Source: an uncultured Bacteroidales bacterium (GTDB taxonomy: Bacteria > Bacteroidota > Bacteroidia > Bacteroidales > Bacteroidaceae). Taken from it: DNA of 38,637 bases. The stretch is from NCBI GenBank assembly GCA_902766625.1, contig CACXEH010000014.1, positions 1-38,637 of the forward strand. The letters run 5' to 3'. Numbering within the stretch: the stretch's first letter is position 1; every line of letters begins with the position of its first letter. Made by a program: the position numbers and the translations under genes. The notes under the pieces were generated by a model that was given only the letters and a program-made list of their open reading frames with translations, did no database searches and was not told where the DNA came from. Of this stretch, positions 1 through 38,637 are shown one piece after another.

Positions 1-1
1 A

Positions 2-361
2 AAAGGCTATGCCTGGAATATCTTCACCGACAACGAAATGCACATCGCCTCAGACTTTCACATCACCTATCTGGACGGCAATCCCGATAATATAGCAGAC
101 AAAAAGGATGCTCTGTTTATGTTTGGAGACAGCGTGAAACACAAAGAGCCGGAATACCGCTACACCAATCATGAAGACAAATGGTTTCAAGTGAGGATAG
201 GCAGCCACTATGTCATGGTCCAGATTTATGGTACATTCAACGACATGCTAATAACTGGTGTTGTTAACCCTTATGCTAACAGTTTTGTCAAAGGAAAAAT
301 TAATGGGATCCGCCATGTAACATCAAGTGGCTATTGCAGCGGATTCATTGGAGGAATGTAA
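2..361 (+). CDS. 3' fragment of a hypothetical protein
   Basis: The reading frame is open from base 2 and stops with TAA at 359-361, so the gene enters the window from the left and only its last 119 codons are present. The ATG at 38 is internal to this frame and is not needed as a start. The fragment is polar with no membrane segment and ends in a short Gly/Cys-containing tail (GYCSGFIGGM). I do not recognise the family. The next gene starts about 200 bp later behind its own promoter, so the two are probably separate transcription units. Confidence 0.6.
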   Translation, partial: KGYAWNIFTDNEMHIASDFHITYLDGNPDNIADKKDALFMFGDSVKHKEPEYRYTNHEDKWFQVRIGSHYVMVQIYGTFNDMLITGVVNPYANSFVKGKINGIRHVTSSGYCSGFIGGM

Positions 362-487
362 AATTAACAGACTTCACTTACTCAAAAATAATCAAACTTA
401 TAACATACAGAGTAACCCATATTTCCCACAAAAAAGGATATAACAAAAAAATCTCACAAAATAAGGGTGATGTATTCATATTTTTTA

Positions 488-495
488 TACATTTG
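488..495 (+). promoter_or_regulatory. Bacteroidota -7 box ahead of the first FISUMP gene
   Basis: TACATTTG fits the TAnnTTTG -7 consensus of Bacteroidota sigma-ABfr promoters. It lies about 70 bp before the ATG at 565, giving a leader of roughly 60-65 nt. No good -33 TTTG is visible at the expected distance, so the call rests on the -7 box and its position. Confidence 0.5.
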
Positions 496-564
496 CAACC
501 GAATAATCACATCAGAGGAATTCATGTTGACGTTTCCATAAATTACAGCGCACAATAATAACTT

Positions 565-1489
565 ATGAAAAAAAATAACACGAGCCTTACTCTTTATTCT
601 TTATTGGTACTTCTCGTAATACACATGTATGCGTGTACTTCCCAGAGAGGAACATCGTATCCACAAGAAAACTGTCTGGCGTGTGAGGCTATAGGAATAG
701 AGTGTCTTGTCCGCGTCAACACTTATGATACCATCGGCATCAAGAACGGCCACGAATATGTGGACCTCGGACTGCCCAGCGGAAGGCTGTGGGCAACATG
801 CAACATCGGTGCAGAGAAACCCGAAGCCTTCGGAGATTATTTTCAATGGGCAGGGATCAGGACTGTACCTGGTCATGATAGCCTTTTTATCTACTCTTTA
901 AAAGGGAGAAAAGAATTTAGTCCATATCATTGTATCGACTCAACATTCAGAGATTCAATATTCCCGACACGGAAATTTACAAAATACAATTCCTACGCTA
1001 AACTTGGCATCGTGGACAACAAGAAAGAACTTGATTTGGAGGATGACGCCGCCCATGTGTATTGGGGTGCCAAATGGCGTATTCCGTCAAAAGACCAAAT
1101 TGAGGAACTGATATATTACACAAAGCAAACTAATTGTGTCGTAAATGGTGTCAGTGGAAAGAAATTAACAAGTAAGGTGGAAGGCTTTACGGATAAATTT
1201 ATTTTCTTACCATATTCTGCCTTCGTAATGATGTTTAGCGCAAACATAAAATTAAAAAAACCCAATCACAAGTATGTGTATACAATTGGTTCAGAAAAAG
1301 CAAGATGGACACATGGCATCATTGGGAATTATTGGATTCGCGAGCTTGCCCCCCCCCAAGTATATAGACAATCATGAGTTTATGGGTTGGGCTTATATCT
1401 TTCGCATACGAAATTCTGGTATATCTTCGAGATGTGAAACGACTCAAAGACATAAACCTTGTTCCATACGCCCCGTGTGGCAACAATAA
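565..1489 (+). pseudogene. FISUMP-domain exported protein, frameshifted at a C9 tract (possibly phase variable)
   Basis: The first frame runs from ATG 565 to a stop at 1377. It begins with a lipoprotein-like signal peptide (lipobox MYAC near residue 24) and contains the FISUMP hallmark NGHEYVDLGLPSG near residue 61. At 1349-1357 there are nine consecutive C. After them the reading frame meets a premature stop, while the +1 frame continues to 1489 and ends CSIRPVWQQ. That ending matches the intact C-terminus of the downstream paralogue (PIRPVWQK), so the +1 frame is the true 3' end. A tract of eight C would rejoin the frames. The alternatives are a fixed inactivating mutation, slipped-strand phase variation, or an error in the assembled sequence. 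FISUMP proteins are secreted surface proteins of unknown function. Confidence 0.75.
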
Positions 1490-1602
1490 AACTGAAAAAA
1501 TATGATATTTTTTACTTATCATAGTCTGTAATCTTTATAAATCCTGTATGGCAAAAGAAATAGCAGTATAAACAACTTTCGCCAACTAATAACTATTTTA
1601 TT

Positions 1603-2436
1603 ATGAAAAAAAACATTATCATCAGTCTTTTCCTTTTACTGTTTTCTCCATATAGTGTAAAAGCAAAACAGCAAAAAGAAAACACCAAGAACGGCCACGA
1701 ATATGTGGACCTCGGACTACCCAGTGGCACACTGTGGGCAACATGCAACATTGGGGCAGAGAAACCCGAGAACAAAGGCGACTATTTTATGTGGGGAGAA
1801 ACACAACCTTTAGATTGGGACAGTATTTTCATAGAAGGCTGGGGTATGACATATTACGACAGACGATTGAGCAAGATACTCGATGAGATGCCATCCTCAG
1901 GCACAGCACGAACTCATTTTTTTGAAAAGACATGTTACAAATATGCTAAAGACATAACCCCGAAAGGCAATCTGAGAGTGACAAAATATTGCACCGATGC
2001 CATCCATGGCATCGTTGACGGCAAGGAGGAACTGGATCTGGAGGATGATGCAGCCTGTGTGCTTTGGGGTAAACACTGGCGGACTCCATCCAGAGCACAG
2101 ATAGTAGAACTTATCCGTGGCGGCTATACCACGGTCAGCATAACAGAAAGAAACGGTGTGCCAGGTTGCCTTGTTACTGGCACAAAAGCAGGATATACCG
2201 ACAAGTCCATCTTCTTTCCTTATACAGGTGGAAAGACTGCCTTATCCTTAAAGGATGCCAAATCACTGACTGGCACACCGGCAGACACATGCGGATGTTA
2301 TTGGCTACGCAATGGAGGGGAGGGAATATCCAGTGGTGCCATTTTCTTCAACTTCAGAAAAAAACATCGATTTGACTTTCATGGTTTTTCACCAAGAAAT
2401 TATGGTCTCCCCATACGCCCCGTGTGGCAAAAATAA
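1603..2436 (+). CDS. FISUMP-domain exported protein (intact paralogue)
   Basis: This 277-residue protein has an N-terminal signal peptide (MKKNIIISLFLLLF, ending near KAKQQ at residues 22-26) followed directly by the FISUMP-type motif NGHEYVDLGLPSGTLWATC at about residues 30-48. The ending GLPIRPVWQK is typical of this paralogous family in Bacteroidota. It is a tandem copy of the frameshifted gene at 565-1489: 83 bases at 1687-1769 match 742-824 with only seven differences. The family is thought to be surface or secreted, with no biochemical function I can assign. The ATG at 1603 is preceded by an A/T-rich, SD-free leader, as is usual here. Confidence 0.8.
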   Translation: MKKNIIISLFLLLFSPYSVKAKQQKENTKNGHEYVDLGLPSGTLWATCNIGAEKPENKGDYFMWGETQPLDWDSIFIEGWGMTYYDRRLSKILDEMPSSGTARTHFFEKTCYKYAKDITPKGNLRVTKYCTDAIHGIVDGKEELDLEDDAACVLWGKHWRTPSRAQIVELIRGGYTTVSITERNGVPGCLVTGTKAGYTDKSIFFPYTGGKTALSLKDAKSLTGTPADTCGCYWLRNGGEGISSGAIFFNFRKKHRFDFHGFSPRNYGLPIRPVWQK

Positions 2437-3050
2437 TCCATAATACATACGCTTGATTGTGAAGGACACGCTTATTACCGAAATATCTAACACTTACACA
2501 AGAACTTCCGTCAAGAAACAGCAGGAAAAGCGGCATCACTTCAAGCTACTATAAAACACCTTGAAAAGGCTATACCGCATCATCCGCCAATAATATTGGG
2601 ATGACATGGTATATTTGATTCTGCTGCGCCGGGAAACAGTTTTCAGACCCTTAATTTAAATTCACTATCCCTCAGTCTTTCTCACGACATTACGGACATT
2701 TTGTCTCTGATTCACAGAAACAAAGCACCACATCAGCCCGAAAAATTTTCCGTTCCATAGGATGGAACATACATTCCACAGGGCGGAACTTACGTTCCAT
2801 ACAATAGAACCTACATTCTATCCTATAGAACGGATAAAATATCGGCAGGCTAACCGCTGTACTGTCCCAAACCGAAGTTAAACTCTGGAACGAACACTTT
2901 TCTATTCATTTCGTCTGACTCCTCCTTTATACGCTCATTCTCATTATTTCATGGAAAACCTACGAAGCACGAAATCAGGCAACTCACGCTACAATCTGCG
3001 GGGAATGTTAAATCATCAAGCCAGCAAGTTACCAAAGATACGGCAAGGAA
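2437..3050. other. Long intergenic region holding repeat element A
   Basis: No credible gene lies between the FISUMP gene and the U32 gene; the short open frames here have no family resemblance. The region contains palindromic element A (2740-2843), and the U32 promoter follows at 3051-3082. Outside these I see no hairpin terminator and no other repeat. Confidence 0.6.
2740..2843. repeat. 104-bp palindromic element, copy A
   Basis: Four 17-bp dyads of the form 7 + 3 + 7 start at 2752, 2773, 2794 and 2815, exactly 21 bp apart. The first is a perfect inverted repeat (GTTCCAT AGG ATGGAAC). The fourth (ATTCTAT CCT ATAGAAC) has changed on both arms yet still pairs. The 4-nt linkers are ATAC, TTAC and CTAC. 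The block is enclosed by 12-bp arms GAAAAATTTTCC (2740-2751) and GGATAAAATATC (2832-2843), which are imperfect inverted copies. The element begins about 300 bp after the FISUMP stop codon. Confidence 0.85.
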
Positions 3051-3082
3051 TTTGGAAAGGCAAAAAGAAAATCGTATCTTTG
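3051..3082 (+). promoter_or_regulatory. Promoter of the U32-family gene
   Basis: TTTG at 3051-3054 and TATCTTTG at 3075-3082 are separated by 20 bp, matching the Bacteroidota pattern TTTG-N19-21-TAnnTTTG. The start codon at 3103 would leave a leader of only about 16 nt. Confidence 0.7.
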
Positions 3083-3102
3083 CACCGTATTGATTCCACA
3101 AG

Positions 3103-4395
3103 ATGGCAGAACAGGAGTTAAAAGACAAGTTACAAGGATATGAGATTATGGCTCCCGTAGGATCATGGGAATGTCTGGCGGCGGCTTTCAAAGCCGGAGC
3201 CGACTCTATCTACTTTGGCGTTGAGAGTCTGAACATGCGCGCACACTCTGCCGCTCATTTCACATGCAGGGACTTGCGCGACATCGCCCGACAATGCCAT
3301 GAGCATGGTGTCAAGAGTTACCTGACAGTAAACACAATCATGTATCAGGAGGACTTACCGCTGATGCGTGAAATCTGTGACGCCGCCAGGGAGGCAGGCA
3401 TATCCGCCATCATCGCCAGCGACGTGGCTGTACTGCAATATTGCCGGCAGACGGGTTTGGAGGTACATTTGTCAACGCAGCTGAACATAAGCAATATCGA
3501 AGCACTGAAATTTTATGCCCAGTACGCTGACGTAGTGGTGCTTGCGCGCGAACTGAACATACAGCAAGTGGCAGACATCCATGAGCAGATAAGGCAGAAG
3601 AAGATAACAGGTCCTCACGGCAATTTGATCCGCATAGAGATGTTCTGTCACGGTGCATTATGCATGGCTGTCAGCGGAAAATGCTATCTCAGCCTGAACA
3701 ACCTGGGATATAGCGCAAACCGCGGCGAATGCCTCCAAGTGTGCCGCCGCGCTTATACCGTGCGCGACAGAGAGACCGGGCTGGAACTGGATGTTGACAA
3801 CAAATATATCATGAGCCCGAAAGACTTAAAGACCATCCGGTTCTTAGACAAAATGGTAAACGCCGGTGTCAAAGTATTCAAGATAGAAGGCCGGGCGCGA
3901 GGACCGGAATATGTATATAATGTGACTCGGTGCTATAAAGAAGCCTTGATTTCTGTAATGGATAACACTTTTACCACACAGAAAAAAGATGAGTGGGACC
4001 AGCGCTTGGCTGCAGTATTCAACCGCGGCTTCTGGGATGGATATTACCAAGGACAGACATTGGGCGAATGGAACAATGAATACGGTTCGTCGGCGACAGA
4101 GCGGAAAGTATATGTAGGCAAGGGCGTAAAATACTTTTCTAACCTTGGCGTAGCAGAGTTTGAGATTCTGGCATCAACCATCCATAAAGGCGACAGACTC
4201 ATGGCGACAGGTCCCACCACGGGAATCGTATACTTTACGGCCGATGAGATAAGGTATGACTTGCACCCCGTGGAATCAGCCGGAAAGGGACAGCGGGTAT
4301 CCATCAAGGTGGCAGAAAAAATACGCCCGTCAGACAAATTGTTCAAGATTGTTCAGGCAGAAGAAGTTGCACCGACGGCAAGAGAGTTAAAATAA
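3103..4395 (+). CDS. Peptidase U32 family protein (TrhP/RlhA-like RNA hydroxylation factor)
   Basis: The 430-residue protein carries the U32 signature around residues 179-196 (E179, C182, G184, C187, G192, C193, S196), followed by NRGECLQVCRR at 205-215. The Cys set resembles the iron-sulfur ligands of TrhP (YegQ), which is needed for 5-hydroxyuridine at tRNA position 34, and of RlhA, which acts on 23S rRNA. The N-terminal half has the TIM-barrel-like motif APVGSWECLAAAFKAGADSIY. Family members are often labelled collagenase-like proteases, but the bacterial housekeeping ones act in RNA modification. The length is close to that of TrhP. It appears to be monocistronic or to head the following genes. 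The exact RNA target is not determined by the sequence. Confidence 0.85.
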   Translation: MAEQELKDKLQGYEIMAPVGSWECLAAAFKAGADSIYFGVESLNMRAHSAAHFTCRDLRDIARQCHEHGVKSYLTVNTIMYQEDLPLMREICDAAREAGISAIIASDVAVLQYCRQTGLEVHLSTQLNISNIEALKFYAQYADVVVLARELNIQQVADIHEQIRQKKITGPHGNLIRIEMFCHGALCMAVSGKCYLSLNNLGYSANRGECLQVCRRAYTVRDRETGLELDVDNKYIMSPKDLKTIRFLDKMVNAGVKVFKIEGRARGPEYVYNVTRCYKEALISVMDNTFTTQKKDEWDQRLAAVFNRGFWDGYYQGQTLGEWNNEYGSSATERKVYVGKGVKYFSNLGVAEFEILASTIHKGDRLMATGPTTGIVYFTADEIRYDLHPVESAGKGQRVSIKVAEKIRPSDKLFKIVQAEEVAPTARELK

Positions 4396-4428
4396 ATAAC
4401 ATAAGCGCTACTTTCTTTTTAATTTTTT

Positions 4429-4436
4429 CCTATCTT
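4429..4436 (+). promoter_or_regulatory. -7 box of the serine acetyltransferase gene
   Basis: TATCTTTG followed by CA fits the Bacteroidota -7 consensus. It lies about 34 bp before the chosen ATG at 4471. No convincing -33 element is visible. Confidence 0.55.
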
Positions 4437-4470
4437 TGCATCAAATTAAAAACAATATCCAATCTTGAAG

Positions 4471-5424
4471 ATGGATTCAGAGTATTTGTCATCTCTCTTT
4501 TCTGAAACAGTAAAGTCTTTGTCTGATTGCTCAGAGATGAAAGAAAAAGGATTCTTTCATGAATGTAAGGATGAAGACTCCCTACCCTCTGCCAAAGCGC
4601 TTGAAGAAATAGTTGAGCTATGCCGCTCCCTCTTCTTTCCCGGTTTTTATGGTCGCTCTACGATAAACAGAGCCACGCTGAAATACATCGTCGGTGTATC
4701 CGTAGAACGCTTAATGAAACTGCTGACAAAGCAAATCGCCGCAGGTCTGCGCTTTCAGACAAAGGCCAGCCATGACGACGGCGACGACAATTTCTATCGG
4801 GAAGCGGAGGAAATAGCACAGAAGCTATTGACATTGTTGCCCGATATCCGCAAGGTGTTGGAAACAGATGCCATTGCCGCATACAACGGCGACCCTGCCG
4901 CTGACAACATAGGGGAAGTGATATGCTGTTATCCAGTCATCAAGACACTGACAAACTATCGCGTAGCACACGAATTATACAAACTGGGAGTACCACTCAT
5001 CCCGCGTATGCTGACAGAAATGGCCCATAGCGAGACGGGCATTGACATTCACCCCGGAGCACAGATTGGTCATCACTTCACCATTGACCACGGAACAGGC
5101 GTCGTGATAGGAGCGACATGCATCATAGGAAATAACGTGAAACTGTATCAGGGTGTAACCCTCGGCGCACGGAGTTTTCCCCTTGACGACAACGGGCATC
5201 CCATTAAAGGCATCGCGCGCCATCCGATACTGGAAGATGATGTGATCGTATACTCCAATGCCACTATACTGGGCCGCATAACCATAGGCAAAGGTACGGT
5301 AATCGGCGGTAACGTATGGGTGACCGAAGACACGGAGCCTGGCAGTGTAATCGTCCAGGCTAAAAAGAAAAAAAGCAAAACTCAAAACGATTTAATCTAT
5401 CCACAAGACTTAGGTGGATTATAA
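4471..5424 (+). CDS. cysE: Serine O-acetyltransferase
   Basis: This enzyme transfers acetyl from acetyl-CoA to L-serine to make O-acetylserine, the first committed step to cysteine. The 317-residue product has a helical N-terminal region and a C-terminal left-handed beta-helix. The conserved H194 (IDIHPGAQIG) and the D206-H207 pair (IDHGTG) occupy the catalytic area, and the hexapeptide repeats continue through ATILGRITIGKGTVIGG. The length and architecture resemble the EpsC-type enzymes of Bacteroidota, which have a longer N-terminal part than E. coli CysE. The open frame extends to a TTG at 4465, but the ATG at 4471 is the better start. No cysK is adjacent. Confidence 0.88.
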   Translation: MDSEYLSSLFSETVKSLSDCSEMKEKGFFHECKDEDSLPSAKALEEIVELCRSLFFPGFYGRSTINRATLKYIVGVSVERLMKLLTKQIAAGLRFQTKASHDDGDDNFYREAEEIAQKLLTLLPDIRKVLETDAIAAYNGDPAADNIGEVICCYPVIKTLTNYRVAHELYKLGVPLIPRMLTEMAHSETGIDIHPGAQIGHHFTIDHGTGVVIGATCIIGNNVKLYQGVTLGARSFPLDDNGHPIKGIARHPILEDDVIVYSNATILGRITIGKGTVIGGNVWVTEDTEPGSVIVQAKKKKSKTQNDLIYPQDLGGL

Positions 5425-5439
5425 CAGCAAGACATTTTA

Positions 5440-6969
5440 ATGGAAAAAATGAAACTCATTGCCAAGACATTCCAAGGATTGGAGGAAGTCTTAGCCCAGG
5501 AGCTGACAAAATTAGGCGCTGAAGACATTGAACAAGGCAACCGCGTAGTGTATTTCACTGGTGACAAGGAAATAATGTATCGTGCCAACTTCGAGTTAAG
5601 GACAGCGGTACGGATACTCAAGCCCATCACCACTTTTGAAGCTACAAACGCAGACGAAGTCTATAATGCGGTAAAAGAAATAGACTGGACACAATATCTC
5701 GATTTATCAACGACATTCGCCGTAGACTCTGTCGTCTACTCAGAAGACTTCCGTAATTCAAAATTTGTGTCTTACAAAGTTAAGGATGCCATTGTGGACT
5801 TCTTCCGCGAGAAAACGGGACAGCGGCCCAACATCAGTGTCGCCTCGCCTGACATCAAATTTAACGTACACATTTCAGACAAGTCTTGCACACTGAGCCT
5901 TGACTCTTCGGGCGAGAGCCTGCATAAAAGAGGATACCGCCAGGCTTCCGTAGAAAGTCCCATTAATGAAGTGCTCGCTGCTGCCATGATAATGATGACA
6001 GGATGGGACGGTGAATGTGACTTTATTGACCCCATGTGCGGTTCAGGAACCTTGCTGATCGAGGCTGCACTGATAGCACGCAACATGGCTCCAGGCATAT
6101 TCCGTAAGAACTATGCATTTGAGAAATGGAAGGACTTTGACGCGGAATTGTTTGAGAAGATATATAATGACGACAGCAAAGAACGTGAGTTCACACACCA
6201 CATCTACGGTTACGACCAAGATTGGGAAGCTATCGCAGCTGCAATGCAGAATGTCAAAGCTGCCGGTGTGACGTCAGACATTACACTGACCGTACAACCA
6301 ATACAGAAGTTCACACAACCCGAAGAGAAAGCTATCATGGTGACAAATCCGCCCTATGGAGAACGCATCTCGTCACCCAACCTGTTGAGCCTATACCGTA
6401 CCATAGGCGAGAAGCTCAAACATCAGTTTGTGGGAAACGAAGCATGGATTATAGGTTATCGTGAAGAAACATTTGACAATATCGGTTTGAGACCGAGCCT
6501 TAAAGTGTCATTATATAATGGCGCACTGAATTGCACATTTTGCAAATACTCAATCTTTAGCGGCCGCCTGAATGAGTTCCGCTCCCAGGGAGGTGTCATG
6601 AAGAGCGACGAAGAGCGGCACCGCAATGCTGAGCGTAAGATATTCAAGCCACGCCGTGAACACGTTCAGAATGAAAACACTGAATTCATGGAAGAAGACG
6701 AGATACCCGATTTCATTATCCGCCGGCACAATGAATTTGTAGCCAATCAAAGAAGGGAAGCTCATCGTAGCAGGCGAGAAGAGGACAGCAGAGAGAGAAA
6801 AGACTACAAAAAAGAGTATTCTTCCCATTCAGACCGTCCGAGAAAAGATGACGAACGGAAGTTTAGCGGCCCGAAACGCCCGTTTGACAAGGGAAGAGGT
6901 GGCGGTTTCAAGAAAAATTTCGGGTCACATTCGAAAGGAGGTTTTCAACGTCGTGGCAAAGAAGATTAA
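5440..6969 (+). CDS. THUMP-domain class I SAM-dependent RNA methyltransferase (RlmL N-domain type)
   Basis: The protein of 509 residues starts with a ferredoxin-like/THUMP RNA-binding region (about residues 1-150). A UPF0020 methyltransferase domain follows, with the SAM loop DPMCGSGT at 197-204 and the catalytic motif NPPYGER at 303-309. This is the set found in the RlmL half of E. coli YcbY, which makes m2G in 23S rRNA. From about residue 385 the protein ends in a long Arg/Lys/Glu tail that becomes Gly/Lys/Arg rich, probably disordered and RNA-binding. It starts 15 bp after cysE and its end overlaps the next gene, so an operon is likely. The specific target nucleotide is inferred from family only. 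Confidence 0.87.
   Translation: MEKMKLIAKTFQGLEEVLAQELTKLGAEDIEQGNRVVYFTGDKEIMYRANFELRTAVRILKPITTFEATNADEVYNAVKEIDWTQYLDLSTTFAVDSVVYSEDFRNSKFVSYKVKDAIVDFFREKTGQRPNISVASPDIKFNVHISDKSCTLSLDSSGESLHKRGYRQASVESPINEVLAAAMIMMTGWDGECDFIDPMCGSGTLLIEAALIARNMAPGIFRKNYAFEKWKDFDAELFEKIYNDDSKEREFTHHIYGYDQDWEAIAAAMQNVKAAGVTSDITLTVQPIQKFTQPEEKAIMVTNPPYGERISSPNLLSLYRTIGEKLKHQFVGNEAWIIGYREETFDNIGLRPSLKVSLYNGALNCTFCKYSIFSGRLNEFRSQGGVMKSDEERHRNAERKIFKPRREHVQNENTEFMEEDEIPDFIIRRHNEFVANQRREAHRSRREEDSRERKDYKKEYSSHSDRPRKDDERKFSGPKRPFDKGRGGGFKKNFGSHSKGGFQRRGKED
6934..6941 (+). promoter_or_regulatory. Shine-Dalgarno site deciding the GTG start of the S9 peptidase
   Basis: AAAGGAGG lies 11 bases before the GTG at 6953, inside the coding sequence of the methyltransferase tail. 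Such a strong site is rare in this window. It supports GTG 6953 as the start of the overlapping peptidase gene. Confidence 0.6.
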
Positions 6970-9103
6970 TCCCTGTTTAGCTTTATTGTTCTTTGTGTTT
7001 TGTCTTTCATCTCCAAGCATGGCACAGCAGAAACATTTCACACTGGAAGAAGTTATACCCGGTGGCAAAAACTATAAAAAGTTGCAGCCTCAGAATATGC
7101 ACCTGCAATGGCATGGCAACAAATTAGTGAGAATTGAAAAAAACACGTGTGCCTTTTATAATGGGAAAGGACAATGGGAGCAATTGTTCAGTCTGGAGGA
7201 GATTACATCTGCATGCAAACACATTAAATCATTAGATTACGCCTCATTTCCGGAGAAGGACATCCCTGTTGTATGTTTTCATACCGACAGTATATATATT
7301 GAATACAACTGGAAGAACAAAGAAGTGCTTACGCAAAAGAAATTTCGGGGCAGACAACATCGGGATGTTTCGGCGGTTTCCAAATGGATGGCCTACAACC
7401 TTAATGATAACCTGTATGTGGAAAACCTGTATAGCAATGAAAAAAGACAACTTTCCCAAGATGGCAGTCATGACATCGTATATGGCCAAAGCGTACACCG
7501 CAATGAGTTTGGCATAGTAAAAGGCACTTTCTGGAGTCCAGACGGCATGCGACTCTGCTTTTACCGGATGGACCAGAGTATGGTGCCAGACTACCCCTTG
7601 GTTGACATCTCATCCCGCATCGCCGTATTGCAGCCTATAAAATATCCGATGGCAGGCACGGAGAGCCACAAAGTCAGTGTCGGCGTATATGACGTACAAA
7701 CAAAGAAAACAGTGTGGTTACAGACGGGCGATAACACAGACCAATATTACAGCGGTATCACATGGAGTCCAGACTCCAAAAAGATATTCCTGTATAACCT
7801 TAACCGGGATCAGAACCACCTCAAATTATGGCAGTTTGATGCAGCTACCGGTACATTGGAGAAGACCCTATACGAAGAGACACATCCAAAATATGTTCAG
7901 CCAGATCATGGTTTGACTTTCCTTCCGTGGGACAGAGACAAATTCATCTTCTGGAGCGAGAAGGACGGCTTTGACCATTTGTATCTATACAGTTTGAAAG
8001 AAGGTAAAGTCATACGAAAGATTACAGACAATTCTCTGGGTGTCGTTTTGGATTTATTGGGATTTAACATTAAGACCCGGAGCGTCATCATATGCTCCAC
8101 AGGTATATCACCTATACAGCATAACATTTTCAGCGTCAGCATAGATAAAGACATGCACATGCTTCTCGGTGGCAACACGGGCGTACACGGAGGTCAATTG
8201 TCTGCCAATGGCACTATGCTGGCAGACACATGGTCCTCACCTGACGTGGCGCGTCAGATAGATTTGATAAACACTGCTTCGGGCAAGATGACCAAACTGC
8301 TTGCAGCGGACAATCCATGGAAATCTTATGCTGTCCCGGAAATCACTTCCGGAACAATCAAAGCGGCAGACGGTCAAACGGATTTATACTACAGACTCAT
8401 CAAACCTGTAGATTTTGACCCTCATAAGAAATACCCAACCGTTGTATATGTTTATGGAGGCCCTCACACACGTTTGGTAGAAGCTTCATGGGGTTACATG
8501 TGTCGCGGATGGGAACTGTATATGGCAGAAAAGAATTATGTTGTATTTGTTCTGGATGGACGTGGCTCTGATGAACGTGGACTGGAATTTGAGAATGTCA
8601 CTTTCCGCCACTTGGGCAAGGAAGAAATGAGAGATCAGATAAAGGGCGTTGAATTTCTGAAGTCGCTACCCTTCGTTGATTCTGAACGTATCGGTGTTCA
8701 CGGCTGGAGTTACGGCGGATTTATGACAATAAACCTCATGCTGACATACCCAGATGTTTTTAAAGTTGGTGTTGCAGGAGGGCCTGTCATAGATTGGAGC
8801 TACTATGAGATAATGTACGGGGAACGCTATATGGACACTCCTCAAACAAACAAGGAAGGCTATGACGAGAGCAATCTGCGGCTACGTGCAGGTAATCTGA
8901 AAGGACGCTTGCTCATTGTTTTCGGCTATAATGACCCCGTATGTGTTCCACAACACACACTCTCCTTTATCCGGGCATGTGAAGATGCCGGCACTCATCC
9001 TGACTTATTTACATATCCCGGTGACGGCCACAACATGATTGGCAGAGACAGGGTACATTTACATGAACACATAACACGATATTTTGAAGATTATCTAAAA
9101 TAG
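6953..9103 (+). CDS. Exported S9 family prolyl peptidase (DPP IV / prolyl tripeptidyl peptidase type)
   Basis: The 716-residue protein has a signal peptide (hydrophobic residues 8-22, cleavage probably after SMA near residue 24). An eight-bladed DPP IV propeller region and a C-terminal alpha/beta hydrolase follow. The catalytic triad is visible: S586 in GWSYGG, D661 in GYND, and H693 in GDGHNM. DPP IV-type enzymes remove Xaa-Pro dipeptides, and the related PtpA removes tripeptides, from secreted or periplasmic peptides. The open frame extends upstream to ATG 6848, but that would put 35 methyltransferase-frame residues ahead of the signal peptide. GTG 6953, with a strong SD site, fits better and gives a 17-nt overlap with the previous gene. 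Exact specificity cannot be read from the sequence. Confidence 0.85.
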
Positions 9104-9111
9104 AAACACTC

Positions 9112-10386
9112 ATGAAAAATATTTTGCTTTTGGGTAGTGGTGGTCGAGAGCACGCTATTGCATGGAAGATTGCCCAAAGTCCTCGTTTGAAGAAATTGTA
9201 TATCGCACCTGGCAATCCGGGTATGGCCAATCAGGGCGAACTGGTAAATCTAGATATTATGGACTTTCAGGCCGTGGGAGATTTTGCATTGAAGATGAAT
9301 ATTGACATCATCGTTGTAGGCCCAGAAGCCCCATTGGTAGAAGGCATTAAAGACTATTTCAAAGGCAAAAAGGAATATGATGCTATCACCCTTGTTGGCC
9401 CCAGTAAGCAAGGTGCCATGCTGGAGGGTAGCAAAGATTTCGCCAAGGACTTCATGATGCGTCATCACATTCCTACGGCAGCCCACAAGACATTTAACGG
9501 CACAAACATTCAGGCTGGTCTGGATTATCTGTCCACTCAAAAACCGCCATTTGTTTTGAAAGCCGACGGATTATGTGCAGGTAAAGGCGTATTGATTATT
9601 GATAATCTCGTCGAGGCCCAGGACAAATTCAAGGAAATGCTGGACGGTATGTTCGGGCAAGCCTCAGCAAGTGTGGTTGTTGAAGAGTTCCTTTCTGGTA
9701 TTGAGTGCTCTGTCTTTGTCATCACTGACGGCTGCGGACATTATCAGATTCTTCCCGAAGCAAAAGATTACAAACGTATCGGTGAGCACGACAAAGGCCT
9801 CAACACTGGAGGAATGGGTAGCGTGTCGCCTGTCAGTTTTGCAACACCGGAATGGATGAGAAAAGTTGAGGAACGTATTATCAAGCCCACAGTGAATGGT
9901 CTCTTGTCAGAAGGTATAGATTACACCGGTTTTATCTTCTTCGGCCTAATTAATGTTGAGGGAAATCCGTATGTCATAGAATACAATTGCCGCATGGGCG
10001 ACCCTGAGACAGAAACTGTGATGCTGCGACTGAAAAGCGACTTAGTTGATTTGTTGGAAGGCGTAGCTTTGCATGACTTAGACCAAAGAAAAGTGGAGTT
10101 TGACGAGCGTAGTGCCGTAGATGTAATGTTAGTTTCCGACGGTTATCCTGAAGCGTATAAAAAAGGTTATCCCATAACAGGCGAGGACCAGATAAAAGAC
10201 AGTGTTGTTTTCCATTCGGGAACAGCTATCAAGGACGGCCGGCTGGTTACCGCCGGAGGTCGTGTGATTTCCGTTTCTTCTTACGGAAAAGACAAAAACG
10301 AGGCATTGGCAAAATCCATGCAGGCAGCTAAACAAATCCACTTCCAAGACAAATACTATCGTTGTGACATAGGTCAGGATATTTAG
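9112..10386 (+). CDS. purD: Phosphoribosylamine--glycine ligase
   Basis: PurD (GAR synthetase) joins glycine to phosphoribosylamine using ATP in the second step of purine synthesis. At 424 residues it is normal length. The start [15 protein letters not shown] and the ATP-grasp segments [18 protein letters not shown] and [12 protein letters not shown] are all family hallmarks. The ATG is 8 bp after the peptidase stop codon and no promoter is visible, so it is probably co-transcribed with the peptidase gene. The other pur genes are not in this window. Confidence 0.95.
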
Positions 10387-10400
10387 GCACATCCGTATAT

Positions 10401-11747
10401 ATGCTTTTCAATACATTGACATATTTGCTGTTCCTACCCATTGTCTTTGTATTATATTGGTGTGCCCGTAATGCAAGGCAGCAAAACATTGTGTTGCTCA
10501 TAGCGAGCATGGTTTTTTATGGTTGGTGGAGCGTAGAGCACCTCATCTTAATGATCGCAACATGTCTGTTTAATTACACCATGTTGCAATGCATACAAAA
10601 CTATAAACACAAAAGACTTTGGCTTACCGTTACGCTACTCACCAACTTTAGTGTCCTCGGAGTATTCAAGTATTATAATTTCTTTGCGGAAAATTTCGTT
10701 GAGGCGATGTCGCTTGCTGGTGTAGAACTGGACTTCCCAACCATAAATCTTATTTTGCCCGTGGGTATCAGCTTTTACATCTTCCAGTTATCCGGCTATG
10801 CTATTGACATTTTCCGCTCACCCCGTCGCGAAGAACTATCCATGATCAACTATTTCACCTTTATCACGTTCTTCCCCCAACTGGTGGCAGGCCCAATAGA
10901 GCGCGGCCATGACATGATGCCGCAAATCAGACACCAGCGCCACTTTAACTTTGATACCGCACACGAGGGCATGAAGCTCATCCTCTGGGGACTGGTAAAG
11001 AAGATGCTTTTGGCTGACAACTGCGCGTCGGCAGCTGATTATATCTTTGCCAATTATACCACGGCAAGTCTGCCTGATCTGTGGCTCGGAGCATTATTCT
11101 TCACGCTTCAGATATATGGTGATTTCTCCGGATACAGCGACATTGCTGTCGGATCAGCCAGATTGTTGGGCATCAATATCCACAATAATTTCAACAAACC
11201 TTATTTCGCCCGGAACATTCAAGACTTTTGGCGCCGCTGGCACATCACGCTGATGACATGGTTCAAAGATTATGTATACATCCCTATGGGCGGCAACCGA
11301 AAAGGAACGCTACGCAAGCAGTGCAATATCTTTACCGTCTTCCTTCTAAGTGGTTTGTGGCATGGAGCCAACTGGACCTTTGTATGCTGGGGACTGTACC
11401 ACGCACTATGGTTTATTATCCCGCACAAATGGCTGACATTTATTATTGTCATGGTCGGATGGGTCATTTTCCGCAGTCCCGACATGGCCGTGGCGTCACA
11501 ATACATAGAGGGAATGTTCTCCCCCTCATTATGGGGACATACAACGTGCAGCCGTATGCCCTTGCTGATTATTCTGCTCTTTGCCCTCGCGGAATGGCTG
11601 AGCCGGAAGAAAGAGCACCCGTTTAACTTCAAGTCCACGGGCTGGATGTCACACCAGTGGGTAAGGATGTCCATATACTTACTCATCTTCCTTTCCGTCA
11701 TCTTCTTAGGAGGAAAACAAATACAATTTATTTATTTCCAATTCTGA
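10401..11747 (+). CDS. MBOAT family O-acyltransferase (AlgI/DltB-like)
   Basis: This polytopic membrane protein (448 residues) probably moves an acyl group, usually acetyl, across the inner membrane to a glycan. Family landmarks are PVGISFYIFQLSGY, AGPIERG, the FWRRWHITLMTWFKDYVYIP segment with H281, and GLWHGANW with the catalytic H321. The region after HALWFI goes almost directly into the late helix WVIFRS. A loop or helix pair found there in many AlgI-type proteins therefore seems shorter, and the total length is a little below the usual 460-500. The stop codon overlaps the ATG of the SGNH gene by one base (TGATG), which indicates translational coupling and a shared pathway. Confidence 0.9.
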   Translation: MLFNTLTYLLFLPIVFVLYWCARNARQQNIVLLIASMVFYGWWSVEHLILMIATCLFNYTMLQCIQNYKHKRLWLTVTLLTNFSVLGVFKYYNFFAENFVEAMSLAGVELDFPTINLILPVGISFYIFQLSGYAIDIFRSPRREELSMINYFTFITFFPQLVAGPIERGHDMMPQIRHQRHFNFDTAHEGMKLILWGLVKKMLLADNCASAADYIFANYTTASLPDLWLGALFFTLQIYGDFSGYSDIAVGSARLLGINIHNNFNKPYFARNIQDFWRRWHITLMTWFKDYVYIPMGGNRKGTLRKQCNIFTVFLLSGLWHGANWTFVCWGLYHALWFIIPHKWLTFIIVMVGWVIFRSPDMAVASQYIEGMFSPSLWGHTTCSRMPLLIILLFALAEWLSRKKEHPFNFKSTGWMSHQWVRMSIYLLIFLSVIFLGGKQIQFIYFQF

Positions 11748-12670
11748 TGAACACTTTTCTGCGACGTATTGCTGTTTTCTCGATATTAGTGCTTGCCGTG
11801 ATTGGGGCAGCGGAGGTTTACGTGGAGCATCTGTCCCATCCCTCCCGCATCAAGCATGAATGGCTTAAGCGACACTCGGCAGAAGTACGCACGCTCGTTC
11901 TTGGCAACAGCCATACGTTTTACGGCATTCCTCCAAGTGAACTTAACGACTCTGCTTTCTCTCTTGCGCAAGTGTCGCAGACTTACCGCTATGACGACTA
12001 TTTGCTCTGTCATTATGACTTCCCCAATCTGGAACAGATCATATTACCCTTCTCATATATGTCGCTATGGGAAGATTTCGAAACTCAGACAGACAAGCGC
12101 TTCAATGCCGTCCGCTACAGGCTCTACATGAATTGCGACATCCATTCCCGCTTCAGTCAATATGGTCTTGAATGCCTGCATATAGCACCTTTCAAGGAAA
12201 AACTGAAAAGCCTGTATAATCCTTCACTATTGTCATGCGACAGTCTGGGCTGGGGCAACAACTACGAAGGCCACCGCCTGACCGATTGGGACAATGGCGC
12301 ACAACGTGCTAAAGAGAACACTTACAGTGACGCCTCACTTGTCTCCCTGAACACACATTTCCTGAGAAACATACTTTCCAACTGTCGCACACATCATGTG
12401 AAAGTTATGCTGGTCACCATGCCCGTCTCGCCAAATTATTATAAGAACGAGGACATACAGCAACGCCGAGTCAATGAAACTGTGATTGCACATATCTTAA
12501 AAGAATACCCCGATATCACATATCTTAATCTGGAAAGAGACAAAAGATTTAATTCGGCAGACTTTTACGATGCCGACCATCTCAATACCCGTGGTGCGCA
12601 CAAGTGTGCCTCCATTTTGCGCCAGTATATTGAGAGCCCTTCTGCTATATCCAAGAGCAGTCATTCTTAA
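11747..12670 (+). CDS. Membrane-anchored SGNH/GDSL-like acyltransferase partner of the MBOAT
   Basis: The 307-residue protein has one N-terminal membrane segment (about residues 7-24) and a periplasmic SGNH-type domain. Block I is LVLGNSHTFYG with S55 as the likely nucleophile, and block V is FYDADHLN with D275 and H278. Such proteins (AlgJ/AlgX, DltD and PatB relatives) receive the acyl group delivered by an MBOAT and place it on a glycan. The open frame reaches back to ATG 11657 inside the MBOAT gene, but the ATG at 11747, overlapping the MBOAT stop by one base, is the clear start. The acceptor glycan is not encoded nearby. Confidence 0.82.
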   Translation: MNTFLRRIAVFSILVLAVIGAAEVYVEHLSHPSRIKHEWLKRHSAEVRTLVLGNSHTFYGIPPSELNDSAFSLAQVSQTYRYDDYLLCHYDFPNLEQIILPFSYMSLWEDFETQTDKRFNAVRYRLYMNCDIHSRFSQYGLECLHIAPFKEKLKSLYNPSLLSCDSLGWGNNYEGHRLTDWDNGAQRAKENTYSDASLVSLNTHFLRNILSNCRTHHVKVMLVTMPVSPNYYKNEDIQQRRVNETVIAHILKEYPDITYLNLERDKRFNSADFYDADHLNTRGAHKCASILRQYIESPSAISKSSHS

Positions 12671-12742
12671 AATTTTAACCCGAAACGAAAAAAATCTGCT
12701 ATGCGCTTAGTTTTTTCTGGCGCTGAACTGTATTATTATTGT

Positions 12743-13225
12743 ATGACAAAAGACTATTTTGAAACGCTGTTCAAGATGTACTACACCAAAATGTACCATC
12801 TGGCGCGCACGATACTATACGATACGGATGAGAGCAAAGACGTAGTTCAAGAGGTTTTTACACAGCTTCTGGACACTAAAACGACCTTGCATGCTGAAAC
12901 TATAGAAGCTTATTTGCTTACAAGCGTGCGTCACCGCTGTTTCAGCGTGCTGGAGCATCGCAAGATTACTGAACAGTTCGCCCAGCTTTACCTCTCGCAG
13001 ACAGAAGAACCGATAACTTCCTCTGACGATATGGAGCGACTTGATGACCTGATTCAATATATAGAAGACAACCTCCCGCCCTTAGGACAGCAGATTTTCC
13101 GCCTGCGTTTCCTGCAAGGCATGAGTTACCAAGAAGTTGCCGATGCTATAGGCGTAAGCAAAGTAACCGTATACAACCACCTGTCACAGACATTACACAA
13201 AATAACCCTCTATTTCAAATCATAA
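12743..13225 (+). CDS. ECF-type RNA polymerase sigma factor (sigma-70 family)
   Basis: The 160-residue protein has region 2 (about residues 5-75, with DESKDVVQEVF) and region 4 (about 100-155, with FRLRFLQGMSYQEVADAIGVSKVTVYNHLSQ as the DNA-binding helix-turn-helix). This matches the short ECF sigma factors that Bacteroidota use with a FecR-type anti-sigma factor and a TonB receptor. The frame reaches an upstream ATG at 12701, but ATG 12743 gives the standard start MTKDYFETLFKMYY. It is followed after 11 bp by the anti-sigma gene. Its target promoters are probably those of this three-gene cluster or related receptors. Confidence 0.9.
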   Translation: MTKDYFETLFKMYYTKMYHLARTILYDTDESKDVVQEVFTQLLDTKTTLHAETIEAYLLTSVRHRCFSVLEHRKITEQFAQLYLSQTEEPITSSDDMERLDDLIQYIEDNLPPLGQQIFRLRFLQGMSYQEVADAIGVSKVTVYNHLSQTLHKITLYFKS

Positions 13226-13236
13226 CAATAATAACA

Positions 13237-13872
13237 ATGGATGTAAACAACAAAATCCGCCTTTTGCTAACATTACAGGAGCACCCCGAAAACCTGACTG
13301 ACGCCGAGATAAAGTCTCTTATGGCTGACGAAGAAATGAGCGCTCTTGTGCGTCAACTCACAGCAACAAAACGCGCCTTTGTGAAACAGTCGCTGCATGA
13401 AGATGATAATCTTGTCAATGCCGAATGGGAAAAATTTAGCAAGACACACTTTGCTCCGTCAGAAGACAGTCGGCGCTGGACACGCATAGCAGCAATATTT
13501 GGTGGCATCACACTTTCAACAGGCCTTGTGCTTGCCGCAATACTGACCGTACGCCACTATAACGCCTCAACTACACATAAAACCACAACGGCAATAACAG
13601 CACCGGCTTCTGTGAGCACCCGTCAGATTATACCTGCCGACAGTACAGACAATTCTGTTGTCGTATTCCACAAATCAACCCTGGATGACATCCTCGTCGA
13701 CATTGCTGCATACTACAATGCTGACGTTGAGTTCCAAAACGATAACGCCCGCCATATGCGGCTCTATTTCGTATGGAAAAAAAGGTATAGTCTGGAACAA
13801 GTCATAGAGAATCTCAACAACTTTGAGCATATAGACCTCCAGGAAGAAAACAACCACATCATTGTAAAGTAA
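13237..13872 (+). CDS. Compact FecR-like anti-sigma factor with DUF4974-type C-terminus
   Basis: The 211-residue protein has a cytoplasmic N-terminal part (about 1-84), one membrane helix (about 85-106, AAIFGGITLSTGLVLAAILTV) and a short Ser/Thr-rich linker. It ends in an STN-like domain (about 148-211, KSTLDDILVDIAAYYNADVEFQ... EHIDLQEENNHIIVK) that resembles DUF4974. The large FecR periplasmic domain common in Bacteroidota anti-sigma factors is missing, so the protein is roughly 100 residues shorter than usual. It probably holds the sigma factor inactive until the receptor encoded 2 bp downstream reports ligand binding. Confidence 0.8.
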   Translation: MDVNNKIRLLLTLQEHPENLTDAEIKSLMADEEMSALVRQLTATKRAFVKQSLHEDDNLVNAEWEKFSKTHFAPSEDSRRWTRIAAIFGGITLSTGLVLAAILTVRHYNASTTHKTTTAITAPASVSTRQIIPADSTDNSVVVFHKSTLDDILVDIAAYYNADVEFQNDNARHMRLYFVWKKRYSLEQVIENLNNFEHIDLQEENNHIIVK

Positions 13873-13874
13873 TC

Positions 13875-16382
13875 ATGTACCGATTTATTCTTGTCTTCTT
13901 TTTCCTCCCTGCCATTCTTCAGGCGCAACACGTCAGTTTCGTTTTTCAAGACATATCCTTTGCCGAGGCACTGCAACAACTCAATGAACAATCGAAAGAG
14001 TACAGCGTCAATTTTATGTACGATGAACTGGAGAATTTCCATGTAACGACAACCATCAAGCGCAAAACCATCCCTGAAGCCATACGACAGCTGATAGGTT
14101 TCTACCCTATCAGGATGACTGTAGACACAGACAAGAATATCTATGTAGAATGCACCCACAAGACAGACCGCCACCTGACAGGTACCGTTATCAATGAAAA
14201 CGGCGAGCCTGTAGTATATGCCAATATCGTGCTACTCCATCCTGCCGACTCCTCTGTAGTAGGCGGTGGCGTTTCAAATGAAAGCGGTGTTTTTGTCATT
14301 CCGTACGAACACCCTCAGGTCATCGCCCGTATCTCCTATATCGGTTACAAAACAGTTTATCAGCTCTGTTCCCAAGAAGACATAGGTATAATCCGTATGC
14401 AACACAATACAGTCAAACTTGACGGTGTAACTGTCAAGGGAGATATTCCTATTGTCAAAGCCGAAAACGGCCACCTCGTCTACAACATGCCGCAGTTGCT
14501 TGAACAGCTGCCTGCCGATGATGCCTACGAGGCACTGACACGCATCCCCGGTGTAATGGATTCCGGTGAAGACCTCACTTTTTGCGGACAGGCCGTCACC
14601 CTCATTATCAACGGGAAGCCTACTACGCTAAGCGCAGATCACGTCAAAGAGCGACTGAAAGAAATGCCTGCCTCACAACTGGCCAAGGCCGAAGTGCTGC
14701 CATCAGCACCTGCCAAGTACCACGTGCGCGGTATGGCCATCAATATCGTGACAAAGGACTATACCGGCAGCCACCAGCTGTTAGGGCAACTGCGTGGACT
14801 TTATCGCCAAAATACATACGGGTACGGCAAACTCAAAGGCAGCATAATCTTCCAAAATGGCAAATTTGGCCTGGATGCCTATTATGACTTTGGCTATGGC
14901 GACGCTTACGGCAAAGTGAAACATGAAGCCCGTCACCCCTTAGGCAATCAGCGGATAGATTATTCCGACCATACGGAACGCACCAGCCGCAACATCCGCC
15001 ATAACTACCGCATAGGGATGGACTATGCCTTCACGGACAACCACCGGTTAAATCTTGCTTATACAGGTGAGTGGCTGTCTAACGACGGCATAAATATCAG
15101 CACTGGTTTGGAAAAAGCTGTACAACACTCCCTGCTGCACAATTACATACACAATGTCGATGCCGGCTACTACCTGCCTTTCGGTCTGGAACTCAACGTG
15201 TCGTACACCAACTACCAGAATCCACGCACCCAGCATCTGGAAAGCAAACTATATGACAGGCAGCGCAACTTGACAGCCGAAAATAACCAACGCATTAGCA
15301 AGTGGCAGTTCACAGCTGACCAGACACATACCTTCAAAAAAGGTTGGCAACTGAATTACGGCATAGAGGCGCAATTGACCGATAACAACAGCTATCAGAT
15401 GACGCTTAATTTTAACGGCCAGACACTGCCTGATGCCACAAGCCGTGTAAATTATAACGAACGCATCCTGAATGCCTATGCAGGCTTCAGTAAACAGTTC
15501 AGCCCGTCGCTCAGTCTGGAATCCTCCATCGCAGCCGAACAATATCACGCCCCGAGGTGGAACGATTGGCGCATTTACCCTTCGCTGAGCTTAATGTGGA
15601 ACATCAATAAGCAGAACCTGCTCAACATGGCCCTCAGTTCACAAACCGTGTATCCTTCCTATTGGAGCACCATGAGCAGTATCTTCTACTCATCGGCCTA
15701 CAGTGAGATATGGGGCAATCCCGACCTGAAGCCATCATCAATTTACAAATTCGACCTCATGTGGCAGCTGAGCCAACGCTACACATTTGGCACCTTCGTC
15801 AGCCTGCAGCCCGATTTCACCGTACAGTTAGCCTACCAACCCTCAGACCGCATGGCGGTAGTAATGAAAGAGACCAATTTCAATTACTCTAACCTGATAG
15901 GTGTCTATGCCTCAGCCCGCTTCAATGCCGGCCAGTGGCTTAATGGTAATGTTAATCTTACCGGTCTATATCGCCATGACAAGAGCGACTATTTCTTCGA
16001 CCTGCCCTTCAACCGCCGCCATTTGTCGCTGATTCTGGGCGGAAATATAGCCTCCAAATTACTGAAACGTCATAATCTGATGCTCATGCTTAGCCCCTTC
16101 GTGCAGTCAAGTGCCATTCAAGGTGTCTATGACATTGAGGCTTTCTTCCGGCTTAACAGTTCGCTACGCTGGACCTCTAATGACGGTCAATGGAGCCTCA
16201 CCATCAGCGGTGACAACCTGACCAACAGCCATATCAAGACCCGTTCACGCCTCAAAAACCAAGACTACAGTATGCGTTTATGGCTTGTCATACCCAATGT
16301 CACCCTTACCGCCATCTACCGCATAGGCGGATATAAGGAGAAGAAACACAAAGAGGTGGACACCTCGCGTATGGGTTACTGA
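13875..16382 (+). CDS. TonB-dependent receptor with STN signalling domain (OMP_b-brl type)
   Basis: This outer-membrane receptor of 835 residues has a signal peptide (residues 1-17, ending LQAQ) and an STN domain (about 20-95, VSFVFQDISFAEALQQL...). A carboxypeptidase-regulatory-like domain follows (about 98-180, LTGTVINENGEPVVYANIVL), then a plug, then a C-terminal beta-barrel of the outer membrane beta-barrel family. STN domains pass the ligand signal to an anti-sigma factor, and the sigma and anti-sigma genes immediately precede it. No SusD-like lipoprotein gene follows, so it is not a standard glycan-uptake pair. Its ligand (iron complex, peptide or other) is unknown. Repeat element B follows 62 bp after the stop. 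Confidence 0.88.
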   Translation: MYRFILVFFFLPAILQAQHVSFVFQDISFAEALQQLNEQSKEYSVNFMYDELENFHVTTTIKRKTIPEAIRQLIGFYPIRMTVDTDKNIYVECTHKTDRHLTGTVINENGEPVVYANIVLLHPADSSVVGGGVSNESGVFVIPYEHPQVIARISYIGYKTVYQLCSQEDIGIIRMQHNTVKLDGVTVKGDIPIVKAENGHLVYNMPQLLEQLPADDAYEALTRIPGVMDSGEDLTFCGQAVTLIINGKPTTLSADHVKERLKEMPASQLAKAEVLPSAPAKYHVRGMAINIVTKDYTGSHQLLGQLRGLYRQNTYGYGKLKGSIIFQNGKFGLDAYYDFGYGDAYGKVKHEARHPLGNQRIDYSDHTERTSRNIRHNYRIGMDYAFTDNHRLNLAYTGEWLSNDGINISTGLEKAVQHSLLHNYIHNVDAGYYLPFGLELNVSYTNYQNPRTQHLESKLYDRQRNLTAENNQRISKWQFTADQTHTFKKGWQLNYGIEAQLTDNNSYQMTLNFNGQTLPDATSRVNYNERILNAYAGFSKQFSPSLSLESSIAAEQYHAPRWNDWRIYPSLSLMWNINKQNLLNMALSSQTVYPSYWSTMSSIFYSSAYSEIWGNPDLKPSSIYKFDLMWQLSQRYTFGTFVSLQPDFTVQLAYQPSDRMAVVMKETNFNYSNLIGVYASARFNAGQWLNGNVNLTGLYRHDKSDYFFDLPFNRRHLSLILGGNIASKLLKRHNLMLMLSPFVQSSAIQGVYDIEAFFRLNSSLRWTSNDGQWSLTISGDNLTNSHIKTRSRLKNQDYSMRLWLVIPNVTLTAIYRIGGYKEKKHKEVDTSRMGY

Positions 16383-16444
16383 CAAGGAGCCAACTGCCAG
16401 GGGAAAATATACGGGAGGATAGGCAGAAACGTCTCATTCCTCGC

Positions 16445-16548
16445 GATATATTTTCCGTTCCATCGGATGGAATGTAGATTCCGTCGGATGGAACATATAT
16501 TCCATAGGCTGGAACATACGTCCAATGGAACGGAATGGAAAAAATATC
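16445..16548. repeat. 104-bp palindromic element, copy B
   Basis: Dyads start at 16457, 16478, 16499 and 16520, exactly 21 bp apart. The first reads GTTCCAT CGG ATGGAAT and the second ATTCCGT CGG ATGGAAC, while the fourth is degenerate. Linkers are GTAG, ATAT and ATAC. The terminal arms GATATATTTTCC (16445-16456) and GGAAAAAATATC (16537-16548) are inverted copies matching at 11 of 12 positions, the best of the four elements. It lies 62 bp after the receptor stop and upstream of the pnp promoter. Confidence 0.88.
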
Positions 16549-16716
16549 ACTTGGACGTCCCACACCCTTCCTGCAAAATCAGAAACATTTTCAATGATTC
16601 AGAAATGAAACATACAACAACCCTTCATTGAAAGATTTTCACCCATTTATCCCCGAATGAGCTTTTTGACATACAAAAGAATAGACTAAAAATAAATGTA
16701 TTAAATAAAAAAGCGT

Positions 16717-16724
16717 TATCTTTG
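16717..16724 (+). promoter_or_regulatory. -7 box of pnp
   Basis: TATCTTTG followed by CACC fits the TAnnTTTG consensus. It leaves an A/T-rich leader of about 40 nt before ATG 16770. Confidence 0.65.
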
Positions 16725-16769
16725 CACCCGATTTTTTAGACGATATAAAAATAATTTATTTTTTTGAAG

Positions 16770-19025
16770 ATGAACGTAATTACTAAATCGGTTCAATTGC
16801 CTGACGGTCGTACCATCACAATTGAGACTGGAAAGTATGCGAAGCAGACCGACGGATCCGCCGTCTTGCGTATGGGCAATACAGTCCTGCTCGCTACTGT
16901 ATGTGCGGCACAGGATGCCGTACCGGGAACGGATTTTATGCCACTGCAATGTGACTACAGAGAGCAATACTCTGCTGCAGGTCGTTTCCCTGGCGGTTTT
17001 ACTAAGCGCGAAGGTCGTGCTTCTGATTATGAGATTTTGACAAGCCGGTTGGTAGACCGTGTACTCCGCCCGCTTTTCCCAAGCAATTATCATGCTGAGG
17101 TTTTCGTGAACATTATGCTGTTGTCTGCCGACGGTGTAGATATGCCCGACGCTCTGGCAGGATTTGCCGCTTCAGCAGCCTTGGCATGCTCCGATATACC
17201 CATCGAGGCACCTATCTCCGAAGTTCGTGTGGCACGCGTTAATGGCGAATATGTCGTTGACCCCACATTCGAGCAGATGAAGAGCGCCGACATGGATATC
17301 ATGGTCGGTGCCACCGAAGACAACATCATGATGGTGGAAGGTGAAATGGACGAGGTTTCCGAGCAGGACTTGCTGCAAGCGCTGAAAGTGGCTCACGAAG
17401 CCATCAAACCACAGTGCCGTCTGCAGCTGGAACTTTCCAAGGAACTGGGCACTGATGTCAAGAGAGAATATTGCCATGAAGTAAATGACGAGGATTTGCG
17501 TGAGGCTGTGCGCAAAGAGTGCTATGACAAAGCCTACGCCTTCTCCGCAAGCGGCTGTGCCGACAAGCACAAGCGCGAGGAGGAATTCACCAAAATCCGC
17601 GAGGACTTCAAAGTGGCTTACGCTGAACAGCATACAGACTTGACTCCTGAAGAATTGGAGGAAAAGAATGCCCTGATAGACCGTTATTACAACGATGTTG
17701 AGCGCGACGCTATGCGCCGTTGCATCCTGGATGAGGGCAAACGCCTTGACGGTCGTAAGACCACTGACATACGTCCTATCTGGTGCGAAGTCAGTCCGCT
17801 GCCTATGCCTCACGGTTCATCCATCTTTACCCGTGGAGAAACCCAGGCTCTGGGTACAGTCACACTGGGCACAAAATTGGACGAAAAACTGGTGGATGAT
17901 GTTCTTGACCATAGCAACATGCGTTTCCTCCTGCACTATAACTTCCCGCCATTCTGCACAGGCGAGGCAAAAGCACAAAGAGGAACAGGACGCCGTGAGA
18001 TAGGTCATGGCCATTTGGCATGGCGCGCTTTGAAAGGTCAGCTGCCAGAGGATTTCCCCTACACCGTACGCGTAGTATCACAAGTGTTGGAGTCTAACGG
18101 ATCTTCCTCCATGGCAACAGTATGCGCCGGAACACTGGCCCTGATGGATGCCGGTGTACCCATCAAGAATCCCGTATCAGGCATCGCCATGGGACTGATT
18201 AAGAACCCTGGAGAATCAAAATATGCCATCCTGAGTGATATCCTCGGCGATGAGGACCACCTGGGCGACATGGACTTCAAGACAACAGGTACAGCCAAAG
18301 GTATTACAGCTACACAAATGGACATCAAGTGCGACGGTCTTTCATATGAGATACTGGAAGAAGCATTGATGCAGGCTAAAGCCGGCAGGGAACATATCCT
18401 CGGCAAACTGACAGAAACCATAGACAAACCGCGCGAGGACTTCAAGCCTCAAGTTCCCCGCATCGTTGAACTTATTATTCCAAAAGAATTCATCGGTGCT
18501 GTCATTGGTCCTGGCGGTAAGATTATTCAGGGTCTGCAGGAAGAGACAGGCACAACCATCACAATAGATGAGGTGGACGGTGTCGGCAAGGTACAAGTAT
18601 GCGCCGCAGATAAAGCCTCAACAGAGGCCGCTGTAGCAAAGATACGCGCTATCGCTGCTGTGCCGGAAGTGGGCTGCGTATATGATGCCAAAGTTGTAAG
18701 CATCATGCCTTACGGCTGTTTCGTAGAGTTTATGCCAGGCAAGGAAGGCCTGCTCCACATCAGCGAAATAGCATGGAAGCACCTTGAGACTGTTGAGGAA
18801 GCAGGTATCAAGGAAGGCGACAAAATTACTGTCAAATTACTTGAAATCGATGAGAAGACAGGTAAATTCCGTCTTAGCCACCGCGTCCTGCTTGAGAAAC
18901 CGGCTGACTGGGAAGAGCGTGCGCCGCGTCAGCGCAACAACGGACCACGCCATGACCACCGTGACAACAGGGGCTCACATCACGAACACAGAAAAGAAAA
19001 CACTGAAAATTCCAGAACAGAATAA
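16770..19025 (+). CDS. pnp: Polynucleotide phosphorylase
   Basis: PNPase degrades RNA 3' to 5' with phosphate, releasing nucleoside diphosphates, and can add tails in reverse. The 751-residue protein has two RNase PH-like domains (about 10-230 and 320-550; for example RRDIGH-like [14 protein letters not shown] and [20 protein letters not shown]). A KH domain follows (about 570-630, [16 protein letters not shown]), then an S1 domain (about 640-715, [20 protein letters not shown]), and a His/Arg/Asn-rich tail. The frame reaches a TTG at 16764, but ATG 16770 is the natural start. It is a single-gene unit with its own promoter and a strong terminator. Confidence 0.96.
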
Positions 19026-19048
19026 CAGATAATTTCTTACCTTAACCC

Positions 19049-19097
19049 AAAGCCTCAACTCTTGTAAACCCTAATGTAAAAAGAGTTGAGGCTTTTT
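19049..19097 (+). terminator. Intrinsic terminator of pnp
   Basis: A perfect 15-bp stem pairs 19049-19063 (AAAGCCTCAACTCTT) with 19081-19095 (AAGAGTTGAGGCTTT) around a 17-nt loop, ending in a T run. It begins 24 bp after the pnp stop codon. Confidence 0.9.
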
Positions 19098-19287
19098 CTA
19101 TTGTCTGACTTCCTCCTACTAACCTTACCATAATAATATAATAAAACACCCTGTTTTTCCAAAAGGCACACGCAAAGCTTAGATATATTCAGTAATTTGA
19201 ATAGAAGCTCTTTCTGCTATCGTTAAAACCGAATGCAACTATTGAAAAAAACATACCCGATAAATCAACCTATCTCTTGGGTATTAC

Positions 19288-19295
19288 TACTTTTG
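19288..19295 (+). promoter_or_regulatory. -7 box of the AspT/YidE-type transporter gene
   Basis: TACTTTTG ends only 8 bases before ATG 19304, so the transcript should start 2-5 nt before the codon or at it. This argues against the upstream in-frame start at 19277, which would lie ahead of the promoter. Confidence 0.65.
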
Positions 19296-19303
19296 CACCC
19301 GCA

Positions 19304-20989
19304 ATGAAAGAGTTAATATTAAATGGAGGAACCGCCAGCGCCATATTGATACTGGCATTGGTAATAGGATTAGGACTATATGTGGGACGTTTGAAATTTA
19401 AAGGCATCTCACTCGGTTCGACATGGATATTGTTTATTGGTATCCTACTCGGTCATTTGGGATTGCGTGTGAATCCTTCTGCGTTATCATTTGTCAAGGA
19501 TTTCGGACTGATACTGTTTGTCTTCGCTATAGGTCTGCAGGTTGGTCCGGGTTTTTTCCGCTCCTTTAAGAAAGACGGCCTGCCGATGAATATGCTGGCC
19601 ATCCTGCTCGTAGTGCTGGCTGTGGCTACGACTTTTATCATACATCTTGTCACGGGTGAGCAACTGGACATCATGACAGGTGTCATGTCAGCCGCAGTAA
19701 CCAACACACCTGGGCTGGGAGCAGCACAGCAGACCTTAGCCGATGCAACAGCTGCTATGGGCGGTACACCCGAACAAGTTGAAGCGTCCTCTTCTCGACT
19801 GGCATCCGCATATGCAGTGGCTTATCCCCTTGGAGTGCTCGGGGCAATCCTTATTGTCATCACACTCAGAGTAATGCTACATATAGACATTAGCCGTGAG
19901 AACACACAGGTATTGCAAGATGAAGATGAAGAAAACAACGCATTCAGAATGGCCTGCAAGGTAGAAAATCCTGCCATCTTCGGACGTAGCATCCACAGCA
20001 TAGTTGGAGAGGAAAACAGCGAACATATGGTTGTTTCGCGTATGATGCGCGGCGATAAGGTGTTTTTCCCTGACCTGGACAGCGAACTTCATGAGGGAGA
20101 TAAACTGCTTATCGTAACAGACGTACAACATAAGGACAAAGTGCGTATAGTCTTCGGTGAAGAATTCCCCGTTGACATGAAACAGTGGCAACGTCCCGGC
20201 ACGAAACTGATGTCGCGCCGACTGTCAATCACACAATCAAAAATAACGGGCAAAAACCTAAGAAAATTAGACATCCGGCAGAAATATGGCGTTACAGTGA
20301 CCCGCATTCTGCGCGCAGGCATTGACCTGCAAGCGGACCCGGACCTCGTATTGCAAGTAGGAGACAGCATCCAAGTGGTAGGCTCGGAAGAAGGTATCAT
20401 GCAATTAGCCAAACTGGTAGGCAACCAGCCCGAGACGCTGCAAAAGCCCAATCTCGTCGTCATCTTCTTCGGCATTGCCATCGGTGTGCTCGTGGGCATG
20501 ACACCCATTTATTTCTCATCCATGCCACAGCCTCTCAAGCTGGGACTGGCGGGAGGTCCCCTGGTAGTTTCCATCCTTTTGGGACACTTTGGCCCTAAAT
20601 TCAGAATAACAACCTACACGGCCCTCGGCGCTAATCTTATGATCAGGGAAATAGGAATTTCACTCTTTATGGCTGCCGTTGGACTGAGTGCCGGCGAAAA
20701 CTTTGTCAACAGCCTTGTTAACGGTGGCTACATGTGGGTTCTCTACGGATTTCTCATTACCGTAATACCAATGACTATTGTAGGTTTATTGGGCAGACTG
20801 GCACTGAAGATGGATTTCTTCAAACTTTGCGGTCTGCTGTCGGGAGGAACCACTGATCCTGCCCTGCTGACATTTGCAGAACAGATGTCTGGCAGTAGCC
20901 GCGTGGCTGTACACTATGCGACCGTCTATCCGTTGACAATGTTTCTCCGTGTTGTGGCGGCACAAATATTGATAATGATAATGTTATAA
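19304..20989 (+). CDS. AspT/YidE/YbjL family transporter with two RCK_C domains
   Basis: This 561-residue integral membrane protein has two homologous sets of about five helices (about residues 5-195 and 380-560). They flank two cytoplasmic TrkA-C/RCK_C domains (about 205-290 and 295-375), as in the AspT/YidE duplication family. The repeated halves carry the GILLGHLG and ILLGHFGPK, and FAIGLQVGPGFF and AAVGLSAGENF motif pairs. Members of this aspartate:alanine exchanger family transport small carboxylates or amino acids, but the substrate here is not known. The start at ATG 19304 is chosen because the promoter box sits just upstream. The next gene begins 13 bp after the stop, so co-transcription is likely. 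Confidence 0.88.
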   Translation: MKELILNGGTASAILILALVIGLGLYVGRLKFKGISLGSTWILFIGILLGHLGLRVNPSALSFVKDFGLILFVFAIGLQVGPGFFRSFKKDGLPMNMLAILLVVLAVATTFIIHLVTGEQLDIMTGVMSAAVTNTPGLGAAQQTLADATAAMGGTPEQVEASSSRLASAYAVAYPLGVLGAILIVITLRVMLHIDISRENTQVLQDEDEENNAFRMACKVENPAIFGRSIHSIVGEENSEHMVVSRMMRGDKVFFPDLDSELHEGDKLLIVTDVQHKDKVRIVFGEEFPVDMKQWQRPGTKLMSRRLSITQSKITGKNLRKLDIRQKYGVTVTRILRAGIDLQADPDLVLQVGDSIQVVGSEEGIMQLAKLVGNQPETLQKPNLVVIFFGIAIGVLVGMTPIYFSSMPQPLKLGLAGGPLVVSILLGHFGPKFRITTYTALGANLMIREIGISLFMAAVGLSAGENFVNSLVNGGYMWVLYGFLITVIPMTIVGLLGRLALKMDFFKLCGLLSGGTTDPALLTFAEQMSGSSRVAVHYATVYPLTMFLRVVAAQILIMIML

Positions 20990-21002
20990 TAATTCTGTTA
21001 AT

Positions 21003-22622
21003 ATGAAGAATTTCTTTTTAGCCCTTGTGGCACTGGTACTATTAGTTACCTCATGCAAGAACAGTTCCCAATCTCCATTTGTCAAGAAGGTTGGCAACTA
21101 CTCTGTCGTTACGATAGAGGCTCCTGATTTAAGCGGTATCTCTGACAACGGCAAGGAAGTATTGAATCTCTATCGCTTTGCAGCCGACGAAGTCGATGCA
21201 ATCTACTGGGAACAATACTTCGGTGACAAGCAATCACTGCTTGGCGGATTAAAAGATTCCATGCAAAAGGTTTATGCGGAAATCAACTATGGTCCTTGGG
21301 ACAGACTGGACGGCAAATCATTTGTAGAAGGATACGCTGACCGTACTCCTGGTGTAGAATACTATCCTTCCGACATGACTGCGGAAGAGTTTGAGCAATT
21401 TGACAATCCCGATAAGATGAGCCCTTACACACTCATCAGAAGAGGCGAAAACGGCACTCTGGAAACCGTATGGTATCATGATGCCTATAAAGCACACGTG
21501 GAAAAAATCGCCAATTACCTGAAAGCAGCTGCCGATATCACCATCAAGCCCAGTGTGAAAAAATATCTGTTGAGTAAAGCTGACGCTCTGCTGACTGACA
21601 ACTATTACGATAGCGATATCGCATGGCTGGACATGGTAGACAGTAAGATGGATCTGGTCATCGGCCCTAATGAAACCGTTGACGACCAATTGATGGGCTT
21701 GAAACGCTCCTACGAGGCTTATGTCCTGCTGAAGAACGAGGAAAAGACCAAAGAACTGATGCAATATGTATCCCGCCTAGATGAATTCCAAAAGGATCTC
21801 CCCTGCGACGAAGAGTACAAAAACTTCCAGCCTGGCTCCGGCTCAAACATCTTCTCATGTGATGCTCTATACTATGCAGGCAAAGCCAACGCCGGCATTA
21901 AGGTAATCGCCTTGAACTTGCCGTTTGACGCACAGGTGCAGAAGGATAAAGGCACACGTACAATATTGCTTGAAAACGTAATACGTGCCAAATATAACAA
22001 CATTATCCATCCTGCCGGCGCCGTACTCTTAGATGAAGATTCCAAAGAGCACATGTCCCCAGAGGCTTTTTTGTGGAACATTGCCTTCCGTGAAGTGTCA
22101 CATGGCTTAGGTGTCAAGGAGACCGTCAACGGTAAGGGCAGTGTAGACGAAGCCCTTGGCAACTCCGCAATGACATTTGAAGAAATTAAAGCAAATGCGG
22201 CTGGCGTATGGCTCGTATGCAAACTGCAGGAAAAGTTTGATTTGAAACATATATTTACCAAACGTGATGCTTTAACCATCTTCTTCGTATCACTGATACG
22301 CTCAGAGCGTTTTGGCGAGGGATCTGCCCTTGGTCGCGCCAATACTATAATTTACAATTATCTCAGCGAAAACGGTGCTTTCACTAGAAAGCCAAACGGA
22401 CAATACACTCTGGATCTGGCAAAAATGGAGACCCTGCTGGGAGAATTGACCGGCATCGTATTAAAGACACAAGCTACAGGTGACAAAGAATTTGCACAAA
22501 ACTTTGAGGCAAAATATGCTCACCATTCCGAGGCTTATAAGAGTGACGAAACCAATCTGGACCTTGCCGATGTGCCTATTGATATAAGATTTGACTTCCA
22601 GACACGCAAGAGCTCTAAATAA
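21003..22622 (+). CDS. Dipeptidyl peptidase III-like (M49-type) lipoprotein with altered zinc motif
   Basis: The 539-residue lipoprotein has the signal MKNFFLALVALVLLVTSC with the lipobox Cys at residue 18. It resembles DPP III-family zinc hydrolases across most of its length. In those enzymes zinc is held by an HEXXH-type motif and a downstream EE(x)KAD-type motif. Here the first reads R363-E364-V-S-H367-G and the second E393-E394-I-K-A-N398. E364, H367 and the EE pair are kept, while the first His and the Asp are replaced. Arg (cgt) and Asn (aat) each differ from His (cat) and Asp (gat) by one transition. The protein may be a non-catalytic relative or may bind metal differently. A clear terminator follows. 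Confidence 0.72.
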   Translation: MKNFFLALVALVLLVTSCKNSSQSPFVKKVGNYSVVTIEAPDLSGISDNGKEVLNLYRFAADEVDAIYWEQYFGDKQSLLGGLKDSMQKVYAEINYGPWDRLDGKSFVEGYADRTPGVEYYPSDMTAEEFEQFDNPDKMSPYTLIRRGENGTLETVWYHDAYKAHVEKIANYLKAAADITIKPSVKKYLLSKADALLTDNYYDSDIAWLDMVDSKMDLVIGPNETVDDQLMGLKRSYEAYVLLKNEEKTKELMQYVSRLDEFQKDLPCDEEYKNFQPGSGSNIFSCDALYYAGKANAGIKVIALNLPFDAQVQKDKGTRTILLENVIRAKYNNIIHPAGAVLLDEDSKEHMSPEAFLWNIAFREVSHGLGVKETVNGKGSVDEALGNSAMTFEEIKANAAGVWLVCKLQEKFDLKHIFTKRDALTIFFVSLIRSERFGEGSALGRANTIIYNYLSENGAFTRKPNGQYTLDLAKMETLLGELTGIVLKTQATGDKEFAQNFEAKYAHHSEAYKSDETNLDLADVPIDIRFDFQTRKSSK

Positions 22623-22643
22623 AAACTATTCTTTATAAGCGCA

Positions 22644-22692
22644 AACCTCAATGCTTTCAGCATTAAAGCTGTCAAAGTATTGAGGTTTTTTG
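22644..22692 (+). terminator. Intrinsic terminator after the DPP III-like gene
   Basis: AAACCTCAAT (22644-22653) pairs with ATTGAGGTTT (22680-22689). The stem is extended by CTTT/AAAG and followed by a T run. It starts 22 bp after the stop codon. Confidence 0.88.
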
Positions 22693-22795
22693 TTTTCAGC
22701 AGGCTACCATGATATAAAGAGAACAATCGTACATTCAAAACGCTTATCGAATCAACAAAATGGCTAAAAATTAATGGCATAAATAAGAATTTGGT

Positions 22796-22803
22796 TACTT
22801 TTG
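22796..22803 (+). promoter_or_regulatory. -7 box of the MG2-like protein gene
   Basis: TACTTTTG followed by CA matches TAnnTTTG and lies 28 bp before ATG 22832. Confidence 0.65.
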
Positions 22804-22831
22804 CAATAAATGAACTAACTATTTCTACATT

Positions 22832-25420
22832 ATGTCTGCACGTATTTGTTGTTTATTCATGCTTTATCTAACCTTTTGTTGCGGCAACATCATGGCACAG
22901 GATGAAAGCATGACAAAACTGAAACAATTTTTCAGGAACATTTCCATGTATCATAATATGTATACACAGGAAAAAGTATATCTGCATTTAGACAACAACG
23001 GCTACTTCCCGGGGGAAACAATATGGTTTAAAGCCTATGTCGTCAATGCCGGGACACTGTTGCCGACAGACATGAGCAAGGTTTTGTATGTTGAGTTGCT
23101 GACACCAGAAGGTGAAGTCTTTCAGCGTAAAAAATATCCCATAAAGAACGGACGCACTTGGGGAGAAATAAAACTGGAAGACCTCATTCACTCCGGATAT
23201 TACGAAATACGCGCTTATACACGGGCCATGCTGAATTGGGACGAAGCATATATCTTCTCACGTGTCATTCCTGTATATGATATTCCTAAAGACCCTTTAA
23301 AATATGGCGAACTGACATTGCATACAAATGACATTGATGACAAGGCTTTCAGTCGAGCCACTGCAAGACCAATGACAGAGGAAACAACGCAATCGGAACA
23401 TAAATTACTGATGACCTTCTATCCTGAGGGTGGTTACATCACCAAAGGATTGGCATCGCGCGTAGCATTCAAACTGATAAACAAGTACGGCACGCCCTTG
23501 TCAACGCCAGTCAAATTGTTTCGGGCAGACAATACCGAAGTCCATTCCTTCACACCTGTTCATGAGGGAATGGGCATTATTGATATTCCCACTGATTGGA
23601 ATGGCGGATATGCAGAGGTGACAAGCGCCTCCGGAAAAACCGCGAAATTCACATTGCCGGCAGCAAGAGAGGCCGGATGTAATGTCACTGCATTTACCGA
23701 CAGCACAGGCATGACCATTAAGGCAGCAAGTAACACCCTGTTTATACCACAAACGTTAGGCGTATCTGTCACATGCCGCGGGATGCCGTGCTATTTTGAC
23801 ACCATACAAATGTTACCTTCCAGCATCTGTACGAAACACGTTCCCCGCAAGCAACTCCGCGACGGCATACAACAGGTAACCGTATTCACCAGCGAAGGTG
23901 AAATCCTAAGCGAGCGCCTTGTGTGGGTGGAACCTTACAGAAAAGACATGCAACTGAAAGTCGCACAAAACGCAAAAACCTATGAGGCCTTCTCCCCCGT
24001 TGTACTGGACTTTACATTGACCGACGCCAAAGGCCATCCACAACGTGGCGAATTCTCCCTGGCTGTTCATGATATTGACGGAGAGTTGGCTGCAGACGGT
24101 GCAGACATAAATACGGAACTCCTGTTGTCCTCCGACCTGAAAGGCTACATCCATAAGCCAGAATATTATTTTGAAACAAATGATGAGCACCACCGTCAGG
24201 CACTTGACCTGCTGATGATGGTACAAGGTTGGCGGCGCTATGCCTGGCAGGAAATGTCTGGTGTGACCCCGTTTGTCTTAAAGCAACCCGTAGAAGAGGG
24301 ACTTCTGATAGATGGCAAAATCACAGACCTCTCCTCTAAGCACAGAAGCAAAGGGAGCGTGGATGTCAATCTGATGATCACGAAAGACCTCACTTATGCT
24401 AACGGCTATGCAAAAACCGATGCCGAAGGAAACTTTGCCTTGATGGCATCAGATTTCTATGGTGATGCCTTAGGATTTTTCACAACCACACTTAATGACA
24501 AGCGCATATCATGCAGTATGACTCTCAGACGGGGTTTCTCGCCTAAACCTGTTCCATATGATCCGCAGGCATTGATTTTTGATGTTCCTGACTTTAAGGA
24601 AAAGACTGCGGACACGGAGTCCGCTCTCTTCCAATGGACAGACACCTTACCCCGTATCATACACCTCCCTGAAGCAAAAGTAAAAGAAAAGGCCCGGCTG
24701 CACCCTTACGGCTCACGGTTCACATGGATGGGTGGCGAAAATGCCGGCAAGCGTGCCGCAACGCTCTTTTACAACGTTGAAGACGCCTTAGAGAAACTTC
24801 TTGACACAGGTGAGCATGAAATGTCCTTGTGGGACTGGCTGCAAAAGGTCAATCGGCATCTTGTGACAGAAATTCCCGACATTATTCCCCCCAACATCAG
24901 TGAAAACGCTATAGGCGATATCAATGAGGCCAAGGTTTTTGACCCTATTCTGCACTACAAAGGCAGACCTGTGAGAATTCTGCTGGACAATGAAAGACCT
25001 ATCGGCTCAACAGATTTCATGATGAGTGACATACGGTCACTTGCCATTTGTGAGGACATGGATACTTACCAACGTTTTAGCAATTCAGAGAGCAGTATCG
25101 TGAACAATGGTGTGCCATACGTCACTTTCCTGTTGTACAGCACCATTCAAAGAACAGCTTCAAAACAACGCAAAGGCCAACGTTCTACAGTTCTCCACGG
25201 ATACTCAAAATACGAAGATTTCTACAGTCCGAACTACCGCACCTTAGACACTCCGACACCTGAGGACGTGAGGCGTACACTCTACTGGAATCCCAACATC
25301 ACCACTGACGAAAACGGCAAAGCAAATGTAGTGCTATTCAGCAACAGTCGCCCTAATGAGCGTATAAGGGTGACTGCGCAAGGTATAGCTGTCACAGGAC
25401 AAATGTTCAGCTATAAATAA
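22832..25420 (+). CDS. Large exported protein with MG2/alpha-2-macroglobulin-like domains
   Basis: The 862-residue protein has a signal peptide (residues 1-22, ending IMAQ). It then has the motif QEKVYLHLDNNGYFPGETIWFKAYV, typical of a Bacteroidota family whose N-terminal part resembles the MG2 domain of alpha-2-macroglobulins. The neighbouring SGYYEIRAYTRAMLNW is also characteristic. A carboxypeptidase-regulatory-like segment lies near residues 500-545 (LIDGKITDLSSKHRSKGSVDVNL). The end (NPNITTDENGKANVVLFSNS) resembles an A2M-type beta domain. Related proteins sometimes carry a TonB plug-like region, but no beta-barrel is visible here. It is probably periplasmic or outer-membrane associated, with unknown function. 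It is monocistronic, and element C follows its stop. Confidence 0.75.
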   Translation: MSARICCLFMLYLTFCCGNIMAQDESMTKLKQFFRNISMYHNMYTQEKVYLHLDNNGYFPGETIWFKAYVVNAGTLLPTDMSKVLYVELLTPEGEVFQRKKYPIKNGRTWGEIKLEDLIHSGYYEIRAYTRAMLNWDEAYIFSRVIPVYDIPKDPLKYGELTLHTNDIDDKAFSRATARPMTEETTQSEHKLLMTFYPEGGYITKGLASRVAFKLINKYGTPLSTPVKLFRADNTEVHSFTPVHEGMGIIDIPTDWNGGYAEVTSASGKTAKFTLPAAREAGCNVTAFTDSTGMTIKAASNTLFIPQTLGVSVTCRGMPCYFDTIQMLPSSICTKHVPRKQLRDGIQQVTVFTSEGEILSERLVWVEPYRKDMQLKVAQNAKTYEAFSPVVLDFTLTDAKGHPQRGEFSLAVHDIDGELAADGADINTELLLSSDLKGYIHKPEYYFETNDEHHRQALDLLMMVQGWRRYAWQEMSGVTPFVLKQPVEEGLLIDGKITDLSSKHRSKGSVDVNLMITKDLTYANGYAKTDAEGNFALMASDFYGDALGFFTTTLNDKRISCSMTLRRGFSPKPVPYDPQALIFDVPDFKEKTADTESALFQWTDTLPRIIHLPEAKVKEKARLHPYGSRFTWMGGENAGKRAATLFYNVEDALEKLLDTGEHEMSLWDWLQKVNRHLVTEIPDIIPPNISENAIGDINEAKVFDPILHYKGRPVRILLDNERPIGSTDFMMSDIRSLAICEDMDTYQRFSNSESSIVNNGVPYVTFLLYSTIQRTASKQRKGQRSTVLHGYSKYEDFYSPNYRTLDTPTPEDVRRTLYWNPNITTDENGKANVVLFSNSRPNERIRVTAQGIAVTGQMFSYK

Positions 25421-25497
25421 TTTGTTTATTTCTCTCAAATACAACAAACGGCCATTATAAGGATTAACATCTTCTTATAACTTCATCTTGCCGGCTC

Positions 25498-25601
25498 GTC
25501 AAGTTGTCGGTTCCACGGGATAGAACACATATTCCATCCCGCAGAACGTACATTCAGGCAAAGGGAATTTACGTTCCATCCTTTGGAATGAAAAACATAT
25601 C
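25498..25601. repeat. 104-bp palindromic element, copy C
   Basis: Dyads start at 25510, 25531, 25552 and 25573, exactly 21 bp apart. They read GTTCCAC GGG ATAGAAC, ATTCCAT CCC GCAGAAC, a degenerate third unit, and GTTCCAT CCT TTGGAAT. Linkers are ACAT, GTAC and TTAC. The outer arms (25498-25509 and 25590-25601) are weak inverted copies here. The element lies between two convergent genes, 78 bp after the MG2-like stop. Confidence 0.8.
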
Positions 25602-25728
25602 AGCAGAAAAACATCGACCTATCCTGCTGTGATACAAAAAACATCGTATAAAGACAAAGAAGACTGCCTTCTGCAATGTTGGCAATCTCCTTCAAATAAA
25701 GATAAACATACAATATACTTGATTCTGA

Positions 25729-25751
25729 CGGCAGAAGGAAAAAGTCTGCCG
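25729..25751. other. Small hairpin between convergent genes
   Basis: CGGCAGA at 25729-25735 pairs with TCTGCCG at 25745-25751 around a 9-nt loop, 9 bp beyond the end of the minus-strand gene. No T run follows on either strand, so it is at best a weak terminator for that gene. Confidence 0.4.
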
Positions 25752-25759
25752 GAAATCGT

Positions 25760-26713
25760 TTACCTGCTTTTGAATACAACGTCTAAACCGTCATAAGCAG
25801 CCCTGAGAGGCGCGGGCAACATTTTGTCTAAGCCTTCCTGAGTAGGCCAGCCCGTTTTTGACATATGGGTGATATATGCCGGTTGTCCGTCCAACGGCAA
25901 ATAACGGCCTTCCTTCTGCAACATATGAACGATACGCGCAACCTGTTCCACGCTGGAGTGATTGAACATACGCCAATCTTCATTCATTCCCATACCTATA
26001 GTCGCCTCCATGATGAAAGCCGTAATGGGCCGTCCTACCTTGAGATGGGGATCAATGCCGGAGATTCGCCCGGCAATACCCATAATGCCTCCCGTATCGG
26101 TAGCATAAAGTAAGCGCACGCCGAGGCTTTCTTTAGTCGTACCCTTTTCTACCAAATAGATTAACGCCTGCTCTTTATAGTCGCCTGTGGCATGGTTTGC
26201 AGGCATAGGCGTAAAGACAAGTCCTTCCTCCTCTACGCTCTGTCCCACGCTCAACGGAAGTAATTCCGGCATCGGCAAATGTTTTTCATTACTATATTTT
26301 TGAAAATCCTTGCGTGCTTTGTCCATCCATGTTTCGCTGAGATAAATTCTCTTGATTCCTGCTTCTATGGCCGTTGCGGGTTCGTAGTGGTCGGGGTGAG
26401 AGTGAGTATAGAACAACACTTCCGGGTGACACCTCTTTGGCATCATCTCCCAGCCACACTTGTTAAGGTCTATCAATATTTTCCTATCCAGCAGGACACT
26501 GCTGTGCCGGCGTCTTGTCATGTCTTTGTAATATCCTGATGCACCTGTTCCGAGAAAACGCACGGATAAATCCTGCGGACGGGCTTTTATACCCTCTGTA
26601 CTGTAAGGTGCTTTTGGTGATGTTGTTTCGGTTGCAGCAAATACTGGTTCCTGATTGGTGCCTGCTGCGACAACCATTGCAGTGCTCAATTTCAAAAAGT
26701 TACGTCTGTTCAT
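25760..26713 (-). CDS. Exported metallo-beta-lactamase-fold hydrolase
   Basis: The 317-residue protein starts with a twin-arginine-like signal (RRNFLK at residues 3-8, then a hydrophobic stretch ending near FAA at residue 27), so it may be exported folded. The metallo-beta-lactamase motif THSHPDH gives H104, H106, D108 and H109 as metal ligands. Further conserved positions are H174 region (MPANHATGD), the ATDTGG segment and a late MSKTGW segment. The overall look resembles PhnP/RNase Z-type MBL proteins, but the substrate is not evident. It starts 12 bp after the stop of the BPL_N-like gene on the same strand, so the two form an operon and may act together. Confidence 0.8.
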   Translation of the reverse strand: MNRRNFLKLSTAMVVAAGTNQEPVFAATETTSPKAPYSTEGIKARPQDLSVRFLGTGASGYYKDMTRRRHSSVLLDRKILIDLNKCGWEMMPKRCHPEVLFYTHSHPDHYEPATAIEAGIKRIYLSETWMDKARKDFQKYSNEKHLPMPELLPLSVGQSVEEEGLVFTPMPANHATGDYKEQALIYLVEKGTTKESLGVRLLYATDTGGIMGIAGRISGIDPHLKVGRPITAFIMEATIGMGMNEDWRMFNHSSVEQVARIVHMLQKEGRYLPLDGQPAYITHMSKTGWPTQEGLDKMLPAPLRAAYDGLDVVFKSR

Positions 26714-26725
26714 TCTCTGGTATTT

Positions 26726-28045
26726 TTATTTGTTTTCTTTCATCTCAATCTCTGCAAGTATGCTGTAAGGCACACCGTTCAACACATCAGTGCGTCCCGT
26801 ATAACTTGTACCATATTTTGTTTCCACGGTATCGACTGTCGTATTGCAAAAAACAGAGAGATACATTTTACCGGCTTTAGGTTGTGTGATAACCAACTTT
26901 TTTTCACTGCCTAATGCTGTATTCTTATACAATGCCTCATCTAAATAAGCGAACTTTTGCGGTTGGGCCAAAAGAAAGAGGTCGTAATTGCTGTAACCCG
27001 GTTTGGCCTTGAGAGAAAGTGTTATCTTCCCAGTTCCTTTGGGTACATCGATAACAAAATGATGATATTGCTTGTCACCTATAGCCGTAAAGTCCGGATT
27101 ATTGTCATGTGTAAAACAATACATTTTGCGTTCTACACCGTTTTCCAACTTTCCCTTAGCACGGGGCGTGCCGTTCCCCTCCATGGCATATCTCATCATA
27201 GCAGCCATCAGGTCAAGCCGCTCGCCAGTTTCCACAGCCTCAGGATGCGATCCGCACATAACGATGCGACCTGCATTCTCATCAGTTTTATAAGCCCAGA
27301 TAACAGGTTTGCCGTGAATATCCTTTCTCAATTTTCTACCAATGGTATAATAACGCGCCAGGATTTCCGTGCCTTCGGGATACATGGAGTCGATGACGGC
27401 AAAGCCTCCTCCGTTATGGCGCACGCTGTCTACCTGCATATCCTTGCCAAAATCAGCATACTTCAGCAACGGCGATTTTTTCTCAAGAGATACCGTTGTA
27501 CTGGAATTACTCAGTCCCGTATGGCAAGTGTAACCCGGCCAGATGCTATAATACAAGCCTACATAAGTAGGTTTGCCTGTTGAAACGACAGCTTTACTGG
27601 CAAGGAACGCACCTGCGCAAGTGCCGACATAACTGCCACCGTGGTTGATATAGTCATTGATGTGCTGATTACCCTTCTCCGTGACTGTACGGGCATGCTT
27701 CCACGACCTGCCTCCATTAGTGTACAACATACGGAAACGGGGAGCCCCATCAGGATAAAGCAGTACGCCGTTTTCATCTATCGCGCTGCCGGCAAATAAT
27801 TCCTTTTGTAACAAACTGTCTGTGTAATTATAATTAGCTTTTTGCTCTACAGTCGCTGGGCCGCATAAAAACGACTCCATGGTCAATCCCATATAACGCA
27901 CTGCAGGAAGATCATTTCTGGATGTCAGATAGATTCCGCCATCTACGAATACGTCCTTATAATAACCTTTCGTGTTGTCTTGCGCAAGAGCTGAACTCAT
28001 AACTGCAAGCATACTGATAAAATAAAAATACCTTGTCATTGTCAT
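26726..28045 (-). CDS. Exported BPL_N / class I glutamine amidotransferase-like protein
   Basis: The 439-residue protein has a signal peptide (MTMTRYFYFISMLAVMSSALAQ). A BPL_N-type amidotransferase-like fold (about residues 28-290) follows, with the nucleophile-elbow motif GTCAGAF (C143) and a late CGSHPE motif. A C-terminal region of about 130 residues (FTHDNNPDFTAIGDKQYHHF..., ending in an all-beta-looking segment) is a second domain of unknown role. Ammonia transfer seems unlikely for an exported protein, so the Cys may serve a hydrolase or transpeptidase-like role. The frame extends to a TTG at 28081, but that lies in the probable promoter, so ATG 28045 is preferred. It leads a two-gene operon with the MBL-fold gene. 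Confidence 0.75.
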   Translation of the reverse strand: MTMTRYFYFISMLAVMSSALAQDNTKGYYKDVFVDGGIYLTSRNDLPAVRYMGLTMESFLCGPATVEQKANYNYTDSLLQKELFAGSAIDENGVLLYPDGAPRFRMLYTNGGRSWKHARTVTEKGNQHINDYINHGGSYVGTCAGAFLASKAVVSTGKPTYVGLYYSIWPGYTCHTGLSNSSTTVSLEKKSPLLKYADFGKDMQVDSVRHNGGGFAVIDSMYPEGTEILARYYTIGRKLRKDIHGKPVIWAYKTDENAGRIVMCGSHPEAVETGERLDLMAAMMRYAMEGNGTPRAKGKLENGVERKMYCFTHDNNPDFTAIGDKQYHHFVIDVPKGTGKITLSLKAKPGYSNYDLFLLAQPQKFAYLDEALYKNTALGSEKKLVITQPKAGKMYLSVFCNTTVDTVETKYGTSYTGRTDVLNGVPYSILAEIEMKENK

Positions 28046-28069
28046 GCTATTTAATTGTATTTCCTTATG

Positions 28070-28077
28070 CAAAGTTC
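28070..28077 (-). promoter_or_regulatory. Possible -7 box of the BPL_N / MBL operon
   Basis: On the minus strand GAACTTTG followed by CAT keeps the TTTG half of the consensus but lacks the TA. It is 24 bp before ATG 28045, a normal distance for this genome. Confidence 0.35.
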
Positions 28078-28245
28078 GCAAATAATATTAACAACAGAGT
28101 CTATCTCAGGGCTTTTGTTGAATAATTTCCCATACACACTCTGCCGAATCCATATGGCCACTTTAGTTCTTCACTATGGCAATATCATCATAAGACATCC
28201 TGGAATCAACTCCGGCTATACTGTCTGAACAATCCATCAATAAAG

Positions 28246-29127
28246 TCATCCAAACAAGGCTTTAAGTTCCTCAGGCCATTGGGGCATAGCGCCGTCCTGG
28301 GTGCAGACATAAGCAGCAACTCTTACTGCAAGAGCATGCGCATCATAGATAGATTTTCCCAGCATGATACATGAACAAAATGCCGCAGTAAAACTGTCAC
28401 CCGCTCCTACGACATTGACAACTTCACATTGTGGTGTCTTCATATAAGACTCTTCTGTTGGCGTAAACACATAGCTGCAGTTTCCTCCACATGTAAGAAT
28501 AACTATCTTCTGGTGAAAATCTGAGAGAAGGCGACGGCTGACATCCACTATATCCGAAAGTCTGTAATCAAACATCTCATTGAGCACTCCAGCCTCATCT
28601 TCATTAAGCTTAAGGATGTCACTTTTACCCAGACTCTCTTCTATCATCTCCCTGTTGTAGAACTGTTGGCGCAGATTGACATCAAAGATTTTCAATGCAT
28701 CACTCCTCATCAACGACAGGAAAGTTTGCAGTGTCTCACGGGTCCTAATGCTACGTTGCGCGAGTGTACCGAAACACACCGCATCGGCTTTTTGGGCCCA
28801 ACTCTCCAATTCTTTGGTAACAGGAATATAATCCCATGCCACATCTGTACGGATAGTATATTGAGGATTGTTTATATCGTCTTCATTAATGTCTACCACA
28901 CTCGTCGGTTTCTCAACCTGAGCAACAATACATTGTAACCCGTGGCGTTTTGCTTCTTCCAGCAACCTGTCGCCCGATGCGTCCTTACCAACAGCACTGA
29001 CAACATAACCATCCAACCCACACTGCGTAGTATGATAAGCAAAATTACCGGGCGCTCCGCCTATAAGCTCGTATGTCTTATGCTTATCCCAAAGCAGTTC
29101 TCCAAATCCAATGATTATCTTTTTCAT
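28246..29127 (-). CDS. PfkB-family carbohydrate kinase (fructokinase-like)
   Basis: The 293-residue protein phosphorylates a sugar with ATP. The N-terminal GELLWD and GGAPGNFAYH motifs and the C-terminal anion-hole/catalytic motif GAGDSF (241-246, base D244) define the PfkB/ribokinase fold. The sequence is closest in feel to fructokinases, but related enzymes act on other hexoses and no sugar-uptake or hydrolase gene sits beside it. It has its own promoter on the minus strand and about 165-200 bp of ordinary intergenic sequence on each side, so it is probably monocistronic. Confidence 0.87.
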   Translation of the reverse strand: MKKIIIGFGELLWDKHKTYELIGGAPGNFAYHTTQCGLDGYVVSAVGKDASGDRLLEEAKRHGLQCIVAQVEKPTSVVDINEDDINNPQYTIRTDVAWDYIPVTKELESWAQKADAVCFGTLAQRSIRTRETLQTFLSLMRSDALKIFDVNLRQQFYNREMIEESLGKSDILKLNEDEAGVLNEMFDYRLSDIVDVSRRLLSDFHQKIVILTCGGNCSYVFTPTEESYMKTPQCEVVNVVGAGDSFTAAFCSCIMLGKSIYDAHALAVRVAAYVCTQDGAMPQWPEELKALFG

Positions 29128-29147
29128 TTCTGCATTTTTATACTAAG

Positions 29148-29155
29148 CAAAAGTA
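29148..29155 (-). promoter_or_regulatory. -7 box of the PfkB kinase gene
   Basis: On the minus strand TACTTTTG followed by C fits TAnnTTTG, 20 bp before the ATG at 29127. Confidence 0.6.
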
Positions 29156-29271
29156 ACAAATCTTCTTTAATCCTTACTTTTTGGCTGGATTTAAATTGCA
29201 AAACTGCTTGAACATGGATAAACGCATTGGAATTTAAGATTATGAGACTACCGCTTCACACATAATTTTTG

Positions 29272-29279
29272 TAAATTTG
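29272..29279 (+). promoter_or_regulatory. -7 box of the ABC metal-binding lipoprotein gene
   Basis: TAAATTTG ends 4 bases before ATG 29284, so transcription should start at or within a few bases of the start codon (probably a leaderless message). Confidence 0.6.
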
Positions 29280-29283
29280 CAGT

Positions 29284-30168
29284 ATGAAATATTCTGGTCA
29301 TAACATCTCACGCGCAAAGAACTTCGTTTTGTTCTTCTTACTTGTGCTAACTTGCTGTATCTACTCTTCCTGTTCTCAGAAACCATCCAAGAACAAGAAA
29401 GCCCTCTTAATGGTCAGCATCGAACCATTACGCTATTTCACTGAACAAATTGCGGGCGACATATTTCAGGTAGAGTCCATTGTCCCTGATGGTTACAATC
29501 CTGAGAGCTACAAGCCCACGCCTAAACAGCTGATGCTTCTTGTGGATTGTCAGGCATTCTTCAAGATCGGGCGACTGGGGTTTGAGACGACTTGGCTTGA
29601 AAAAGCATGCAAGGAACAACCGGGGCTGAAAGTTATAGATACTTCTGACAGCATACGCACTAACGCCAACGGCATGACGCTGGCAGAGTTTGACCCTCAC
29701 ACGTGGACGTCAGCAAAAAATGCCAAACTGATATGCCGGTCCATCTGCAATGCTTTATGCCAAATAGACTCGACACACTCGGCTTTTTTCAAGCAAAATC
29801 TGGACAGCATCATTCTGTGCATAGAGCAGACAGACAAGCAAATCCACCAGATTCTTGCTGATGTTCCTTCCAGAACTTTCATCACAGTTCACCCCTCACT
29901 GACTTATTTTGCCGAAGATTATGGCTTGCGTCAATTATCCATTGAGAAAGAAGGCAAGGAACCCGCTCCCGCGGATATCAAGGACCTGATTCGCCAAAGC
30001 AAGGAAGACGGTACGCCGGTCATCCTGATTCAGCGGCAGTTTTCCAAAACTCAGGCTGAGATTATCGCCAAGGAGACAGGTGCCCATATCGCCAATATCA
30101 ATCCTCTTGGTTACCAATGGGACAAAGAGATGATAAATATCGCCAGAATCATTCACGATGGAAAATAA
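29284..30168 (+). CDS. ZnuA-type metal ABC transporter substrate-binding lipoprotein
   Basis: The 294-residue protein has a signal peptide ending in a lipobox (YSSC, about residue 30) and the cluster A-I (ZnuA/TroA) fold. Metal-site candidates are H139 in FDPHTWTS and H203 in TVHPSLTYF, with an acidic ligand expected near the C-terminus. The first ligand position, usually His in PHxYEPTP, is S75 here (NPESYKPTP). The metal site may therefore differ from classic zinc binders. It would capture Zn or Mn in the periplasm. The ATPase gene overlaps its end by 11 bp, so the two form one unit, but no permease gene follows. Confidence 0.85.
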   Translation: MKYSGHNISRAKNFVLFFLLVLTCCIYSSCSQKPSKNKKALLMVSIEPLRYFTEQIAGDIFQVESIVPDGYNPESYKPTPKQLMLLVDCQAFFKIGRLGFETTWLEKACKEQPGLKVIDTSDSIRTNANGMTLAEFDPHTWTSAKNAKLICRSICNALCQIDSTHSAFFKQNLDSIILCIEQTDKQIHQILADVPSRTFITVHPSLTYFAEDYGLRQLSIEKEGKEPAPADIKDLIRQSKEDGTPVILIQRQFSKTQAEIIAKETGAHIANINPLGYQWDKEMINIARIIHDGK

Positions 30169-30898
30169 CAGCCCGATTATTCAACTGGAAAACATCAGTG
30201 CCGCTTACGGTTCAAAGACTGTTCTCCACGATATATCCCTACAACTTTGCCAACATCACTTTTTGGGCATTGCGGGACCTAACGGCGGAGGTAAAACAAC
30301 TCTGCTCAAACTGATTCTCGGACTAATGTTTCCTAAAACCGGAACTATCTCTTTCTTCCGCAACGGTCAAGTTTGCGACCATCTGCCAATGGGCTATCTC
30401 CCCCAACAGACCACCTTTGACCATAGTTTTCCTATCACTGTCAAGGATGTGGTTTTGTCGGGAGCATTGAGTCGTCGCCACCACCTCATGGCATACAACA
30501 GCACTGAACAGGACTATGCCCATAGCCTGTTGGAGAAAGTCGATTTAGGCAACAAATCCAATTGTCTGATTGGCCAGTTAAGTGGCGGTGAGCGTCAACG
30601 CGCTTTGTTGGCCCGCGCGCTGATGTGTCAGCCTGAAGTATTGATTTTGGATGAGCCTAACACGTTCTTTGACATCAAAGCACGTGCATGGATGCTTCAG
30701 GAGTTAAAGGAGATTCAGAAAAAGTGTGCCATCATTATGGTCAGTCACGATTTACGTGACCTCTTCTCTGTTTCCGACAACATCGCCTACATCCATCGTC
30801 ACTTGCATTTGTACAAAACATCCGACACATCCATCAATCAATTGGAAGAGGATATTCTGCACAGCAACTGTCTGCAACGAGAAAAACATTTTCATTAA
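30158..30898 (+). CDS. ABC transporter ATPase, ZnuC/metal type
   Basis: The 246-residue protein has all the ABC motifs: Walker A GPNGGGKTT (about 40-48), signature LSGGERQR (about 142-149), Walker B VLILDEPN (about 163-170) and the switch His in MVSHDL. The D-loop reads NTFFD rather than the usual TTGVD or SALD. The C-terminus ends in a short His-containing tail (EKHFH). It overlaps the binding-protein gene by 11 bp. The expected membrane component (ZnuB type) is absent: the next gene, 29 bp on, is ychF. Confidence 0.88.
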   Translation: MENNSPIIQLENISAAYGSKTVLHDISLQLCQHHFLGIAGPNGGGKTTLLKLILGLMFPKTGTISFFRNGQVCDHLPMGYLPQQTTFDHSFPITVKDVVLSGALSRRHHLMAYNSTEQDYAHSLLEKVDLGNKSNCLIGQLSGGERQRALLARALMCQPEVLILDEPNTFFDIKARAWMLQELKEIQKKCAIIMVSHDLRDLFSVSDNIAYIHRHLHLYKTSDTSINQLEEDILHSNCLQREKHFH

Positions 30899-30927
30899 CA
30901 ACATATAACTTAAAATATCATAAATAT

Positions 30928-32031
30928 ATGGCACTTCAATGTGGTATAGTCGGTCTTCCTAACGTGGGGAAATCCACACTTTTCAATTGTCTGAGTAGCG
31001 CTAAGGCACAAGCAGCAAACTTCCCTTTCTGCACTATTGAGCCCAATGTCGGTGTTATTACTGTCCCGGACGAACGCTTAGGCAAACTGGCAGAAATCGT
31101 TCACCCTGGACGCATTGTCCCGGCAACAGTAGAGATTGTTGACATTGCCGGATTGGTTAAAGGCGCCAGTAAGGGTGAGGGTTTGGGCAACCAGTTCTTA
31201 GGCAACATCCGTCAGACAAACGCCATCATTCATGTCCTTAGATGCTTCGATGATGACAACGTAACCCATGTGGATGGTAGCGTGGACCCTATCCGTGACA
31301 AAGAGATTATTGACACCGAACTGCAGATTAAGGATTTGGAGACAGTCGAGAACCGTTTGCACAAGGTTGAGAAAATTGCCCAGATGGGCGGCGACCCAAA
31401 GGCAAAGATAGAATACAATGTTTTGAAAGCTTATCAGGAAGTTCTTCAACAAGGCAAGTCGGCACGTACAGTGGAGTTTGAAAGCAAAGAAGAACAAGCC
31501 GTGGCCCACGATTTGTTCCTGCTGACCACCAAGCCCGTCCTATATGTCTGCAACGTTGACGAAGGCAGTGCCGTTACCGGAAACGCCTATGTGGAAAGAG
31601 TAAAGCAAGTTGTAGCGGAAGAGCATGCCGAGATTCTCGTCATTGCTGCCAAGACTGAGGCTGACATTGCCGAGTTGGACTCTTATGAAGAGCGGCAGAT
31701 GTTCTTGCAGGACATCGGTTTGGAGGAGTCCGGTTGTAACCGTCTGGTCAAAGCGGCTTTCAAACTGCTTAATCTCCGCACATTCATCACCGCAGGTGAG
31801 ATGGAGGTCAAGGCCTGGACGTTCCGTCAAGGCTGGAAAGCACCCCAATGCGCCGGCGTCATCCATACAGACTTTGAGAAAGGCTTTATCCGTGCCGAAG
31901 TCATCAAGTATGAAGACTATCTGACCTACGGTTCTGAAGCGGCAGTACGCGAAGCCGGCAAGATTTATATTCAAGGCAAGGACTATGTCGTGGAAGACGG
32001 CGACATCATGCACTTCCGCTTTAATGTTTAA
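30928..32031 (+). CDS. ychF: Redox-regulated ATPase YchF (Obg-like)
   Basis: YchF/OLA1 is a P-loop NTPase of the Obg group that prefers ATP, binds the ribosome and affects stress responses. The 367-residue length is typical. The start MALQCGIVGLPNVGKSTLFNCL contains the G1 motif, followed by NFPFCTIEPNVG and the G3-like DIAGLVKGASKGEGLGNQFL. The C-terminal TGS-like domain ends KDYVVEDGDIMHFRFNV. It starts 29 bp after the ATPase gene without a visible -7 box, so it may be read from the ABC promoter. Confidence 0.95.
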   Translation: MALQCGIVGLPNVGKSTLFNCLSSAKAQAANFPFCTIEPNVGVITVPDERLGKLAEIVHPGRIVPATVEIVDIAGLVKGASKGEGLGNQFLGNIRQTNAIIHVLRCFDDDNVTHVDGSVDPIRDKEIIDTELQIKDLETVENRLHKVEKIAQMGGDPKAKIEYNVLKAYQEVLQQGKSARTVEFESKEEQAVAHDLFLLTTKPVLYVCNVDEGSAVTGNAYVERVKQVVAEEHAEILVIAAKTEADIAELDSYEERQMFLQDIGLEESGCNRLVKAAFKLLNLRTFITAGEMEVKAWTFRQGWKAPQCAGVIHTDFEKGFIRAEVIKYEDYLTYGSEAAVREAGKIYIQGKDYVVEDGDIMHFRFNV

Positions 32032-32043
32032 TCTTTCAGAATT

Positions 32044-32922
32044 ATGTTTGCTTTTATTACCTGGAATCCCGATCCCGTTGCGTTTCATCTCCTCACATGG
32101 CCTGTCAAGTGGTACTCTCTCTGCTGGGCCACCGCATTACTGTTGGGTTATTATAACATGGGGCGTCTGTATAAAAAACAGCACATCCCCGACGAAGTTT
32201 TTGCTCCGCTTTTCACCTACTGTTTCCTGGGTGTACTCATCGGTGCACGCCTCGGACATTGTCTCTTTTACGAGCCTGTCTACTATATTCATCATCTCGG
32301 TGAAATGATTCTCCCCATCAAGAAGTTTGCTGACGGCTGGCACGTTGTCGGTTATGAAGGTTTGTCCAGCCATGGAGGTGTTTTCGGCATGCTGTTTGCC
32401 ATATGGCTTTACTCCCGTAAGATGGGCATGCACTATTTGCGTGTCTTGGACAACATGGGCATTGCCACACCTCTGTCTGCCGCATGTATCCGTTTCGGCA
32501 ATGTGATGAATTCCGAGATTGTAGGTGTCCCTACCGACTTGCCTTGGGGCGTTATCTTCGCCGCCAATGGCGAGGACTTCGCACGCCACCCGGCACAGTT
32601 TTACGAGTGCCTGTTCTACCTCCTGGTCTTTGTCGGCGCACTCTGCCTGTATGCCATTCCAAGACTAAAAACCAAAGTTGGTACCGGGTTCTTCTTCGGC
32701 TACTGCCTGACGACAATTTTCACGTTCCGTATTCTCATTGAGTTCATCAAGGCGGATCAGGTAGCGGAAGAGGCGACTATGCTACTCAACATCGGACAAA
32801 TCCTGAGCATCCCACTCGCATTAGTGGGTATCTATTGCATGATAGGCGGAAAGTATTGTCTCAAATACGCAGAGAAACCCGGTGACAAGATTTACACGCT
32901 TCCCGGGACAAACAAGAAATAA
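32044..32922 (+). CDS. lgt: Prolipoprotein diacylglyceryl transferase
   Basis: Lgt transfers diacylglycerol from phosphatidylglycerol to the lipobox Cys of pre-lipoproteins in the inner membrane, and several such lipoproteins are encoded in this window. The 292-residue polytopic protein shows GYEGLSSHGGVFG (essential His region), the signature RFGNVMNSEIVG and the late ARHPAQFYE motif. It begins 12 bp after ychF and shares one base with the next gene (TAATG), so a long operon from ychF or lgt onward is likely. Confidence 0.95.
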   Translation: MFAFITWNPDPVAFHLLTWPVKWYSLCWATALLLGYYNMGRLYKKQHIPDEVFAPLFTYCFLGVLIGARLGHCLFYEPVYYIHHLGEMILPIKKFADGWHVVGYEGLSSHGGVFGMLFAIWLYSRKMGMHYLRVLDNMGIATPLSAACIRFGNVMNSEIVGVPTDLPWGVIFAANGEDFARHPAQFYECLFYLLVFVGALCLYAIPRLKTKVGTGFFFGYCLTTIFTFRILIEFIKADQVAEEATMLLNIGQILSIPLALVGIYCMIGGKYCLKYAEKPGDKIYTLPGTNKK

Positions 32923-33851
32923 TGGAGCACCACACTGTCAGACACACTGTTACAACGGGTAAGTTTACCTTACCCTGTGCCTATGTGCTGTCTGCCGTGT
33001 TGTGGAGCCTCACTTCTGCAAATACCACAGAAAACTGGACAGGTTTCCTCTTTCTGGCAGTAACGACTTTTTTCCTGCGCACTGTCTACAACAATGTTTC
33101 CCTCATCCGCATCCGCAGTTGGTTTCTGTCTTCATGCTTCATCATCCTATGTGCCTGCATGCCTTTCCTGCACACTTTTGACTGGACTTTCATAAGTCTT
33201 TTTTCTTTTATTATTGCTCAGCATTTTCTCTTCAAGGCATACCAGAACACCCACGCGGAGAGACCTCTGTTTTTTGCTTTCTTGTTTTTATTCAGCGCTA
33301 CTCTGTTTTGTCCTCCCGTCATCCTTTTGACACCGGCTTTTCTGCTGGCAATCATGGTGCCTCTGAGAGCATTCACGCTAAGGACGGCGAGCGCCATTCT
33401 TCTGGCCCTTATCCTTGTAGCCCAAGTCCTGCTTTGGTATCATATCGCAACAGACAGCATCAATGCTTTGCCAGAGTTCTGGATCACCCTGACCGATATC
33501 CACTTTAAGGAAACATGGCAATGGAGTACCCTTCAAATGATTAATGTCATTTTTATTGGCGTTTTCCTTTTTCTGAGTATCATCCATTTCTACAGGACTT
33601 TTTTTTATGACAAGATACGTACACGCATGTATTTTCACGTCATCATCCTTGAGACAATATGCTGTGCACCAGCCCTGCTGTCCTATCCGGATTATTTCAA
33701 CGCATTGCTCAGGTTGCTGCTCCTGCTATGTGCTCCTTTATACGCTCATTATTTTGTCCTGGGGCAAGGGCGCTTTATGGATTATTTTTTCCTTTTCTTT
33801 TTGGCCGCTTCAGCAGCACTGGCACTATTTAACGTCAACTGTTTCCCATGA
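32922..33851 (+). CDS. Polytopic membrane protein of unknown function
   Basis: The 309-residue protein contains about eight hydrophobic segments and almost no soluble domain. I do not recognise a catalytic motif. It starts on the last base of the lgt stop codon (1-bp overlap) and its own end overlaps the DedA-like gene by 4 bp, so all three are translationally coupled. A role in the cell envelope is inferred from this context only. It superficially resembles other uncharacterised integral membrane proteins of Bacteroidota. Confidence 0.7.
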   Translation: MEHHTVRHTVTTGKFTLPCAYVLSAVLWSLTSANTTENWTGFLFLAVTTFFLRTVYNNVSLIRIRSWFLSSCFIILCACMPFLHTFDWTFISLFSFIIAQHFLFKAYQNTHAERPLFFAFLFLFSATLFCPPVILLTPAFLLAIMVPLRAFTLRTASAILLALILVAQVLLWYHIATDSINALPEFWITLTDIHFKETWQWSTLQMINVIFIGVFLFLSIIHFYRTFFYDKIRTRMYFHVIILETICCAPALLSYPDYFNALLRLLLLLCAPLYAHYFVLGQGRFMDYFFLFFLAASAALALFNVNCFP

Positions 33852-34288
33852 TTGAGATTTTGCAGGATTTCGGCTATGCCGGCATGTTTGTCGCATCATT
33901 TCTGGCAGGCAGCGTTTTCCCCTTCAGTTCTGAGGCGGTAATGACCGCCCTGTCACTGGCCGGACTGAATATCTGGGCACTGTTAGCTTACAGCACTGTA
34001 GGCAACACTCTGGGCGGCATGTTCAATTATGGCATCGGCAGACTGGGCAATGAGGACTGGATGTACCGCCTCTTCCGGTTTGAGGAAGAGCGCGTGACCA
34101 AAGCCAAGAAATGGGTCCGCTCCTATGGCGCATGGATGGGACTGCTTTCCTGGATACCCATTATCGGCAGTGTCATCACCGTCTCCATGGGACTGCTGCG
34201 CGTCAATTTTTCAGCAGCGCTGCTGGCGACATTCCTCGGCAAGTTTCTGCGCTATCTTGTACTGACAGCTTTCCTTTCACTTTTTTAA
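33848..34288 (+). CDS. YqaA/DedA-like small membrane protein
   Basis: The 146-residue protein has the DedA/SNARE-associated core: GYAGMFVASFLAGSVFPFSSE, GNTLGGMFNYGIGR, and SWIPIIGSVITVSMGLLRV with its membrane re-entrant Pro. DedA-type proteins flip lipid carriers or phospholipids, including undecaprenyl phosphate, across the inner membrane. At this length it belongs to the short YqaA branch, whose substrate is not known. It overlaps the upstream membrane protein gene by 4 bp and lies 21 bp before the wzi-like gene, so a link to envelope glycan assembly is plausible. Confidence 0.8.
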   Translation: MIEILQDFGYAGMFVASFLAGSVFPFSSEAVMTALSLAGLNIWALLAYSTVGNTLGGMFNYGIGRLGNEDWMYRLFRFEEERVTKAKKWVRSYGAWMGLLSWIPIIGSVITVSMGLLRVNFSAALLATFLGKFLRYLVLTAFLSLF

Positions 34289-34309
34289 TACAAATAAAGA
34301 TTAAACCGT

Positions 34310-35872
34310 ATGCACATGAATAAACTTTCCTTCTTAATCACTGCTTTTTGGCTGTCGTTTTGTGCGCAGGTCTCTGCGGACGATGCCGACAAACGGGATT
34401 TGACTGAGGGACTGGCTTACCGCGCAGAATTGCAGCAATCGTTTTCTCACGGAAAGACACCGCTGTGGCTGAATGCCAATAAACACGGATTGAGTTCACT
34501 CAAGACTTCCAATGGTTACGCCCGCTTCCGTGTGGTGCGTCCCCTGGCAGCTGACTCTGCACGCAAATGGGGCATAGGGTACGGTGCTGACCTCGTCGGT
34601 GCCTACAACTACACCAGTCATGTGATTATCCATCAGGCTTACGCCGAAGGCAGGTTGTGGCACGGCACACTGACCGTCGGCAGCAAGGAGTTTCCCATGG
34701 AACTCAAGAACAACACGCTCAGCAGCGGTTCACAGACATTGGGCATCAATGCGCGCCCCGTCCCGCAAGTGCGCATCGCCCTGCCGGAATACTGGACATT
34801 GCCCTTCGGCAAAAAATGGATACACTTTAAGGGACATCTGGCTTACGGCCGCTTTACCGACGACAACTGGCAAAAGGATTTCTCAGCGGGCCCTTACAAG
34901 CACTCCAAGGGCGTGCTTTACCACAGCAAAGCCGGCTATCTAAAGATCGGCAATGCGCAAAAGTCACCTCTCTCCCTCGAACTGGGACTGGAGATGGCAT
35001 CACAGTTTGGCGGCAAGATGTACATCTATGACTCCATGAATCGTGAACTGTATTACCACAACCCGTCCAATTTCAAAGCCTTTTTCAATGCCCTCATCCC
35101 TGCCGGCAGCGACGATAAGGAATCAACCTATAAAAACGCTGAAGGCAATGTACTGGGCAGCTATACGCTGAGGCTGAATTACGAAAAGGACGACTGGGGT
35201 GTCAGCCTCTATGCCGACCACTTTTTTGACGACCACTCCGCCATGTTCTTTATCGCCAAAGGCGGCTACGGAAACGGTGCCAACTGGGACACCCGTTCAT
35301 CGACCGACTTTATGGCATACAACCTGAGAGACATCATGCTTGGAGCGGAAATCAAACTTAAACGACTGCCTTGGCTGAACAATATCGTACTGGAATACCT
35401 GTACACCAAGTATCAAAGCGGACCGTTGTACCACGACCACACTACACTTGTCTCTGACCAAATATCAGGCCGCGACGAATACTACAACCACGGCCTCTAC
35501 CCGGGTTGGCAACATTGGGGACAAGTCATGGGCAATCCGCTCTTCCGCTCACCCATCTACAATAATGACCACCATATTGAAATCTACAACAACCGTTTCT
35601 CAGCGGTCCATCTGGGATTCGGCGGACAACCGACGCCGCAACTGGAATACAGGGTTCTGGCAACTTACCAGAACGCACTGGGCACCTACAACGCTCCATA
35701 CAAGAAACCTGAGGATAACTATTACCTTCTGGCGGATGCCACCTATAAGTTTACGGGCAAACTCTCCGGCTGGAGCATCAGGGGCGGGCTCGCCTTTGAC
35801 TGGGGATACACGCTGGGCAACAACAAAGGCTTTCAGCTGACCGTCGCCAAACAAGGTTTATTCAACAGATAA
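34310..35872 (+). CDS. Capsule assembly Wzi family outer-membrane protein
   Basis: The protein of about 520 residues has a signal peptide (hydrophobic residues about 6-20, cleaved near VSA) and an outer-membrane beta-barrel pattern throughout. It fits the Wzi family, in which the barrel anchors capsule polysaccharide to the cell surface. Recognisable segments are GYGADLVGAYN, the HQAYAEGRLWHGTLTVGSKEF stretch early on and DWGYTLGNNKGFQLTV at the end. ATG 34310 gives MHMNKLSF and ATG 34316 gives MNKLSF; either is possible. It sits in the lgt operon, 21 bp after the DedA-like gene, with no polysaccharide synthesis genes visible. Confidence 0.83.
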   Translation: MHMNKLSFLITAFWLSFCAQVSADDADKRDLTEGLAYRAELQQSFSHGKTPLWLNANKHGLSSLKTSNGYARFRVVRPLAADSARKWGIGYGADLVGAYNYTSHVIIHQAYAEGRLWHGTLTVGSKEFPMELKNNTLSSGSQTLGINARPVPQVRIALPEYWTLPFGKKWIHFKGHLAYGRFTDDNWQKDFSAGPYKHSKGVLYHSKAGYLKIGNAQKSPLSLELGLEMASQFGGKMYIYDSMNRELYYHNPSNFKAFFNALIPAGSDDKESTYKNAEGNVLGSYTLRLNYEKDDWGVSLYADHFFDDHSAMFFIAKGGYGNGANWDTRSSTDFMAYNLRDIMLGAEIKLKRLPWLNNIVLEYLYTKYQSGPLYHDHTTLVSDQISGRDEYYNHGLYPGWQHWGQVMGNPLFRSPIYNNDHHIEIYNNRFSAVHLGFGGQPTPQLEYRVLATYQNALGTYNAPYKKPEDNYYLLADATYKFTGKLSGWSIRGGLAFDWGYTLGNNKGFQLTVAKQGLFNR

Positions 35873-35890
35873 CCCCAAAACACCGCAACA

Positions 35891-36325
35891 ATGAAAAAAA
35901 TCTCATACATTCTGACCATATTCTCCGCGTGCGTACTTTCTTTTCAGTCATGCCACATAGAGTCATCTGACAACGGCAAACTGGACGGCTTTTGGTATGC
36001 TGAGAGCATCGACTCCATCAGTGGCGGCAAGGCCGACGTATATGATGACTGTTACTGGGCATTCCAGTTTGACCTCCTTTCCATCCGCCACATAGAGACA
36101 CAAGAGCAATACCTCTTCCATTTCACTTGCCGAAGCGACTCCCTGCTGCTCTCCGAGCCATACAAGGCTATCGAGCAAGGCCTTGACTCACTCCTGCCCG
36201 ACAACAGGGAACTGCTCCCCCTGGGGGTACAGTCGCTGGAGGAAGGGTTCAAAATAATCGAACTCAACGACAAAAGGATGAAACTGCAATCTGCCGTCCT
36301 GAGACTTAGCCTGCGCAAGATGTAA
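35891..36325 (+). CDS. Small lipocalin-like lipoprotein
   Basis: The 144-residue protein has a lipoprotein signal (MKKISYILTIFSACVLSFQSC, lipobox Cys at residue 21). It then has GKLDGFWYAESID, a pattern seen at the start of lipocalin-like domains in Bacteroidota lipoproteins, and a beta-rich remainder. Function is unknown. It is 18 bp after the wzi-like gene and probably the last gene of that operon. Element D begins 58 bp after its stop codon. Confidence 0.7.
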   Translation: MKKISYILTIFSACVLSFQSCHIESSDNGKLDGFWYAESIDSISGGKADVYDDCYWAFQFDLLSIRHIETQEQYLFHFTCRSDSLLLSEPYKAIEQGLDSLLPDNRELLPLGVQSLEEGFKIIELNDKRMKLQSAVLRLSLRKM

Positions 36326-36802
36326 CAGCCCGCCGTCACATCAACGGCTCCTATATACGACCAACTACTTTTTATTCTGTCCCGAAATATTGTCCGTTCC
36401 ATACGGCGGAACATAAATTCCGTCAGGCGGAACGTATGTTCCATTGGTGGAACTAAGGTCCGTCAGTATGGAATGACATATTTCACGCCCACGACACCTC
36501 CCCGCTACCCCGTGGACCTTCTCTCAGCGTCGGGGAAACTGATCCGCTGTGCTCCTCATATGCATACGCTGCATACAGAATTCGCCCTTTTATAATAATG
36601 TATTCAAATAATATAAAGAAGACGATAAAATATTTATCCAAAATCCACCTTACTGCGAAAACTTATACTTTATTAAGTGCAATTTTGCTATTCAGGCTTT
36701 TAAAAATGACATTTTTTTGATTTTTGTGTGATATTTTGTGTTAATTTCGGTCATTTGTAAAAAAAAGTTCATAAAAATTGCAAAAAAAGAAAAATTATTT
36801 TT
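36326..36802. other. Intergenic region with element D and an A/T-rich promoter-upstream tract
   Basis: No gene is apparent. The left part holds palindromic element D (36384-36484). From about 36590 the sequence is strongly A/T rich and leads into the promoter of the SusC-like gene. Confidence 0.6.
36384..36484. repeat. 101-bp palindromic element, copy D
   Basis: Dyads start at 36396, 36417, 36438 and 36458. The last step is 20 instead of 21 bp because the third unit lost one base. Units include GTTCCAT ACG GCGGAAC and ATTCCGT CAG GCGGAAC, the latter with a compensating change in both arms. The arms GAAATATTGTCC (36384-36395) and GACATATTTC (36475-36484) are inverted copies with small gaps. 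It begins 58 bp after the lipoprotein stop codon. Confidence 0.83.
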
Positions 36803-36810
36803 TACTTTTG
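36803..36810 (+). promoter_or_regulatory. -7 box of the SusC-like receptor gene
   Basis: TACTTTTG followed by CAAAG matches TAnnTTTG. An ATTG at 36777-36780 is a possible -33 element 22 bp upstream. The leader would be about 115 nt long, longer than for other genes here, leaving room for 5' regulation. Confidence 0.65.
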
Positions 36811-36928
36811 CAAAGAATATATAATGGCATTTAGGCCCTCAACTGACCATGAAGCCAAGTACAAAGGGTTAGAAACCATAAAAAGAGATAAAGAATAAAA
36901 ATTATCAAATAGTTATTAACAATTAAAA

Positions 36929-38637
36929 ATGAGTATGAAAAGATTCATGTTAATTTTCGCCTGCCTGCTTTTGACAGTAGGTAGCGCAGTGGCTCAGTCT
37001 ACTCAGAAGATTACAGGTAAAATCACTTCTGCAGAGACTGGTGAGGCTCTTTTAGGTGCTCAAGTTTTTGTAAACGGCACATCGTTTGGTACTGTAACAG
37101 ACACTGACGGTAAGTTTACAATCAAGAACGTACCTACAAAGTACAAACAGTTGACCATCTCTTATTTCGGCAGAGAGACCAAGACTGTTCCCATCGCTCC
37201 CATCGTTAACGCTGCCTTGAAAGAGAACTCTAAGTTCCTTGACGAGGCCGTTGTCGTTGCTTACGGTACAGCAAAGAAATCTTCTTTGACAGGTGCTGTG
37301 GAGAAAGTTGATAACGAAGCTATCGAGAAGACCATCGGCAGTAGTGTTACCGGCGCATTGGAAGGTGCCGCTCCTGGTGTTCAGGTGAACAACACCTACG
37401 GTGAGCCGGGTAGCGACCCCGCCATCCGCATCCGTGGTGTCGGTTCAGTCAACGGAAGCAACGCTCCGCTTTACGTATTGGACGGCAACATCTTCAACGG
37501 TAACATCTCTGACTTGAACCCTAACGATATCGAGTCTATGACCGTATTGAAGGACGCTTCTGCAGCAGCCCTCTATGGTAACAGAGCTGCCAATGGTGTC
37601 ATCATCATCACCTCAAAGAATGGTAAGAACAACACCAAGCCAAGCGTAACCTTCACCATCAACCAAGGTACATATTCACGCGGTCTTCCTGAGTACAGCC
37701 GCCTGGGTGCCAACGAATGGATGGAAGCTCAGTGGACAGCCCTGAAGAATTCCCGCTTGTCTAACCCTGCTACCAACCCCGCAGCCAACCCGATTACTGA
37801 AGCCGTAGCCGCAGCATACGCTACAGCAAACATCATCGGCGACAAGGTTAAGAACAATATCTATGATGCACCCAACAACGCACTCTTTGATGCCAACGGC
37901 AAACTGACCGCTTCCATCCTTCCGGGTTACACCGACCTGGATTGGGCAGATGCTCTCGAGCGTCACGGACATCGTCAGGAATACGGCGTAAGTTTCGCCA
38001 ACTCAGGTGACAAGTTTGACGTTTACGCTTCTGTAGGCTACACCAAGGAGAAGGGTTACATCATCAACACCGACTTTGAGAGATTTACAGCGCGTACCAA
38101 CGCTTCCTTCACTCCGGTTGACTGGTTCAAGGGCGGTGTGAACATCTCAGCAAGCTCTCAGGTACAGAACTACAACGGAAACGCATACGGCACTTACTAT
38201 GCCAACCCGTTCTATGTTACACGTACAGAGGCTCCTGTTTACCCAATTTACTTGCACAACGCTGACGGTTCCATCGTAACCGATGGCAACGGTGAGCCTG
38301 TATACGACACATACTCTGCATGGCGCAGCAACCGCCACATCATCTTTGAGCGTAACACTGACTATGAGCGGAACCGCCGTCTGACCATCGATGCAGGCGC
38401 TTTCGCAACATTCTATCTGCCTTACGGCTTCAGTGCTACCGTAAAGGGTAACAAGAACTATCGTACACGCCACTACCGTGACTACAACAACCCGTTGATT
38501 GGTGACGGTGCTACCAATGGCGGTCGTCTGACCTACGACGAGAGACAATATGAGACCACCATCCTCGATGAGCAGATTGACTGGAGCAAAGAGTTTGGCA
38601 AACACCATGTTGACGCTCTCCTCGCTCACGAAAGCTA
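36929..38637 (+). CDS. SusC/RagA family TonB-linked outer-membrane receptor (5' part)
   Basis: The gene runs off the right edge; 569 codons are present with no stop. The product starts with a signal peptide (MSMKRFMLIFACLLL, ending SAVAQ). A carboxypeptidase-regulatory-like domain follows (about residues 28-100, ITGKITSAETGEALLGAQVF), then the SusC-type plug (about 110-225) with DEAVVVAYG, IRIRGVGS, PLYVLDG and ALYGNRAANGVIIITSK, then the start of the barrel. SusC proteins import oligosaccharides or peptides with a SusD lipoprotein, which would be expected downstream of the window. The A/T-rich promoter and long leader suggest strong or regulated expression. Confidence 0.92.
   Translation, partial: MSMKRFMLIFACLLLTVGSAVAQSTQKITGKITSAETGEALLGAQVFVNGTSFGTVTDTDGKFTIKNVPTKYKQLTISYFGRETKTVPIAPIVNAALKENSKFLDEAVVVAYGTAKKSSLTGAVEKVDNEAIEKTIGSSVTGALEGAAPGVQVNNTYGEPGSDPAIRIRGVGSVNGSNAPLYVLDGNIFNGNISDLNPNDIESMTVLKDASAAALYGNRAANGVIIITSKNGKNNTKPSVTFTINQGTYSRGLPEYSRLGANEWMEAQWTALKNSRLSNPATNPAANPITEAVAAAYATANIIGDKVKNNIYDAPNNALFDANGKLTASILPGYTDLDWADALERHGHRQEYGVSFANSGDKFDVYASVGYTKEKGYIINTDFERFTARTNASFTPVDWFKGGVNISASSQVQNYNGNAYGTYYANPFYVTRTEAPVYPIYLHNADGSIVTDGNGEPVYDTYSAWRSNRHIIFERNTDYERNRRLTIDAGAFATFYLPYGFSATVKGNKNYRTRHYRDYNNPLIGDGATNGGRLTYDERQYETTILDEQIDWSKEFGKHHVDALLAHES

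Follow-up and report, generated by a model that had tools for sequence, protein, structure and literature searches.

A nine-cytosine tract splits the reading frame of a FISUMP/Lcl_C-like gene and is a candidate phase-variation site in an uncultured Bacteroidales bacterium

A run of nine cytosines (C9) splits the reading frame of a FISUMP/Lcl_C-like gene (gene 1) in an uncultured Bacteroidales bacterium of the Bacteroidaceae: the split falls exactly at the tract, and homology to the same protein family is found on both sides of it. The DNA analysed, hereafter the window, is a contig of 38,637 nucleotides (CACXEH010000014.1, forward strand), which is contig C14 of a draft genome of 2,288,224 bases in 138 contigs (G000). 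With moderate confidence, we regard C9 as a site of slipped-strand mispairing that switches a lectin-like surface-protein gene. Replication slippage would add or remove a C in the tract, and a clonal population would then contain some cells making the 307-residue read-through protein and others making the 270-residue form, in which the final strands would be missing together with the family's invariant R and V. The present assembly would correspond to the truncated state. The benefit of such switching might be escape from phage or from immunity, or a change of ligand. An on/off switch is likely, though unproven, because similar runs in the genus differ in length between copies; that C9 itself varies in length, that the change is reversible and that the short form loses function are points that we infer. 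The features discussed below are located in Table 1.

Table 1. Features of gene 1 and its surroundings in the window, and C counts in the leader families of the genus
Feature	Position	Strand	Basis or remark
Match to TAnnTTTG, TACATTTG	488..495	+	69 nt upstream of gene 1
Gene 1, zero frame, truncated state, 270 aa	565..1377	+	ATG at 565 to TGA
C9 tract, candidate slippage site	1349..1357	+	codons 262-265 of gene 1
Gene 1 tail in the +1 frame, with the family's conserved C-terminus	1358..1489	+	homology and profile score
TGA ending the truncated form	1375..1377	+	starts 18 nt beyond the end of C9
SIRPVWQQ, with the family's invariant R and V	1463..1486	+	alignment
Intact paralogue, 277 aa, ending LPIRPVWQK	1603..2436	+	translation, alignment
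Leader family in G000			8/10 C, extra A
Leader family in G011			9/10 C
Leader family L100, L142 (G011), L174 (G013)			10/8 C, G013 copy 9
Leader family L083 (G013) / L093 (G008)			12/11 C, before a BspA-type LRR gene
Leader family in G014			8/8 C

An earlier note on this DNA had claimed that the tract shifts the first FISUMP-like gene into an early stop, while the family's ending SIRPVWQQ lies in the +1 frame. Both claims were borne out: the zero frame closes at a TGA shortly after the tract, and the +1 frame runs across the tract with no stop until a TAA at 1487-1489. The two registers of the tract give 270 or 307 residues, so that tract length alters the product; the read-through product has 43 residues that are absent from the truncated form, which carries six foreign ones instead, in agreement with the predicted loss of "about 40" from the C-terminus. 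The 43-codon tail is free of stops, and the chance of such an open tail is about 0.13. Homology was assessed with a profile built from 28 homologues, gene 1 being left out. The read-through form scored 171.9 bits and the truncated form 160.9 bits, while none of 200 read-throughs with shuffled tails equalled 171.9 (mean 161.2, maximum 166.8), and the +1-frame tail alone scored 11.0 bits (E 0.0028). The 29-row family alignment has 13 invariant columns, of which R302 and V304 fall on the far side of the tract; the tract itself adjoins a loop longer than in most other family members. These data bear on the alternative that gene 1 is a recent pseudogene, a dispensable duplicate truncated when a single indel struck a homopolymer prone to mutation, with no selected switching. 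We consider this unlikely, although it deserves serious attention: an intact paralogue adjoins the gene and could cover its function, homopolymers collect indels without selection, and a fragment of the paralogue elsewhere in G000 (described below) shows that such genes do decay in this genome, whereas the sole lesion of gene 1 sits at the tract, and the tail retains its frame and its conserved residues.

The tract is the only run of nine C or G anywhere in the window, its length being exact, and dinucleotide shuffles of the window led us to expect 0.04 such runs, with at least one in three of 100 shuffles. Homopolymeric G/C tracts of at least eight bases are known to slip, and C9 has the length (at least eight G/C) of a slipped-strand contingency locus, although a position near the 3' end is unusual for a contingency tract. 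Since CCC is the most frequent proline codon in five genes of the window (26 of 63), a C run at Ala-Pro-Pro is unexceptional. A C run was absent from this position in every homologue inspected, so the tract is not conserved. In three relatives on contigs of named genomes, the domain-bearing frames examined contained no C run of at least six (one frame of RUG376, a genome of this genus from an uncultured Prevotellaceae bacterium, has a G6), and a scan of viral contigs with the flanks of C9 gave no matches. CCC is a slippery context, as known from work on proline tRNA suppressors. A recoding event could thereby be envisaged, in which ribosomes slipping by +1 on successive CCC codons, or slippage during transcription, would yield long and short proteins in constant proportion from a single DNA state. 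The required shift is indeed +1 on CCC codons and the family is coded in both frames; as none of the aligned homologues has a split frame at this position, which argues against a conserved recoding site, we judge recoding very improbable. Upstream of gene 1 there is a match to TAnnTTTG, the Bacteroidota -7 motif; this motif occurs seven times in 2721 bases against 2.83 expected, making a single match weak.

Gene 1 begins with a hydrophobic, signal-like segment ending in ...IHMYAC, in which Cys24 resembles a lipobox, and from its sequence the product is probably exported and lipid-anchored. This signal-like N-terminus is in keeping with the proposal that the gene encodes an exported protein, and the intact paralogue that the note had placed next to it is present; the two are 45% identical, and the paralogue likewise starts with a hydrophobic, signal-like segment. 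The FISUMP label has no support from a curated profile for either window gene: Pfam (E up to 1) returned no family for gene 1 or the paralogue, NCBIfam returned nothing for gene 1 and only beta-lactamase matches far under their cut-offs for the paralogue, and none of TIGR02145, PF09603 and PF07603 was among the matches listed for the paralogue or for gene 1 in its truncated or read-through form. Homologues do match, with Lcl_C found in 19 of the 29 aligned family members and TIGR02145 (FISUMP) in 11 of them (E up to 0.1). Because such a match is shown for homologues of the window genes and not for these genes themselves, we label them "FISUMP/Lcl_C-like" rather than filed members of the family. 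Up to 17 genes of this domain are described per Ornithobacterium genome (PMC6421346, excerpt), and the words "phase" and "frameshift" are absent from that excerpt. On another contig of G000 (C30, near 16372-16515; locus L012, 1402-1643), the 3' part of the window paralogue occurs as an orphan, frameshifted fragment, and after it comes a stretch of 53 nt with 86% identity to the gene 1 promoter region; together they look like remnants of a duplication or recombination.

Diversity-generating retroelements have among their targets proteins with Fib_succ_major or DUF1566 (now Lcl_C) domains (PMC4159848, excerpt). These targets belong to the same domain families as gene 1, and it is their C-terminal part that is varied. 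Gene 1 as such a target was considered and rejected: no match to PF00078 (reverse transcriptase) was found in G000, the control being positive in three of 14 genomes.

The structure predicted by AlphaFold2 with the 29-sequence alignment had a pLDDT of 75 and a pTM of 0.73. Its best VIA-align match was the C-terminal domain of Legionella Lcl (8q4e; Z 7.2, rmsd 3.0, 108 residues, 14% identity), and most of the other 49 structural rows shown were C-type-lectin-like domains, the exceptions including an FGE-type enzyme and a type IX secretion protein. The structural alignments begin near residue 50-66 and extend to the C-terminus. Foldseek gave no rows at E up to 0.001 (best E 0.55), and a PDB search by sequence profile gave none. 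The comparison is suggestive only of a shared C-type-lectin-like fold, as a Z below 8 may reflect a mere common arrangement. Lcl binds glycosaminoglycans (PMC11162425, excerpt); the collagen-like stalk of the Legionella pneumophila protein is not seen in gene 1. In the model, strands 265-267, 270-272, 275-282 and 289-294 all come after the tract, and for this reason normal folding would not be expected of the truncated form.

G000 contains 35 C/G runs of at least six bases and seven of at least eight. There are three runs of at least nine against 0.56 extrapolated (P 0.02), a modest excess of long runs; the expected value comes from the genus-wide decay between 6 and 8 nt (0.252 per base), and the count of three takes as one locus the runs at the contig ends of C20 (13-28, 16 C) and C94 (1-25, 25 G), because the same 11-nt word, on the C-strand side, stands shortly before the tract in both. 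Possibly the assembler split a single locus into these two runs. A gene that we read as encoding a helix-turn-helix regulator has the 16-nt run of C20 at its 3' end; this gene has no Pfam match, and no homologue of it was found in the 18 other genomes of the genus (E 1e-8). Elsewhere, a run of eight C on C98 lies 142 nt upstream of a gene with a signal-like start, and an 8-nt run on C71 lies at the end of a Polysacc_synt_2 gene.

That assembler had trouble with such tracts, as the two long runs at contig ends imply, and this is relevant to a further explanation, namely that the C count of C9 is an assembly or sequencing error and gene 1 is intact. Homopolymers are error-prone and the genome is a draft in 138 contigs; on the other hand, an A8 run stands right after the start codon in both FISUMP-like genes (568-575 and 1606-1613), and both runs are in frame with the signal-like N-termini, which argues that 8-nt A homopolymers were assembled sensibly. 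We hold a miscount to be improbable, though still a serious alternative.

Across 19 genomes of the genus there are 2984 runs of at least six, 190 of at least eight and 34 of at least ten, the last against 12.1 expected by geometric decay (Poisson P 2e-7). Omitting G009, in which the runs sit in odd G-rich repeats at contig ends, leaves 31 against 11.2. Long runs are not peculiar to the genus, since 82 of 121 genomes of the wider family have at least one run of at least ten. Placement relative to genes, called by simple ORF selection, was examined for 158 of the 190 runs of at least eight, with 11 near stretch ends set aside. The genic share drops with tract length, from 29/41 at 6-7 nt to 50/91 at 8, 11/29 at 9 and 6/27 at 10 or more (non-genic 12/41, 41/91, 18/29 and 21/27, respectively); we do not take this trend of the non-genic share as a sign of function because purifying selection gives the same. 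An association of tracts with signal-peptide genes was tried and was not significant (9/18 for tracts of at least nine against a baseline of 34/99, P 0.29; 11/26 for 8-nt tracts). With a spacing window chosen post hoc, 5 of 28 tracts of at least nine stood at the spacing from a -7 motif against 0.94 expected, and 2 of 34 8-nt tracts did so against 1.37 expected.

Information on tract stability came from comparing the flanks of 166 tracts of at least seven, among which five leader families were homologous on both sides (Table 1). The C count differs between copies in four of the five, all in draft genomes. The two leaders of G000 carry their tracts at the same point (C91, L045:4014-4021, 8 C; C96, L047:3952-3961, 10 C), 115-119 nt upstream of two genes with signal-like, mutually unlike starts, and their flanks are 89-91% identical. 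They also differ by one A at the tract end, three bases in all, and because of this extra A they are not a pure C-slippage pair. The C96 leader has its only good match in C91, with short matches of 32 and 46 bases in two other genomes. Another family is that of L083 and L093, whose flanks match at 250/250 and 249/250 bases (499/500 in total) and whose genomes, G013 and G008, are the only ones of the 19 with this leader (E 1e-4). The two G011 copies L100 and L142 are alike at 133/133 downstream bases, as far as the contig end; in this repeated element, shared with L174, the tract is directly 3' of ATGAACAATA or a near copy. Pairs with one-sided or weak flanks were left out (L101/L187, 10/9; L182/L185, 9/8; L060/L205 and L076/L205, 8/8; L160/L163, 8/8), as were a pair from the odd repeats of G009 (21/11) and a palindromic one within L062 (7/8). 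An Rfam search of seven loci, comprising leader tracts or the window gene, gave no match. Assembly error could be present among these C-count differences of draft genomes. Taken as they stand, they point to a general instability of 8-12-nt C tracts in the clade, which argues against a one-off pseudogene and supports switching at C9 indirectly.

The genes that carry or follow tracts elsewhere include several of surface type. Surface LRR proteins and DNA methylases phase-vary in other bacteria, and in the genus BspA-type LRR proteins lie behind the tracts of L093, L096 and L049, the L093 gene being common to L083. At DUF3575 genes of two species, a G tract of 11 (L090, G011) or 10 (L088, G018) precedes a TAnnTTTG motif by 40 or 47 nt; the flanks of these two loci gave no BLAST match to each other. 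In L107 (G008:C161; tracts at 1502-1511 and 2771-2780), an EcoRI-type methylase gene has an internal G10, in frame here, and a C10 run 280 nt upstream, and the methylase is a candidate for phase variation. L054 encodes an FGE-sulfatase-type protein, and other tract-bearing genes have Sel1, FKBP, LytTR or tyrosine-phosphatase domains; seven of the 20 proteins scanned gave no domain match. We also observed a G10 (L094:1501-1510, G012) in an open-ended frame of 517 residues, within its signal-peptide-like start, so that a tract of altered length would disrupt the frame immediately, and, in another genus of the family, a G11 right after the ATG of a 504-residue frame that can be read as the start of a TonB-dependent (SusC-type) receptor (L121, G020:C9). 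It is quite possible, though somewhat less likely than not, that the genus has a multi-locus slippage phasome of which the window gene is one member. Such a phasome would comprise C/G tracts of at least nine bases in leaders, some 40-49 nt upstream of the -7 motif, and within genes, and it would act on surface proteins of the LRR and lectin-like kinds, on DUF3575 proteins and on a DNA methylase.

Campylobacter jejuni NCTC11168 has 29 poly-G/C loci with tracts of at least seven (PMC4965091, excerpt). The C9 locus resembles these loci in that a G/C tract shifts the frame of a surface-type gene and several tracts occur per genome; it differs in phylum and in the position of the tract near the 3' end, with most of the protein still made, and G000 has fewer tracts of at least eight (seven places), while switching at C9 is only proposed. 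In nadA of Neisseria meningitidis the tract alters promoter spacing (PMC2791445, excerpt), which recalls the promoter-type tracts of the genus (such as L090, L088 and L196), whereas the window tract is coding. A promoter role for these genus tracts is what we infer from motif spacing only. Phase variation in gut Bacteroidales, according to a 2025 review, proceeds by DNA inversion (PMC12632263), and the words "slipped" and "homopolymer" do not occur in its main text. These inversion systems belong to the same order and target surface molecules and restriction-modification genes, but they depend on recombinases, whereas homopolymer slippage is proposed for C9. A second 2025 review of phase variation treats invertases in Bacteroides and asks why multi-locus systems seem restricted to pathogens (PMC11868660, excerpt). 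No report of slippage tracts was found among the listed titles and abstract openings of literature on Prevotella, Bacteroidota, Bacteroidetes and Bacteroides.

Since both reviews give Bacteroides phase variation as inversion, slippage tracts would be a notable addition. If the phasome reading is true, Bacteroidales would phase-vary by slippage besides DNA inversion, and would do so in apparent commensals; a slippage phasome in the genus, if real, would bear on the question of pathogen restriction raised in the second review (PMC11868660, excerpt). In such assemblies, a frameshift at a C tract would then be no sufficient reason to file a gene as a pseudogene before the reads have been checked.
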